This document shows positions 1 to 64,000 of a stretch of DNA of 64,000 bases, piece by piece; position 1 is the stretch's first letter; the number at the start of each line of letters is the position of its first letter. The translations under genes were made by a program, and so were the position numbers. The notes under the pieces are model-generated. The model was not told the origin of the DNA, did no database searches, and saw nothing but the letters and a program-made list of their open reading frames with translations. The DNA lies in NCBI GenBank assembly GCA_016285645.1, contig JAEERC010000063.1, positions 1 through 64,000 on the forward strand, read 5' to 3'. Source of the stretch: Clostridiaceae bacterium. GTDB taxonomy: Bacteria; Bacillota; Clostridia; Oscillospirales; Acutalibacteraceae.

Positions 1-497
1 CACTGCAGAGGAACATATCGATGAAACGTTTTGTTATAGCATTTATCGACCATTTTAAATTTTCCCTCGTTAAGATTAACAGTATTCACTTTCAGTTCAA
101 AACGCGGACCTTTATATCCTTGTGATCTTTGGAAGTCGATACAGTCATCTTGACTTCAAGTCAAAGATTTCGTCAGCTTATCTGATGGATGGTGTTCTCA
201 ATTTGCCTGAACCCGTCATAAAAGAAGACTGGGGAGTGCAGGAATAATTGCAAAAAAATGAGGACAAATGGCAGAAATAATTCATTTTTCTCGCCATTTT
301 TCTCAAAATCTCAGTCAAACAGTCTTTGAATCCCTTGAATTATAAGGGCAAATTCGAATTGAGGACGCAGAGCAAAAAAATAAAGATTTTTTGCATAAGT
401 CCAATAAAACGTACTGGATTTTCCATTAATGACGCTTTTTTGAAGCGGAGAGTTAAAAAGAAAAAAGCCCCGAAACGCTTACGTATCAAGGCTTTTC

Positions 498-585
498 TGG
501 CGGAGAGTCAGGGATTCGAACCCTGGGTTCATTTCTGAACACAGCATTTCGAGTGCTGCACCTTCGACCACTCGGACAACTCTCC
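498..585 (-). tRNA. tRNA-Ser (anticodon CGA), CCA encoded
   Basis: Reverse complement reads GGAGAGTTGTCCGAGTGGTCGAAGGTGCAGCACTCGAAATGCTGTGTTCAGAAATGAACCCAGGGTTCGAATCCCTGACTCTCCGCCA: 7-bp acceptor stem, anticodon loop CTCGAAA, variable arm, GGTTCGAATCC T-arm. Confidence 0.96.
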
Positions 586-981
586 GTAAGTTTATTGTTC
601 TCGGGCTGTCTGCTTTTTGCGGACAGCTTTTACATTTTAGCAAATAACTTTTTATTTGTCAATAAAAAGGATGATGATTTAATCGGGATGTAAAAACCGC
701 CTTGCAGGGGAGTGTTCCGCCGCTTTATTGCGCCTTTTGAGAAGTGTTATCCCGTAAAGATTAAGAAAACATTAATTGTTAATCTGTTTTGAAATAATGC
801 GCCGCGACTGTGCGTTTTATCTGTGAAATCGCTTTTGAGTCGGCTCGGAAAGATGCTTTAGGGCGGGGAAACGGCCGTTCGCGCCCTGAAATGTTCCGTT
901 CGTGCCGTAAAACGGAAAAACGCGATTGTTCGTGATATTGTAAAGCCAAGATAAAAAACAAATCTGAAAGGGGATTACAAA

Positions 982-1113
982 ATGATTATCGGTTCAATTC
1001 TTACAGCGGCGGCGGTTCTTGCAATAGGTGCGGTTATCTGCACATCCTCGGATTCCGACAGCGCGGCGGCAGCCCTCGCGCAGATGAATTCGGTTACATT
1101 CAAAAACGCATAA
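982..1113 (+). CDS. Small putative membrane peptide (43 aa), MIIGSILTAAAVLAIGAVICTSSDSDSAAAALAQMNSVTFKNA
   Basis: ATG preceded by GAAAGGGG purine-rich RBS; hydrophobic N-terminal segment; below the cutoff of the supplied ORF track. Confidence 0.45.
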   Translation: MIIGSILTAAAVLAIGAVICTSSDSDSAAAALAQMNSVTFKNA

Positions 1114-1203
1114 GATAAATCTTGTATAAACATCCTGTCCTCACGGCGGGGTGTTAAATAATAACATATTGCAAAAAAAAACTGTTATTATGGTAAACTG
1201 TTT

Positions 1204-1372
1204 CTGCGACACAAATTAATATCCTACGGTTACAACCATCGGTTCGTATTTTTACTAAGGTAAAAATGCAGGCTTCATTTCTTATACCGGCTGATGGTTG
1301 TAGGAAAATTTGTGTCGCAGCAAAAGGAGTTTGCGTTTTTCGTGCGCAGCTCCGGCTGTGCACTTTTTATTT
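1204..1372 (+). promoter_or_regulatory. Structured leader or small RNA: long hairpin followed by an intrinsic terminator
   Basis: Arms CTGCGACACAAATT (1204-1217)/AATTTGTGTCGCAG (1307-1320), ACAACCATC (1232-1240)/GATGGTTGT (1293-1301), apical ATTTTTAC-TAAG-GTAAAAAT (1248-1267), then GTGCGCAGC-TCCG-GCTGTGCAC-TTTTTATTT (1342-1372). Confidence 0.7.
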
Positions 1373-1442
1373 ATGTATGAGCGCAGTGAATAATAAAATT
1401 CTGTTGGAGACAGATTCTTATTCTAGGGAGGAAAATGGTTTT

Positions 1443-4400
1443 ATGTCAAAAATGTTTAAACGGATTCTTTCGCTGACGCTTTGTGCTGCAATGCTTTTCG
1501 GAGCTGCGGTTATCAATGCAGATGCCGCATCAAATCCATATCCGCAATATAATTACTATAACAGTGCTTCTGATTATCAGATAGCCTGCACATGGTATGC
1601 ATGGAATCAGGCAAAAGAACGCCTGGGCCTGGAACTTCCGGATTGGAGGAATGCCGGGAACTGGTATTCGGCTGCCGGTTATACGAAAGGATCAGAACCA
1701 AGAGAAAACTCGATTGCATGCTTTTCATATACCAACAGTCCTCCGTATGGCCATGTTGCATATGTTACAAGTGTAAACAGCGACGGCTCTTTTAACATTG
1801 TTGAAGGAGGCTCGGCCTGGTCGGGAAATAATCATGGTGTTTGCAGCCGGACTGTAAGGAACAGAACATATTGGCCAGATCAGGGATTTATCTATTTAAC
1901 TCCTACTAACCATTTACCAATAGGTAATGTTGATTCTTTTAATGGTGGACTAAACACAGTACATGTATCCGGTTGGGCTTTTGACCCGGACGAAAATTCA
2001 AAGAATCTGGATGTTCATGTCTATATAGGCGGACCAGCCGGAAGTGGCGAATGCCATGGTATCGGTGCTGCAAATACAGAAAGAAAAGATGTAAATAATG
2101 CGTATGGTATTCCGGGAAATCATGGATTTGATGCAAGTATTATTACTTCAAAAACGGGAACTCAGCCGGTTTATGTTTATGCGATAAATGCTCAGGGCGG
2201 GAACAATCCTTGCATAGGAAGCGGTACGGTTACTATCAAATCTGCCAGCTCGTCAACTATTATTGAAGATGAATATTTTATTGAGTCCAAAATTGCCCCG
2301 AAAAAAGTATTGGATGTAAAAGGCGGGTCCGCAGCTAACACAACAAATGTTCAGCTGTTTTCCTTAGGGGCAGGTGGAAACCAGGTTTTCAAAATCAAAA
2401 ATGAAAATGATGGATTTTACAGTATCAGAACTGAATGCTCAGGCTATAATTCCGGCTTGGATGTTGCAGGTATATCATCAGCAAACCGAGCTAATATAGC
2501 GCAATATGAATACAAAGGACAGAAAAATCAAAAATGGAAGTTTTTCTCATCTGGTGGTGGATATTACTACATAATGTCCGGCTGTGGAAGTTTTATTGAT
2601 GTTTCAAAAGGAGAAACAACTGACGGAACAAATATTGCAACATTTAAATATGAAGATAATAATAATCTTCAGTTCAAGTTGTTGAAAGCATATTCCGTCA
2701 ACTATAATGCAAACGGCGGTGAAAACGCTCCGGAAATGCAATACAAGGCGCAGGGATATGAGAGAGTTCTCAGTTCAAAAACTCCGACACGTGATAATTA
2801 TCTTTTCATAAACTGGAACACCGAACCCGATGGGACGGGCACAAGTTATGAACCCGGTGCCGAATACTCAGAAAACGCCGATGTAACTCTTTATGCGCAG
2901 TGGGCGAGTATTACACACACTGTTACTTATGACGCAAATGGCGGAGAAAACGCACCTGACAATCAAATAAAAGAGTTTGATAAAACTTTGACAATCACTT
3001 CACAGCGCCCGACAAGAAAGGGTTATGAACTGGTAAACTGGAACACTGAACCCAATGGAACGGGCACAAGCTACGAACCGGGTGCCGAATACACAGAAAA
3101 TGCCGATATGATACTTTATGCACAGTGGGCAGTGAAAGTGTATACAGTAACATATATCAACAACGACGGTACAGACAGTTCATCGGAAGTTACCATGTCC
3201 GGAACAACCCACTATTATTTACCTACCCCTAACCGTGAAGGATACACCTGCATAAACTGGAACACTGAACCTGATGGAACCGGTCAGGCATATGCGCTGG
3301 ATGAGATTTGCTCCTTTGGCAATGACATAACCCTTTATGCCCAGTGGGAAGCTGTCGAGTTTAATATCACACTGAATTCCGGCGGAGGCACGGGAGCTCC
3401 TTCAAGCATAACAGCAACCATAGAAGAACCGGTTTCTCTTCCTGTTCCCACCCGTGAAGGATATGCTCTTATCAACTGGAATACCAGTTCTAACGGGAAC
3501 GGCACCGCTTATGAAGCCGGCAAACCGTATACATTCAAGAAAAAAACAACACTTTATGCACAGTGGACAAGAGCTACATATAAAGTAACATTTGACGCAA
3601 ACGGCGGCGAAAACGCACCTTCACCCCAAACAAAGATATATAATATCGACCTGACTCTTACAACCGACAGCCCAACATTATACGGGCATAAACTGCAGAA
3701 CTGGAACACAAAAGCTGACGGAACCGGTACCGTTTACAAAAGCGGAGAAGTATATTCACTCAATTCAGATATAACACTTTATGCACAGTGGAAAAACATG
3801 GCATATACAATAACATATAATGCCAACGGCGGCTTCGTAAACCCGTCAAGTGTGGAAACTATGGGTGAATATATGTATTTGATTGCACCGACCCGAGAAG
3901 GATACCTTTGTTTTGAATGGAACACAGAGCCCGACGGCACCGGTACAAGTTACAGTCTTTACAGCTGCTATCGCTTCAACAGTGACATCATTCTTTACGC
4001 GCAGTGGAAACCTATAGAATATACAGTTACATATGATTTGAAAGGCGGTTCATTTGAGACCGGGAAAACAAGCGCCAAAGTCAATTGCGGAGACCCAATA
4101 CCGGATGATATTCCTCAAAAGCAGGATTGCAAATTTGCCGGTTGGTTGATTTATGATAAAAAAACCGGCAGAAATATAAACTTTGAAGGAACAATGCCTG
4201 CACACGACATAACATTGATCGCCAAATGGCTGCCGGCAGATTATGAGGCGGTGTTTTATGCTGACGGCGTTGTTGTTTCAAGACAGACTTACAGCATCGG
4301 CACTGATTCTCTTGATGAACCTGAAATACCCGCTAAGCCTTATTATCCCTCAGCTCATTGGCAAGCATACAGTCTTGAAAATGGCGGAAATCTTGAAATA

Positions 4401-4799
4401 AACGCAGTTTATGAAACCCCGAAAATATCAACAAGGGATCAGAGAAGACTGAATATCAATGAGAAAAACCAAATTAATATTACCGGAAACTATGCAGTGT
4501 CTGAAACGAAATATGTTTCATCCGACAAGTCGGTTGCCACGGTCGATGACAACGGAGTGATTACAGCAATAGGTACGGGTTCGTGTTTTATCAAAGTTAC
4601 CTGCAAAGGTAAAGACAGTTTCGGCAATGATATTGAGGCAACAACATCTGTGACAGTCAATGTTTCACGCCCAGTTGAAGATTATTCCGATACACAATCA
4701 ACGCTTGAAACACTTATTCAAAAATTCTTTTCGGAAACATTACTGGATTTACTAAGTATAATTGTTAAACTCTTTTCCGTTATACGCTTTTATATGTAA
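1443..4799 (+). CDS. Secreted multidomain protein: CHAP amidase-like, GWAFDP-type domain, ricin-like beta-trefoil, about 7 InlB-type repeats, Big2-like domain, hydrophobic C-terminus
   Basis: ORF 1266-4799; start moved to ATG 1443 (GGGAGG RBS, signal peptide MSKMFKRILSLTLCAAMLFGAAVINADA). The CHAP-like part has CTWYAWNQ and GHVAYVTSV; the repeats end in xxLYAQW. Confidence 0.85.
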   Translation: MSKMFKRILSLTLCAAMLFGAAVINADAASNPYPQYNYYNSASDYQIACTWYAWNQAKERLGLELPDWRNAGNWYSAAGYTKGSEPRENSIACFSYTNSPPYGHVAYVTSVNSDGSFNIVEGGSAWSGNNHGVCSRTVRNRTYWPDQGFIYLTPTNHLPIGNVDSFNGGLNTVHVSGWAFDPDENSKNLDVHVYIGGPAGSGECHGIGAANTERKDVNNAYGIPGNHGFDASIITSKTGTQPVYVYAINAQGGNNPCIGSGTVTIKSASSSTIIEDEYFIESKIAPKKVLDVKGGSAANTTNVQLFSLGAGGNQVFKIKNENDGFYSIRTECSGYNSGLDVAGISSANRANIAQYEYKGQKNQKWKFFSSGGGYYYIMSGCGSFIDVSKGETTDGTNIATFKYEDNNNLQFKLLKAYSVNYNANGGENAPEMQYKAQGYERVLSSKTPTRDNYLFINWNTEPDGTGTSYEPGAEYSENADVTLYAQWASITHTVTYDANGGENAPDNQIKEFDKTLTITSQRPTRKGYELVNWNTEPNGTGTSYEPGAEYTENADMILYAQWAVKVYTVTYINNDGTDSSSEVTMSGTTHYYLPTPNREGYTCINWNTEPDGTGQAYALDEICSFGNDITLYAQWEAVEFNITLNSGGGTGAPSSITATIEEPVSLPVPTREGYALINWNTSSNGNGTAYEAGKPYTFKKKTTLYAQWTRATYKVTFDANGGENAPSPQTKIYNIDLTLTTDSPTLYGHKLQNWNTKADGTGTVYKSGEVYSLNSDITLYAQWKNMAYTITYNANGGFVNPSSVETMGEYMYLIAPTREGYLCFEWNTEPDGTGTSYSLYSCYRFNSDIILYAQWKPIEYTVTYDLKGGSFETGKTSAKVNCGDPIPDDIPQKQDCKFAGWLIYDKKTGRNINFEGTMPAHDITLIAKWLPADYEAVFYADGVVVSRQTYSIGTDSLDEPEIPAKPYYPSAHWQAYSLENGGNLEINAVYETPKISTRDQRRLNINEKNQINITGNYAVSETKYVSSDKSVATVDDNGVITAIGTGSCFIKVTCKGKDSFGNDIEATTSVTVNVSRPVEDYSDTQSTLETLIQKFFSETLLDLLSIIVKLFSVIRFYM
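2692..4230 (+). repeat. Seven tandem InlB-type (Listeria-Bacteroides) repeats inside the secreted protein
   Basis: Recurrent pattern YxVTYxANGG...PTREGYxxxNWNTEPDGTGTxY...DITLYAQW at roughly 215 bp spacing. Confidence 0.85.
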
Positions 4800-4987
4800 A
4801 CAATAAACAACATCGTCCGTATTGTTTTCGACAGCTCCTCTGCCTTTGCGCGGGCGGGGGAGTGCTTGTTTTTGTTTGATTTATTGCCGCTTAAATACAA
4901 TATTTTGCCCGCTCGTTTATTGACAACACAATATATTCTATTATATAATTATTAAATCACATAAATATTATTATTGGAGTGTTCGAC

Positions 4988-6028
4988 ATGATTGAAAAAA
5001 GTCTTTACGGCAAAACATCCGGCGGAAAAGATGTTCATCTTTTCAGAATCACCAACAACCCCGGCTCCTATGTTGACCTGCTGACCTACGGCGCAACGGT
5101 TGACAGAATCTGCGTTCCCGACAAAGAGGGCGTTCTCGCCGACGTGCTCATCGGATTTGACGACATCGAGGGGCACGAAACCCGCTCGAATTATCAGGGT
5201 CAGACCGTCGGAAGATACGCCAACAGAATCGAGAACGGCGTGTTTTCCATTGACGGAACTGAATACAAACTTACTCAGAACGAAAAGGGCAAAACCTGCC
5301 TTCACGGCGGCGGCGAGCTTTCGCACAATGTGTGGAACGCCATTATCATTGACGACAACGCCGTTGAAATGACTTATACAAGCCCCGACGGAGCTGAGGG
5401 CTTCCCCGGCAAGGTCGATTTCAAAGTGGTTTTCACTTTCAGCGATAAAAACGAACTGAAAATCGACTACAGCGCCGTAAGCGACAAAAAAACAGTTATC
5501 AATCTTACAAATCACGCCTATTTTAATCTGGCGGGCGAGGGCAGCGGCGACATACTCGCGACGGTTCTTAAAATCGACGCGGACCGCTTCACCCCCACGG
5601 ACGCGGACAGCATCCCCACGGGTGAGCTCCGCGATGTTACGGGCACGGCGTTTGATTTCCGTGAGCCGAAACCCATCGGCAGGGATATTCACGCCGACGA
5701 CGAGCAGCTTGCCATGTGTAAGGGATATGACCACAATTTCTGCCTCAACAGCGGCGACGGCCCCGCGGTTACGGCATACGACCCGTCAAGCGGCAGGGCG
5801 ATGGATGTTTACACCGACCTTTGCGGCGTTCAGCTTTACACCGGCAATTTCCTTGACGGTTCAAGAGCGGGCAAGGGCGGCAGGCCGATTATACAGCACG
5901 CGGGCTTCTGCCTTGAAACGCAGTATTATCCCAACACACCGAACACTCCCTCGTTCCCGCAGTGCACTTTTGACGCGGGCGAAAAATTCACATCGTCAAC
6001 GATGTTCAAATTCTATGTAAAAAAATAA
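4988..6028 (+). CDS. galM: Aldose 1-epimerase (galactose mutarotase)
   Basis: NxxGRYANRI, NLTNHAYFNL, KGYDHNF, LETQYYPNTPN motifs; ATG 4988 after GGAG. Confidence 0.93.
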   Translation: MIEKSLYGKTSGGKDVHLFRITNNPGSYVDLLTYGATVDRICVPDKEGVLADVLIGFDDIEGHETRSNYQGQTVGRYANRIENGVFSIDGTEYKLTQNEKGKTCLHGGGELSHNVWNAIIIDDNAVEMTYTSPDGAEGFPGKVDFKVVFTFSDKNELKIDYSAVSDKKTVINLTNHAYFNLAGEGSGDILATVLKIDADRFTPTDADSIPTGELRDVTGTAFDFREPKPIGRDIHADDEQLAMCKGYDHNFCLNSGDGPAVTAYDPSSGRAMDVYTDLCGVQLYTGNFLDGSRAGKGGRPIIQHAGFCLETQYYPNTPNTPSFPQCTFDAGEKFTSSTMFKFYVKK

Positions 6029-6052
6029 TTGAAATAAAGCGGAGGTAACACT

Positions 6053-7753
6053 ATGTACAGCGAGAAAAAAATATGGGCGGCAAGCTCCCAGGACGGCAGC
6101 AACAGAATATATCTCAATCCCGCAATGGCAAACCGCCACGGCATTATAGCGGGCGCGACAGGCACAGGTAAAACAATCACGATGAAGGTTCTCGCCGAGT
6201 CATTCAGCGATATGGGCGTGCCCGTATTCTTCAGCGATGTCAAGGGCGACCTTTCGGGTATGTGCACCCCCGGCAGAGATACCGAGGATATGCAGAAGCG
6301 CATAAACTTCTTCGGCATCGAGGATTTTCAGTATAAGAGCTATCCCACAAGATTCTGGGATATTTTCGGCGAGGCGGGCACGAACATCAGAGTGACCGTT
6401 TCGGATATGGGTCCGACACTTCTCGCTAAGCTTTTCGGCTTGACCGAGGTTCAGGCGGGCGTTCTCAATGTTGTGTTCCGCGCGGCGGACGACCAGGGGC
6501 TTCTGCTTCTCGATCTCAAGGACCTTCGCGCTATGCTTCAGTATGTAAGCGACAACAGAACGGAGTACTCCTCAATGTACGGCAATGTCACCGTGCAGAG
6601 CGTGGGCGCAATCCAGCGCGCTCTTCTCGCTTTTGAGGATGAAGGCGGAGCGGCGCTCTTCGGCGAGCCGATGCTCGACATCCGCGATTTCATCCGCACG
6701 GACATTGACGGCAGGGGATATATCAACATCCTTTCAAGTAACCGCCTTATTCAGAGCCCGCTCGTATATTCAACCTTCCTGCTCTGGCTCCTCACCGAGC
6801 TGTTTGAGCGTCTTCCCGAGGTGGGCGACCTCGAAAAGCCGAGATTCGTCTTCTTCTTCGATGAAGCGCATCTTTTGTTCAGCGACTGCTCGAAATCGCT
6901 TATCGCGAAGATAGTTCAGGTAGTAAAACTCGTGCGTTCAAAGGGCGTGGGCGTCTATTTCGTAACACAGTCGCCCTCCGATATTCCCAACGAAGTGCTC
7001 GCCCAGCTTTCCAACAGGGTTCAGCACGGCCTCAGGGCTTACACCCCCTCCGAGCAGAGAGCCGTCAAGGCGGCGGCGGACGCCTTCCGCGAGAACCTCG
7101 GCTTCAAAACCGAAGAGGTGCTTATGGCTCTCGGAACAGGCGAGGCGCTTGTCAGCTTCCTCGATGAAAAGGGCATTCCCTCAATCGTCGAATACGCGAA
7201 GATTCTGCCCCCTCAGAGTCTTATGGGCGCTTCCGACCCGTCTGTTGTTACAAATGTAATAAACAGCGACGAGTTCTCAATCAAATACAACGAGGATGTG
7301 GACAGAGAGTCCGCTTACGAAATAATCATGGCGGCAAGGCAGAAGCTTGAAGAGGAAAGAGCCGCCGAGGAAGAAGCGAGAAAAGCCGAGGAGGAGGCGA
7401 AGAAAGCCGAAGCCGAAGCCAAAAAAGCCGAGGCGGAGGAGAAGAAGAGAACAGCCGCCGAGGAAAGAGAAGAAAAGAAACGCCTTGCCGAGGAGGAAAA
7501 AGCGGCAAAGAAGGCGCAGAAAGAAAAAGATAAAAAGAAGGATAAGGTTTCAAAAGCCGCGCAGAAGGCGGTCACCAGCGCCACCTCGTCCGTCGCGAGA
7601 TCCGTCAGCACTAATGTTATCAATTCCGTGCTCGGCGGCAAGAAGACTTCGGCGCAGACCATGGCGAAACGCGCCGCCACAAACGCTCTCAGCTCCGTTA
7701 TGAGAAGCGGCGTTTCCGCGGTTATCAGAGGACTTTTCGACACCAAGAAATAA
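6053..7753 (+). CDS. DUF853/HerA-like (YjgR-type) ATPase with Lys/Glu/Ala-rich C-terminal coil
   Basis: Walker A GATGTGKT, DVKGDLSG, Walker B FFFDEAHLLF, VTQSPSDIPNEVLAQLSNRVQHGLRAYTP. Confidence 0.9.
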   Translation: MYSEKKIWAASSQDGSNRIYLNPAMANRHGIIAGATGTGKTITMKVLAESFSDMGVPVFFSDVKGDLSGMCTPGRDTEDMQKRINFFGIEDFQYKSYPTRFWDIFGEAGTNIRVTVSDMGPTLLAKLFGLTEVQAGVLNVVFRAADDQGLLLLDLKDLRAMLQYVSDNRTEYSSMYGNVTVQSVGAIQRALLAFEDEGGAALFGEPMLDIRDFIRTDIDGRGYINILSSNRLIQSPLVYSTFLLWLLTELFERLPEVGDLEKPRFVFFFDEAHLLFSDCSKSLIAKIVQVVKLVRSKGVGVYFVTQSPSDIPNEVLAQLSNRVQHGLRAYTPSEQRAVKAAADAFRENLGFKTEEVLMALGTGEALVSFLDEKGIPSIVEYAKILPPQSLMGASDPSVVTNVINSDEFSIKYNEDVDRESAYEIIMAARQKLEEERAAEEEARKAEEEAKKAEAEAKKAEAEEKKRTAAEEREEKKRLAEEEKAAKKAQKEKDKKKDKVSKAAQKAVTSATSSVARSVSTNVINSVLGGKKTSAQTMAKRAATNALSSVMRSGVSAVIRGLFDTKK

Positions 7754-7781
7754 ATCGCGGTGTTCAAAAAATAACGGAACA

Positions 7782-7850
7782 TTGTTTACAATTTGTAGCA
7801 TTGATATTCACACTCCATTAAAAATCGCAATGTAATATCAATGTAAACAA
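7782..7850. promoter_or_regulatory. Inverted repeat upstream of the response regulator
   Basis: TTGTTTA-(10 nt)-CATTGATATT (7782-7808) opposed to AATATCAATGTAAACAA (7834-7850). Confidence 0.5.
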
Positions 7851-7871
7851 ATTATTGAGGAGGAATGCAAT

Positions 7872-8561
7872 ATGGCAGCAGAAAAAATCCTTGTTGTTGA
7901 TGACGATACCAATATATGCGAGCTGCTCAGACTCTATCTTGAAAAGGACGGCTACAGCGTTGTAATAGCCAACGACGGCAACACGGCGGTCAAAAAATTC
8001 GAGGAAGAAAATCCCGATCTTATGATTCTCGATATAATGCTCCCCGGCCTTGACGGCTGGCAGGTGTGCAGGGAGGTTCGCAAATCCTCCGACAAGCCGA
8101 TAATCATGCTCACCGCCAAGGGCGAGACCTTCGACAAGGTTCTCGGCTTCGAGCTCGGAGCGGACGACTATGTTGTAAAGCCCTTCGACGCCAAGGAGAT
8201 TCTGGCGAGAATCCGCGCCGTGCTTCGCAGAACGGCTCCCGCGGCACAGTCGGAAATCAAGGAAGTCAGATACGACAAACTCGTTATCAACCTCACAAAC
8301 TACGAGCTTATGGTAAACGGCGAAAAGATAGACACGCCTCCGAAAGAGATGGAACTCATTTACCACCTCGCGAGCAATCCCAACAGGGTTTTCACCCGCG
8401 ACCAGCTTCTTGACGAGGTCTGGGGCTTCGACTACTACGGCGACTCGAGAACTGTTGACGTGCATGTAAAGCGCCTTCGCGAAAAACTTGAGGGCGTGTC
8501 GGACAAATGGGAACTCAAAACCGTCTGGAGCGTAGGATATAAATTCGCGACCAAGGACTGA
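7872..8561 (+). CDS. OmpR-family response regulator
   Basis: Receiver (VVDDD...DLMILDIMLPGLDG...LTAKGE...DYVVKPF) plus winged-helix C-terminus (RTVDVHVKRLREKL). Confidence 0.95.
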   Translation: MAAEKILVVDDDTNICELLRLYLEKDGYSVVIANDGNTAVKKFEEENPDLMILDIMLPGLDGWQVCREVRKSSDKPIIMLTAKGETFDKVLGFELGADDYVVKPFDAKEILARIRAVLRRTAPAAQSEIKEVRYDKLVINLTNYELMVNGEKIDTPPKEMELIYHLASNPNRVFTRDQLLDEVWGFDYYGDSRTVDVHVKRLREKLEGVSDKWELKTVWSVGYKFATKD

Positions 8562-8566
8562 TACCT

Positions 8567-10126
8567 ATGGCAGAAAAGTTCAGGGAGCCCGGCGTAAAGG
8601 TGAAGGTGAGAAAGTCCTCGCTTTTCCGCAAGTTCTTTTTCACCTCGGTCATACCCCTGCTTGTCAGTCTTGTTATAGCGGGCTCATCACTTCTCATTCT
8701 CGTTACCAACTACTGGATGAACGAGAAAACGGTGCTTCTTCAGGAGAGCGCGATGTCGGTGGCACAGAACACGAGCGAGGTGCTTTACACCGCCTACTCG
8801 AGCGACGAGGACCGCGAAGCGCCGATAATAATGATATGCAACAACTTAAATCAGATATCCTCGGCGATTGACGCCGATGTGTTCATTGTGAACACACAGG
8901 GCAAGGTGCTTTACTGCAAGGAAACCCTCAGTTCCGGCTTCCTGCTCAGACCGGGCAACTGCCGCACCCACAGCGGTTATGTTGTGGGCGAGGATATTCT
9001 CAAAACCGCCCTCGTAACGAATTACAGGGGCACGGGCGATCTCGACGGCGCTCTCACCGACCCGAGTTTCATAGTCAGCTCACCCGTTGTGGTGGACGGC
9101 GAAACAACCCTTGTGGTGTTCGTCACCCAGTCCTTTGTAAAAGGTCTCGCGCCCTATCTTGTGGCGATTTTCAGAATGTTCGTATTCGGCGCGGTCATAG
9201 GAATAATCGTAGCGAGCATATTCTCCTACGGTTTAACCGCCAAAACAACCAGACCCCTTCGCCTTATGTCGGCAGCGGTCAGGCAGTACGCAAACGGCGA
9301 CTTCTCCGCCCGTATTCCCGAGCGCAAGCGCAGACGCAAAAAGGATGACGAAATCGACACGCTGATTACCGCGTTCAACTCGATGGCTCAGGCGCTCGCT
9401 ACTCTCGAATCCTCGCGCAGAAGCTTTATAGCCAACGTCTCGCACGAGCTCAAAACACCGATGACCACAATCGGCGGGTTCATAGACGGCATACTTGACG
9501 GAACCATAAGCGAGGATAAACACGGGCACTATCTCTCAATTGTATCGGGCGAGATAAAGCGCCTTCGCAGACTTGTTGAGCAGATGCTCAATTTAAGCCG
9601 CATAGAATCGGGCGAGGTCACGTTAAACCCGAGCGATTTTGATATTTCGGAAATGATTGTCACAACTCTTCTGAGTTTTGAGCAGATTATCGAAAGCAGG
9701 AATATCGAAATCCGCGGAATTGAAAATATAGGTAAAAACAATATATACGCCGACCACGATATGATTTATCAGGTCATCTATAATCTTGTTGACAACGCCG
9801 TCAAATACACTCCCGACGGAGGCTATATCGAGGTTGCCGCCTCGGGCGATGACGAGAATGTAACAGTCAGGATAACGAACAGCGGCAAGGGCATTGAATC
9901 CGAGGAAATCAACAAGGTTTTCGAGCGATTCTACAAGGTTGACAAGTCGAGAAGCTACGACGCGAAGAGCGCGGGCATGGGGCTTTTCCTCGTGAAAACG
10001 ATTGTGGAACTCCATAACGGCAGAATCAGGGCTTCAAGCGTGGTTGACGACCACACCGATTTCATTTTCCGCCTGCCCAGAGAGGTAAAGGTATCGGGAA
10101 AGATTAATCTCACAAACAGAACATAA
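8567..10126 (+). CDS. Sensor histidine kinase (two TM, HAMP, HisKA, HATPase)
   Basis: SRRSFIANVSHELKTPMTTIGGFIDGI H-box; NLVDNAVKYTPDGG; GMGLFLVKTIVELHNG. Confidence 0.95.
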   Translation: MAEKFREPGVKVKVRKSSLFRKFFFTSVIPLLVSLVIAGSSLLILVTNYWMNEKTVLLQESAMSVAQNTSEVLYTAYSSDEDREAPIIMICNNLNQISSAIDADVFIVNTQGKVLYCKETLSSGFLLRPGNCRTHSGYVVGEDILKTALVTNYRGTGDLDGALTDPSFIVSSPVVVDGETTLVVFVTQSFVKGLAPYLVAIFRMFVFGAVIGIIVASIFSYGLTAKTTRPLRLMSAAVRQYANGDFSARIPERKRRRKKDDEIDTLITAFNSMAQALATLESSRRSFIANVSHELKTPMTTIGGFIDGILDGTISEDKHGHYLSIVSGEIKRLRRLVEQMLNLSRIESGEVTLNPSDFDISEMIVTTLLSFEQIIESRNIEIRGIENIGKNNIYADHDMIYQVIYNLVDNAVKYTPDGGYIEVAASGDDENVTVRITNSGKGIESEEINKVFERFYKVDKSRSYDAKSAGMGLFLVKTIVELHNGRIRASSVVDDHTDFIFRLPREVKVSGKINLTNRT

Positions 10127-10270
10127 ACTTTACGGGCGAACGGCTTTTACGGGCTGTTCGCCCGGTTTGAAAAATAAGGCAACAGTTTAAAAACAGTTTT
10201 ACGGCGCTTAACGATTTGTTAACAATGATGTGCTACAATAAGCCCGTAAATTGAATAGGAGGATAATAAT

Positions 10271-11911
10271 ATGGATGAAAACAACGAATTCCTGAACAAT
10301 CAGACAGATGCGTCACCTGCGGACATTCCTGATGACGCGGATATCACCGTAAACGACAACATCCCCGAAAACGAACCCGCAGCGGAACCCGACACAAACC
10401 CCTATGCCTCGCAGGCGGAAGAATACCGCAGACAGGTGTCGGAGCAGGCGGCTCAGCCCGACGGCGCCCCCGCTCAGGAGAACTATCAGCAGGGAACGAA
10501 TCCCTACGGCAGACAGCCCGACGGCAGCGTAAACCCCTACAGCAACAGAAACGCCTACGGCTACTATCAGCAGCCCGGCTCATATCCCGTCTACACCGCT
10601 CCCGCCCCTCAGCAGAAGCCGGAAAAGAAAAAGAGCAAGGGTAAAACGGTGTTTATAATTCTCGCGGTTGCCCTGCTCGTTATCGGCGCGTTCTTCTGCG
10701 GCAGAATCCTCAGAAAGAACGGCACGGGAATAACGCTTCCCGCCATAACAACCCCCGCGGGCGATACCGCGGCGGAAAATGAGACCGACGCCTCCGATAT
10801 TGAAAGAACACAGGACAATAAAATCGCCATAAGCCCGACACCGTCGGCAACGGACGCGCTCACAACCGAAAAGATTGCCGAAAAGGCGAGAAAGAGTTCG
10901 GTAGGCGTGCTTGTATATTCAAAATCCTCGCTTTCAAGCGAAGCGGCGGGTGAGGGCAGCGGCATTCTCACGCCCCTCACTTCCTCGTCGAGCGACAGCG
11001 GCAAATACACCTATGTTCTGACCTGCGCCCATGTTATTGACGAAAAGAATGTCACAGTTAAAATCCAGCTTGATGACGGCACGATGTATGACGCCGAAAT
11101 AGTCGGCTACGATGTACGCACCGATGTAGGTATGCTGAGAATTGAGGCGACCGGTCTCGATGTGTGCGAAATCGGCAAATCCTCGGACCTTCAGGTCGGC
11201 TCCGCCGTATATGCGGTCGGCAACCCCGGCGGCGTGGAGTTCTTCGGCTCGTTTACGGACGGCATAGTCTCCGCCATTGACAGACCCATTTCGAGCGATA
11301 TCGGCTATTCCACAAACTGCATTCAGCACACCGCGGCAATAAACCCCGGCAACTCGGGCGGCGCGCTTGTGAATGTTTACGGTCAGGTGGTCGGCATCAA
11401 TTCACAGAAAATCGCCTCCACCGAATATGAGGGTATGGGCTTCGCCATCCCGATAGATTCCGCGGTCAAAATCGCCGAGGACTTAATCTCCTACGGTTAT
11501 GTCAAAGACAGAGCGAAACTCGGCGTAACATATTATTCGCTGAGCGCCAGCACGCAGTACAGCATTATCGCTCGCGCCAACAACCTGCCCGCGGGCTCGC
11601 TTATCATTCACTCGATTTCAGCCGATTCAAGTCTGAGCGGCACCGATGTCAAACAGTACGACCTTATTGTCGCGGTTGACGGACAGGATCTCGACACCGC
11701 GGATGTTCTGCTGAGTAAAATTGAAAAAGGCAAGGTGGGCGACAAGATGACGCTCACAATAGCGAGAATCAACAGCGACTACAGCGTCAGCAAGTTCAAC
11801 GTTGAAATAACCCTTGTGGAAGACAGGGGCAATGTCGCGACCGAATCCAACACAAACGAGAACGCAAATCCGTTCGGAAATTACGGCTACAACTACGGAT
11901 TCGGCTATTGA
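10271..11911 (+). CDS. HtrA/DegP-like S1C serine protease with PDZ domain and Pro/Tyr/Asn-rich cytoplasmic N-terminus
   Basis: TM segment; catalytic TCAHVID, DVGMLRIE, NPGNSGGALVN; C-terminal PDZ. Confidence 0.92.
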   Translation: MDENNEFLNNQTDASPADIPDDADITVNDNIPENEPAAEPDTNPYASQAEEYRRQVSEQAAQPDGAPAQENYQQGTNPYGRQPDGSVNPYSNRNAYGYYQQPGSYPVYTAPAPQQKPEKKKSKGKTVFIILAVALLVIGAFFCGRILRKNGTGITLPAITTPAGDTAAENETDASDIERTQDNKIAISPTPSATDALTTEKIAEKARKSSVGVLVYSKSSLSSEAAGEGSGILTPLTSSSSDSGKYTYVLTCAHVIDEKNVTVKIQLDDGTMYDAEIVGYDVRTDVGMLRIEATGLDVCEIGKSSDLQVGSAVYAVGNPGGVEFFGSFTDGIVSAIDRPISSDIGYSTNCIQHTAAINPGNSGGALVNVYGQVVGINSQKIASTEYEGMGFAIPIDSAVKIAEDLISYGYVKDRAKLGVTYYSLSASTQYSIIARANNLPAGSLIIHSISADSSLSGTDVKQYDLIVAVDGQDLDTADVLLSKIEKGKVGDKMTLTIARINSDYSVSKFNVEITLVEDRGNVATESNTNENANPFGNYGYNYGFGY

Positions 11912-11927
11912 TTATTAATTATTTCTT

Positions 11928-11954
11928 AAAAAGGGGCTGCAACGCAGCCCCTTT
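11928..11954 (+). terminator. Intrinsic terminator after the htrA-like gene
   Basis: AAAAAGGGGCTGC-AAC-GCAGCCCCTTTT. Confidence 0.85.
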
Positions 11955-12055
11955 TCTCCGTTTTGATTGACACGGTCACAGACAATATGATAATATTATA
12001 TTGTCAGATAAATATGCTGTTATTGTATGGATTTGGCAGATACGGAGGTCTCGTT

Positions 12056-13222
12056 ATGAAAAAAACAAAACTCACCGCCGTTACGGCGGTTTTTCTTACA
12101 CTGCTCACACTGTTCCTGAGTGTAAATGTCAGCGCCGCGGGCGAAATCGGAGGAGCAACGGTTAAAATAATCGCCGAACGCACCGAAATACCCATAGGCG
12201 ACTTTCAGCAGCTGAAAGCGGAAATAACCGTTCCCGAGGGCAGCGATATAGACCCGGACCGCCTTGTTACAGAATGGAGCTGTGAAAGCTACAGATGCAA
12301 TGTGGACGAAACCGGCTTGTATTACGCCGTAGCGCCCGGCAATGTAGAGGTAAAGGCGACCGTGACCGACCCGGAGAGCGGCGAAAAAATCACGGCATCG
12401 GTTAAAATCCGCAACACTACCATACTTGACGACACAAACGATTATCTTGTGGACCACACGGTTATGGGCTACCGCTACAACAAGGAAAACGGCTACTATT
12501 ACTATGATCAGGATAATACCTGGCAGAAGAAAATGGGCTTTATGAACGCCTTTGACGATATCTCAACCTATCTTACCCTTGTTTATGACTATGTGCGCGT
12601 GAACTATAACTACGGCGGCAAGGCGCGTATGCTTCAGTTCTGGAAAGGGCAGTACGGCGTCGTCTTTTACGGCAGCGAAATCGGCTATTACTATCGCGAT
12701 GAGGAAATGGGCGAGGACGAAAAGATTGACTCCTATACCCATTTTGAGTGCGCTTCAGAGGATAAACTCGGAATGCAGACCTCCCTTTACTGGGATAAGA
12801 ACAGGGACGGCAAATACAGGCTCCAGTTTACGGTGCCCTATGACCAGTACTGGTGGTGCACCGGCTTCAAGGCGGGCCATCTGTGGAACACGGATCCCTG
12901 CGATGAACTGAGACTTGAAGGCTTTATCGATTTGCACGATGAAGAGGAGGCGGCGGCAGTTGCGCAGGGACTTGTTGACTGCGGCTTCACTCAGGCCGCG
13001 GCAAACAGCAAGCTTGAACCGGATTCCTTCTTCCTCGAGGGCAACCGCATTACATTCAGCTGGCGCGATATTTCCGAGGCGCAGAACACAGAGGTTCAGA
13101 AATCCACAGTAAACGCCCTCATTTTATCGGGCGGGTTTGCCCTTCTGTTTATGCCGGTGGCGTTCTTCATTATGACATTTATGTTCTTCGTCGTAATGTT
13201 CTTTATTAATATTATAAACTGA
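12056..13222 (+). CDS. Secreted/membrane-anchored protein, possible Big2-like plus DUF4474-like domain
   Basis: Signal peptide from ATG 12056 (GGAGG RBS); MLQFWKGQYGVVFYGSEIGYYY resembles DUF4474; C-terminal TM. Confidence 0.65.
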   Translation: MKKTKLTAVTAVFLTLLTLFLSVNVSAAGEIGGATVKIIAERTEIPIGDFQQLKAEITVPEGSDIDPDRLVTEWSCESYRCNVDETGLYYAVAPGNVEVKATVTDPESGEKITASVKIRNTTILDDTNDYLVDHTVMGYRYNKENGYYYYDQDNTWQKKMGFMNAFDDISTYLTLVYDYVRVNYNYGGKARMLQFWKGQYGVVFYGSEIGYYYRDEEMGEDEKIDSYTHFECASEDKLGMQTSLYWDKNRDGKYRLQFTVPYDQYWWCTGFKAGHLWNTDPCDELRLEGFIDLHDEEEAAAVAQGLVDCGFTQAAANSKLEPDSFFLEGNRITFSWRDISEAQNTEVQKSTVNALILSGGFALLFMPVAFFIMTFMFFVVMFFINIIN

Positions 13223-13276
13223 CAGAATGCACGCCGTGTTGTTTCAGGCGGCAGAGCAAATTAAGGAGAAACCGTT

Positions 13277-13537
13277 ATGATGAATCTTGTTTCCAAAATC
13301 GGCAAACCCGTCTGCATTGTTCTCTATATTGTCTGCGCGGTGCTGGCGTTCAAAAAGAAATTCATACCGCTCATCTCGCTTTTCGCGATGCATTTAAGCG
13401 AGTATTTCATAATCGGCAGAAAAACCGCGAAGGAATACGGCGTCGGTGCGGGCGAGGGGCTCGCGAAATGTCTCGCCTTCGGCTTTACCTGGTGGCTGCC
13501 GATCAGGAAAGCGGACAGCGGGAAAGACGGAAAATAA
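13277..13537 (+). CDS. Small conserved-looking membrane protein (86 aa)
   Basis: ORF with RBS AAGGAG and hydrophobic segments. Confidence 0.6.
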   Translation: MMNLVSKIGKPVCIVLYIVCAVLAFKKKFIPLISLFAMHLSEYFIIGRKTAKEYGVGAGEGLAKCLAFGFTWWLPIRKADSGKDGK

Positions 13538-13618
13538 TGATATTTATATAATATACATTATATATGTCTTTTCACGGCTGAAAAATCAATATATTGTGAC
13601 GGGCGCGGGGAAGTGAAA

Positions 13619-13646
13619 ACGGGTAAAAAAATACCCGAAAAAAACA
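13619..13646 (+). terminator. Possible intrinsic terminator
   Basis: CGGGTA-AAAAAA-TACCCG hairpin; downstream tract is A-rich on +, U-rich on -. Confidence 0.35.
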
Positions 13647-13647
13647 C

Positions 13648-13676
13648 TTGACTCTGCGCCCTTCTTATGATATTAT
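13648..13676 (+). promoter_or_regulatory. SigA-type promoter for rpmG-secE-nusG
   Basis: TTGACT-N17-TATTAT. Confidence 0.75.
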
Positions 13677-13769
13677 ATCTCTACCTCTGCGGGAGGGCTT
13701 TATTTTTGTGCCCTTTTTCCGGAAGTCACAGAGGGAGGCTGAAAAATCCAAAAAACGGAGGTGCCGCAA

Positions 13770-13934
13770 ATGGCTGCTAACGGTAAAAGAGTAAAAATTA
13801 CACTTTCTTGCACCGAATGCAAACAGCGCAACTACAACACAATGAAAAACAAGCAAAACTCACCCGACAGGCTGGAGATGAACAAGTACTGCCGCTTCTG
13901 CAGGAAACATACTCTCCACAAAGAAACCAAATAA
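13770..13934 (+). CDS. rpmG: 50S ribosomal protein L33
   Basis: [54 protein letters not shown]; precedes secE. Confidence 0.95.
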
Positions 13935-13950
13935 CACAGGAGGAGAACCG

Positions 13951-14331
13951 ATGGCAAAAAAGGAAGTATCCGCAGCTGCTGAAAAAGTCGCACAGGCTGA
14001 AAAAGAAGCCAAAAAAGCGGGCAAGCAGACTCATTCCGAAGGCAACATCTTCCAGCGCGCAGGCAAAGCCATTAAAAAGTTCTTCAAGGATCTCAGAGGC
14101 GAGGTCAAGAAGATTGTATGGCCGGACGCGAAAACCGTCCTCAAGTCCAGCGGCGTAGTTCTTGTCGTGGTTGTCATCTGTGGTGTTGTTATTTTCGGTA
14201 TTGACGAGCTGCTTTCGTTCCTGCTTTCTCTTCTCAAGAGAGCGGCGGAGCACATAAGTCAATCTACAGCCGCCGAAGAAACGACTACAGCAGGTTTAAT
14301 GTCGGCTGTCAGCAGATTCTTCACACTTTAA
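13951..14331 (+). CDS. secE: Preprotein translocase subunit SecE
   Basis: FFKDLRGEVKKIVWPDAKTVLKSSGVVLVVVVICGVVIFGID; synteny with rpmG and nusG. Confidence 0.93.
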   Translation: MAKKEVSAAAEKVAQAEKEAKKAGKQTHSEGNIFQRAGKAIKKFFKDLRGEVKKIVWPDAKTVLKSSGVVLVVVVICGVVIFGIDELLSFLLSLLKRAAEHISQSTAAEETTTAGLMSAVSRFFTL

Positions 14332-14346
14332 TCAGGGGGAATCACA

Positions 14347-14895
14347 ATGGCAATTGACGCAAGATGGTATGTTGTTCATACCTACTCGGGTTACGAAAAC
14401 AAGGTTGCCGGCAATCTCGAGAAGATTGTTGAAAACCGTAAAATGCAGGACGCCATACTCGACATCAAAGTCCCCACCGAAACGGTCACCAACGAAAAGG
14501 GCAAGGAGGTTGAGCGCAAACTCTTCCCCGGCTATGTTCTCGTAAAGGTCGCCGTATCGCCCGATAAGGACAACAGGCCGGTTATGAGCGACGACACCTG
14601 GGTTGTTATTCGTAATACCAGAGGCGTTACGGGCTTCGTAGGCCCGGAAGGAAAGGCAATGCCTCTCACCGAAGAGGAGGTTTACCGCCTCGGAGTTGAG
14701 AAGAAGACTGTCGAAGTTTCCTACAATGTCGGCGACACGGTTGACATTGTCAACGAGATGTTCGAGGGCTTCCAGGGCGTTGTTGACGAAATCGACACGG
14801 AAAACAACATTGTCCGCGTTCGCATTTCAGCACTCTTCGGCAAAGAAACAATAGCTGAACTTGAACTTGATGAAGTTGAGCTCGCCGAGGATTAA
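14347..14895 (+). CDS. nusG: Transcription termination/antitermination protein NusG
   Basis: WYVVHTYSGYENKV; LFPGYVLVK; RNTRGVTGFVG; GDTVDIVNEMFEGFQGVV. Confidence 0.97.
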   Translation: MAIDARWYVVHTYSGYENKVAGNLEKIVENRKMQDAILDIKVPTETVTNEKGKEVERKLFPGYVLVKVAVSPDKDNRPVMSDDTWVVIRNTRGVTGFVGPEGKAMPLTEEEVYRLGVEKKTVEVSYNVGDTVDIVNEMFEGFQGVVDEIDTENNIVRVRISALFGKETIAELELDEVELAED

Positions 14896-14931
14896 TCACG
14901 GTAATTTGAAGGTTTATCCTTTTCAAATTAA

Positions 14932-15003
14932 GCGCAGTTTCTGCGCGGCTGCACTTTGTGCGGCTTCGTGGGAGGAGCGCAAAACGCTCCGCAATCTACC
15001 ACA
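14932..15003 (+). promoter_or_regulatory. Candidate rplK leader / L1 autoregulatory site (three consecutive hairpins)
   Basis: GCGCAG-TTT-CTGCGC, GCAC-TTT-GTGC, and GTGG..GGAGCG-CAAAA-CGCTCC..CCAC in the nusG-rplK gap. Confidence 0.45.
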
Positions 15004-15025
15004 TTTTATTGGAGGTTAACAAATT

Positions 15026-15451
15026 ATGGCACAGAAAGTTGTTGGCTTAATCAAACTTCAGATCCCCGCAGGTAAAGCAACTCCTGCACCCCCGGTTGGC
15101 CCCGCACTCGGTCAGCACGGCGTAAACATTATGGCATTCACAAAGGAATTCAACGAGCGCACAAAGAATGATATGGGTCTTATAATCCCCGTGGTTATCA
15201 CCGTTTTCGCGGATCACACCTTCTCATTCATCACAAAGACTCCCCCCGCGGCTGTTCTTATCAAGAAGGCATGCGGCATTGAGAGCGGCTCGGGCGTTCC
15301 CAACAAAACAAAGGTTGCCACCATCACTCAGGATCAGATAAGAAAAATCGCCGAGCAGAAGATGCCCGACCTCAACGCGGCAACAATCGAAACCGCGATG
15401 AGCATGATAGCAGGTACAGCGCGCAGCATGGGCGTTGTAGTTGCAGACTGA
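15026..15451 (+). CDS. rplK: 50S ribosomal protein L11
   Basis: [34 protein letters not shown]. Confidence 0.98.
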
Positions 15452-15466
15452 GGGAGGTAACAACAG

Positions 15467-16165
15467 ATGAAACACGGTAAAAAATATGTAGACAGCGCAA
15501 AGCTTGTCGAAAAACTCAATCTCTATGATCCCAACGACGCTCTCGACCTCGCAATCAAAACAGCGACTGCGAAGTTCGACGAAACCGTCGAAGTTCACGT
15601 TCGTCTCGGTGTTGACTCCCGTCACGCAGACCAGCAGGTCCGCGGCGCGGTTGTTCTTCCCAACGGAACAGGTAAAAATGTAAGAGTAGCCGTATTCGCG
15701 AAAGGCCCCGACGCCGACGCCGCCGCAGCGGCAGGCGCGGAAGTTGTAGGCGCTGAAGACCTCGTTGCGAAAATCCAGGGCGAAGGCTTTATGGATTTCG
15801 ACGTTGCTATCGCCGCTCCCAACATGATGGGTCTCGTAGGCCGTCTCGGTAAGGTGCTCGGTCCCCGCGGACTTATGCCCAGCCCGAAGGCAGGCACTGT
15901 TACTCCCGATGTTGCCAAAGCCGTAACAGAAGCGAAAGCCGGTAAAATCGAGTACAGACTCGACAAAACCAACATCATTCACTGCCCCATCGGCAAGGCG
16001 TCCTTTGGCACAGAGAAGCTCAGCGAAAACTTCAACACCCTTCTCGACGCCATCATCAAGGCAAAGCCCGCGGCCAGCAAGGGTCAGTACATCCGCTCCT
16101 GCGTTGTCGCAACAACAATGGGCCCCGGCATCAAAATCAATCCCCTTAAGTTAGGCACTGAATAA
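15467..16165 (+). CDS. rplA: 50S ribosomal protein L1
   Basis: [25 protein letters not shown]; synteny. Confidence 0.98.
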
Positions 16166-16180
16166 TTTTCAACAAGGTGC

Positions 16181-16209
16181 TTGACACAGCAAAAAAATTG
16201 TGTTAATAT
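16181..16209 (+). promoter_or_regulatory. SigA-type promoter for rplJ-rplL
   Basis: TTGACA-N17-TAATAT. Confidence 0.8.
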
Positions 16210-16210
16210 A

Positions 16211-16371
16211 CACAAGCTGTTCTTTTCGAAGACAGCAGGTGCATTATGCATAAGGTTTTTACCGCCTGCCGAGAAGGGAATACACAAAGAGAAATATTCT
16301 TAAGTGTATTACGCCCTTTCCGCGCAGTCGGAAAGGGCTTTTTAACTGTCAATTTTGGAGGTGAAATCAAA
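16211..16371 (+). promoter_or_regulatory. L10 (rplJ) leader with intrinsic terminator/attenuator hairpin
   Basis: Leader between promoter and L10 start; AATACAC/GTGTATT pairing; GCCCTTTCCG-CGCAGT-CGGAAAGGGC-TTTTT at 16313-16343. Confidence 0.75.
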
Positions 16372-17058
16372 TTGCCAAGCGAAAAGGTATTGGAACTCAA
16401 GAAGAAGGCAGTTGCTGAACTCACTGATTCTTTGACCAACTCCGCAGCAGGTGTTATTGTTGACTACAAGGGCATCACCGTCGCTGACGACACCAAGCTC
16501 CGCAAAGAGCTCCGTGAAGCAGGCGTCAAATACACCGTAGTCAAGAACACTCTCTTAGGTCTCGCTGCCAAAGGTGCAGGACTTGACGAGTTGACAAACG
16601 TGCTCGAAGGCACAACGGCTATCGCCGTCAGCCCCGAGGATCAGACAGCCGCAGCAAGAATTCTTCAGAAGTACGCAGACGCATCCAAGGGCAAATTCAC
16701 TATCAAGAGCGGTTACCTTGACGGTAAAGTTATCGGTACCGATATGATAGAATCCCTTGCGAAACTTCCCTCGAGAGATATACTTCTTGCAACGGTATGC
16801 AACGCGTTCAACGCTCCCATTTCGGCTTTTGCCCGTGTAATTCAGGCTATAGTTGACAAGGGCGGCGCACCCGCAGAAGAAGCTCCCGCAGAGGAAGCGG
16901 CTCCCGCAGCAGAAGAGGCGGCTCCCGCAGAGACAGCCCCCGTTGAGGAAGCTCCCGCAGCCCCCGCTGAAGAGGCGGCTCCCGCCGAAGAACCCGCAGC
17001 TCCCGCAGAGGAAGCACCCGCAGCTGAAGAAGCTCCGGCAGAAACACCCGCAGAATAA
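16372..17058 (+). CDS. rplJ: 50S ribosomal protein L10 with long Ala/Pro/Glu C-terminal extension
   Basis: TTG start at 16372 after GGAGGTGA; L10 core PSEKVLELKKKAVAELTDSL..VDYKGITV; extension EEAPAEEAAPAAEEAAPAET.... Confidence 0.95.
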   Translation: MPSEKVLELKKKAVAELTDSLTNSAAGVIVDYKGITVADDTKLRKELREAGVKYTVVKNTLLGLAAKGAGLDELTNVLEGTTAIAVSPEDQTAAARILQKYADASKGKFTIKSGYLDGKVIGTDMIESLAKLPSRDILLATVCNAFNAPISAFARVIQAIVDKGGAPAEEAPAEEAAPAAEEAAPAETAPVEEAPAAPAEEAAPAEEPAAPAEEAPAAEEAPAETPAE

Positions 17059-17093
17059 TTTATTTACATTATTAAATTCAGGAGGAAATTAAA

Positions 17094-17474
17094 ATGGCAT
17101 CAGAGAAAATCGCTGCTATGATTGAAGAAATAAAGACTCTTTCAGTTCTTGAGCTCTCAGAGCTTGTTCATGCAGTAGAAGAAGAATTCGGCGTATCCGC
17201 CGCAGCAGCAGTTGCAGTAGCAGGCCCCGTAGCGGCAGGCGCGGCAGCAGCAGAAGAAGAAAAGACTGAGTTCGACGTTATCCTTGCAGAAGTCGGCGCA
17301 GAAAAGATCAAGGTTATCAAGGTTGTCCGTGAACTTACCGGTCTCGGCCTTGCAGAAGCAAAAGCAGTTGTTGACGGCGCTCCCAAGGCTGTCAAGGAAG
17401 CGGTTTCCAAGGAAGACGCTGAAGCTGCGAAGGCAAAACTTGAAGAAGTCGGCGCAAAGGTTGAACTTAAATAA
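17094..17474 (+). CDS. rplL: 50S ribosomal protein L7/L12
   Basis: [47 protein letters not shown]. Confidence 0.98.
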
Positions 17475-17493
17475 TTTAACCCTTAAATCGATG

Positions 17494-17800
17494 AATCACG
17501 TTCCCTTTCGGGCGCGCAACTTAGGGATTTAACAGCCTCAAAAAACATCCTTCGGCGTAAAACTGCGTTAAAAATGCTCGGAATACACAAAGTATTCCTG
17601 CGCTTTTTGCCTTGTTTTAACACCGAAATCTGATTTTTTGAGGTGCGAAGCAATTTTGAAACAGAAATTTTTCGTCAGAACAATAAACAAAAAAGGGATA
17701 AGGCTCATGCCTATCCCTTTTTTTGAAGCCGTTATGGCGGAAAAGAGCGTTTCAAAATCTATTAAATCCCTTAGCTGTGCGCCCTTTCGGGAGCGTGATT
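17494..17800. repeat. Nested inverted-repeat (MITE-like) intergenic element
   Basis: Outer arms AATCACGTTCCCTTTCGGGCGCGCAACTTAGGGATTTAACAG (17494-17534) vs reverse complement of 17759-17800 AATCACGCTCCCGAAAGGGCGCACAGCTAAGGGATTTAATAG. An inner palindrome at 17536-17643 starts CCTCAAAAAA and ends TTTTTTGAGG. Confidence 0.75.
17687..17724 (+). terminator. Strong bidirectional intrinsic terminator
   Basis: AAAAAAGGGATA-GGC-TCAT-GCC-TATCCCTTTTTT. Confidence 0.85.
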
Positions 17801-17869
17801 TTTTTGTTTCGTTGACACCGTTTTACCTTTGTGATAATATTGACTCATCAGTTTAAGGGAGGTTCTTCA

Positions 17870-19243
17870 ATGAAAAAAGTAATAAGTCTCGCGCTTGCCT
17901 GCGTTCTTGTTTTCAGTTCGCTCTGCCTGCCCGCGTTTTCCGCAACGGGCAGAAGCAAGGATTACACAATAGTCAGCCCCTACGCGGATGTTGACTGGAG
18001 CACCTGGAACTTTTACAAAACGAATTTCCACACCCACACCACCGCGAGCGACGCGAATGTCGACCTCAATGAAATGGTTATGGAATATTATAAGCAGGGC
18101 TTTGATGTGCTCTGTATAACCGACCACGGCGTTACCGGCAAGGCGTGGAATGAACAGCCCACGCAGCTGCCCCTCTACCTCTATCAGTACATCATCGGCA
18201 ACAAGGTCACTCCTCTTACCGATGAGGAATATGAGGGTGTAACAAGCGGCACATATCCCGTTGACGGTCAGCCCAGGGGCTACGGTATGACCTGCGTAAC
18301 CGGCGGCAATGAGCTCAACGCCCTTACAATTACAAAGTGCCATGTAAACGGCATCTATCTTCCCCCTCACGCGGGCGACAATTATCTCGGCTATGAAAAC
18401 GACCATGAGGGCGCTGTGAAACTCGCCGACGAGGCGGGCGCCTACTCGTTTATCAACCATCCCGGCGACTGGCTCCATTCCAACAGAGACAGGTCCGTGG
18501 TCTCCGACCCCGAAAATGTTCACTATTTCTCCGATATTATTCTCAAATACGATTCCTGCCGCGGCATGGAGATATTCAACGAGAAAAACTCCGTCACCCC
18601 ATATGACAGAGTCCTCTGGGACAATGTGCTTATGGAGTGCCTTCCCTACGGCAAGAATGTAATCGCCTACTCCAACAGCGACGCCCACTCCCTCGATATG
18701 GTTGACTCCTCCTTCGAGATTTTCGTTATGCCCGAAAACACCGAAGAAAATGTCAAGGAGGCGGTTCTCAACGGCGTGTTCTTCTGCACCACAAGGAACC
18801 TGCCCGCCGATGAGGATATAGGGCCCGAAGAGGGCTTCAATGTAAGAAATCAGGGCCTTGATTACCCCGAATTCACAGAGGTATCCGTTGACGGCCACAC
18901 CGTCACCGTGAAGGTGAGAAACTGCAACACCCTCAACTGGGTCGCGAACGGTAAGGTAATCGCCGGGAGCGCGGTTGACGAGTCCGCCGAGGAAGCGGAG
19001 TTCACTCTCGACCTTGACACAATAGAAGGCGCGGAGAACTTCCTCTATGTGCGCGCGCAGATTTACGGCAAGGGCGGCTGCACGGTTACCCAGGCGCTCG
19101 TGCTTGACGACGGCAGCGAGCCGCTCAAATACGAACCGGACACTTCGTCCTCCGCGAAGGTTGACCACTTCTTCTACCGTCTGTTCTCAACAAGATTCGC
19201 TGTTCTCGTTCAGCTTATAATCGACAGAATCAAGAACGGTTGA
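17870..19243 (+). CDS. Secreted PHP-domain phosphoesterase-like protein
   Basis: Signal peptide MKKVISLALACVLVFSSLCLPAFSA; NFHTHTTASDANVD, ITDHGV, NHPGDW, YSNSDAHS metal-site motifs. Confidence 0.85.
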   Translation: MKKVISLALACVLVFSSLCLPAFSATGRSKDYTIVSPYADVDWSTWNFYKTNFHTHTTASDANVDLNEMVMEYYKQGFDVLCITDHGVTGKAWNEQPTQLPLYLYQYIIGNKVTPLTDEEYEGVTSGTYPVDGQPRGYGMTCVTGGNELNALTITKCHVNGIYLPPHAGDNYLGYENDHEGAVKLADEAGAYSFINHPGDWLHSNRDRSVVSDPENVHYFSDIILKYDSCRGMEIFNEKNSVTPYDRVLWDNVLMECLPYGKNVIAYSNSDAHSLDMVDSSFEIFVMPENTEENVKEAVLNGVFFCTTRNLPADEDIGPEEGFNVRNQGLDYPEFTEVSVDGHTVTVKVRNCNTLNWVANGKVIAGSAVDESAEEAEFTLDLDTIEGAENFLYVRAQIYGKGGCTVTQALVLDDGSEPLKYEPDTSSSAKVDHFFYRLFSTRFAVLVQLIIDRIKNG

Positions 19244-19258
19244 TAACATCAATAACAA

Positions 19259-19290
19259 AACCGCTCATCGTGTGATGAGCGGTTATTTTA
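19259..19290. terminator. Bidirectional terminator between convergent genes
   Basis: AACCGCTCATC-GTGT-GATGAGCGGTTATTTTA. Confidence 0.8.
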
Positions 19291-20691
19291 TGCGTCGGTT
19301 TTTATTCCGAGTTCCTTCGCTATCGCCTGCGTGAGCCCTTTTATATAGGCATCGCGGTTGTTTATTATCAAAGCGAGGTCGCCGTCGTTGTTTATATACC
19401 CGAGCTCGAGAAGATAGGTCTCAAGCCCCGTCACGGAGTTTCTGCTCTCGTTTTCGTCGTGATTGAACTCGGCGCTGCGCCCGTCAATATACGCGCCGGT
19501 CGCGACTCCTCCGGTCTCCCTGAGCATAAAATAATAGGTTATGCGGTCAACCGGTATGTTATACGGCTCATAGCCGTATTTTTTCGCTATTTCCTTCGAT
19601 CTGGCGATTTCCGTCTTGCCGAAGGTGCGGATATATACCCCCGTGCCCACACGGCAGAATTCCTGCGCTGAGGGCTGAATACCGGCGGATTGCGTAATAC
19701 TTTTGACCATGGAATCCGCGAAAGCCGTGTCGTCGCCGTAAGCGCAGTAGATCTGAAGACCGTGGGCGGAGGTTGTTTTGCTGCCGGCGGTGGCGTTGAA
19801 ATGCACGCAGAAGCAGTATTTAGCGCCCGAGAGATTCGCCCTTTCCACTCTGCCGTCCTTGCAGTATGAGGCGGCTGAGGTCATTTTGTCGGGCTTTTCG
19901 TCGCCGTTTCGCGTCATCTTCACTTTAAGCCCGAGCCCCTCAAGCGATTTTTTAAGCGCCTTCGCGTACTCAATGGTAAAATCGCATTCCCTGTAGCCCT
20001 TATAGACCGCGCCCGAGTCCGCCCCGCCGTGGCCCGCGTCAATCACAACATCGTAAACATCATCGGGAAGCGCCGCCTCCTCAATTCTCATAGCAAGGCA
20101 GTTGAGCGTCTTTTTGCCCGTACTGTATCTTGTAAAGCCGATGTTCACAAGGTTGTTTCTGCCGTTTTTCGTCACGGTGTAATAGTTGACCGCGGGATAG
20201 TCGCTCTCCTCCTTAGCCGAAACAAACACTTTCTTGCTGTCGGTCACAATTCTGAAAAGCACGCAGTAATCGCCCTGCGCGAGCTCATCAAGGCAGATGC
20301 CCGAGTTTATATACCGCGAGGACTGAAACCTGATTTTGCCGCCCTCACGGGTGCATTCAAGCACTATTTCGGTATCCTTCTCACTGCTGTTTCGCAGAAC
20401 AAGCCCCATCCTCACAAAGCCGGGGTAAAGGGCTTCGTCAACCTCTCCTTCAAGGTGGAGGTGACTGCCGTAAATATAAAACTGAGTTATAACCACATCG
20501 GAAGCCTCTACATCGCCGAGCAGTATTTTCTGAACCTCGGTGTCCGCTTTCGGGGCGCTGACTTTATCCTTGCTTTTGAAGGCGTAAATCAGCGCGAGAG
20601 TGAGGGTGTCCAGTATGAGGAGCGCGGCGACAATAACCGCAAGCAGCTGCAGTCTGTTGCTTTTCAGTTTTTTGAAAAAGCCCTGTTTCAT
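19288..20691 (-). CDS. N-acetylmuramoyl-L-alanine amidase (amidase_3 family), N-terminal TM
   Basis: VYDVVIDAGHGGADSGAV; KMTRNGDEKP; FCVHFNAT; LETYLLELGYINNDGD. Confidence 0.9.
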   Translation of the reverse strand: MKQGFFKKLKSNRLQLLAVIVAALLILDTLTLALIYAFKSKDKVSAPKADTEVQKILLGDVEASDVVITQFYIYGSHLHLEGEVDEALYPGFVRMGLVLRNSSEKDTEIVLECTREGGKIRFQSSRYINSGICLDELAQGDYCVLFRIVTDSKKVFVSAKEESDYPAVNYYTVTKNGRNNLVNIGFTRYSTGKKTLNCLAMRIEEAALPDDVYDVVIDAGHGGADSGAVYKGYRECDFTIEYAKALKKSLEGLGLKVKMTRNGDEKPDKMTSAASYCKDGRVERANLSGAKYCFCVHFNATAGSKTTSAHGLQIYCAYGDDTAFADSMVKSITQSAGIQPSAQEFCRVGTGVYIRTFGKTEIARSKEIAKKYGYEPYNIPVDRITYYFMLRETGGVATGAYIDGRSAEFNHDENESRNSVTGLETYLLELGYINNDGDLALIINNRDAYIKGLTQAIAKELGIKTDA

Positions 20692-20783
20692 CGCTTCTCC
20701 TCTTTAAAACACCCGTTTTTTGCCCTCTGAGCGCCGATTTCACGCGGAATATGATAAAACGGGAGTAAACTTACATTTCAATC

Positions 20784-20820
20784 AAAAAAGGCGTTATCCG
20801 AGAGGAAACGCCTTTTTTTG
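20784..20820 (-). terminator. Intrinsic terminator downstream of argS
   Basis: AAAAAAGGCGTT-ATCCGAGAGG-AAACGCCTTTTTTT. Confidence 0.75.
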
Positions 20821-20824
20821 CTTT

Positions 20825-22567
20825 TTACATTGATTCGGGAACCGTGATTTTGAACATTGAAAGAATGTTCGCGAGCACCGTTTTTACGCAGAGGCACAGC
20901 GAAAGCCGCGCCTGAGTGAGACGCTCTTCGCCGCAATCGACATGGCAGGCGTTGTAGAATTTGTGGAAAAGCGTCGCGAGGTCGATGGCGTAGCGGGTAA
21001 TTTTCGCCGGGTCGTAATTTGCCGCCGATGAGATGATTTCGTCCGTAAGAGCGGCGAGGTGGAGTATAAGCTCCTTTTCCTCTTTTGCCTCGAGCAGGGC
21101 GAGTTCATCCGGCGAACACGGACGGCTGACAGTTCCGTTTGCCTCAAGCTTCTTTATGATGCTGCAGATTCTCGCGTGGGCGTTCTGGCAGTAATAGACA
21201 GGGTTCTGCGAACTCTGCTCAACTGCTAAATCGAGGTCGAAATCCATCTGCGAGCCGGGTTCTCTCATATTGAAAAGGAACCTTACCGCGTCAATCGGAA
21301 TCTCCTCAAGCAGGTCGGTGAGCGTAATCGCCTTGCCCGTTCTCTTGCTCATCTTCACAACCTGACCGTCCCTTGTAAGGTTGACAAGCTGCATAAGCAC
21401 TATGTCGAGTTTGTCGCCGTCAAGGCCGACGGCGTCAAGAGCGCCTTTCATACGCGCCACATGGCCGTGATGGTCCGCGCCCCATATATCTATGGCTCTG
21501 TCGAAGCCCCTTGCGAATTTGTTGCGGTGATAGGCGATATCCGCCGCGAAATAGGTCGGGTTGCCGTTCCGGCGTATAAGAACCTCGTCCTTAAGACCGA
21601 GTTTTTCAATATCCTCGGGGCTTTTGCCCTCTTTGGCGAGGCGCTCCGCGAGTATCTGCGAATTTTTGTACCAGAGCGCGCCGTCCTTTTCGTAGGCGAG
21701 GTCTTTACTTTTGAGAATCTCGACTGTTTCGCTTATTTCGCCGCTTTCGTGCAGGGTGCTCTCGTGGAACCAGGTGTCGTACTCAATGCGGTATTTCGTG
21801 AGGTTTTCCCTCATCGCGGCAATATTTTTGGGCAGGGCGAAATCAACAAGCGCCTTTCTGCGCTCCTCCTCGGATTTCGCGATGTATGAGTCGCCGTAAA
21901 CCGAGGCGAATTCCTTGGCTCTCTCGGTTATATCCGCGCCGTGGTAGGAATCCTCGGGCAGTTCGGGGGCGTTCTCACCCTCGTACAGCTGACGGTATCT
22001 TATATCGAGCGAAAGAGCGAATTTGTCAATCTGATTGCCCGCGTCGTTGATGTAAAACTCACGGCTCACATCGTAGCCCGCGAAATCGAGCACGGCTGCA
22101 AGGCAGTCGCCCAGAGCACCGCCTCTCGCGTTGCCCATGTGCATAGGTCCCGTGGGGTTGGCGGAGACAAATTCAACATTTATTTTTCTGCCTTTTCCGT
22201 AATCGGAGCGGCCGTAATCGTTGCCTTTTTCGAGTATGTCCTCAATTACCGCGCCGTAGAACGAGCTGCCGTAAAAGAAGTTGATAAAGCCCGGTCCCGC
22301 GACCTCGACCTTATCGAAAAAAGTGTCCTCAAGCCGCATATTATCAACAAGAATCTCGGCTATTTTGCGCGGAGCCATATGCAGCTCGCGAGCCCATACC
22401 ATAGCCGCGTTTGAGGAGATATCGCCGTTCTTTCTGTCGGCGGGAACCTCGGTGTTGAAGCCGGGCAGGGCGGTTTCGGGGAAGAGCCCCTGAGCCACGG
22501 CTGCGCCCGCCGCCTCCGTTATTGCGGTGCGAACGGATGTATGCGATTTTTTAACAAGCAGTGACAT
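20825..22567 (-). CDS. argS: Arginyl-tRNA synthetase
   Basis: VSANPTGPMHMGNARGGALGD (HxGN form), VVKMSKRTGKAITL, DALR-like C-terminus. Confidence 0.97.
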   Translation of the reverse strand: MSLLVKKSHTSVRTAITEAAGAAVAQGLFPETALPGFNTEVPADRKNGDISSNAAMVWARELHMAPRKIAEILVDNMRLEDTFFDKVEVAGPGFINFFYGSSFYGAVIEDILEKGNDYGRSDYGKGRKINVEFVSANPTGPMHMGNARGGALGDCLAAVLDFAGYDVSREFYINDAGNQIDKFALSLDIRYRQLYEGENAPELPEDSYHGADITERAKEFASVYGDSYIAKSEEERRKALVDFALPKNIAAMRENLTKYRIEYDTWFHESTLHESGEISETVEILKSKDLAYEKDGALWYKNSQILAERLAKEGKSPEDIEKLGLKDEVLIRRNGNPTYFAADIAYHRNKFARGFDRAIDIWGADHHGHVARMKGALDAVGLDGDKLDIVLMQLVNLTRDGQVVKMSKRTGKAITLTDLLEEIPIDAVRFLFNMREPGSQMDFDLDLAVEQSSQNPVYYCQNAHARICSIIKKLEANGTVSRPCSPDELALLEAKEEKELILHLAALTDEIISSAANYDPAKITRYAIDLATLFHKFYNACHVDCGEERLTQARLSLCLCVKTVLANILSMFKITVPESM

Positions 22568-22988
22568 TGTCTGCCGCCTCCTTAAGGGTAATTGTCATTT
22601 TGTTTTTCGAGGCGAGCCCCGAGTTGAAATCGAGCGAGTAACTGAGTTCCAGAGTGCCGCCGTTTTCGCCGATTTGCGAACGCACGCTTTCGGCGTAAAC
22701 TCCTATTGTGAACTCGCCGTAGGGCGTCTCGTAAAAGCAGGTGTGGCGCACGCCTTCCTCGATTATAAGCTGGGTGTTGAACGCGCCCTCGCGCAGCACC
22801 TCAACCCGCTTTTTATCCGTGACTTTTATCTTTATCTGAGAACTTGCCGGGTCAAATCCGCTCTCGTTGTAACTGAGCGAATAGGAGTTTTCATCGCCTT
22901 CGTATGAGCACACGGCGCTGAACTCGGATTCCGATTTTTCGCCGTCCTGCTCGTGCATATCTTTAAGGGTAAGAATAAAATTTTTCAT
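22551..22988 (-). CDS. DUF1934 (YwiB-like) beta-barrel protein
   Basis: Size, sequence character and position directly upstream of argS (ywiB-argS synteny); overlaps the argS start. Confidence 0.8.
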   Translation of the reverse strand: MKNFILTLKDMHEQDGEKSESEFSAVCSYEGDENSYSLSYNESGFDPASSQIKIKVTDKKRVEVLREGAFNTQLIIEEGVRHTCFYETPYGEFTIGVYAESVRSQIGENGGTLELSYSLDFNSGLASKNKMTITLKEAADNVTAC

Positions 22989-24040
22989 TGTCTTTCGAGC
23001 GCCAGGGTGAGCAGTTTGTCAAGCAGTTCGGAGTAGGGGACACCCGACGCCTCGAAAAGTTTCGGATACATACTGATTGATGTGAAGCCCGGAATTGTGT
23101 TCGGCTCGTTTAGAAGTATGGCGCCGTCGCTCTTGCGCACAAAGAAATCCACTCTCGCGAGTCCCGAGCAGCCAAGGGCGGTGTATGCCCTGCAGGCGGC
23201 TTTGCGCACCGCCTCAATTGTTTCTTCAGGCAGTTTCGCGGGTATATTGAGTTCCGTTCTGTTTGCGAGATATTTCGCGTCGTAGTCATAAAATTCGTTG
23301 CAGGGCACTATTTCGCCCACGGTCGAGGCAACGGGATTATCATTGCCCATAACCGCGCACTCAACCTCATGGCCGACTATCGCCTCTTCGAGAACAACCT
23401 TTCTGTCGTGCCGGAAAGCGGTCTCAAACGCGGCGGGGAGATCCTCCTCCGAGTCAACCTTGGTAATGCCTACGGACGAGCCTGCGTTGGCGGGCTTTAC
23501 GAACAGCGGAAAGCCGAGATACTCCTTTGCCTGCCTTATGGCAGACTCGTGATTCTTACGGTATGAGCCGATTGTGAACGCGAGCCATTTCGCCTGCGGA
23601 ATGTGTGAGTAATCGGCTATGGCGTTGGTCATCGCCTTGTCCATACAAACCGCCGAGGAGAGCATATCGCAGCCCACAAACGGTATTCCCGAAAGGGCGA
23701 GAAGCCCCTGAACCGAGCCGTCCTCGCCGTTTCTGCCGTGAAGTACGGGGAAGCAGATATCAAACGAAATCACCGAGCCGCGCTCCGTGATAACGCCGTG
23801 ATGGCTTCTGTCGGGCGAGAGCACCGCGCGAACGAGCATCGACTTGTCCTCAAGCCATTTGTCACCGGGCAGGTTCGCCGTGTCGCCCTTGTAGATATAC
23901 CATTTCCCGTCCTTAGTTATGCCGAGTTTTGTCACCTCGTATTTGTCGGCGGGAATGTTTTCAATAACGGATTTGGCGGAGATGAGCGACACGTCGTGCT
24001 CGCTTGAAACGCCGCCGAAAAGAACCAGTACTTTTTTCAT
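22985..24040 (-). CDS. ddl: D-alanine--D-alanine ligase
   Basis: VLFGGVSSEHDVSLISA; LHGRNGEDGSVQGLL; FYDYDAKY; NEPNTIPGFTSISMYPKLFE. Confidence 0.95.
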   Translation of the reverse strand: MKKVLVLFGGVSSEHDVSLISAKSVIENIPADKYEVTKLGITKDGKWYIYKGDTANLPGDKWLEDKSMLVRAVLSPDRSHHGVITERGSVISFDICFPVLHGRNGEDGSVQGLLALSGIPFVGCDMLSSAVCMDKAMTNAIADYSHIPQAKWLAFTIGSYRKNHESAIRQAKEYLGFPLFVKPANAGSSVGITKVDSEEDLPAAFETAFRHDRKVVLEEAIVGHEVECAVMGNDNPVASTVGEIVPCNEFYDYDAKYLANRTELNIPAKLPEETIEAVRKAACRAYTALGCSGLARVDFFVRKSDGAILLNEPNTIPGFTSISMYPKLFEASGVPYSELLDKLLTLALERQ

Positions 24041-24207
24041 ATAAACACCTCGCAGGGGTAATTTTTTACAAGTTTACATATATTACCACATATATAAAAA
24101 TTAGTCAAATACAATGAATATTCACGGAAGTTTGCCCCTTGTTTTTCCGCCGTGCCCGTGAAAACCCGAAAAATCGAAAAAATCGCTCCCTTTTATATAA
24201 ATAATAC

Positions 24208-24236
24208 TTTACAAATTAATATAGTAGTAGTATAAT
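24208..24236 (+). promoter_or_regulatory. SigA-type promoter
   Basis: TTTACA-N17-TATAAT upstream of CDS 24281. Confidence 0.7.
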
Positions 24237-24280
24237 CTATATGTTATCTCTATATATAAAAGAATATAAGGAGCGAAAAA

Positions 24281-25153
24281 ATGGACGACATCAATTTAAT
24301 TCTCGAGCGGATTTACAACAATCTCACTCTCACGCTTGCGGGCTGCGGTTTCGTGCCCGAATACCCCGAAGGCACACAGCGCGGCGCCGTGCCCATCGTG
24401 ACCGACGGCAACAAAAAAATAATCTCGTTCAGGGGCGAGGGCAAGGCAATCAAAATCGAGTATTTCGACAAACGCCTGACGGTGTCCGGAGCGCTCAAGG
24501 ACGGCGAAATTTCCGACGGCGACCTCGCGATTATCTCGAACTCGATTCTCGACCCCGAGGATGTTGACGACAAGCAGATAAAATATTTCTCCAACGAAAT
24601 CGCCGAGAGCGTAACCGAAAGGTTCAGCCCGGCCGCGGAGAAGAAAGTCAGAAAGCAGAAAGCCCCTCAGACCATATCGAAAAACAAGGTCGAGAACGGC
24701 GGAATGTCCTACGATGAGACAACGCTCGCCAGCAGAATAGCGGGCATCTATCCCCGGCTCAAGGATGAATACAAAAAGAATTACGAAACCTACGGCACGC
24801 TGCTCGCCGACGAATTCTTCACCGAGCACGCCAACGCCGTTATCATCGATACAATCAGGCGCAACAATCCCAACGAGATGAAAAAGCTTTTCGCCATTCT
24901 CAACGAGCTCTATCTCGACGGCACAAACAACACCCAGAGTCTGATAGCCGTAACAATTCTCGGTTCGCTTGACAACGATATGCAGCTTCTCGCGAACTGC
25001 ACCGGCTATATGACTCCCGAGCTGCTCTCGCCCGTTGTCAGGGTCAACAAATATCTCGCGACCAGCAAAAACGCGAAGCTCCGCCTTGAAAATCCGCCGG
25101 CTTACAAACCGAAAAAGAAAAAGAACTTTCTCGGCAGCCGCATTGAAAAATAA
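24281..25153 (+). CDS. Conserved-looking hypothetical protein upstream of gyrB
   Basis: Long ORF with RBS AAGGAG, co-oriented with and adjacent to gyrB; no recognised motif. Confidence 0.8.
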   Translation: MDDINLILERIYNNLTLTLAGCGFVPEYPEGTQRGAVPIVTDGNKKIISFRGEGKAIKIEYFDKRLTVSGALKDGEISDGDLAIISNSILDPEDVDDKQIKYFSNEIAESVTERFSPAAEKKVRKQKAPQTISKNKVENGGMSYDETTLASRIAGIYPRLKDEYKKNYETYGTLLADEFFTEHANAVIIDTIRRNNPNEMKKLFAILNELYLDGTNNTQSLIAVTILGSLDNDMQLLANCTGYMTPELLSPVVRVNKYLATSKNAKLRLENPPAYKPKKKKNFLGSRIEK

Positions 25154-25168
25154 GTGAGGAACTCAGAA

Positions 25169-27172
25169 ATGGAAAACGAAAACAGAGAAAACGAAGAAAT
25201 CCTTGAAATAGAGGCAGTTGACGACGACATAACCTCCGCCGTTTCGGAGGAGTATGACGCGAGTCAGATTCAGGTCCTCGAAGGCCTTGAAGCCGTGCGC
25301 AAAAGGCCCGGTATGTATATCGGCTCAACAAGCGCGTCGGGTCTTCACCACCTTGTTTACGAAATAGTTGACAACTCCATAGACGAGGCGCTTGCCGGCT
25401 ACTGCACGCACATCGAAGTCGCCATTGAGCCCGGCAACATCATCTCCGTTCGCGACAACGGCAGAGGCATTCCCGTCGATATTCAGGAGCAGACGGGCAA
25501 GAGCGCTCTCGAGGTCGTGTTCACCGTGCTTCACGCGGGCGGCAAATTCGGCGGCGGCGGATACAAAGTTTCCGGCGGCCTTCACGGCGTCGGCGCTTCC
25601 GTTGTAAACGCCCTTTCCGAATGGCTCGAGGTTGAGGTTCACAAAAACGGCAAGATTCATCAGATGAAATTCTCCCGAGGCTTCATCACGCAGGAGATGA
25701 AGATAATCGGCGACACCGATATAAGCGGAACCTTCGTGCGCTTCAAGCCCGACCCGGAGATGTTCACAGACACCACGGTTTACGATTACTCCGTTCTTCA
25801 CAAGCGTATGCAGGAGGAGGCGTTCCTCAACGCGGGTCTCACCATTACGATTGAGGACCGCAGACCGGAATCCGCCCATCTCGATGAGAGCGACCGCAAG
25901 GATATTCTCTGCTACGAGGGCGGCATCCGCGAGTTCGTCACCTTCCTCAACAACAACAAGAACCCCATCCACGAGGATGTTATCTATATGTCCGGCAAGA
26001 AGGACGACGCCATGGCTGAACTCGCCATGCAGTACACCGACACCTACAGCGAAGTGATTGTCTCGTTCGCGAACAATGTTCACACTCCCGAGGGCGGTAT
26101 GCACGAGGACGGTTTCAAGCGCGCCCTTACAAACGCCATAAACAAATACGGCAAAAAAATGAACATTCTCAAGGGAGATGACAAGGTCTCCGGCGAGGAC
26201 TGCCGTGAGGGTCTGACCTGCGTTATCTCCGTAAAACTCCTTGACGCGCAGTTCGAGGGTCAGACAAAGGCGAAACTCGGCAACTCCGAGGTCAGGACCC
26301 TTGTAAACGCCCTTGTAAACGAGGCGCTCGAGAGTTATCTCGAGGAAAACCCCGCCGCGGCGAAGGCGATACTCGACAAGGCGCTCACCGCCAACCGCGC
26401 GAGGGAAGCGGCGAGAAAAGCGCGTGAAAACGTGCGCAGAAGCACCGCTCTCGAATCCGGTCAGATGCCCGACAAACTTCAGGACTGCAACGAGCGCGAC
26501 CCGAGCTTGTGCGAAGTCTATATCGTCGAGGGCGACTCGGCTGCCGGCTCCGCCATCCAGGGCAGGGATTCCCGCTTCCAGGCGATTCTTCCGATGTGGG
26601 GCAAAATGCTCAATGTCGAAAAAGCCAGAGCGGATAAAATCTATTCAAACGAAAAACTCTCGCCCCTCATTGTCGCTCTCGGAGCGGGCATAGGCGACGA
26701 GTTCAACCTTGAAAAACTCCGCTATCACAAAATAATCATCATGTCGGATGCCGACGTTGACGGCGCCCATATCCGCACCCTTCTTCTCACCTTCTTCTTC
26801 CGCTATATGCGTCCGCTTATCGAAAACGGCTATATCTACTGCGCGGTGCCCCCGCTTTACAAACTCACAAGGGGCAAAACAACGAGAGTCGCCTATTCCG
26901 ATGACGAGCGCGACGCCATAAGCGCCGAAATGAGAGGCGAGAACCAGAAGGCGGAAATTACGATTAACCGCTTCAAAGGTCTCGGTGAAATGGACGCCCA
27001 CGAACTCTGGGATACCACCATGGATCCCGAAACGCGCACCCTGCGCCGCGTAACCCTTTCGGACGCGGTGGCGGCGGACGCCGTGTTCAATCTGCTTATG
27101 GGCGAGGAGGTTGACCCCCGCCGCGAGTGGATTGAGGACAACGCGAAATATGTTATAAATCTCGATATATAA
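25169..27172 (+). CDS. gyrB: DNA gyrase subunit B
   Basis: [76 protein letters not shown]. Confidence 0.97.
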
Positions 27173-27185
27173 GGAGGTGGCGCAG

Positions 27186-29741
27186 ATGGCACATAACAGA
27201 GATTACAAACCCGAAGACATTCTTTTCCCCGATCAGGTAATCACGGAGTTTGACATAGTCCCCGAGATGAAATCGGCAATGCTTGACTACGCCATGTCCG
27301 TCATAGTTGACCGCGCGCTGCCCGATGTGCGCGACGGTCTCAAACCCGTTCACAGACGAATCCTCTACACTCTTCACGAGGATCGCCTCTATTACGACAA
27401 GCCCTTCAAGAAATCAGCCACCTGCGTGGGCGATGTGCTCGGCAGATATCATCCCCACGGCGACGCCTCGGTCTATGACGCGATGGTTCGTCTGGCTCAG
27501 GATTTCTCGATGAGATATATGCTCGTTGAAGGTCACGGCAACTTCGGTTCCGTTGACGGCGACCCGCCCGCCGCCTACCGATACACGGAGGCGCGTCTGA
27601 GCAAAATCAGCAACGAGATGATAAGGGATATCGACAAGGAGACCATCGACTGGAACCCGAACTTCGATGAAAGTCTGAAGGAGCCGAGAGTTCTTCCCTC
27701 AAGATTTCCGAACCTGCTTGTAAACGGCTCACAGGGTATAGCCGTCGGTATGACGACGAACATCCCTCCCCACAACCTCAAAGAGGTTATTGACGCCTGC
27801 ATCTGCGTTATAGACAACCCCGAGGCGACTCTCGAGGATATGATGCAGTTCATTCAGGGCCCCGATTTCCCCACGAAGGGTATCATTATGGGCAGGGCGG
27901 GCATCCGCCAGGCATACGCCACCGGCAGGGGCAAGGTCGTTGTTCGCGCCAGAACCGAATTTGAGGAATACGGCAGGGACAACCGCACAAGAATCATCGT
28001 CACCGAACTTCCCTATATGGTCAAAAAGCGCGCTCTTCTCAAGAAGATTGCCGACCAGGTCAAGGAGAAACGCCTTGACGGCATCTCCGACCTGCGCGAT
28101 GAAACCGACCGCAACGGCATGCGCATAGTCATCGAGTTAAAGCGCGATGCCAACGCCCAGGTGGTGCTCAACAAACTTTACGCGCAGACCGAACTCCAGT
28201 CATCCTTCGGTATCATTATGCGCGCCCTTGTGGACGACCAGAAGCAGCCGAAAATCCTCACTCTGCGCGAGGTCATAGACGAATATCTCGCCTTCCAGGA
28301 GGAGGTAATCCGCAGAAGAACGGAATTCGACCGCAGAAAAGCGCAGGAGAGGGATCACCTTCTTCAGGGCCTTATAGTCGCTCAGGACAATATTGATGAA
28401 GTCATAAAGATTATCCGCGAGAGTTACGATGACGCGAAGGAACGCCTTATGCAGCGCTTCGACCTCGACGATGTTCAGGCGCAGGCGATTCTCGATATGC
28501 GTCTCAAAGCCCTTCAGGGCCTTGACAGGGAAAAACTCGTGGACGAGCACGAAGCCCTTCTCAAGAAGATTGAATATTTCAATGAGCTTCTTTCAAATGA
28601 GGATATGCTCAAGGGCGTTCTCAAGGACGAACTCACCGAAATCAAGGATAAATTCGGCGACGAGCGCCGCACCGAGATTCAGGATGTCAGCGGCGAGGTT
28701 GACTTTGAGGATCTCATCCCCGTTGAGGACTGTGTCTATACACTGACCGACCTCGGCTACATCAAGCGCATCCCCGTTACGGAATACAAGGTTCAGAACC
28801 GCGGCGGCAAGGGCAGAATCGGCGTAAAGCACCGCGAGGAGGACGCAGTAAAAACAATGTTCACCTGCTCCACCCACGATTACCTTATGTTCTTCACAAC
28901 GAGGGGCAGAACCTACAGAATCAAGGGCTACGAAATTCCCGAGGGCTCAATGACCGGCAAGGGTATGAATATTATCAATATCCTTCCCATCGAGCAGGGC
29001 GAGAGGGTTTCGGCTATGATTCAGGTGCCCGATGTTGAGGGCGAGGGCTATCTCTGCATGGTCACACGCAACGGCGTTATCAAGCGCACTCTCGCCTCGG
29101 TTTACAAAAACATACGCAAAACAGGCGTTTTCGCCATCAATCTCGACGATGACGACGACCTCATCTGCGTCAAATACACCACGGGCGACGAGGATCTTCT
29201 CATAGCCACGAGAAACGGCAAGAGCATAAGATTCAACGAAAACGACGCCCGCCCGATAGGCAGAACCGCGAGAGGCGTGAAGGCGATCACCCTCAAAGGC
29301 GGCGACGAGGTTATCGGCATGGATGTTCTGCGCGAGGGCAAAACCGTGCTCACCATCAGCGAAATCGGCAACGGCAAGCGCTGCTCGGTTGACAAATACA
29401 CCGTTCAGCACCGCGGCGGTCAGGGCCTCAAGAACTACGATATCGCCAAATACGGCAAGGTCTGCTCAATTGAAGTCGTCAACGAGGAGGATGACCTCAT
29501 TCTCATCTCCTCCGGCGGCATCACCATCCGCATCCCCATTGAAACAATCAGGGAAACAAGCGGCAGGGATTCCAAGGGCGTAAAGGTTATGTCGATAGGC
29601 GAGGACGAGCGAATCATCATGACCGTCGCCGTTCCGAAGATGGAGGAAGAGGAGTCCGCTCCCGCCGATGATGAGGAACAGCCGCAGGAACCCGCTTCGG
29701 AAAATCCGCAGGCGGAAGGCGAAAATAAAACCGAAGAATAA
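27186..29741 (+). CDS. gyrA: DNA gyrase subunit A
   Basis: [52 protein letters not shown]; GyrA-box-like [14 protein letters not shown] 27186 after AAGGAGGT. Confidence 0.96.
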
Positions 29742-29752
29742 TCAAAAAACTC

Positions 29753-29781
29753 TTGTATTGACTCACTTTGTTTGATATTAT
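29753..29781 (+). promoter_or_regulatory. SigA-type promoter for mgsA
   Basis: TTGTAT-N17-TATTAT. Confidence 0.55.
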
Positions 29782-29850
29782 AAGAAAAACACCGTTCCGG
29801 TCGGCTTTATACGGCCGGACGGTGCCGAAAAAATAAACGGAGGTTATCGC

Positions 29851-30264
29851 ATGAATATTGCTCTCATCGCGCACGACGCAAAGAAAGAACTTATGACCGA
29901 ATTCTGTTTCGCTTACTGCGGCGTTCTCAGCAGGCACAAACTCTTTGCGACCGGCACAACCGGCAAAATCGTGTCGGAGGCAACCGGGCTTGACATAAAA
30001 TGCTATCTGAGCGGTTCACAGGGCGGCGCGGAGCAGATCGGCTCCGGCATTGCCTGCAACGAGATTGACCTCCTCATCTTTTTCCGCGATCCCTACACCC
30101 AGAAGCGCGACGAGGAAAGCGAAGACAACCTCCTTCGCCTGTGCGATGTTCACACAATTCCCGTAGCCACCAATATCGCCACAGCCGAGGCGCTTATCCA
30201 CGCTCTTTCAAGGGGCGATCTCGACTGGCTCGACATTGACAGCAGCGTCGCGGAAAATCTTTAA
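29851..30264 (+). CDS. mgsA: Methylglyoxal synthase
   Basis: IALIAHDAKKELM; ATGTTGKI; SGSQGGAEQIGSGI; FFRDPYTQK; IPVATNIATAEAL. Confidence 0.96.
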   Translation: MNIALIAHDAKKELMTEFCFAYCGVLSRHKLFATGTTGKIVSEATGLDIKCYLSGSQGGAEQIGSGIACNEIDLLIFFRDPYTQKRDEESEDNLLRLCDVHTIPVATNIATAEALIHALSRGDLDWLDIDSSVAENL

Positions 30265-30284
30265 GCAGGTTCCGTCTTTAAAAC

Positions 30285-30308
30285 CGGGGCGCCTCACGGC
30301 GTCCCTTT
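30285..30308 (+). terminator. Weak hairpin after mgsA
   Basis: GGGGCGCC-TCAC-GGCGTCCC-TTT. Confidence 0.4.
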
Positions 30309-30331
30309 AAGTGTATAAAGGATAAATTGTT

Positions 30332-31684
30332 ATGGCACTGATTACAAAAGCAATAAAAGGCACTCAGGATATTCTTCCCGAGATAAGCGGCAGGCGTCGT
30401 TTTGTTGAAAATACGCTTTTCGACATAGCCGGAAAATTCGGCTTCAGGGAGATAAGAACCCCCGTGTTTGAGCACACTGAGCTCTTTCAGAGGGGAGTGG
30501 GCGGCACAACGGATGTCGTGCAGAAGGAGATGTACACCTTCGACGACAAGGGCGGCCGTTCAATAACTCTGCGCCCCGAGGGCACTGCGGGCGCCGTGAG
30601 GGCTTTTCTCGAGCACGGTCTTTTCAACGAGGCGCTCCCGCAGAAATTTTTCTATCATGTCAACTGCTACCGCTACGAGAAGCCCCAGGCGGGCAGGTGG
30701 AGGGAGTTTGACCAGTTCGGCGTTGAGGTGCTCGGCACCGCTTCACCCGCCGCGGACGCGGAGGTTATCTCGCTCGCGAACGAGATTTTCGCGTTTTTCG
30801 GCGTTGAAGGGCTCGAATTGCAGCTAAACTCAATCGGGTGCAAAGAATGCCGTCAGAAGTATTCTCAGGCGCTTAAGGAGTATTTCAGCGCTAAAAAGGA
30901 TGAACTGTGCGAGACCTGCCGCGACCGTCTTGACAGAAACCCGATGCGCATTCTCGACTGCAAAAGCCCCATCTGCTCGGCTATAGCGGCGGACGCCCCC
31001 GTTATGCTCGACTACCTCTGCGACGACTGCAGGGAGCATTTTGAAAGTGTTAAAAAGCTTCTTGAGGCAATGAATATAGAGTACACCGTCAACCCGAAAA
31101 TCGTGCGCGGCCTCGACTATTACACGAGAACGGTGTTCGAGTTCGTTTCAAAATCAATCGGCGCTCAGGGCACGGTCTGCGGCGGCGGAAGATATGACGG
31201 TCTGGTTGAGGAACTCGGCGGCCAGCACACCCCGTCGCTCGGCTTCGGTCTCGGAATCGGACGCCTTCTGCTCCTGCTCGAGAGCCAGGGCATTGAGATT
31301 CCCGACGATTCCGGCTGCGACATCTACATAGCCCCGATGGGCGAAAAGGCGCTCGTTGAAGCCGTACGCCTCACATCCGACCTGCGCTCGGAAGGCATTA
31401 GCGCGCAGACGGATATTGTGGGCAGAAGCGTAAAGGCGCAGATGAAATACGCCGACAAAACCGGAGCGAGATACACCTGCGTTATAGGTGATGATGAGCT
31501 TTCGGCGGGCGTTTACAAAGTCAAGAATATGGCTGACGGCGGCACATTCGAAATACCCGCCGCGGATTTCGCGGAAACATTTTCCGATGTTATGATTAAG
31601 GAACAGACTAAACTGCTCGGCGAGCAGCTCGGTCTGGGCGAAGATCTCGGAGATATCGATCTCTCCGCTCTTCTGAAAGGATGA
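30332..31684 (+). CDS. hisS: Histidyl-tRNA synthetase
   Basis: KGTQDILPE; RPEGTAGAVRAFLEH; FYHVNCYRYEKPQAGRWREFDQFGVE; GLDYYTRTVFEF. Confidence 0.97.
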   Translation: MALITKAIKGTQDILPEISGRRRFVENTLFDIAGKFGFREIRTPVFEHTELFQRGVGGTTDVVQKEMYTFDDKGGRSITLRPEGTAGAVRAFLEHGLFNEALPQKFFYHVNCYRYEKPQAGRWREFDQFGVEVLGTASPAADAEVISLANEIFAFFGVEGLELQLNSIGCKECRQKYSQALKEYFSAKKDELCETCRDRLDRNPMRILDCKSPICSAIAADAPVMLDYLCDDCREHFESVKKLLEAMNIEYTVNPKIVRGLDYYTRTVFEFVSKSIGAQGTVCGGGRYDGLVEELGGQHTPSLGFGLGIGRLLLLLESQGIEIPDDSGCDIYIAPMGEKALVEAVRLTSDLRSEGISAQTDIVGRSVKAQMKYADKTGARYTCVIGDDELSAGVYKVKNMADGGTFEIPAADFAETFSDVMIKEQTKLLGEQLGLGEDLGDIDLSALLKG

Positions 31685-33480
31685 TTGCTATGGACACAAT
31701 GAACGGTCTCAAAAGAACAGATTACTGCGGCACTCTCAGAGCAGCCGACACGGGCAGGCAGGTAACGGTAGCCGGCTGGGTTCAGCGCAGGCGCGATCTC
31801 GGCTCGCTAATATTCATCGACCTGCGTGACAGAAGCGGCATTGTTCAGCTCGCTTTTGACGAGGACACCGAAAAAGGCATCTTCGAAAAAGCCAACTCCG
31901 TAAGGAGCGAATATGTGCTTATGGCGCAGGGCACCGTGCGCGAAAGAAGCGCCAAAAACGCCGACATCCCCACGGGCGATATCGAAATCACCGTAACCGA
32001 CCTCAGGGTTATTTCAAAGAGCGAGACAACTCCGTTTGAGATTGTGGACGGCTGCCAGACCTCGGAGCTTACCCGTCTCAAATACCGATATCTCGATTTA
32101 AGGCGCCCCGAACTTCAGAAGAATATTTTTATGCGCCACAAAATCACAAAGATTACCCGCGATTATTTCGACGAGAACGGCTTTATCGAGCTTGAAACGC
32201 CGATGCTTATAAAATCCACCCCCGAGGGAGCCAGAGACTTCCTCGTGCCCTCACGCATCCATCAGGGCACATTCTACGCCCTTCCCCAATCGCCCCAGCT
32301 TTACAAACAGCTTTCAATGGTTGCGGGTTTTGACAGATATATGCAGATAGCCCGCTGCTTCCGCGACGAGGATTTAAGAGCGGACCGCCAGCCCGAATTC
32401 ACTCAGGTTGATATTGAAATGAGTTTTGTCGATGTTGAGGACGTGCTCGAAATCGGCGAGGGATATATGCAGAGAGTCTTCAAAGAGGCGCTCGGAATCG
32501 ATATTCCGCTTCCGCTTCCGAGACTCACATACAAGGACGCCATGGAGCGCTACGGCAGCGACAAGCCCGACACCCGCTATGAAATGGAAATCTGCGATTT
32601 GAGCGATATTGTCGCGAAATGCGGTTTCGGCGTGTTCACCTCCGCTATCGAAGGCGGCGGCAGCGTCAGGGCAATCACGGCGAAAAACGCCTATGATATT
32701 CTCACCCGCAAAGAGGTTGACAAACTCACCGAAACTGTGCGCGGCATAGGCGCGAAAGGTCTCGCCTGGGCGAGAATCGCCCCCGACGGCACGGTCGCAT
32801 CGTCCTTCGCCAAGTTTATGACCGAGGACGAAATGCAGGCAATCAAGGAAAAAACCGGCGCTGAGAACGGCGATGTCATCCTCATTATCGGCGACACCAA
32901 GAATTCCGTTGTTCTGCCCGTGCTCGGCGCTCTGCGTCAGGAAGTCGCCAAAAAACTCGACATTATCCCCAAGGGGCAGTTCAATCTCCTCTGGATTACC
33001 GAATTCCCGTTCTTTGACTGGGACGAGGACCTCGGCGCGTTCGTCGCTATGCACCATCCCTTCACCTCGCCCATGGACGAATGCCTCGAATATCTCGAAA
33101 CCGATAAAGCGCGTGTCAGAGCCAAGGCGTATGACCTTGTGCTCAACGGCATCGAGCTTTGCAGCGGTTCAATAAGAATCACCAATCCCGACCTGCAGAA
33201 GCGTATGTTTGCCCTGCTCGGCCTCAGCGATGAGGAGGCGAATCTCAAGTTCGGCTTCCTTACAAACGCGTTCAGATACGGCGCTCCTCCCCACGGCGGT
33301 ATGGGCATCGGTCTCGACCGCCTCGTTATGCAGATGCTCGAGTGCGACTCCCTTCGCGATGTAATCGCCTTCCCGAAGGTTCAGAACGCCAGCGAGCCGA
33401 TGACGGAGTGCCCCTCCGTTGTTGACACCGCTCAGCTCGACGACCTCGGTATCGCGGTTGTAAATAAAGAAGAAAACTGA
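31681..33480 (+). CDS. aspS: Aspartyl-tRNA synthetase
   Basis: GWVQRRRDLGSLIFIDLRDRSG; ARCFRDEDLRADRQPEFTQVDIEMSF; GIGLDRLVMQML. Start may be ATG 31690. Confidence 0.97.
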   Translation: MIAMDTMNGLKRTDYCGTLRAADTGRQVTVAGWVQRRRDLGSLIFIDLRDRSGIVQLAFDEDTEKGIFEKANSVRSEYVLMAQGTVRERSAKNADIPTGDIEITVTDLRVISKSETTPFEIVDGCQTSELTRLKYRYLDLRRPELQKNIFMRHKITKITRDYFDENGFIELETPMLIKSTPEGARDFLVPSRIHQGTFYALPQSPQLYKQLSMVAGFDRYMQIARCFRDEDLRADRQPEFTQVDIEMSFVDVEDVLEIGEGYMQRVFKEALGIDIPLPLPRLTYKDAMERYGSDKPDTRYEMEICDLSDIVAKCGFGVFTSAIEGGGSVRAITAKNAYDILTRKEVDKLTETVRGIGAKGLAWARIAPDGTVASSFAKFMTEDEMQAIKEKTGAENGDVILIIGDTKNSVVLPVLGALRQEVAKKLDIIPKGQFNLLWITEFPFFDWDEDLGAFVAMHHPFTSPMDECLEYLETDKARVRAKAYDLVLNGIELCSGSIRITNPDLQKRMFALLGLSDEEANLKFGFLTNAFRYGAPPHGGMGIGLDRLVMQMLECDSLRDVIAFPKVQNASEPMTECPSVVDTAQLDDLGIAVVNKEEN

Positions 33481-33507
33481 AAAACTTAAGAATCAATAAT
33501 CGGAATC

Positions 33508-33540
33508 AAAAATCCGCTTCTCCCGAAGCGGATTTTTCTT
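33508..33540 (+). terminator. Intrinsic terminator after aspS
   Basis: AAAAATCCGCTTC-TCCC-GAAGCGGATTTTT. Confidence 0.85.
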
Positions 33541-33654
33541 TTAAAAAACCACTAAATCTTGTGTTTTGATTATTGATTTTTCATAAATATATGCTATACT
33601 GAAAATAATTTATAATGGGAATAAATTATAACGAAATCAAAAGAAAGGGAACGG

Positions 33655-34791
33655 ATGACGATGACTTATAACGACTTCGGCGAAATGAAAATTTCCGCTC
33701 TCGCCCTCGGCTGTATGCGCCTGCCCGTGATTGACGGCGACGACTCAAAGCCCGATCAGAACGCGGTAAATGAAATGGTCGCTTACGCCATGGAAAACGG
33801 CGTCAATTACTACGACACCGCCTGGGGATATCACGCGGGCAACAGTGAAATCGCCATAGGAAACGCCCTTTCGGAATACCCGAGAAACAGTTTTTATCTC
33901 GCCTCCAAATTCCCCGGCTATGATCTTTCAAACATGCCGAAGGTAAAGGAAATATTCGAAAAGCAGCTTGAAAAATGCAAGGTGGATTATTTCGATTTTT
34001 ATCTTTTCCACAATGTGTGCGAAATGAATATCGAGCAGTATCTCGACGAGCAGTACGGCATTTTCGATTATCTCACCGAACAGAAGAAAAACGGCAGAAT
34101 AAAACATCTCGGTTTTTCATCACACGGAAGCTGTGAGGTTATAAAACGCTTTCTCGACGCCTACGGCAGCGCAATGGAATTCTGCCAGCTGCAGATTAAT
34201 TATCTTGACTGGGAGTTCCAGGACGCGCGCAAAAAAGTTGAACTCGTAAAAAGCTACGGCCTGCCCGTGTGGGTTATGGAGCCCGTGCGCGGCGGCAAGC
34301 TTGCTTCTCTTGAGCCGAAATACGAAACGGCGCTCAGAAACCTGCGCCCCGATGAAACAACCGTCGGCTGGGCGTTCCGCTTCCTCCAGTCAATCGGAGC
34401 GACCACGGTGCTGTCGGGTATGTCAAATATGGAGCAGTTAAAGCAGAACATTGATATTTTCAGCGAAAACAAGCCGCTGAGTGATGAGGAGATGTCGGTT
34501 ATTCTCAAAATCGCCGACGATATGGTAAACCCGAAAACCCTTCCCTGCACGGCGTGCCGCTATTGCACAACGCACTGCCCGATGGAACTTGACATTCCGT
34601 TTCTCATCTCTCTTTACAACGAGCACTATTTCTCCGACGGCGGCTTCATAGCTCCTATGGCGCTTATGTCGCTGACGGATGACAAACAGCCCTCCGCCTG
34701 CATCGGCTGCGGAAGCTGCGAGGCGGTCTGCCCCCAGCAGATAAAAATTCCGGAGGCGCTCGCGAAATTCAGTGAAATGCTTTCTCAATAA
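33655..34791 (+). CDS. Aldo/keto reductase with C-terminal 4Fe-4S motifs
   Basis: LALGCMRLP, YDTAWGYHAGNSE; C-terminal CTACRYCTTHCP and CIGCGSCEAVCPQ. Confidence 0.92.
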   Translation: MTMTYNDFGEMKISALALGCMRLPVIDGDDSKPDQNAVNEMVAYAMENGVNYYDTAWGYHAGNSEIAIGNALSEYPRNSFYLASKFPGYDLSNMPKVKEIFEKQLEKCKVDYFDFYLFHNVCEMNIEQYLDEQYGIFDYLTEQKKNGRIKHLGFSSHGSCEVIKRFLDAYGSAMEFCQLQINYLDWEFQDARKKVELVKSYGLPVWVMEPVRGGKLASLEPKYETALRNLRPDETTVGWAFRFLQSIGATTVLSGMSNMEQLKQNIDIFSENKPLSDEEMSVILKIADDMVNPKTLPCTACRYCTTHCPMELDIPFLISLYNEHYFSDGGFIAPMALMSLTDDKQPSACIGCGSCEAVCPQQIKIPEALAKFSEMLSQ

Positions 34792-34802
34792 AAGGAGCAA
34801 AA

Positions 34803-35546
34803 ATGAAAAGAACATTGAAAATACTCATCCCCGTTATAGCCCTTTGCCTTATATTAAGCGGGTGCGCGGTTGACAGACTGAACGCCGGCGCCTATAAGAC
34901 GGGCAGTGTTACCCTGGAGGATGAAATACATAAAATCGATATCGACTGGCCCTCGGGAAATGTTATTGTCACGGGCGGCGGAAAGGGCGGCGTGAGCATA
35001 AAACAGGGCAGGGATTCCGGCGACGGCCCCGCTTACCGGCTGCTCGGCTCAACGCTCTATATCAAAGCGGCAGTGCCCGGCAAAGAGGCTCACACGGGCG
35101 ATCTCACCGTGCAAATTCCCACCGGCATAAAACTCAACGAAATAGAACTCCGCTGCGAAACCGCGCAGGTCACTTTTGTAAATGTCACTGCAAAGCGAGC
35201 CGATATTCTCACATCGGGCGGCGATGTAAAACTCGTTTCGTGCACGGTGACGGATGAAGCCGAAATCGGCACGGATGACGGCAATATCGATGTTTCCGGC
35301 AAGATAAAGGATTACGACATACAGACCTTAAACGGCGGCGTGAAAATCAAAGCCCCGGAAGCGCCCGCCGAACTGACGGTTCAGAGCGTAAAAGGCAGTG
35401 TTGCGCTCACCCTTCCCGCGGACGCTCAGTTCAAGCTCAAAGCCGTAACAGAAGGAATCATCGCAAACGAGTTTGAGGAAGGCAGGGGAGCGACATACAA
35501 AATCACCTCGGAATCGGGCAATATCACGGTAAACAAATCAGTATAA
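34803..35546 (+). CDS. Lipoprotein, DUF4097-like beta-helix
   Basis: Lipobox LILSGCA; repetitive GGDVKLVSCTVTDEAEIGTDDGNIDVSGK. Confidence 0.75.
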   Translation: MKRTLKILIPVIALCLILSGCAVDRLNAGAYKTGSVTLEDEIHKIDIDWPSGNVIVTGGGKGGVSIKQGRDSGDGPAYRLLGSTLYIKAAVPGKEAHTGDLTVQIPTGIKLNEIELRCETAQVTFVNVTAKRADILTSGGDVKLVSCTVTDEAEIGTDDGNIDVSGKIKDYDIQTLNGGVKIKAPEAPAELTVQSVKGSVALTLPADAQFKLKAVTEGIIANEFEEGRGATYKITSESGNITVNKSV

Positions 35547-35585
35547 CCGGAGGGCAGCGCCCTCCTGAATAATAAGGAGATAACT

Positions 35586-36671
35586 ATGGATAAACTCAAA
35601 GTCGGCATTATCGGTTGCGGCGGAATTGCAAACGGCAAGCACATGCCCGCCATCGCAAAAATCAAGGAAGTTGAAATGGTTGCTTTCTGCGACATTATCG
35701 AGGAGAGAGCGATCGAAGCGGCAAAGAAATACGGCACCCCCGACGCGAAGGTTTACACGGATTACAAGGAACTCCTCAAGGATGAGAGCATAGCCACCGT
35801 GCACGTGTGCACACCGAACCGCTCTCACAGCTTTATCACAATCGACGCCCTCGAAGCGGGCAAGCACGTAATGTGCGAAAAGCCGATGGCTAAAACCTAC
35901 GCCGAGGCAAAGGCGATGTACGAGGCATCCGTGAGAACGGGCAAAAAACTCACAATCGGCTACCAGTCCAGATGGAGAGGCGATTCCCTCTATCTCAAGG
36001 AGTGCTGCGACAACGGAATGTTCGGCGAGATCTATTACGCAAGAGCGCTCGCCATCCGCCGCAGAGCCGTTCCCACCTGGGGCGTTTTCCTCAATGAATA
36101 CGAGCAGGGCGGCGGCCCGCTTATCGATATAGGCACACACGCTCTCGACCTCACTCTCTGGCTTATGGACAACTACAAGCCGAAGATGGTTGTAGGCACA
36201 AAATACAAAAAACTCGGCGACCAGAAAAACGCGGGCAATGCCTGGGGCGACTGGGACCCCGAAAAATACACGGTTGAGGATTCGGCTTTCGGTTTCGTCA
36301 TTATGGAAAACGGAGCCACCGTCAGCGTTGAGAGCAGCTGGGCTATCAACATTGCCGACCCCTGCGAGGCGTCAACGCTCATAGCGGGCGTAAACGGCGG
36401 CGCGGATATGCTCAAGGGTCTCCGTCTCAACTATGTAAAGAACGGCAGACAGGTTATTGAAACACCGAGTTTTGACGCGGGCGGAGTCGCCTTCTATGAG
36501 GGCTCGAGCGACGATCCCTCGGACCTCGAGTGCCACGCATTCTACGACGCGGTTATAAACGACACTCCCGTAAAGACAAAGCCCGAACAGGCAATGGTAG
36601 TCACTCAGATTCTTGAGGCGATTTACAAATCCGCCGAAACGGGCGCTCCCGTATATTTCAATGAAAACTGA
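35586..36671 (+). CDS. Gfo/Idh/MocA family oxidoreductase
   Basis: VGIIGCGGIANGKHMPAI; VHVCTPNRSHSFITIDALEAGKHVMCEKPMAKT. Confidence 0.93.
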   Translation: MDKLKVGIIGCGGIANGKHMPAIAKIKEVEMVAFCDIIEERAIEAAKKYGTPDAKVYTDYKELLKDESIATVHVCTPNRSHSFITIDALEAGKHVMCEKPMAKTYAEAKAMYEASVRTGKKLTIGYQSRWRGDSLYLKECCDNGMFGEIYYARALAIRRRAVPTWGVFLNEYEQGGGPLIDIGTHALDLTLWLMDNYKPKMVVGTKYKKLGDQKNAGNAWGDWDPEKYTVEDSAFGFVIMENGATVSVESSWAINIADPCEASTLIAGVNGGADMLKGLRLNYVKNGRQVIETPSFDAGGVAFYEGSSDDPSDLECHAFYDAVINDTPVKTKPEQAMVVTQILEAIYKSAETGAPVYFNEN

Positions 36672-36689
36672 CAGCGGGGGAGTGACAGT

Positions 36690-37412
36690 ATGAAAATTGC
36701 AGTTCAGCTCTATTCAATCCGTGACGGAATAAACAGCGGCGAGGATATGCTCGAAGCCCTCGGCAAGGTAAAAGCCCTCGGCTACGACGGCGTTGAGTTC
36801 GCGGGCTATTTCGGGCTTTCGGCCGAAACGCTCAGGGCACGCCTCGACGAGCTCGGTCTCAAGTGCGTGGGCAGCCATCTCGGGCTTGACGATTACAAAC
36901 CGGAAAATCTTGAAAAAACCTATGAGTTCGCCAAAACTCTCGGCACTCCTCAGATAGGCGTGGGCGGAGCGGCTCACGACACGGTTGAGGAATGTGAAGC
37001 GACAGGTTCCGTGCTCGGAGCGGCGGAAAAGGTTCTCGCCGAAAGAGGCATGAATGTCTATTATCACAACCACTCGGGCGAGTTCACCCCGCTTGAGGAC
37101 GGCAGAACAGCCACCGACATAATCAAGGGCTACTGCCACCTGCAGATAGACACCTACTGGAGTTTCCACGCCGGTATGGACAATTACAAGCTCATCACCG
37201 AGAACAAAGACAGAATCGTCTCCATTCACCTCAAAGACGGCGTTGACGGCACTCCCTGCGCCCTCGGCGAGGGGCAGAACAACATACCCGAGGTTATCCG
37301 CGCCGTTAAGGACTGCGGCATTGATTGGGTGGTTGTTGAGAACGACGACCCCGTGCCGGACGGCATCTCCGACATCGGCAGAAGCATAAAATATCTCAAA
37401 TCAATTATCTGA
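36690..37412 (+). CDS. Sugar phosphate isomerase/epimerase (xylose isomerase-like TIM barrel)
   Basis: QLYSIRDG; GYDGVEFAGYFG; YYHNHSGEF; LQIDTYW; HLKDG. Confidence 0.9.
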   Translation: MKIAVQLYSIRDGINSGEDMLEALGKVKALGYDGVEFAGYFGLSAETLRARLDELGLKCVGSHLGLDDYKPENLEKTYEFAKTLGTPQIGVGGAAHDTVEECEATGSVLGAAEKVLAERGMNVYYHNHSGEFTPLEDGRTATDIIKGYCHLQIDTYWSFHAGMDNYKLITENKDRIVSIHLKDGVDGTPCALGEGQNNIPEVIRAVKDCGIDWVVVENDDPVPDGISDIGRSIKYLKSII

Positions 37413-37424
37413 GGAGGAAAGAAA

Positions 37425-38390
37425 ATGAAAATAGGCGTTTTTACAACTCTTCTCTCAAATCTTCCCTTTGAGGAAGCGCTCAAATACTTCAAGTCGCTCG
37501 ATATCGAAATGGTTGAAATCGGCTGCGGCGGCTACCCCGGCAACGCCCACGCCGACCCGGAAAGACTGCTCTCGGACTCGGGCGAGCTCGAGAACTTCAA
37601 ATCGCTCATCAAAAACTACGATGTTGAAATAAGCGCTCTCTCCTGCCACGGCAATCCCGTGCATCCGCAGAAGGATACGGCAAAGGAATTCGACACCGTA
37701 ATACGCAACACAATACTGCTTGCCGAAAAACTCGGCATTCATCAGATAAACACCTTCTCGGGCTGCCCCGGCGATTATGAGGGCGCGAAATATCCCAACT
37801 GGGTAACCTGCCCCTGGCCGGACGATTTCGGCAAAATACTCGACTGGCAGTGGAACGAGGTTCTTATTCCCTACTGGAAGGATACCGTCAAATTCGCGAA
37901 GGATCACGGCGTTGACAAAATCGCCTTCGAGCTTCACCCGGGCTTCTGCGTCTATAACACAGACAGTCTTCTTAAAATCCGCAACGCGGTCGGCCCCGAA
38001 ATCGGCGCGAACTTCGACCCGAGCCACCTTATCTGGCAGGGTATGGAGCCCGTAGCGGTTATCCGCGCTCTCGGCGACGCGATTTTCCACTTCCACGCGA
38101 AAGACACCAAGGTTGACAAATACAACACCGCGGTTAACGGCGTGCTGGATGTAAAACCCTATTCGGACGAAATCAACCGTTCCTGGATTTTCCGTTCGCT
38201 CGGCTACGGCAACGACTATTCATACTGGAAGGATATGATTTCGAATCTCCGCCTCGTCGGCTACGACTACGCTCTGAGCATCGAGCACGAGGATTCGCTT
38301 ATGAGCCAGGGCGAGGGCCTTGAAACAGCGGTCAAATTCCTAAAGGATGTCATTATAAGAGAAAGTCCCGCCGAAATGTGGTGGGCATAA
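37425..38390 (+). CDS. Sugar phosphate isomerase/epimerase (xylose isomerase-like TIM barrel)
   Basis: IEMVEIGCGGYPG; IAFELHPGFCVYNT; GANFDPSHLIWQGMEP; HFHAKDT; SIEHED. Confidence 0.92.
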   Translation: MKIGVFTTLLSNLPFEEALKYFKSLDIEMVEIGCGGYPGNAHADPERLLSDSGELENFKSLIKNYDVEISALSCHGNPVHPQKDTAKEFDTVIRNTILLAEKLGIHQINTFSGCPGDYEGAKYPNWVTCPWPDDFGKILDWQWNEVLIPYWKDTVKFAKDHGVDKIAFELHPGFCVYNTDSLLKIRNAVGPEIGANFDPSHLIWQGMEPVAVIRALGDAIFHFHAKDTKVDKYNTAVNGVLDVKPYSDEINRSWIFRSLGYGNDYSYWKDMISNLRLVGYDYALSIEHEDSLMSQGEGLETAVKFLKDVIIRESPAEMWWA

Positions 38391-38459
38391 ACACAAACAA
38401 TTATTATCAATAATAAAAAGGGCGGCACCGTCACAAGGCGGTGCCGTTAAGGCGGAATT

Positions 38460-39521
38460 ATGGTTAACGGTAAACACGGATTCGCCGTGATCGGCTACGG
38501 CGGAATGGGAAGTTGGCATATAAGAAACGTAAAGGAGCACTTTCCCGACAGAGCCGAAATAATCGGCATTTACGACATTGACCCCGAAGCGCGCAGAAGG
38601 GCTGAGGAGGACGGTATAAAGGCGTTTTCAAGCAGGGAGGAACTCCTTGCAGACGAACGCATTGACCTTGTTACAATAGCGACTCCCAACGATGTTCACA
38701 AGGAGATCGCGATTGCCGCCCTCGACGCGGGCAAAAATGTCATTTCGGAAAAGCCCGTGACATTGAGCATCCCCGACTATGAGGAGATGGTCGCCGCGGC
38801 GAAAAGGAACGGAAAACTGTTCACAACCCATCAGAACAGGCGATGGGATCCGGATTATCTCATAGTGCGCAAACTGATTGACGACAACACTCTCGGCAGC
38901 GTTTTCCGCATTGAGCACCGCGTTCAGGGCTCAAGGGGAGTGCCGGGCGACTGGCGCAACCAGAAGGAGCACGGCGGCGGAATGGTGCTGGACTGGGGCG
39001 TGCATCTTCTGGACCAGATGCTTCAGATGACTTATCCGCACAAAATAGTTTCGGTCTATAACGAACTGACCTATGTAACGAACGAAAACTGCGATGACGG
39101 CTTCAGAGCCACCGTGATTTTTGACAACGGCCTTTCGTTCTATGTTGAGGTCACAACAAGCAATTTCATTGAACTGCCTCTCTGGTATGTGCTGGGCGAA
39201 AACGGCACGGCTGTTATCAGAAACTGGGATAATGAAGGCGAGGTTGTCAAGGTATCCGACTGGGAGAACCGCGACGCCGTTCCGATTCAGGCGGGCGTGG
39301 GCATTACAAAAACAATGGCTCCCCGCACGGATGAAACAATAAAGCGCTATCCTCTGCCCGAAGCGCAGGGCAAGTGGGAGGAATACTACGCGAACATCTT
39401 TGATACGCTCGAGGGCAAGGCGCAGCAGATTGTAACGCACGACCAGCAGAGACGCCTTCTCAGACTCATTGACGCCCTCTTCCTCTCCGCAAAGGAAAAC
39501 CGCGTGGTTTCATTTGAATAA
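38460..39521 (+). CDS. Gfo/Idh/MocA family oxidoreductase
   Basis: FAVIGYGGMGSWHI; ATPNDVHKEIAIAALDAGKNVISEKPVTLS; DWGVHLLDQ. Confidence 0.93.
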   Translation: MVNGKHGFAVIGYGGMGSWHIRNVKEHFPDRAEIIGIYDIDPEARRRAEEDGIKAFSSREELLADERIDLVTIATPNDVHKEIAIAALDAGKNVISEKPVTLSIPDYEEMVAAAKRNGKLFTTHQNRRWDPDYLIVRKLIDDNTLGSVFRIEHRVQGSRGVPGDWRNQKEHGGGMVLDWGVHLLDQMLQMTYPHKIVSVYNELTYVTNENCDDGFRATVIFDNGLSFYVEVTTSNFIELPLWYVLGENGTAVIRNWDNEGEVVKVSDWENRDAVPIQAGVGITKTMAPRTDETIKRYPLPEAQGKWEEYYANIFDTLEGKAQQIVTHDQQRRLLRLIDALFLSAKENRVVSFE

Positions 39522-39524
39522 AAC

Positions 39525-39556
39525 AAAACGCTCTCCCTGCGGAGAGCGTTCTTTTA
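39525..39556. terminator. Intrinsic terminator between convergent genes
   Basis: AAAACGCTCTCC-CTGC-GGAGAGCGTTCTTTT. Confidence 0.85.
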
Positions 39557-40411
39557 TTTCTTCGCCGCTGCCGCGGCTTTCTTCTTCATTTTTGATTTGT
39601 AACTCATAAGCGCTTTCAGGTCGGCGTCGGAGGTCTGTATATCGCCTATGCTTATGGGCGTGTCGGAATACATTCCCCTGAATTCCGTGCCGCTTATTGA
39701 AAGCAGCTTCTTCTTTTTCGCTATTTCGGCAAGGGCTTCAACCTGCTCCTCGGTGTGGGACGGATGCCTTACCTCAATGCCGTCAAGCCCCGCCTTGCAA
39801 AGGTCGTCTATAAGCTCGTAATCGTCGCCGGGCTTCGCGAGAACGGCAATGCCGCCCGCCTCGTGAACAGCGGCTATAACCGAAGCGGGGTCGTCGAACT
39901 TAGGCGTGACGATTATATTCGACTTGCTTTCGGGATTGAAAAGTTCATTGTAAACCTCGCCGTGAATGCCGTCCGCTATGCCGCATTCCATAAGGGCGTG
40001 CATAATGTGCGCCTCGAAAATAGCCGTGGCGCCGGTGGCGCATTTCACCACGAGTTCGGTGGTGATGGGGAATTTCTGGGCTGCCTTGAGCACCATGAAC
40101 TGCGACGCTTTTTTGCGCGCGAGCATATTCCTGCGGCAGAGGCCTTCAAGGCGGTCGGGGCTGTCGCTGAGATAGCAAAGTATGCTTATCGTTCTGCCCG
40201 TTTTGGGATGGGTGCTTGAAAGTTCAACGCCGGGAATGACCGTAATGCCTTTGCGCTCGCCGATAATTTTCGCGCGAACGGTGCCGGCCTGACAGTCCTG
40301 ATCCGTTATTGCAATGGTGTCAACCCCGCGCTTTGAGGCAAGCACGAGAAGGTCGTCAATACCCATTGAACTGTTTGATAATTTAGTGTGGCAGTGAAGA
40401 TCTGCGCTCAT
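39554..40411 (-). CDS. Cytoplasmic PHP-domain protein
   Basis: SADLHCHTKLSNSSMGIDDLL; AITDQD; GVELSS. Confidence 0.88.
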   Translation of the reverse strand: MSADLHCHTKLSNSSMGIDDLLVLASKRGVDTIAITDQDCQAGTVRAKIIGERKGITVIPGVELSSTHPKTGRTISILCYLSDSPDRLEGLCRRNMLARKKASQFMVLKAAQKFPITTELVVKCATGATAIFEAHIMHALMECGIADGIHGEVYNELFNPESKSNIIVTPKFDDPASVIAAVHEAGGIAVLAKPGDDYELIDDLCKAGLDGIEVRHPSHTEEQVEALAEIAKKKKLLSISGTEFRGMYSDTPISIGDIQTSDADLKALMSYKSKMKKKAAAAAKK

Positions 40412-40493
40412 AGACCATTATCCCCCAATGATAAGCATAAACACATTATAAACTCAAAAAAATGATTTTTCAAGTATTTTTTTGAAAAAAATC

Positions 40494-40522
40494 TTGACAA
40501 ATTGAATATGGTTAATTATTAT
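40494..40522 (+). promoter_or_regulatory. SigA-type promoter
   Basis: TTGACA-N17-TATTAT. Confidence 0.65.
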
Positions 40523-40642
40523 AAACATTTATACCGTTTTCAGCCCTGAAGATCCTACCCCGATTTTTCCGCCTCAGAATTATACAAATACTATATTTTG
40601 TGTCAAAATTGTTACAATATATTTAAATGTTGTGATTTTGAC

Positions 40643-40670
40643 TTGAAAACTCAAAATTAAATGATATAAT
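40643..40670 (+). promoter_or_regulatory. Proximal SigA-type promoter
   Basis: TTGAAA-N16-TATAAT. Confidence 0.6.
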
Positions 40671-40699
40671 TACTTTGATTGAAAAAGGCGGTGAACAAA

Positions 40700-41572
40700 G
40701 TGAGTAAAAACAAGTTAGGCATAGACAAAAAAGACATAGGCACGATTATTGTCGCGTCTGTGGCGCTTGCCCTTGTTGTTTTCGCCTTTATCAAAATGTT
40801 CACCGGCAGGAACTCAAAACTCGAAAGCGAAGCCATCAGAACCACGGTTCACGTTTACAGTGAGGTGAACGAGGCAGGCGAAATCGTGTTTTACACAATG
40901 ATTGAGGAATATACCGACTCGGGTCTTCACGCGAGCGTCAGCTACAAGCCCAGGACAACAACCGCTCCCTCAACCGAGGAAACATCAGGCGAAATTGACG
41001 GCACTGTGGTTTTCGTAACGGATGAAAACGGCGAGGGCGTAACGGATGAAAACGGTCAGCCCGTAACGGTTATAGAAACAACAGCCCCTCCCGCAACGAG
41101 GATTGTTCCCGTAACGGATGAAAACGGCAAGATTGTAACCACACCGGACGGTCTTCCCGCCACCGAAGCGGTCACGGTTACCGAAACAACAACCGAAACA
41201 ACCACAAAGGATATCTGGAGCGAGGAATCCACAACAAAAAGAATAAACATCCCCGGCGATTACACGAGCGAGACGGGCACGGCTTCAACCGTGGTCAGCG
41301 AAATAAACAGGGAGAGAACCGAAAACGGGCTTTCGCCGCTTTCAAACGACGGTTCCCTCAACACTATGGCGAGAGCGTACAGTCTTGCCAAAGCGATGCA
41401 CACAAATCCCACCTCGGGCGCCACATATTACGCGAAAACCTCCGGCGGCGGCTCGACCATTTACAACGGGGTTATTTCCAACACCTCGGCTACATCGGGC
41501 GATTACTCGAGCATAGGCGTGGGCATTATAAAATACAAAGGCGAGTATTACACTACGGTAATCCTTTCCTGA
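40700..41572 (+). CDS. Membrane-anchored CAP (SCP-like) domain protein with Thr/Pro/Glu linker
   Basis: N-terminal TM; EINRERTENGLSPLSNDGSLNTMARAYSLAKAMHT..SIGVGIIKYKGEYYTTVILS; GTG 40700 preferred over TTG 40679. Confidence 0.75.
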   Translation: MSKNKLGIDKKDIGTIIVASVALALVVFAFIKMFTGRNSKLESEAIRTTVHVYSEVNEAGEIVFYTMIEEYTDSGLHASVSYKPRTTTAPSTEETSGEIDGTVVFVTDENGEGVTDENGQPVTVIETTAPPATRIVPVTDENGKIVTTPDGLPATEAVTVTETTTETTTKDIWSEESTTKRINIPGDYTSETGTASTVVSEINRERTENGLSPLSNDGSLNTMARAYSLAKAMHTNPTSGATYYAKTSGGGSTIYNGVISNTSATSGDYSSIGVGIIKYKGEYYTTVILS

Positions 41573-41580
41573 ACGCAGCA

Positions 41581-41614
41581 AAAAAGAGCTGCCCGCGGGC
41601 AGCTCTTGATTTTT
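41581..41614. terminator. Intrinsic terminator between convergent genes
   Basis: AAAAAGAGCTGCCCGCGGGCAGCTCTTGATTTTT. Confidence 0.85.
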
Positions 41615-41622
41615 GACTGTTG

Positions 41623-42234
41623 TCAATCTTCATTAAACGGCAGTGAGGAAAAACTGCTTCTGAGCAGTTCCCTGACCGCCTGCGCGATTGTCTCTATGCA
41701 GGGGGGAACATCCTTCCACTTTTTGGCGGGTGAGCCGCCTTTTATTCCCGCGGCGTACTGCGCCGAAGCGGCGGCAACGGAGTCAAGATAAAACTCCGAA
41801 TACGGCTTTGACCCCGCGCAAGCCCATTTTTCGGGCAGAGCGCCCGCTTTTATCCCGAGCAGAATGCATCTGTAAATTTCGGCGGCAATAACAAGGTTGA
41901 GGCGTTCGTCCGCCCCGCCGTCAAGCATCTCCTTGATGGCTATGCAGGCGCGTTCGAGAGTCTCGGTTGAAAGCTCGCTGTCGCCCGACACCGCCTTATG
42001 GATGTCAAGACCTACCTCGCCCGTGCGCTCCTCTGTGCGGCCGAGAAGATAGTCGCACGAAACGCCGTAAAAATCCGCCGCCTTAACGAGAAATTCCCTG
42101 TTGCACTCGCGAATACCCTTTTCATAGTGCGAGAGCAGCGCCTGTGAAATGCCCAGACTCTTCGCGGCGTTTTTCTGGGTTATATGTTTTTCCTTACGCA
42201 ACTCGCTGAGAGTCACGGAAAATGATTTTTCCAA
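41623..42234 (-). CDS. Cro/CI-type HTH transcriptional regulator
   Basis: LSELRKEKHITQKNAAKSLGISQALLSHYEKGIREC; DFYGVSCDYLLGR. Confidence 0.92.
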   Translation of the reverse strand: MEKSFSVTLSELRKEKHITQKNAAKSLGISQALLSHYEKGIRECNREFLVKAADFYGVSCDYLLGRTEERTGEVGLDIHKAVSGDSELSTETLERACIAIKEMLDGGADERLNLVIAAEIYRCILLGIKAGALPEKWACAGSKPYSEFYLDSVAAASAQYAAGIKGGSPAKKWKDVPPCIETIAQAVRELLRSSFSSLPFNED

Positions 42235-42259
42235 TTTCAGGACCTCCGAAAAAGATGAT

Positions 42260-42317
42260 TATACTTTTTGTATAACCTTGGAATGGTAATTATACAGCAG
42301 ATAATACAATTTGTATA
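42260..42317. promoter_or_regulatory. Candidate operator pair for the adjacent HTH regulator
   Basis: Two ATAC-N5-GTAT palindromes: ATACTTTTTGTAT (42261-42273) and ATACAATTTGTAT (42304-42316). Confidence 0.55.
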
Positions 42318-42368
42318 TAGTTATTTCGCACAAAGAAACAAAAATTTTTCAGTTAATATGGTGATTTT

Positions 42369-42992
42369 ATGAGAAGTTTCGACATTTATTTAATCCGCCA
42401 CGGCATGACAAAGGGCAATGAGGACGGCAGATACATCGGGCACACCGACCTTCCGCTGAGCGATGAGGGCAAAAGCGAAATCGGTCGCCTTTATGAGGAT
42501 AAGGTCTATCCGTGGGTTGACGCCGTTTTGTCAAGCCCGCTCAAAAGATGCACCGAAACGGCAAAGATGCTTTTCCCCGAAAAGGAGCCGCTTATTATCG
42601 ACGGGCTTATCGAGTGCAATTTCGGCGAGTTTGAAAACAAAACCGCCGAGGATCTCAAGGATAACGAAACCTTCGCTAAATGGCTCGCGGGCGATCCCGA
42701 AACCGTGCCGGAATACGGCGAGAGCGGTGACAGATTCGCGGCGAGAGTCTGCCTTGCGTTTGAGAAAATCGTTGACGGCATTCTGAAAACCGGAACGCAG
42801 AGCACGGCTGTTGTGACCCACGGCGGCGTGATTATGGCGATACTTGAGGCGTACGGCATCCCCGAACTTCCCGCGCACAAATGGCGCAGCGAGTGCGGCT
42901 GCGGCTTCGCCCTGAGAGTGGACACGAGAATGTGGATGACCGACCGACGCATCGAGGTTTACAGCACCTTCCCGTTCGAAAAGGCGGAGTAA
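42369..42992 (+). CDS. Histidine phosphatase family protein
   Basis: DIYLIRHGMTKGNEDGRYIGHTDLPLSDEG; CNFGEFENK; AVVTHGGVI. Confidence 0.93.
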   Translation: MRSFDIYLIRHGMTKGNEDGRYIGHTDLPLSDEGKSEIGRLYEDKVYPWVDAVLSSPLKRCTETAKMLFPEKEPLIIDGLIECNFGEFENKTAEDLKDNETFAKWLAGDPETVPEYGESGDRFAARVCLAFEKIVDGILKTGTQSTAVVTHGGVIMAILEAYGIPELPAHKWRSECGCGFALRVDTRMWMTDRRIEVYSTFPFEKAE

Positions 42993-43017
42993 AACAATGA
43001 CGACCATTACCATTATT

Positions 43018-43056
43018 CACGGGTCTGCCGGACGGCAGACCCGTGGTGTTTTTTTA
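43018..43056 (+). terminator. Intrinsic terminator
   Basis: CACGGGTCTGCC-GGA-CGGCAGACCCGTG-GTGTTTTTTTATT. Confidence 0.85.
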
Positions 43057-43063
43057 TTGTGCA

Positions 43064-43281
43064 GAACGCCGGACGGCGTTCCCTACGGCGGCACGGAAGA
43101 ATCCGTGCCCTGCATTCTATGTGTAGTTTGCGGTGACTTAGCGGGCGACAGGTTGTCGCCCCTACGGCGTAAACTGAATATGCAGTCAACGGCGGGATGA
43201 GGGTGCGGGTCTCCGGTGGATACCTCTGCCGCAGGCAGAAGCACCGAACGAGCCGGCAGGCGAGACTATCCCGCCCTACGG
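43064..43281. repeat. Run of intergenic palindromes, three followed by CTACGG
   Basis: GAACGCC/GGCGTTC+CCTACGG; GGCACGGA/TCCGTGCC; GGGCGACA/TGTCGCCC+CTACGG; GGCGGGAT/ATCCCGCC+CTACGG. Confidence 0.75.
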
Positions 43282-43487
43282 TAAAACAATTATTTAAACG
43301 TTTTAGCCCTCTCCGGGAACGGGGGCGAAGCGCCGAAGCGAGCAAGGCGACATTTGTTTGCGAGGGGAAGGCGCCCCGAAGGGGCGGGTGTGGCGAATAC
43401 CGTCATATTTTCCCCGTTATTTTCCACATAAAAATCACGCTTTTCGGGGGATGAATAATAACTATCGACAAAGTTTGAAAAGAGTTA

Positions 43488-43515
43488 TTGACTTATGTCA
43501 GAAACTATGTATAAT
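43488..43515 (+). promoter_or_regulatory. SigA-type promoter for DUF134-pflB-pflA
   Basis: TTGACT-N16-TATAAT. Confidence 0.7.
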
Positions 43516-43553
43516 AGATATTGTAGATAATAAGGATGAAGGGGGAATATATA

Positions 43554-43919
43554 GTGGCGCGCCCCAAAAAGAGAAGAATTATCTGCGCCTATCCCGGGAT
43601 TATGGGCTTTACGCCCTACGGTGATTCGGCGGGTTCGGTTGACATAAGTTTTGACGAGTACGAGGCGTTCCGCCTGATTGACAAAATGCAGTACACCCAG
43701 GAGGAATGCGCGAAGCAGATGAATGTCGCCCGCTCAACGGTAACGGCGATTTACGAGAGCGCGAGGGCGAAAATAGCGGACGCCGTGGTGAGCGGAAAAG
43801 CCATAAACATTCACGGCGGCGATGTGGAACTGTGCAGATACCGTTCGGTGTGCTGCGGACAGTGCGGAAAGGAAAACTGCGGACAGTGCAGTAAATGCGA
43901 TAAGGAGGAGACAGCATGA
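43554..43919 (+). CDS. DUF134 family putative DNA-binding protein with Cys-rich C-terminus
   Basis: GTG start after [86 protein letters not shown] tail. Confidence 0.85.
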
Positions 43920-46150
43920 AAGAGGCATGGAAAAATTTCAAAGAGGGCGTATGGTGCGACGACATCAACGTTTCCAATTTCATCAAACTCAACTACACCG
44001 CCTATGACGGCGACTCTTCGTTCCTGAAGGGTCCGACCCTGCGCACTCAGAGAGAGATGGCGCGTGTCAATTCGCTTCTTGTTGAGGAGCAGAAGAAGGG
44101 CGGAGTGCTCGATGTTGACACCTCCCGCGTGCTCACGATTCTCTCGCACGGCCCCGGCTATGTTGTCGATAAGGATACCGATATTATTGTCGGCTTGCAG
44201 ACGGACGAGCCGCTCAAGAGAGGCGTTTCCCCCTTCGCGGGCATACGCAGTTCAATTCAGGCGTGCAACGCTTACGGCTACGAGCTCTCCGACAAAATCA
44301 AGGACGAGTTCATTTACAGAACAACCCACAACACAGGCGTTTTCCGCGCCTATACCGACACCATGCGCAAGGCGCGCCACGCGGGCATTCTCACAGGTCT
44401 GCCGGATGCCTACGCGAGGGGCAGAATAATCGGCGATTACAGGCGCATAGCCCTCTACGGCATGGATTTTCTCATTGAGCAGAAGCAGAAGGACAAGGAC
44501 GAGCTGAGCCAGAAGGAATATCTCGATGAGGAGACAATCCACCTGCTTGAGGACCTCGCAAAGCAGATTGAGTTCATGAACCAGCTCAAAGGTCTCGCCC
44601 TCTCATACGGCTATGATATCTCAAAGCCCGCGACAAACGCCTTTGAGGCGATTCAGTGGCTCTATTTCGGCTATCTCGGAGCGGTAAAGGAGCAAAACGG
44701 CGCGGCGAACTCAATCGGCAGAATAGCCGAATTTATGGATATATATATTGAAAGAGATTTAAAGGCGGGTACTCTCACCGAGGAGCAGGCGCAGGAACTC
44801 ATTGACGACCTCGTCATAAAACTCCGTCTTGTGCGCCACCTGAGAACTCCCGAATACAACGACCTTTTCGCGGGCGACCCCGTGTGGGTTACTCTCGCGC
44901 TCGCGGGCATCACGGGCGAGGGCAAGCATATGGTTTCAAAAACAAGTTACCGTGTGCTTCAGACCCTCTACAACCTCGGCTCGTCCGCCGAACCGAACAT
45001 CACCGTTCTCTGGTCTGAAAAACTGCCCGAGCCGTTCAAAAAATTCTGCGCCAAGGTCAGCATCGACACCGACTCCATTCAGTATGAAAATGACGATGTT
45101 ATGAGAAGAATGTACGGCGACGACTACGCCATTGCCTGTTGCGTTTCGGCAATGAAGATGGGCAAGCAGATGCAGTTCTTCGGCGCGAGATGCAATTTAG
45201 CCAAAATCCTGCTTATGGCTCTGAACGGCGGCAAGGATGAAATCGCGGGCGAGCAGATTGCCCCCGAAGGCCCCGTGTTTGAGGAAAAGGTGCTCGACTA
45301 CGACGAGGTTTATACCGCCTACAAAAAATACCTCAGATGGCTTGCGCGCCTCTATGTCAACACAATGAACATAATCCACTATATGCACGACAAATACGCC
45401 TACGAGCGCCTTATGATGTCGCTCCACGACACGGATGTTGAGCGCCTTATGGCGTTCGGCGTATCGGGTTTCTCCGTGGCTGTGGATTCGCTTTCGGCTA
45501 TAAAATACGCGAAGGTCACACCCAAGAAAAATGAAAAGGGAATCATAACCGAATTCGATGTGAAGGGCGATTTCCCGAAATACGGCAACGACGACGACAG
45601 GGTTGACCTTATAGGCAAGGATCTTGTTGAGTATTTCTATAAAGAACTGTGCAAAACTCCCGCCTACAGAGGAGCGAAGCACACCCTCTCCATTCTCACA
45701 ATCACATCCAATGTAATGTACGGCAGAAAAACCGGCTCAACTCCGGACGGCAGAAAGGCGGGCGAGCCCTTTGCCCCGGGCGCGAACCCGATGCACGGCA
45801 GGGATTCCGAAGGCGCTCTCGCCTCACTCAACTCCGTTGCCAAGTTGAACTATGACTGCTGCCGCGACGGCATTTCAAACACCTTCTCAATAACTCCCGA
45901 CGCCCTCGGCAGGGATGACGACAACAGGGTTGACAACCTTGTTTCAATGCTTGACGGCTACTTTGAGCAGGACGCCCACCACCTCAATGTGAATGTTCTC
46001 AACCGCGAAAAACTGATTGCCGCCATGAACGACCCGACTCTCTATCCCTCGCTTACAATCCGTGTTTCGGGTTACGCCGTCAACTTCAACAAGCTCACCC
46101 GCGACAAGCAGGAGGAGGTAATCGCCCGCACCTTCCACAAGGCGATGTGA
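43916..46150 (+). CDS. pflB: Formate C-acetyltransferase (pyruvate formate-lyase)
   Basis: [20 protein letters not shown] active-site region; glycyl-radical motif [13 protein letters not shown]. Confidence 0.97.
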
Positions 46151-46151
46151 T

Positions 46152-46856
46152 ATGGCGGATATCCATTCGTTCGAGTCCCTTGCCGCCGTTGACGGCGAGG
46201 GCATAAGATTTGATATTTTTTTCACGGGCTGCCCTCTGAAATGCGTTTACTGCCACAATCCGGACACCCGGTTCGGATCGGGAAAGGATTACACGGCGGA
46301 GGAAGTTTTCAACAAAGCGAAACGGTTCAAGCCGTATTTCAGAAACGGCGGCGGAGTCACCTTTTCGGGCGGCGAACCGCTTCTCAACGCGGAGTTTATA
46401 AACGAGCTTGCCCCGATGCTGGAAAGCGAAAATATCGGCTGCTGCATCGACACCTCGGGCAGCGTCAAACTCAATGACAGTGTCAAAAAGGCGATAGACG
46501 GCGCCGATATGGTGATTCTCGATCTGAAATTTCATAATCCCGAATCTTATAAAAAATACACCGGCGGTGAATTTGAAAATTTCATTGAAACCGGCGATTA
46601 CTGCACAAAAACCGGCAAACGGCTCTGGCTTCGCACCGTGATTGTGCCCGGTATAAACGACACGAAAGAGGACATTGATCGGTACGCACTCCTTGCGAAA
46701 CGGTTTAACTTCGAAAAATACGAACTTCTGCCGTTTCACACAATGGGCTTTTTCAAGTATGAAAACCTCGGTATAGAGAACCCGCTTGAGGGCACTCCGC
46801 CTCTTTCGCCCGAAAAACTGACGGAACTGCGGGATTATCTCAACAGTATTATTTAA
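46152..46856 (+). CDS. pflA: Pyruvate formate-lyase activating enzyme (radical SAM)
   Basis: CPLKCVYCHNPDTR; TFSGGEPLL; adjacent to pflB. Confidence 0.96.
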   Translation: MADIHSFESLAAVDGEGIRFDIFFTGCPLKCVYCHNPDTRFGSGKDYTAEEVFNKAKRFKPYFRNGGGVTFSGGEPLLNAEFINELAPMLESENIGCCIDTSGSVKLNDSVKKAIDGADMVILDLKFHNPESYKKYTGGEFENFIETGDYCTKTGKRLWLRTVIVPGINDTKEDIDRYALLAKRFNFEKYELLPFHTMGFFKYENLGIENPLEGTPPLSPEKLTELRDYLNSII

Positions 46857-46868
46857 AGGAGTAAAAGC

Positions 46869-48701
46869 ATGTCTGTTTTTCAGAAACACAAAAAGGCGGT
46901 CATAATCGCCGCCGCGTGCCTTGTCGCGGCCGCTGCCGCTGCCGCGGTCTGCTTTATCCTTTTTGCAAAGTCCTCCCCGGCGGGGAAATATGTTTTCTAT
47001 ACAAAGGAAAACGCCCTCTATATCCTTGACGGCAAAAATGAAAAATCAAAAAAACTTGCGGACACCGTCTTTGAAAACCCCGATGACAACGGTGAGCGCA
47101 TTTACACCTACTGGCTTGATTTCTGCGAGGTCACAACGGACGGCAGTGAGGTTTTCTACCCCGAAAATATTGCCGACGGCGCGTTTTGCCTCTGCCGTTC
47201 CGGTCTCAAATCGCCCGAAGCGATATCGGAAACCGTTGCCGAAAATATCACTTCATACGCCGTTTCGGGCAGCGGAAAAACTCTTTTTTATCTTGATACC
47301 CGCGGCAGGCTGTTTTTAAGAGAAAACGGCGAAACACTTCAGATTATGGCGGGCGTAATCGATTTTTATGTTAACACGGATCTGACAGCCGCTGTATGCC
47401 TGACAGCCGACGGCGATTTTTACAGGCAGAACACCGACGGGGAAAAGGAGAAAATCGATTCGGGTGTTACAGCGGTACAGAAAGCGGAAAAGAATCTTGA
47501 ATATATCTACTACTGTAAAGGTGATTCCCTTTACTATGTGAAGGATGGCGAAAAGCCCGTTCTCGTTGAGGATAATGTTGACGAAATAATAAAGATTCTC
47601 GAAAACGGCGACGCCTATTTCACTAAGAAAGGCGAAAGCGCGGTGCTTACAATGATGGATTTTGTTGTCTATGACAGCAAAACCAGGGAAGCCGATGAAA
47701 AACTTGTGTCCGACCCCGAGGCGAAGGGCCCCGATGTGCTTGAGGCGTATCTCAGAATATTCACTCGCGACAAGCTGGAGAGTATGGTTTATACCCTCGA
47801 CGCGCGCACCCTCTACTGCTACAGCGGCAAGGGCAGGGACAGCGGCGCCGAGCCCGTCACCCGCGAGTTTATTCAGTATTACACCTGCTCCGACAAGTCG
47901 GTCATCATAAAGAGTTACGACAAGTCCGAAACGGGGCAGTACACAATAAAGGAGGTTGTTGACGCCGTCGATAAAGCGGGAAAATACCGCGAGGCGTACA
48001 ACAGCGGAAAAAACATCTATCAGAGCGAATTCAACTCGAATGAATACTTTGAACGCTTCGCTTCCGAGACATTCGGCGCCTATCAATCGGGCGCGGTCGC
48101 CTATGTTGTGGAAAGCGGAATACAGACAAGAATCGGCGATGTCCCGGCGAAGAACTATGTTCTCACGGAAAAAGGCGACAGAGTTTTCTTTGTTGACACC
48201 GCGGGCAAAAGCAGACCCGGGGGTGATCTTTACTGCGTGTATCTTGAGGACAACCTTGTTGTGAAAACCGAACTTTACGACACGGATGTCGCAGACGACG
48301 GCGTTGAAGTCACAGGCGAAAACATCTGTTATAAAAAGGACGCAACGGACAGCGCGTTCTCGCTTTACATCAACAAGGAACCGGTGGCGCAGAACGTTTC
48401 CTCCTGCCTTCCCGGCTCCGGGGATTCGGTCGTGTTCTTCACGGGTTATGATGACGAAAAGCAGAGCGGCACGATGTATGTCTGTGAAAACGGCAAAAAA
48501 GAAAAAGCGGACGATGATGTCTGCTTCTGCGCGGGCGCCGATTCGGCGGGGAATATTTATTATTTCAAAAACTGTTCCGAAAACGACGGCAGCGGCGATT
48601 TTTACCGCTTCGCGAACGGAAAAAGCAGAATGATTGACTCGGGCGTGTCGCTTGTTTTGATTCCGGGCGGCAGAACACAAGACAGAGCCGTTCACGGCTG
48701 A
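46869..48701 (+). CDS. Membrane-anchored hypothetical protein, possibly beta-propeller-like
   Basis: N-terminal TM (VIIAAACLVAAAAAAAVCFILFA); repeated short strand-like units (VFYTKENALYILDG, LFYLDTRGRLFLRENG). Confidence 0.7.
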   Translation: MSVFQKHKKAVIIAAACLVAAAAAAAVCFILFAKSSPAGKYVFYTKENALYILDGKNEKSKKLADTVFENPDDNGERIYTYWLDFCEVTTDGSEVFYPENIADGAFCLCRSGLKSPEAISETVAENITSYAVSGSGKTLFYLDTRGRLFLRENGETLQIMAGVIDFYVNTDLTAAVCLTADGDFYRQNTDGEKEKIDSGVTAVQKAEKNLEYIYYCKGDSLYYVKDGEKPVLVEDNVDEIIKILENGDAYFTKKGESAVLTMMDFVVYDSKTREADEKLVSDPEAKGPDVLEAYLRIFTRDKLESMVYTLDARTLYCYSGKGRDSGAEPVTREFIQYYTCSDKSVIIKSYDKSETGQYTIKEVVDAVDKAGKYREAYNSGKNIYQSEFNSNEYFERFASETFGAYQSGAVAYVVESGIQTRIGDVPAKNYVLTEKGDRVFFVDTAGKSRPGGDLYCVYLEDNLVVKTELYDTDVADDGVEVTGENICYKKDATDSAFSLYINKEPVAQNVSSCLPGSGDSVVFFTGYDDEKQSGTMYVCENGKKEKADDDVCFCAGADSAGNIYYFKNCSENDGSGDFYRFANGKSRMIDSGVSLVLIPGGRTQDRAVHG

Positions 48702-48709
48702 TAAAAAGC

Positions 48710-48752
48710 AAAACCGGAGGATTGATTTCAATCCGCCGGTTTTATTTATTTT
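48710..48752. terminator. Intrinsic terminator between convergent genes
   Basis: AAAACCGGAGGATT-GATTTC-AATCCGCCGGTTTTATTTATTTTTT. Confidence 0.8.
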
Positions 48753-49405
48753 TTCAGATATTGCGATGACACGGGGAATTCAAAATAAGTGTCGGGGTAG
48801 GGCTCGTTTTTCAGCGCGAAATGCCACCACTCACAGTCTATGGGCACAAAGCCGTTTCGCAGCATCACCTTTCTCAGAATCGACCTGTTTCTGTACTGGT
48901 CGTCGGTTATGCCCATATAATCGGGGTGGGAAATCTCGCCGAAAAAGTCGTAGGGGCTTCCCATGTCGAGTTCCTTGCCGGTTTTCATATCGAGAAGCGT
49001 CAGGTCAACCGCGCTGCCTCTGCTGTGGCTCGACTGCTTGGCTATGTAGCCCCGCATGAAAAGCTCCTGCTTTTCAAGCTCCGGGTAAAAATACGGCTTC
49101 ATTCTAATATCCGTGTCCTCTATCCCCCACAGCGCGAAATGCTTAACCGCGGTCGCGGGGCGGTAGGCGTCAAACACCTTGAGACGATAGCCCTGAACAT
49201 TGAGTTCATTAGCGGCGGATTTGAGCGCTCTCGCCGCCTCAATAGTGAGCAGGGCGCAGGGCTCCTCATAGCCGTCAATGCGGTCGCCGATGAAATTGTA
49301 GGTTGAATAGTAGCGTATTTCCTGCACTATGCCGGGCACGAAATCCGCGAGAATCACAAAACCCGAAGGGTCCATTGCCGCCTTTTTCTCAAAATCCGTT
49401 TTCAT
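48746..49405 (-). CDS. M15 D-alanyl-D-alanine dipeptidase (VanX/DdpX-like)
   Basis: LKVFDAYRPATAVKHF; SSHSRGSAVDLTL; CEWWHF; start ATG 49405 with AGAGGT RBS. Confidence 0.92.
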   Translation of the reverse strand: MKTDFEKKAAMDPSGFVILADFVPGIVQEIRYYSTYNFIGDRIDGYEEPCALLTIEAARALKSAANELNVQGYRLKVFDAYRPATAVKHFALWGIEDTDIRMKPYFYPELEKQELFMRGYIAKQSSHSRGSAVDLTLLDMKTGKELDMGSPYDFFGEISHPDYMGITDDQYRNRSILRKVMLRNGFVPIDCEWWHFALKNEPYPDTYFEFPVSSQYLKK

Positions 49406-49555
49406 ATTTTTTACCTCTGATAAATAATATGACTGTACCCTTATTTTACCACGCATTTCTTTACAATTCAATAAATAATTGTCCGTATCGCGCGGGAATA
49501 TCCCGCTTGTAAACGGCACTGATTTATGATATAACTTAAAGCGGAGATGAGAGAT

Positions 49556-50083
49556 ATGAAAAAGTTTTTCCCCGTTTGTTCCGCCGTCTTGTCGGGCGCG
49601 GTAACGGCAGTAATCGGCGTTGTGATGAACGCCTTTCTTATTCCGAAAATCGAGATGAATACGGGCGGTATCCGTTGCTTTGATATGAACTTCGGCTACG
49701 ATTACGAAACGGCATCGGAGTTCCTGCGTCTTACAGGCGAGGAGGGCAGGCGGATTTATCTCGGTTATCAGCTGCCCCTCGATTTTATTTATCCCGTTGC
49801 CTACACGCTACTGTTCATTTCGCTTATCGTGATTCTGACAAAGAAAAAATCACCGCTCATTGTTCTGCCCTGCGCCCTCGCGCTTACGGATTACACGGAA
49901 AATATTTTAACGGAAATAATGCTCAGAAGTTCAACACTCCCACCCTCCGTTGTAAGCGCCGCCTCGGCTGTGACAGTCGCCAAAACACTGCTTATGTACG
50001 CGACAATTTTAATTGTCGTTTTCCTGATAATCAGGGCAATCGTCAAAAAATTCCGCAAACCCGAGGAGAAAAAAGAACAGTAA
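49556..50083 (+). CDS. Hypothetical integral membrane protein
   Basis: ORF with several TM segments; start ATG 49556 (alternative 49547). Confidence 0.65.
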   Translation: MKKFFPVCSAVLSGAVTAVIGVVMNAFLIPKIEMNTGGIRCFDMNFGYDYETASEFLRLTGEEGRRIYLGYQLPLDFIYPVAYTLLFISLIVILTKKKSPLIVLPCALALTDYTENILTEIMLRSSTLPPSVVSAASAVTVAKTLLMYATILIVVFLIIRAIVKKFRKPEEKKEQ

Positions 50084-50092
50084 AAAAACAAA

Positions 50093-50127
50093 ACCGGACC
50101 GGTGCAACGCATCGGTCCGTATTTTTT
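50093..50127 (+). terminator. Intrinsic terminator
   Basis: ACCGGACCGGTGC-AAC-GCATCGGTCCGT-ATTTTTT. Confidence 0.75.
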
Positions 50128-50539
50128 ATACTATTTCAAAATTCAGTTTTCCGTTACGGCACTTTCCGTCGGTCTCAACAATCAGATATACTCTGCCGTT
50201 TTTAAGTTGACCGCCCACGGAGAAGGTCTCGCCGCCCGTGCCTATGCCGAAAAGGGGCGTTTTCACTCCGTCACAATCGTAATAGACTTTTATGTCGCCC
50301 TCTTCGAGGGTAGCGGTATATTTAATTTTGCCGCCGTCGCTGCCGCATTTGAGGTTAAAAACCATCGTGCCCTCAAAATCCGAAAAACTCATACTCGCGG
50401 TTTTTGCGGTGTTCGTATGCACAAAAGCCACCGCCTTGTATTTTGACACATATTTTGAGCATCCGCCCAGAGTTATGATTGAAGCAAAAAGGCAGACTGC
50501 CGCGAGAGCGGAGGTGATTTTCAGAAAAGCGCTTTTCAT
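50126..50539 (-). CDS. Putative lipoprotein
   Basis: MKSAFLKITSALAAVCLFASIITLGGCSKYV lipobox; overlaps upstream CDS by 4 nt. Confidence 0.65.
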   Translation of the reverse strand: MKSAFLKITSALAAVCLFASIITLGGCSKYVSKYKAVAFVHTNTAKTASMSFSDFEGTMVFNLKCGSDGGKIKYTATLEEGDIKVYYDCDGVKTPLFGIGTGGETFSVGGQLKNGRVYLIVETDGKCRNGKLNFEIV

Positions 50540-51279
50540 ATTCCGCCTCTTTTCTTGTTCTGTCTGTTGTGAACGGCAAAAAGCACAGCCGCCACGGCGA
50601 TAAAAACTCCGATTCCGAAAACAAGAAGCGGGAGCATAACAACATAGCCCCAAATAAAACTTATTTCCCTGTTTTTTGATATCACGCCCGTTATGAAATA
50701 CGGGTTATAAAAGGGATAGGCGTAAAAGGTCGGCTTTAAAAACGCGCCTCTGAATATGCAGAAAAGCGAGTAAACCAGCGGATATATCCCGGTTTTCGGC
50801 AGCACGCTTTTCTCAATCACCGGCTCGTTTCCCTGCCTGAACCAGAATATCAGCAGGGCAACGGGATTAATCATATGGTGCAGAACCTGCGTGGAATTCA
50901 AAAGTCGGTGATAGGCGGTGTCCCACACAAGAGGAGGGGTCAGCTTCATCGGGAAGCCGCTGCAATAGACTATTCCGGCAATCAGCACATAGGTTGTAAT
51001 GAAAAGCTCCACCTTCGGGTGCTGGATGAATTTAAGCTTCTTTACGCCGAAAACGGAGAGCGCCGCGAGCACGCAGTAGATTGCCGCCGCGAGATTGGAC
51101 TGCACCGTAAAGTAGGAAAAATAATTGAAGCGCCCGTAGTCGGTTGTCGCGAATTTCGGGTCGTACTCAAAACGGTAAAAACTTACCCGCAGAATAACCG
51201 AAAGAATAAGCAGACAGCCGAGAATCATAAGAAAAACACCGGTCTGCCTGCGCTCCCATACCGATTTACTGCCTTTCAT
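50536..51279 (-). CDS. Pr6Pr-like (FAR-17a/AIG1-like) integral membrane protein
   Basis: FSYFTVQSNLAAAIYCVLAAL; LLNSTQVLHHMINPVALLIFW. Confidence 0.8.
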   Translation of the reverse strand: MKGSKSVWERRQTGVFLMILGCLLILSVILRVSFYRFEYDPKFATTDYGRFNYFSYFTVQSNLAAAIYCVLAALSVFGVKKLKFIQHPKVELFITTYVLIAGIVYCSGFPMKLTPPLVWDTAYHRLLNSTQVLHHMINPVALLIFWFRQGNEPVIEKSVLPKTGIYPLVYSLFCIFRGAFLKPTFYAYPFYNPYFITGVISKNREISFIWGYVVMLPLLVFGIGVFIAVAAVLFAVHNRQNKKRGGI

Positions 51280-51290
51280 ATTATCCTCCG

Positions 51291-51638
51291 TCAGATATAC
51301 TTCTCCAGACTGTCCTCGGGAAAGTAGTGCTCAAAAGCCCTGCTGAGCGCTTCAAGCTCCGCCTGGTTGAGTTCAACATCCTTGCCCTTTTCAATCTTTT
51401 TCTTTCTGCCGTTTACAAACGCCTTGTAGTTGTTTTTCTGCACGCTGCTCAGTTCCACCACGCGCATATTGATATACTTTTCCCTGTCATACTTTTTGCC
51501 CTTGTATGTGAATGTGTCCGTCACCGTGTCGTCGGCAATACATTTTTTCAGATTGATATTGTATCTTCTCTTCGACACAAGTGCGGGCACGGAAGCAATC
51601 AACGCGCCGGCAACCGCGCCTATAATAATCTCCTGCAT
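51291..51638 (-). CDS. Hypothetical protein with N-terminal TM
   Basis: ORF with RBS-like GGAAAGG (reverse strand) upstream; MQEIIIGAVAGALIASVPALV. Confidence 0.6.
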   Translation of the reverse strand: MQEIIIGAVAGALIASVPALVSKRRYNINLKKCIADDTVTDTFTYKGKKYDREKYINMRVVELSSVQKNNYKAFVNGRKKKIEKGKDVELNQAELEALSRAFEHYFPEDSLEKYI

Positions 51639-51734
51639 TCTTTATAAACACCTTTCCTGAATTACAGATTAATTGTATCACCGCGGAGGGGCGGTGTCAA
51701 TTTATTTAACGGGAATAAAGGGCTGCTTTGCGGG

Positions 51735-53477
51735 TTAATCCCTTTTCCCCTCAAACTCAATCATATTCCTGTTGAAACTCATCGTAACAAGATGCTGCTT
51801 CTGCAGACTTATGCGGTTTGTAAGGTTCGAAATAACATAGCTTCTCAGCGAGTCTATTTCCATATCCGGGTCGGCTAAATCAAGTTTCGCGCCCGTGTCG
51901 CGGGTAATCATTCTTATTTTTTCGCCCTCAATTATCACGGTGCACTCCGCCTGAACTCTCACACCGGGATTCTTTTCGCATATAAGCATGAACAGTTCCT
52001 CAAAAAAGAGCATCGCGCGGTTTACCGTTCTGCCGTCAAACCCGCGCTCCTGCAGGTTGCCTGCGAGTGTGTCACGCGTGCTCATAACCGAATCCGTCAC
52101 CGCGTCGAAGCAGTAGAGCAGAGCGTCCTTTTCCCGCTCTCTGTCGCCGAGAAGCAGGGGAGCGTCCGCGCCGTAACGAAATCGCAGAAGCAGTAACGAA
52201 GCAAGCCAGGCGATAAGCGAAGCGGCGGCAAAGCCCGCGAACATACCGTTTATGCCGAACATCAGCCCGAGCAAAACCGCGGCGGGAGCCGTTACAATCA
52301 CATCGCGAAGGGCGCTTATGCAAAGGCCGAGCCCTATCCTGTCAATAAGCAGGTAATACGAGGTTGAAAGGTACAGTAAACTCACAAACACCGAGCCGAG
52401 CGATACCGTTCTCAACCCCGTCACGGCAAGCCCGGCAAGTCCCGCCCCGGTTATTCCGAGCAGTGAGGGCACAAGCGGAGCGGTGATAAACATCAGCACC
52501 GTGATTATGATTCCCTCGAGAACCGCGCAGTTCCTTGCCCGCCGGCAGATCATCCGCACGCCGGGGAAGCAGTCCTCGCCGAGATATACGCTGACAATCG
52601 GCGTTATTGCCTCGCCTATGCCGTCAAAAACAAGCTGGAACTCGCGGCAGAAGGTGATAACCGAAACAAGAATGAGATATTCCGCGCCGAACCGCGTGCA
52701 CACAAACCAATTGAGGGCTGCGTTGCCCGCACCGAGCCACAGATAGGTGCTCGCGTCAATCGCGCTGTAGCGCACAACGCTTTTGAGTATATCGAACGAA
52801 AAATAAAAGTTGAGTTTAAGCGAGTTGTTCTTTTTGAGCAGGTGTATAAACAGAACCGCCAGCGACAGAAATGTGAAAAGGCAGGAGGCGAGAGCTATTC
52901 CGCTTATGCCCATTATTCTGCTGAGAATCAGCGACGCCGCTACATTTCCGAAGCCCTGAACACAGTTGGCGAGAACGGTAACGCCCGTGTCGCCGTCGTT
53001 ATACACCATCTCCGCCATCAGCATATCGAGCGGCAGAAAAAGAACGGTAAAGCGCATCCATTTAAGATAGCCGAGCGCCTGCCCGAGCGCTTCTTCGGAC
53101 GGGTGGCAGCTTTTTATAAACGCCCCGCCGAATAAACTCGCGAAAAGGAAGAGCGCAATGCCCGCGACAACCGACATCAGCAGCCCCGTTCCGAAAATTC
53201 TGTCGGCTTCCTTTTTGTTGAATTCACCCATATTCAGCGAATATCGAATGGGTACGCCGAGCGAGAACACGGAGCCGAAAAACGCGGACACCGAGTAAAT
53301 CGGAGTTACGAGATTGACGCCTTCGACTGCGTCCGAGCCGAGGAATATGCCCGCTATTACCGAGTCAGACATAAGAAGAACAGACACCACCATCATGGTA
53401 AGCGTCCCGCCCAGCAGCATAGTATCAAATTTTTTAACCATCAGCGGTCTGCGCTTCATTCCTGCTGCCTGTTTCAA
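51735..53477 (-). CDS. MATE-family transporter with C-terminal GHKL/HATPase-like domain
   Basis: MATE-like TM body; C-terminal AMLFFEELFMLICEKN..MITRDTGAKLDLAD..SYVISNLTNRISLQKQHLVTMSFNRNMIEF. Start TTG 53477 after GGGAGGAAAGG, or GTG 53534. Confidence 0.8.
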   Translation of the reverse strand: MKQAAGMKRRPLMVKKFDTMLLGGTLTMMVVSVLLMSDSVIAGIFLGSDAVEGVNLVTPIYSVSAFFGSVFSLGVPIRYSLNMGEFNKKEADRIFGTGLLMSVVAGIALFLFASLFGGAFIKSCHPSEEALGQALGYLKWMRFTVLFLPLDMLMAEMVYNDGDTGVTVLANCVQGFGNVAASLILSRIMGISGIALASCLFTFLSLAVLFIHLLKKNNSLKLNFYFSFDILKSVVRYSAIDASTYLWLGAGNAALNWFVCTRFGAEYLILVSVITFCREFQLVFDGIGEAITPIVSVYLGEDCFPGVRMICRRARNCAVLEGIIITVLMFITAPLVPSLLGITGAGLAGLAVTGLRTVSLGSVFVSLLYLSTSYYLLIDRIGLGLCISALRDVIVTAPAAVLLGLMFGINGMFAGFAAASLIAWLASLLLLRFRYGADAPLLLGDREREKDALLYCFDAVTDSVMSTRDTLAGNLQERGFDGRTVNRAMLFFEELFMLICEKNPGVRVQAECTVIIEGEKIRMITRDTGAKLDLADPDMEIDSLRSYVISNLTNRISLQKQHLVTMSFNRNMIEFEGKRD

Positions 53478-53686
53478 AACCTTTCCTCCCGCGTCAAACG
53501 GATGTTTTCGTTCGCAATATCTTTTTATTGCCACAACTGTATATTATATCACTTTCGGGTATGTGTTTTCAATCGGGAATTTAAGTTATAATGTGATTTG
53601 CTATGTTGAAATAATTTTCAATATGGGATATAATAAAAAACGTTATTATAAGAAAGAGGCAGACAACAAGAAAGGGGTGCAGCGAT

Positions 53687-54394
53687 ATGGGAAAGGGTAT
53701 CATATATGTAATGACTACCGCCGTTCCCGGTCTTATCAAAATAGGCAGAACAGGGACGGAAAACTTTGAGCAGAGAATGTATAATCTTGAGCAGAACGGC
53801 TACAGAAATGTCACCGGGCTTAAGAGAGAGTTTGCTATTGAAGTTGAGGAGTATAAAGACAAAGAAGGTCTGCTGGATACGATTTTTGAAAAGAGCCGTG
53901 TCAGCGATACCGAACTGTTTGCCGTTGACAAGAACATCGTCATTCAGTTGCTTTCATCGTTTGAAGGCAAAATGATTTATCCGAAGGATGAAAGAAAAGA
54001 CGCTGTATTTGAGGAAGCCGCCGAAAACAGAACAGCGGCGCTTATTCCCAACGGCAAATATACATTTGAGAGAAAGAAAAAATCAGACGGTAACAAGGTA
54101 GTTAAAGCGACTGCTGTTGTAGAAAATGGTTACTGGACTCTTATCAAAAACAGTGTTTTAGGTATAACCGAAGATAAAGGTGTATCAGTTAAAGCAAAAA
54201 TAGCAAGAACTTTGGCACCGATGGATGATAATGGGAAATTGCAGGAAGATTTTGAGTTGGGTGTTTGTTCACCGTCGCACGCCGGAACAGTTGTTATGAA
54301 TCAGTCAAACAATGGATGGGATGACTGGAAGAATAAAGACGGGCAGTCAATTGATGTTTACAGAAAAAATGCGAAAAGCGACGCGGACGAGTAA
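53687..54394 (+). CDS. GIY-YIG (T5orf172-type) nuclease-like protein with C-terminal DUF4357-like domain
   Basis: IIYVMTTAVPGLIKIGRTG..FEQRMYNLEQNGY; C-terminal SPSHAGTVVMNQSNNGWDDWKNKDGQSIDVYRK. Confidence 0.85.
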   Translation: MGKGIIYVMTTAVPGLIKIGRTGTENFEQRMYNLEQNGYRNVTGLKREFAIEVEEYKDKEGLLDTIFEKSRVSDTELFAVDKNIVIQLLSSFEGKMIYPKDERKDAVFEEAAENRTAALIPNGKYTFERKKKSDGNKVVKATAVVENGYWTLIKNSVLGITEDKGVSVKAKIARTLAPMDDNGKLQEDFELGVCSPSHAGTVVMNQSNNGWDDWKNKDGQSIDVYRKNAKSDADE

Positions 54395-54440
54395 CAGTCA
54401 ACGAGAAACGATTAAAAAAGTAATAGTGATTAATAATTCA

Positions 54441-54466
54441 GCCCGTATCGTCTGATACGGGCGTTT
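54441..54466 (+). terminator. GCCCGTATC-family terminator, copy 1
   Basis: GCCCGTATC-GTCT-GATACGGGC-GTTTT. Confidence 0.8.
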
Positions 54467-54730
54467 TGTATAGTTGGCGGAATATAAACTCTCATAATAG
54501 TAATTATGGTCGCTTGTTTCGTAAACCACAATTAACATTTCAGTCGGAATTGGCGCATACTGTTTACGGAGGGGTGGTTTGTGACAGAAATCTTCAAAAG
54601 GGTTCAGATTGTTTAATGATATTAAACCGGTTTCAATTGAATGAAAGCATAAAAACAATCATAAAAATGTTGTAATCGGGTATATAAGTATGTTACAATA
54701 TTTTTCAATGAAACGGACGGGAGAATTATT

Positions 54731-56575
54731 ATGAGATTCTTTAAAAAGAGTTTATCAATCCTGCTTGCTCTGCTGATGCTTACGGGCGCGTTCGCCGCCG
54801 GCGGATATGCTGCTCCGGCAGATGAGGGCGGCTCTTATTCCGCAGGGGCTGTCATTGAATACGGCACCTATCCTCAGAGCAGAGTTGAACAGACGGCTGC
54901 TCTCAGTTCTGCCGCGGAAAACGCGGTCTGGGAGAGCTACGGCTATTACAGCGGCACGGGAGTTTATTATGACGGCAATATGAGCGCCGGCGATTTTGCG
55001 GAATACGCCGATTTCGTTCTTGACGGCGTCAAATACCGCGCCGTGCGTTTCTCCGCCTACCGTCCGTATATGACCGGCTTTGGTAAATTTGAAGTGAATT
55101 CCTATGTTGATGACAACGGCTATGAGCTCAACACAGTTTATTTCTTCAGATTCGATCCCATTCAATGGAAGGTGCTTGACCCCGACGCCGGCCTTGTAGT
55201 CAGCGCGAAACATATTGACAGCCAGGCATTCAACAATTATCTTACGAAATCCGGGTCTGATTTTTACGGCGACAGCGGCTTTGAGAATCTTGCCAACGAT
55301 TATGATACAAGCAGTATAAAAACCTGGCTCAATGCGGATTTTTATAACACCGCGTTTACGAAGGATCAGAAGGAAAATATTGCCCCGGACGGGTCTCTCG
55401 GCAGCGTTTTTCTGTTGTCCAAAGATGAAAACACCAATTACGCTTCTGTATTTTCGGCGCCATCCGGCACGGCATACGCCGAGTGTCAGGGTCTTCATAA
55501 TTACCCAAGCCACGGCGGCGTCTTCCGCTGGACAAGAACTCCCACCGCTGTTTCCGAATTTCCGTATTCCGTTTCCGATGCCGGCGGATTTATCACTGCC
55601 GATTCGGCAAACTATACCTGCATCGGAGTCTGCCCGGCAATGAAACTCAGCACAATCAAAAACGACACAGATGTCTCCTGCGGTACCAATGCCCATATTA
55701 CCGGCGCTTTTACATATTATGACGCGGACAGCCATAAAGCCGTATGCCAAAACTGCGGTGATGTTGTAATTGCTCCTCATACCTGGAACGCACCCGAATG
55801 GAACTGGACCGATCCGGAGAAACCGACATATTCAACATCCTGCCCGGTTTGCGGGGCGGAAAAGAGCGGCAAGGCGGACAATGCCTGGTTCGATCCGCAC
55901 GCCGTTACGCTTGAAAGCGACGCCTATATCGATTATTATGCCGTTGTTACGCTCGGCTCTGAAACCTATGAAGGGTCTTATCACCGTGTGTTTGAGGGCT
56001 CTGTGATTACGGCAAGGAAAATGGCGTTTAATTCATATATAAACGGCAAAAAGCAGGAAGCCGCCGCCCTTGCGCTTGAAACGGACGGTCTGCTCTGCGC
56101 GCAGGCGATTGCGGATGCTCAGGCTCAGCTTGACGCGCTCGAATATAACGAAAATAAATCATATGGGGAAAACATTGCGGCGGCGGACGGAATAATCGCC
56201 GCTCTCGCAAACAGGCTCGCGGAAATACGCGCCGTCAGTCCTGATTTCAGCGATTTCAAAATAAAAGACTATGATTCCACTCTTTCGGTTGATTACAAGT
56301 CAACAGTCATTTTCCACACAACTATGGAAGCGCCCGACGGCTATGAAATTGTGTGGAGCAATGACGCGAAGGGCTCCGAATGCGAGCTGAGCAGTGTAAC
56401 AGAAAAAGAATACAAGATATCTGCAAAGATGGTAAACAAGACCACCGGCGAAACCGAGGCAGTTACCGAAGAAGTAACCGTAAGCGTCAACACCGGCTTC
56501 TTTGCCAGGATAATCGCTTTCTTCAGAGGCCTGTTCAAGTCACTTCCCACATACGAAGATTTTAAAAAGAAATAA
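54731..56575 (+). CDS. Secreted DUF6273-like protein with C-terminal amphipathic tail
   Basis: Signal peptide; IEYGTYPQS, IQWKVLDPDAGLVVSAKHIDSQAFNN, SSIKTWLNADFYNTAFT, VFLLSKDE; tail GFFARIIAFFRGLFKSLP. Confidence 0.85.
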   Translation: MRFFKKSLSILLALLMLTGAFAAGGYAAPADEGGSYSAGAVIEYGTYPQSRVEQTAALSSAAENAVWESYGYYSGTGVYYDGNMSAGDFAEYADFVLDGVKYRAVRFSAYRPYMTGFGKFEVNSYVDDNGYELNTVYFFRFDPIQWKVLDPDAGLVVSAKHIDSQAFNNYLTKSGSDFYGDSGFENLANDYDTSSIKTWLNADFYNTAFTKDQKENIAPDGSLGSVFLLSKDENTNYASVFSAPSGTAYAECQGLHNYPSHGGVFRWTRTPTAVSEFPYSVSDAGGFITADSANYTCIGVCPAMKLSTIKNDTDVSCGTNAHITGAFTYYDADSHKAVCQNCGDVVIAPHTWNAPEWNWTDPEKPTYSTSCPVCGAEKSGKADNAWFDPHAVTLESDAYIDYYAVVTLGSETYEGSYHRVFEGSVITARKMAFNSYINGKKQEAAALALETDGLLCAQAIADAQAQLDALEYNENKSYGENIAAADGIIAALANRLAEIRAVSPDFSDFKIKDYDSTLSVDYKSTVIFHTTMEAPDGYEIVWSNDAKGSECELSSVTEKEYKISAKMVNKTTGETEAVTEEVTVSVNTGFFARIIAFFRGLFKSLPTYEDFKKK

Positions 56576-56590
56576 ACAAAATACTCAAAA

Positions 56591-56617
56591 GCCCGTATCG
56601 TATGATACGGGCTGTTT
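56591..56617 (+). terminator. GCCCGTATC-family terminator, copy 2
   Basis: GCCCGTATC-GTAT-GATACGGGC-TGTTTTTTT. Confidence 0.85.
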
Positions 56618-56857
56618 TTTTGAGATGTAAAGATGCCTGATCTGCGGGAAGCGGGCGTGAAACGGTGTTTTCTGAAGCAAGCGTGCGAAAAAGTACCAAA
56701 AAACGGACAGGGGCGGGCGTATAATCCTTTCAAGGTAATAAGAAAAACAAAATTATAAAAATATATTTTATTTACAAATTAATGAGAAATATAGTATAAT
56801 AAAATATCTATAAAAGTTGTCAAAGCGTTTAACAAAATTGTTCGGAGGAATTGTCAG

Positions 56858-59800
56858 ATGAAAACCGATAAAAGAGTAATATCATTAGTGCTTTGCTTTA
56901 TTATGCTGATTGGCACAGTTGCCATAGGCGGAGACGGGTTTGCTGAATTACTTGATTTGTTAAGCGTAAAAGCGAGTGCAAAGATATATGATATTTACAC
57001 TTACACTGTTAAAGATGGCGAGGTTACCATTACCAGGTGTGATGATAGCGCAAATGGCGTTATAGAGTTACCGAGTGATATAGAAGGACATCCTATTACA
57101 AAGATTGGCGATAGCGCTTTTAGTGGGTGCTCGCTGATTACAAGCATTATTATTCCTAATTCTGTTATGGAACTTGGAGAAATGGTGTTTTATTGCTGCA
57201 CCTCTCTTTCTCAAATATCTCTATCAAATAACATTTACAAAATAAACCACGGAGATTTTTGGGGATGCTCAGGATTTACATCTTATTCCATACCAAATAG
57301 CATTACGATTATTGACGACGATGCTTTCAGAGAGTGCACAGGATTGACAAATATAGAAATACCAAATTCAGTAACGACTATAGGAGAATATGCATTTTGC
57401 GGATGTACTTCATTATCGAGTGTTAGTATCCCCAACAGTATTTCAAGTATAAGTTATGGTGCTTTTGCAGGTTGTGAACAGATTGCAAGCATAACCATAC
57501 CGGATAATATTGAAAGCATATGTGATTATGCATTTTCAAATTGTACAGGTTTATTGAATATCACTATTCCAAATAATGTTACAAGTATAGGTGATTACGC
57601 ATTTGAGGGGTGTACAGAACTTGAGAGTGTATTTTTAGGAAATAAAACAAGCAGCATAGGTGATAACGCATTTTATGGCTGTACGAATTTAACTAGTTTA
57701 AACATTCCTGATAGTGTAACAACGATAGGCAAATATTGCTTTGCGTTTTGTATGTCCGTTGAAAGCGTATTGATTGGGAGCGGCGTTACTAGTATAGGTG
57801 ACTATGCATTTGAAGATTTAAGAGCTCTTACAAATCTGTCTGTAGACAGTAACAACACTGTTTTTCATTCATCCAATAATTGTGTTGTTGAAACAGCAAC
57901 AAAGACACTTGTTATTGGTAGTAATAATAGTGTTATTCCTTCTGACGGTTCTGTAACCAGTATAAGTGCCCGTGCGTTTTTGGGACGCAATAAGCTCACA
58001 AATATATCAATTCCTCGTTTTGTTTCAAGCATAGGGGACAAAGCCTTTTATGGATGTCTCTCTCTTTCAAATATTACAGTTGATAAAAATAACAGTGTTT
58101 TTCATTCTTTTGGAAATTGTATAATAGAAACAGACAGTAAAACTCTAATTTTGGGTTGTAAAAACAGCATTATCCCTTCTGATGGTTCTGTAAAGACAAT
58201 AGGAGACTATTCTTTTTATGTTTGTACTAATCTCAAAAGCATTATTATTCCGAACAGTGTGACCAGAATTGGCAAATATGCTTTTGGAGGCTGCAGTACT
58301 CTTGAAAGTATAAACTTACCAAACTCAGTGACAAAAATAGGTGAAAGGGCATTCGATGGTTGCAGAAAACTTGCTGATGTATACTACACTGGGGCAAGAC
58401 GCGAATGGGAACAAATATCCACAGACCCCTATAATACACCTCTTTTTAATGCAGCTTTACATTTTGTTTCTTCTGTTGATCTGGAAATTGAATCATCAGA
58501 TATTTTCTTTGGAGAAACCGAAACTATTACTGTTGTTCTCCCTGATAATGCCACAGGCACAGTTGAGTTTTACATTGATGCATCAGAAACAGGAGTTACT
58601 GTTTCCGTTATTAATGGGATTGCATTATTTGAAGTAGATAATCTTGCAGTTGACAGCTATACTGTAATTGCGGTTTACTCCGGTGACAGTTGTTATGAGT
58701 CTAAAACGGTTTATACTGAATTCGATGTTAAAACACATTCCGATACCGCAAAGCCGACTTGTGGGTTATCATCTACAAACGATGTTTCCGACACACAAAC
58801 TGCATATCTTTCAATGAGCGATATGGTGGGTTTGGCCGGTTACTACTGGGGAACATCGGCATCGTATCTGGATAACACATTTACTGAAATAAGCGGCACA
58901 AACCAGGTTGTTGAAAAACCCATTTCATCAACAGGAACATATTATTTAACCGTAAAAGACACATTAGACAATATTTCCACAACTGCTTCAATATCTTTTT
59001 ATAAAACAACATTTAACGCAAACGGAGGAACCGTTTCGCAAACAGAAGTCCTCACGAAGGATGGCTATGCTTTCATCCTGCCTGTAGCAAGCAGAACGGG
59101 ATTTACATTTGATAAATGGACCGTAAATGCTGACGGAAGCGGAAAATCCTATAACGCGGGCGATTGCTATGTTGTCAGGTCCGACATTACTGTTTATGCG
59201 AAATGGAATGAATGTCTGCACGATAACAGTGAAAACAAACCCACTTGCACAGAATCTGCAATTTGTTCAATATGTAGTGCCGTGATTCCTGCCACAGGAC
59301 ACAGTTTTACAAACTATATTTCCGGCAACAATGCCACCTGCCTTAAAGACGGCACAAAGACGGCAAAGTGTGATAATTGTGATGAAACAGATACCGTTAC
59401 CGATGAAGGTTCTGCACTCGGTCACGATATCATCCATCACGAAGGCAAAGCGTCAACCTGTAAAGAACACGGTTATGCGGAGTATGACACCTGTTCTCGC
59501 TGTGATTACACTACTTACAGTGAACTGCCGCTTGGGGAACATACTATAAAAATAACCAGAATAAATGAGACCGAAGCAACCTGCACTTCAGGCGGGCACT
59601 ACGATAATTTAGTCGAATGCGGTGTTTGCGGAACTTTTTTGGGCTTTTCTTCTGTGGAGATAGCACCTTTGGATCATAAAGATACCGACAACGACGGTGC
59701 GTGCGATGTGTGCGGAACTATCACAGATGAAGCAAAACACAATAAATACCTTATCGGCAAGGCAAAACTCAAGATTCCTGCAGCAACCGATGTTGAGTAC

Positions 59801-60118
59801 GGCTCAAGCGTAACGGTAATCGCGAAAGCAACCGGAGTTCCGAACGGATACTATGTTGCACTCTATGACGGCGGCACACTGCTTGCGAAAGGTGACAATA
59901 CAGAAGTCAGTTACACATTCCCCAAAGAGTTTACCGCCACTAAAAAGCTTACTGTTAAAATAATTGATTCCAACAAGAATGTTCAGAAAGACAGCAACGG
60001 CAACGACCTGAGCGGTTCGTTTGAACTCAAAGTCAATTCAGGATTCTTTGCGAAATTGATAGCATTCTTCAAGCGATTGTTCAAAGCACTCCCGGCTGTA
60101 ACAGTAGAACCTAAATAA
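56858..60118 (+). CDS. Secreted BspA-like leucine-rich repeat protein with InlB-type repeat, CxxC repeats and C-terminal tail
   Basis: LRR_5-type units (SIGDYAFEGCTELESVFLGN..), FNANGGTVSQ..YAKW, three or more CxxC units, tail GFFAKLIAFFKRLFKALP. Confidence 0.9.
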   Translation: MKTDKRVISLVLCFIMLIGTVAIGGDGFAELLDLLSVKASAKIYDIYTYTVKDGEVTITRCDDSANGVIELPSDIEGHPITKIGDSAFSGCSLITSIIIPNSVMELGEMVFYCCTSLSQISLSNNIYKINHGDFWGCSGFTSYSIPNSITIIDDDAFRECTGLTNIEIPNSVTTIGEYAFCGCTSLSSVSIPNSISSISYGAFAGCEQIASITIPDNIESICDYAFSNCTGLLNITIPNNVTSIGDYAFEGCTELESVFLGNKTSSIGDNAFYGCTNLTSLNIPDSVTTIGKYCFAFCMSVESVLIGSGVTSIGDYAFEDLRALTNLSVDSNNTVFHSSNNCVVETATKTLVIGSNNSVIPSDGSVTSISARAFLGRNKLTNISIPRFVSSIGDKAFYGCLSLSNITVDKNNSVFHSFGNCIIETDSKTLILGCKNSIIPSDGSVKTIGDYSFYVCTNLKSIIIPNSVTRIGKYAFGGCSTLESINLPNSVTKIGERAFDGCRKLADVYYTGARREWEQISTDPYNTPLFNAALHFVSSVDLEIESSDIFFGETETITVVLPDNATGTVEFYIDASETGVTVSVINGIALFEVDNLAVDSYTVIAVYSGDSCYESKTVYTEFDVKTHSDTAKPTCGLSSTNDVSDTQTAYLSMSDMVGLAGYYWGTSASYLDNTFTEISGTNQVVEKPISSTGTYYLTVKDTLDNISTTASISFYKTTFNANGGTVSQTEVLTKDGYAFILPVASRTGFTFDKWTVNADGSGKSYNAGDCYVVRSDITVYAKWNECLHDNSENKPTCTESAICSICSAVIPATGHSFTNYISGNNATCLKDGTKTAKCDNCDETDTVTDEGSALGHDIIHHEGKASTCKEHGYAEYDTCSRCDYTTYSELPLGEHTIKITRINETEATCTSGGHYDNLVECGVCGTFLGFSSVEIAPLDHKDTDNDGACDVCGTITDEAKHNKYLIGKAKLKIPAATDVEYGSSVTVIAKATGVPNGYYVALYDGGTLLAKGDNTEVSYTFPKEFTATKKLTVKIIDSNKNVQKDSNGNDLSGSFELKVNSGFFAKLIAFFKRLFKALPAVTVEPK
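57060..58430 (+). repeat. BspA-type LRR array
   Basis: About 23-aa units xIPNSVTxIGxYAFxGCTxLxSI; two insert units NN[ST]VFHSxxNC[IV][IV]ET..KTL[IV][LI]GxxNS[IV]IPSDGSV. Confidence 0.85.
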
Positions 60119-60126
60119 TTACAAAT

Positions 60127-60158
60127 GCCCGTATCATCACGATACGGGCTTTCTTTTT
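60127..60158 (+). terminator. GCCCGTATC-family terminator, copy 3
   Basis: GCCCGTATC-ATCAC-GATACGGGC-TTTCTTTTTCTT. Confidence 0.85.
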
Positions 60159-60342
60159 CTTACGATAGTCTTAGAATTCTGTGCCGTCCGCATAATTATC
60201 GAGTCAACTCATCGCCTGACCTTATCGAACTGGCACAAACAATAAAAAATATATTTTCTTTATTATTGTTTATAACAGTTATTTATGGTATAATAATACT
60301 ATTAAGCAACACTCATCAAACAAATTGACGGGGGTATGGTTT

Positions 60343-63300
60343 ATGAAAACTTTCAAAAAGATGCTGGCTGTTCTGCTGTGTGTCATTATGGCATTCGGCT
60401 CTGTTGCCATCGGCGGTGAGGGATTTGCTCAGCTGCTTGACACTTTCAGTGTCAAGGCATCTGCGGAAAACTATATTGAAGAGCAGTATGTTTTAACCGC
60501 AAAATGTGAGGTCAAGAGTGAATTGGTTTTTAATTACGAATCAAATCAATGGTGGGATCTCGTAACAAAAAGGCAACCGTATTATCATGTCAAGCTTTAC
60601 GCCTGGCTGGAAGGATTGCCTTCTGATTTGAATTTAGCCGAGGTTACCTCTGTCAGTTGGTTTTATTCACGCACTACAGGCGGCAGTTTTATGTTGGGGA
60701 ATGCCGGTACCGACAGTTTTGAAGTCTATTCTTCCGAACAGGGCTTAGTTGTTTTGGCTTCAACATTTGAACTCGGATCTACGGGAGGCAGCGGTAAATA
60801 TATTGACGGCGTCGGCTACTGCATAAATTATGATGATATTGAAAACTGGCAAGGCACTTTTTATGCAAGGATTACGGTCTGTAACACCGGATACGATGTT
60901 CTTGACGGTTTGGTATGCTTATCAAACAAAGTCAGGGCTCAGATTGACCTGTTAACCATCTATGCGCGCTGCGACCGTGTCAAAGGAACAGAAATAATTA
61001 ACGACGCAGGTCAGAGAATGCTTCGTGAAAAACGGCCGGACGATGTTACGGATGATCCTTTTAGTTTTTACCTGCCTGCAGGAGAATCGGGAACCGACTG
61101 GTTCTATACAGTAAAATATTTCACCGATCCGGAAAGAACCAACGCAAACAGAACTGTTATTCCCGTAGATAATCTCTGGCATTACCGGGGCTTTGGCGGA
61201 GTTGCCTATGAGATAAAGGATGCAAATGACACTCACTATAAATACTCCGACTATGTTAAAGAGGGCGAGGACGACGGCTGCCTCAGCGGAAAAGATGGCA
61301 GTGAGGTTTTCGCATGGAATTACGGCGTAAACGGCAGGGGCTACAACTACATAACCTACATAAACAGCGACGGGAATCGCGATGTTATTCGCTGCGGCAC
61401 ACCGAATTGGGACACAGAAGAGAACGGAATCACACACTATCGTTTGATTGAATTCATTACAAGGCAATTCACACTTGAAAAATTGGAACCTTCTGAACAG
61501 TTCGGAGCGCCGGTAGCAATATTATTACAAAGAGTTTGTAACGTAGGCGACATAATTGAATACGGAAATTATCCGCAGAGTCAAGTTACGGATGAAGCAA
61601 CTTTGACCGAGTTGAATTCATTGCTTAGTGATAATAGTTGGAATAGTTATAATTATTATTATACCACAGATCATGTGGCTTTGGGGAATTGGACAATTTC
61701 AGACTATATGCGATATGCTGATGTCGAACTCGACGGTTATAAATATCGAGCTGTAGTTATGGATAAGTTCAGACCTTATTATACAAACGCAACCACTTAT
61801 GATGGGTTTTATCAAAACTCATATGGCTTTGATATTAACCAAGTTTATTGGTTTAAATATGAGCCTGTTAAATGGAGAGTCCTCGATCCAACAATCGGTT
61901 TGGTAATATGTAACACTATTTTAGACAGTCAGCCTTTTAATAACTATTGCATAAAAAATAACGACGAGTGGTATGGCGATGCTGAACAATCATTTTATGC
62001 AAACAATTATGAAAAAAGCAGTATAAGAAAGTGGCTGAATAATACATTCTTTAATACTATTTTTAATCAGGAACAAGCAGCTAATATATCTTCTGTTGAC
62101 TGTTTAGGCGATAGTGTTATAAAAGTTGATTCACTTGAGTCTCAAGTTTTGTATGATAAGGTATTTCTGCTTTCAAAAAATGAAACTATAAACAGTGATT
62201 ACGGATTTGATCCCGACCGCGATGTGGAAGATTTAAACCGCCAACCCAAAGGCAGTGATTATTCCAGATGTCAAGGACTGCGTTGCGTTACTGACGGTAG
62301 AGTTTCTTCCGAAGGAGGCTCTCCTTGGTATTTAAGAACAAAAAGTAATAGTAGTACAAATCAAGTTTACGTAGTTGATGAAATAGGAAGAATTAACAGA
62401 ACGGAGTTTTGTTATAATACATTTAACGGAATATGTCCCGCAATGTGTCTGTCTCAATTAAAAAGTGACACTACTCTTTTTGCTGCAGACACTTACACGG
62501 TTACATATATTATTGACGGCGAAATCTTCACCACACAAGAGCACGAATTCGGAGAAGCAATAACCGCTCCGGAAGCACCCGAAAGAAATGGTTATACTTT
62601 CAGTTGGGGTGAGATTCCCGCAACAATGCCCGCTGAGGATGTTACTGTTATCGGAACATATACCGAAATAAGCACAGGATACAAAGTCGGAGACATAATA
62701 GAATTTGGTTACTATCCTCAATCTTTGGTAACAGACCCCGAACTCTTAGAGCAACTAAATAATATTTTTAATAACAACACTTCCATTACTTGGAAATCGT
62801 ATAAGTATTTTTCTGGAACCGGTGAATATGACGGCAAAATGGAGTCGAGCAACTATATGAGATATATTGACCGGACAATTTCGGGAGAAAAATATCGTGC
62901 AGTTAATTTCTATTATTACCGCCCGGTTTCAACCAGTATGGATGCAAGCAAAGCAAATGCCGATAACTCAAATCAGCCAATCAATGGCTATAATGGCTAT
63001 CAAACATATTGGTTTAAATATGAACCTTTAAAATGGCGGGTTCTTGACCCCGATACAGGCCTTGTCGTTTGTGAGAGCATTGTTGATTCACAGGCATTTC
63101 ACAATTGGATTGAGTTCATGGATTACAACTTCAATGGAATTCAGGATGATAATGAGTTCTATGGTGATGGCGCTCATTCTGTTGATTGTTACCCAAATAA
63201 CTATAATAACTGTTCTCTTAAAAATTGGTTAAATGACAATTTTATTAATTTAGCTTTTACCGATGAGCAGAAGTCGTTGCTTTTAAATAACGGATATAAG

Positions 63301-64000
63301 GGGAAAGTGTTCCTTCTTTCAAAAACAGATGTTGTAAACAGTTCGTATGGTTTCTCTTCATCTGTTTCAGAAGATTCATTGCGCAGAGCATGTGGAACAG
63401 ATTATGCAAAATGCCAGGGTTTGTTGGTTAATAATAACGAAGATGAAGAATCGTACGGATATTCGGAATGGCGTCTTAGAGATGCAGGCAATGCAAATGT
63501 ATATATGGAAGCGTATCAGGTTAATGCGTCCGGCGCAGTCACAATTAGTCGCGATGTTGATAGAACAGATAAAGGCATTAGACCAGCTATTATTCTTTCA
63601 TCAATTGTAGATGGTCCTAAATATACCATTACATATGTTGTTGATAATGAAATATTAACAACACAAGAGCATGCATTTGGCGAAACAATAACTGCGCCTG
63701 AAGTTGATGAAAGGGAAGGGTACTCTTTCAATTGGAATGATCTTCCCGAAACTATGCCGGCCAATGATATCACAGTTTACGGAGAATACAAATCTATTTA
63801 TGCCGAATACACTACAGAGACAAGAGTCGAAAACCTTGACGGGACTTATGAAATAACCATCGAGACTCATGAAGAGGTCATTGGCACTTTGGTTGAAGCA
63901 ACCAGTTCTCAAAAAACGAGAACCGGCTTCAAACTGGATGAAAATGTTTCTGTTCTTGAAACAACGGTTACCGAAGACGGCAATGCAAAACTCATAATTG
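60343..64000 (+). CDS. Secreted tandem DUF6273-like protein with InlB-like linkers, truncated by window end
   Basis: Manual translation from ATG 60343: MKTFKKMLAVLLCVIMAFGSVAIGGEGFAQLLDTFSVKASAENYI..; no in-frame stop found to the window end. Two DUF6273-like units (about 61550-62460 and 62690-63610), each followed by a YTxTYxxDxEIxTTQEHxFGExITAPE linker. Confidence 0.85.
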   Translation, partial: MKTFKKMLAVLLCVIMAFGSVAIGGEGFAQLLDTFSVKASAENYIEEQYVLTAKCEVKSELVFNYESNQWWDLVTKRQPYYHVKLYAWLEGLPSDLNLAEVTSVSWFYSRTTGGSFMLGNAGTDSFEVYSSEQGLVVLASTFELGSTGGSGKYIDGVGYCINYDDIENWQGTFYARITVCNTGYDVLDGLVCLSNKVRAQIDLLTIYARCDRVKGTEIINDAGQRMLREKRPDDVTDDPFSFYLPAGESGTDWFYTVKYFTDPERTNANRTVIPVDNLWHYRGFGGVAYEIKDANDTHYKYSDYVKEGEDDGCLSGKDGSEVFAWNYGVNGRGYNYITYINSDGNRDVIRCGTPNWDTEENGITHYRLIEFITRQFTLEKLEPSEQFGAPVAILLQRVCNVGDIIEYGNYPQSQVTDEATLTELNSLLSDNSWNSYNYYYTTDHVALGNWTISDYMRYADVELDGYKYRAVVMDKFRPYYTNATTYDGFYQNSYGFDINQVYWFKYEPVKWRVLDPTIGLVICNTILDSQPFNNYCIKNNDEWYGDAEQSFYANNYEKSSIRKWLNNTFFNTIFNQEQAANISSVDCLGDSVIKVDSLESQVLYDKVFLLSKNETINSDYGFDPDRDVEDLNRQPKGSDYSRCQGLRCVTDGRVSSEGGSPWYLRTKSNSSTNQVYVVDEIGRINRTEFCYNTFNGICPAMCLSQLKSDTTLFAADTYTVTYIIDGEIFTTQEHEFGEAITAPEAPERNGYTFSWGEIPATMPAEDVTVIGTYTEISTGYKVGDIIEFGYYPQSLVTDPELLEQLNNIFNNNTSITWKSYKYFSGTGEYDGKMESSNYMRYIDRTISGEKYRAVNFYYYRPVSTSMDASKANADNSNQPINGYNGYQTYWFKYEPLKWRVLDPDTGLVVCESIVDSQAFHNWIEFMDYNFNGIQDDNEFYGDGAHSVDCYPNNYNNCSLKNWLNDNFINLAFTDEQKSLLLNNGYKGKVFLLSKTDVVNSSYGFSSSVSEDSLRRACGTDYAKCQGLLVNNNEDEESYGYSEWRLRDAGNANVYMEAYQVNASGAVTISRDVDRTDKGIRPAIILSSIVDGPKYTITYVVDNEILTTQEHAFGETITAPEVDEREGYSFNWNDLPETMPANDITVYGEYKSIYAEYTTETRVENLDGTYEITIETHEEVIGTLVEATSSQKTRTGFKLDENVSVLETTVTEDGNAKLII

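Follow-up and report, generated by a model that had tools for sequence, protein, structure and literature searches.

The LPxTG signal of sortase substrates is a portable C-terminal signal found on surface proteins with diverse middle regions, and LPxTG proteins pair with a recognisable signal-peptide subtype (YSIRK). Reports on PEP-CTERM, GlyGly-CTERM and MYXO-CTERM (PMC1569441, PMC3237569, PMC11980579) describe a short C-terminal homology domain on dozens of unrelated exported proteins per genome. E. coli PBP5 (DacA) has a cleaved signal peptide and an extreme C-terminal helix behind a beta-sandwich domain, and PBP5 lacking its last 18 residues loses membrane tethering and localisation (PMC2909392). 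How large non-LPxTG adhesins are retained at the surface of gut Clostridia is poorly known, and our search of the open-access literature returned nothing relevant on C-terminal amphipathic anchors of Gram-positive surface proteins.

Here we describe a C-terminal module, an Ig-like domain followed by an amphipathic helix, that may offer a sortase-independent answer. Like LPxTG it is portable and follows diverse middles, but it lacks the LPxTG motif, the transmembrane segment and the basic end. Like the CTERM domains it occurs on many unrelated exported proteins of one genome; unlike them its tail is amphipathic rather than transmembrane, an Ig domain stands ahead of it, its hosts are Clostridia and a partner protease would be hypothetical. 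Two of the middles have described counterparts. DUF6273 is shared with the tentaclins, in which it resembles a C-type lectin and is followed by Ig domains (PMC10743442), and the LRR_5 middle of CDS 56858 is shared with BspA-like proteins, but an end module of Ig domain plus helix is not described there. The likeness of DUF6273 to C-type lectins makes it plausible that several middles are ligand binders. A diversity-generating retroelement acting on DUF6273 was considered and rejected: the genome has a single reverse transcriptase (contig C11), and comparison of its surroundings with the own-genome stretches examined gave no template/variable repeat pair.

Three tandem genes with shared ends

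The window, that is, the whole 64,000-base stretch of DNA analysed, comprises bases 1-64000 of a 122,668-base contig in a 2.63 Mb genome (73 contigs, 97.9% complete). The features of its right end are as follows.

54441 to 54462, plus strand: terminator upstream of the array, stem GCCCGTATC-GTCT-GATACGGGC
54731 to 56575, plus strand: CDS 54731 (614 aa), with signal peptide, DUF6273 (PF19789) and C-terminal module of Ig-like domain and amphipathic helix
56246 to 56572, plus strand: C-terminal module of CDS 54731 (Ig-like domain and tail; profile A1 match, 104 bits)
56495 to 56548, plus strand: terminal amphipathic helix of CDS 54731, GFFARIIAFFRGLFKSLP
56590 to 56613, plus strand: terminator with the same stem, after CDS 54731
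56858 to 60118, plus strand: CDS 56858 (1086 aa), with long-c-region signal peptide, BspA-type LRR_5, Big_3_5, InlB-type repeat and C-terminal module
56858 to 56980, plus strand: signal peptide of CDS 56858, MKTDKRVISLVLCFIMLIGTVAIGGDGFAELLDLLSVKASA (from sequence and alignment)
59762 to 60115, plus strand: C-terminal module of CDS 56858 (profile match; modelled as an Ig-like sandwich, a helix and a short strand)
60041 to 60094, plus strand: terminal amphipathic helix of CDS 56858, GFFAKLIAFFKRLFKALP
60127 to 60149, plus strand: terminator with the same stem, after CDS 56858
60343 to 64000, plus strand: CDS 60343, of which the first 1219 aa lie in the window; the contig sequence extends the gene to 69702
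60343 to 60465, plus strand: signal peptide of CDS 60343, MKTFKKMLAVLLCVIMAFGSVAIGGEGFAQLLDTFSVKASA
61978 to 62454, plus strand: top-scoring DUF6273 copy in CDS 60343 (Pfam scan)

The three coding sequences, the blocks shared at either end and the DUF6273 cores all lie where the original prediction had placed them. In Pfam scans CDS 56858 carries LRR_5 repeats of the BspA type (342 bits), and CDS 60343 carries DUF6273 and InlB-type repeats. The question of whether CDS 60343 ends in the same tail was answered by following the contig past position 64000: the gene closes at 69702 with SGFFAKLIAFFKRLFKALPAVTVEPK, 26 residues identical to the end of CDS 56858, and carries both shared ends, the signal-peptide block and the C-terminal module. 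Downstream lies a fourth gene of the same build at 69869, followed by three further tail proteins at 78057-79745 (minus strand), 80617-86085 (minus) and 89728-91587 (plus), giving at least four more tail proteins on the contig beyond CDS 60343.

The shared terminators noticed at the outset are genuine: within the window the stem GCCCGTATC...GATACGGGC is confined to three sites, 54441, 56591 and 60127, against an expectation of 0.00. These three stems end the gene preceding the array, CDS 54731 and CDS 56858, respectively, while a stem of another type, CCGCCCGG, stands behind CDS 60343 and CDS 69869. Promoter-like sites precede CDS 56858 and CDS 60343. We considered the array as one operon and rejected that reading because each gene has its own terminator, which indicates a tandem of separate units; judged from the sequence, each array gene is probably its own transcription unit.

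The N-terminal block common to CDS 56858 and CDS 60343 (TVAIGGDGFAELLDLLSVKASA and SVAIGGEGFAQLLDTFSVKASA) had been placed just behind the hydrophobic signal segment. It is not a mature module but part of the signal peptide itself, made up of the end of the hydrophobic core and an unusually long, conserved c-region that closes in a predicted AxA cleavage site (ASA). Genome-wide the block occurs nine times at E ≤ 3.5e-7, in every case (9/9) on a protein with the C-terminal module, and the pairing, which we liken to that of YSIRK with LPxTG, is also found in other genomes (L169, L182, L189, L196, L199). CDS 54731 has the tail without the block, and many other module proteins bear ordinary, different signal peptides; the block therefore suffices to predict the module but is not required for it.

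Extent and distribution of the C-terminal module

An alignment of 23 C-termini defines a module of about 115 positions, in which about 90 Ig-like residues are followed by xGFFxxLIAFFKxLFxxLP, with GFFxKLIAFFKxLF as the consensus of the terminal helix. The 18-residue tail originally put forward as the shared anchor is indeed shared, but the unit that would act as an anchor is larger, namely Ig domain plus helix (~115 aa). A profile of the module gave about 41 matches at E ≤ 1e-10 in this genome, or 39 distinct ORFs after removal of duplicates and one weak fragment, so that a tail confirmed on the two or three proteins first noticed extends well beyond them. Copies of the module are spread over at least 20 contigs. 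A profile of the 19-residue tail alone had 25 matches in the genome at E < 1e-4, all of them inside module-bearing proteins.

The restriction to proteins with signal peptides that the original prediction proposed to test is near-complete: 33 of the 34 module ORFs with an intact 5' end have one, by a rule that is permissive, given that it also scored 111 of 235 other ORFs in the fetched stretches as signal-like. The rule itself found 32 of the 34 and C24:30884, which starts with MFKKILSLTLALVISLGSFSAG, was added by eye; the sole signal-less module ORF with a closed 5' end, C22:62941, seems to miss its 5' part. Four modules had no match above the curated cut-off in Pfam, nor did two modules and two signal peptides in NCBIfam. 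When all 71 modules of A3 were searched against NCBIfam the matches were weak and scattered (best E 0.0018), including sub-threshold matches of 16 of the 71 to the epsilon-PSM model (best E 0.016), and we treat the epsilon-PSM and other sub-threshold matches as compositional. The module has no model in either Pfam or NCBIfam and is undescribed there.

The middles that precede the module comprise LRR_5, DUF6273, InlB-type repeats, GLUG repeats and papain-lectin, as well as CHAP with GBS_Bsp repeats, VWA, FG-GAP, fn3, Big_2, Big_3, collagen-like and ubiquitin domains. Its presence on one CHAP cell-wall hydrolase and two papain-lectin proteases fits a cell-wall location.

The wider family that the original prediction proposed to seek with profiles exists in 32 other assemblies. 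A tail-pattern scan of GTDB-type genomes returned 113 relatives, and the best 80 of these 113 (L169-L248) come from 32 assemblies of uncultured Clostridia, Ruminococcaceae or Oscillospiraceae, whose named sources are goat, sheep, horse, water buffalo, yak, reindeer or roe deer gut. Among the same best 80 of 113 the tail lies 0-15 residues from the stop in all 80, the scan pattern presupposing presence of the tail and not its position. Of the 56 relatives that have a closed 5' end and reach 300 aa or more, 50 have signal-like N-termini. Within the same family 17 of 200 genomes match at E ≤ 0.001, strongly in a handful, and within the same order 2 of 295 match at E ≤ 1e-5; from these counts the module is lineage-restricted yet multi-genus.

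The terminal helix as a candidate membrane anchor

Across 83 distinct 16-residue tails the mean hydrophobic moment is 0.67 at 100 degrees, with about 0.12 at 80 degrees and 0.15 at 120 degrees; hydrophobicity is 0.88, mean net charge is +2.4 and z is 3.05 relative to shuffled sequences. Positions 1, 2, 5, 6, 8, 9, 12 and 13 are hydrophobic in all tails, K or R fills position 10 in 99%, and only 7 of 94 tails exceed the hydropathy cut-off for a transmembrane segment. The C-terminus of E. coli DacA (NC_000913) gives closely similar values (H 0.87, moment 0.61, z 3.04). Like the tail, the PBP5 anchor starts with FFxKII, has equal hydrophobicity and moment and is too polar for a transmembrane segment. 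Nevertheless, the tail profile scores just 0.2 bits against it, without significant sequence similarity; homology is therefore not supported and we keep the comparison as an analogy. By this analogy we claim that the tail would work like the PBP5 anchor without being its relative. The two also differ in use, in that the PBP5 anchor serves one enzyme family and the tail is found on about forty unrelated exported proteins, and the organism's own DacA, unlike that of E. coli, has an apparent transmembrane segment at its end.

Other attachment routes appear to be absent from the module proteins. None of the 39 has LPxTG, and a tie to a sortase, which had been suggested as a companion of the shared ends, thus fails despite the four sortases of this genome. 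LPxTG-type proteins adjoin two of those sortases. Since the module proteins have no LPxTG in a genome that has kept four sortases, the tail route would run parallel to the sortase route. Likewise, the module tails do not combine a C-terminal transmembrane segment with a basic tail, none of the 39 has a lipobox at the end of its signal peptide (the two pattern matches both lie elsewhere), and Pfam scans of the module proteins detected no SLH, CWB2 or C-terminal dockerin domain.

The strongest functional argument, although an indirect one drawn from sequence comparison, is replacement of known anchors in homologues. The papain-lectin core of C66:47533-49500 served as query against 200 genomes of the family. 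Pfam places dockerin type I at the end of seven out of ten homologues from other genera and three CWB2 repeats at the end of one, a fraction that is no survey because the ten C-termini were picked for their dockerin- or CWB2-like looks. In these papain-lectin homologues the C-terminal slot of the module is taken by CWB2 or dockerin, which are unrelated to it in fold and ligand; this argues that the module fills an attachment slot. Further papain-lectin homologues (L316, L318, L327) close with an FF-rich helix that no Ig domain precedes, as do the secreted proteins C54:30265 and C5:105754.

Taken together, we favor, with a probability of roughly 0.55, the reading that the shared C-terminus is a sortase-independent, portable surface-retention module of herbivore-gut Clostridia (Oscillospirales type), its helix resting in the outer membrane leaflet. 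Sec would export the proteins by means of ordinary cleavable signal peptides, some of them of the version with the conserved long c-region; exchangeable binding or enzymatic domains would form the middles; and the C-terminal Ig-like domain would serve as a stalk or spacer. From the outer leaflet of the cytoplasmic membrane, the terminal amphipathic, net-positive helix of 16-18 residues would then hold the protein to the cell, with no need for sortase, lipidation or a transmembrane segment. The anchor is probably a monotopic helix in the outer leaflet, and we infer that what it binds is the membrane, not a polymer of the wall or a partner protein. It counts against this reading that a membrane-held adhesin would have to cross a thick wall, a distance that proteins of 500-3000 aa might span. 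The prediction of invariant ends, variable middles and a common anchoring route is supported. The module would provide a sequence tag for the surface proteome of an uncultured, largely herbivore-gut lineage, uniting DUF6273, LRR, GLUG, protease and even ubiquitin-bearing proteins now annotated as unrelated orphans, and its profile is usable in annotation pipelines at once.

A second tail type occurs on ten proteins of this genome, which have the same Ig domain and a longer helix and whose last residue is cysteine in 10/10 (ends GFFDRLKAFFAELIEKILGKAIAELLTSIC, FTKIC, IIKAC and GSVC). Terminal cysteine is also found in all four full matches in a same-genus genome, and a search for the cysteine-ended tail outside the genus found none. 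The first 16 residues of the cysteine tail are amphipathic (moment 0.57-0.73), and the full helix is less so (0.25-0.43). Lipid, disulfide or covalent wall attachment are guesses as to what the terminal cysteine does. A C-terminal thiol embedded in a membrane would be odd.

The nine strong signal-peptide blocks, all on module proteins, their pairing with the module in other genomes and the invariant cysteine of the second tail type are what would be expected if the module worked as PEP-CTERM or GlyGly-CTERM do, as a sorting signal recognised by a dedicated partner, be it a protease, a ligase or a receptor. In this scheme the c-region would be the other half of the signal and the cysteine subclass a second address. 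We regard this as unlikely given that known CTERM signals join a transmembrane segment to a basic cluster, a layout absent from the tail, that the signal peptide of many module proteins is of another kind, and that the dedicated partner gene is postulated. A doubtful elaboration is a two-ended address, in which the c-region (GGxGFAxLLDxxSVKASA) and the Ig-helix end would together route some forty proteins through the postulated partner and the genus-restricted cysteine address might be a site of covalent attachment.

The helix could also be a structural part packed on the Ig sandwich, making the module a stalk or multimerisation domain with no anchoring role. AlphaFold2 (71 sequences; module of CDS 56858) returned a high-confidence single-domain model (pLDDT 95.8) with strands in 2-91, a helix at 95-106 and a short strand at 112-115, the helix being set between the sandwich and the short final strand, as a structural role would have it. 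Foldseek gave no match to the module at E ≤ 0.001, its top matches being generic beta-sandwiches, and a sequence search of solved structures gave no match to the tail and generic Ig-fold matches only to the module. This explanation appears improbable, because secreted proteins lacking an Ig domain bear related FF-rich helices at their ends, the greasy face of the helix (F, F, L, I, F, F, L, F) seems to exceed what a helix packed on a 90-aa domain should need, and attachment domains occupy the slot in homologues.

It is more improbable still that the helix, as phenol-soluble modulins or antimicrobial peptides do, binds targets outside the cell, be they membranes of the host, lipids on plant surfaces or other bacteria nearby: although it is strongly amphipathic and net positive, the epsilon-PSM matches that point this way are sub-threshold and expected from composition, and the same tail on cell-wall hydrolase, LRR, GLUG and DUF6273 proteins suggests a common cell-side role.

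Finally, four tandem genes and three same-stem terminators might suggest that the shared ends reflect recent tandem duplication only, with no function of their own, but this can be dismissed for the module, given that 20 contigs or more and 32 other assemblies contain copies and that the helix is conserved with synonymous sites saturated. In 26 own-genome tails pS is 0.83 and pN is 0.23: with the helix under purifying selection and silent changes close to saturated, recent duplication is ruled out as the source of the similarity. The signal-peptide DNA is just ~60% identical. Recent duplication, the deflationary source of likeness considered from the start, is thus refuted for the module, while duplication may explain the tandem order of the genes. 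In CDS 69869 the module is not terminal, a point against the anchor reading: about 290 more residues follow, comprising an InlB-type repeat and one more domain that is also found in C5:105754-106542, there with another FF-rich helix at its end. From its sequence CDS 69869 looks like a fusion of two tail genes, a layout that provides evidence for module shuffling.

A second tail type ending in cysteine

On the same Ig-like module, a second tail type carries an invariant cysteine as its very last residue. This type is confined to the genus among the genomes searched and occurs at the following places:

Own genome: contigs C13, C17, C25, C30, C32, C54, C60 (two), C63 and C73
Same-genus genome G145: loci L276, L286, L290 and L294

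Two of the exported proteins that carry it also contain a ubiquitin domain:

C63:64909-69978 (L257), exported module protein with ubiquitin domain and terminal-cysteine tail
C73:13572-17036 (L262), exported module protein with ubiquitin domain and terminal-cysteine tail

In both, the signal peptide leads directly into this domain, which is near-eukaryotic, matches PF00240 at 103-104 bits and has no terminal RGG; GLUG repeats come next.

Sortases and a reverse transcriptase elsewhere in the genome

Two sortases (C21:44022-45971; L250, L251) adjoin pilin-like proteins ending in LPQTG and LPSTG, and sortase anchoring and the proposed tail route therefore coexist in this genome. The sole reverse transcriptase (311 aa, C11:10599-11531; L336:7600-8532, strand -) is probably retron-like, and no template/variable repeats were found near it.

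Organization of the array

Three terminators, at window positions 54441, 56591 and 60127, contain the identical stem GCCCGTATC/GATACGGGC. Beyond the window, the gene at C5:69854-74866 (L009) encodes module and tail internally rather than terminally, followed by an InlB-type repeat and then a domain common to C5:105754-106542; this gene appears to be a fusion of two tail genes. Between tail genes also lies a sensor-kinase-like and response-regulator-like pair (C5:75586-77628, strand -), a possible regulator of the array.
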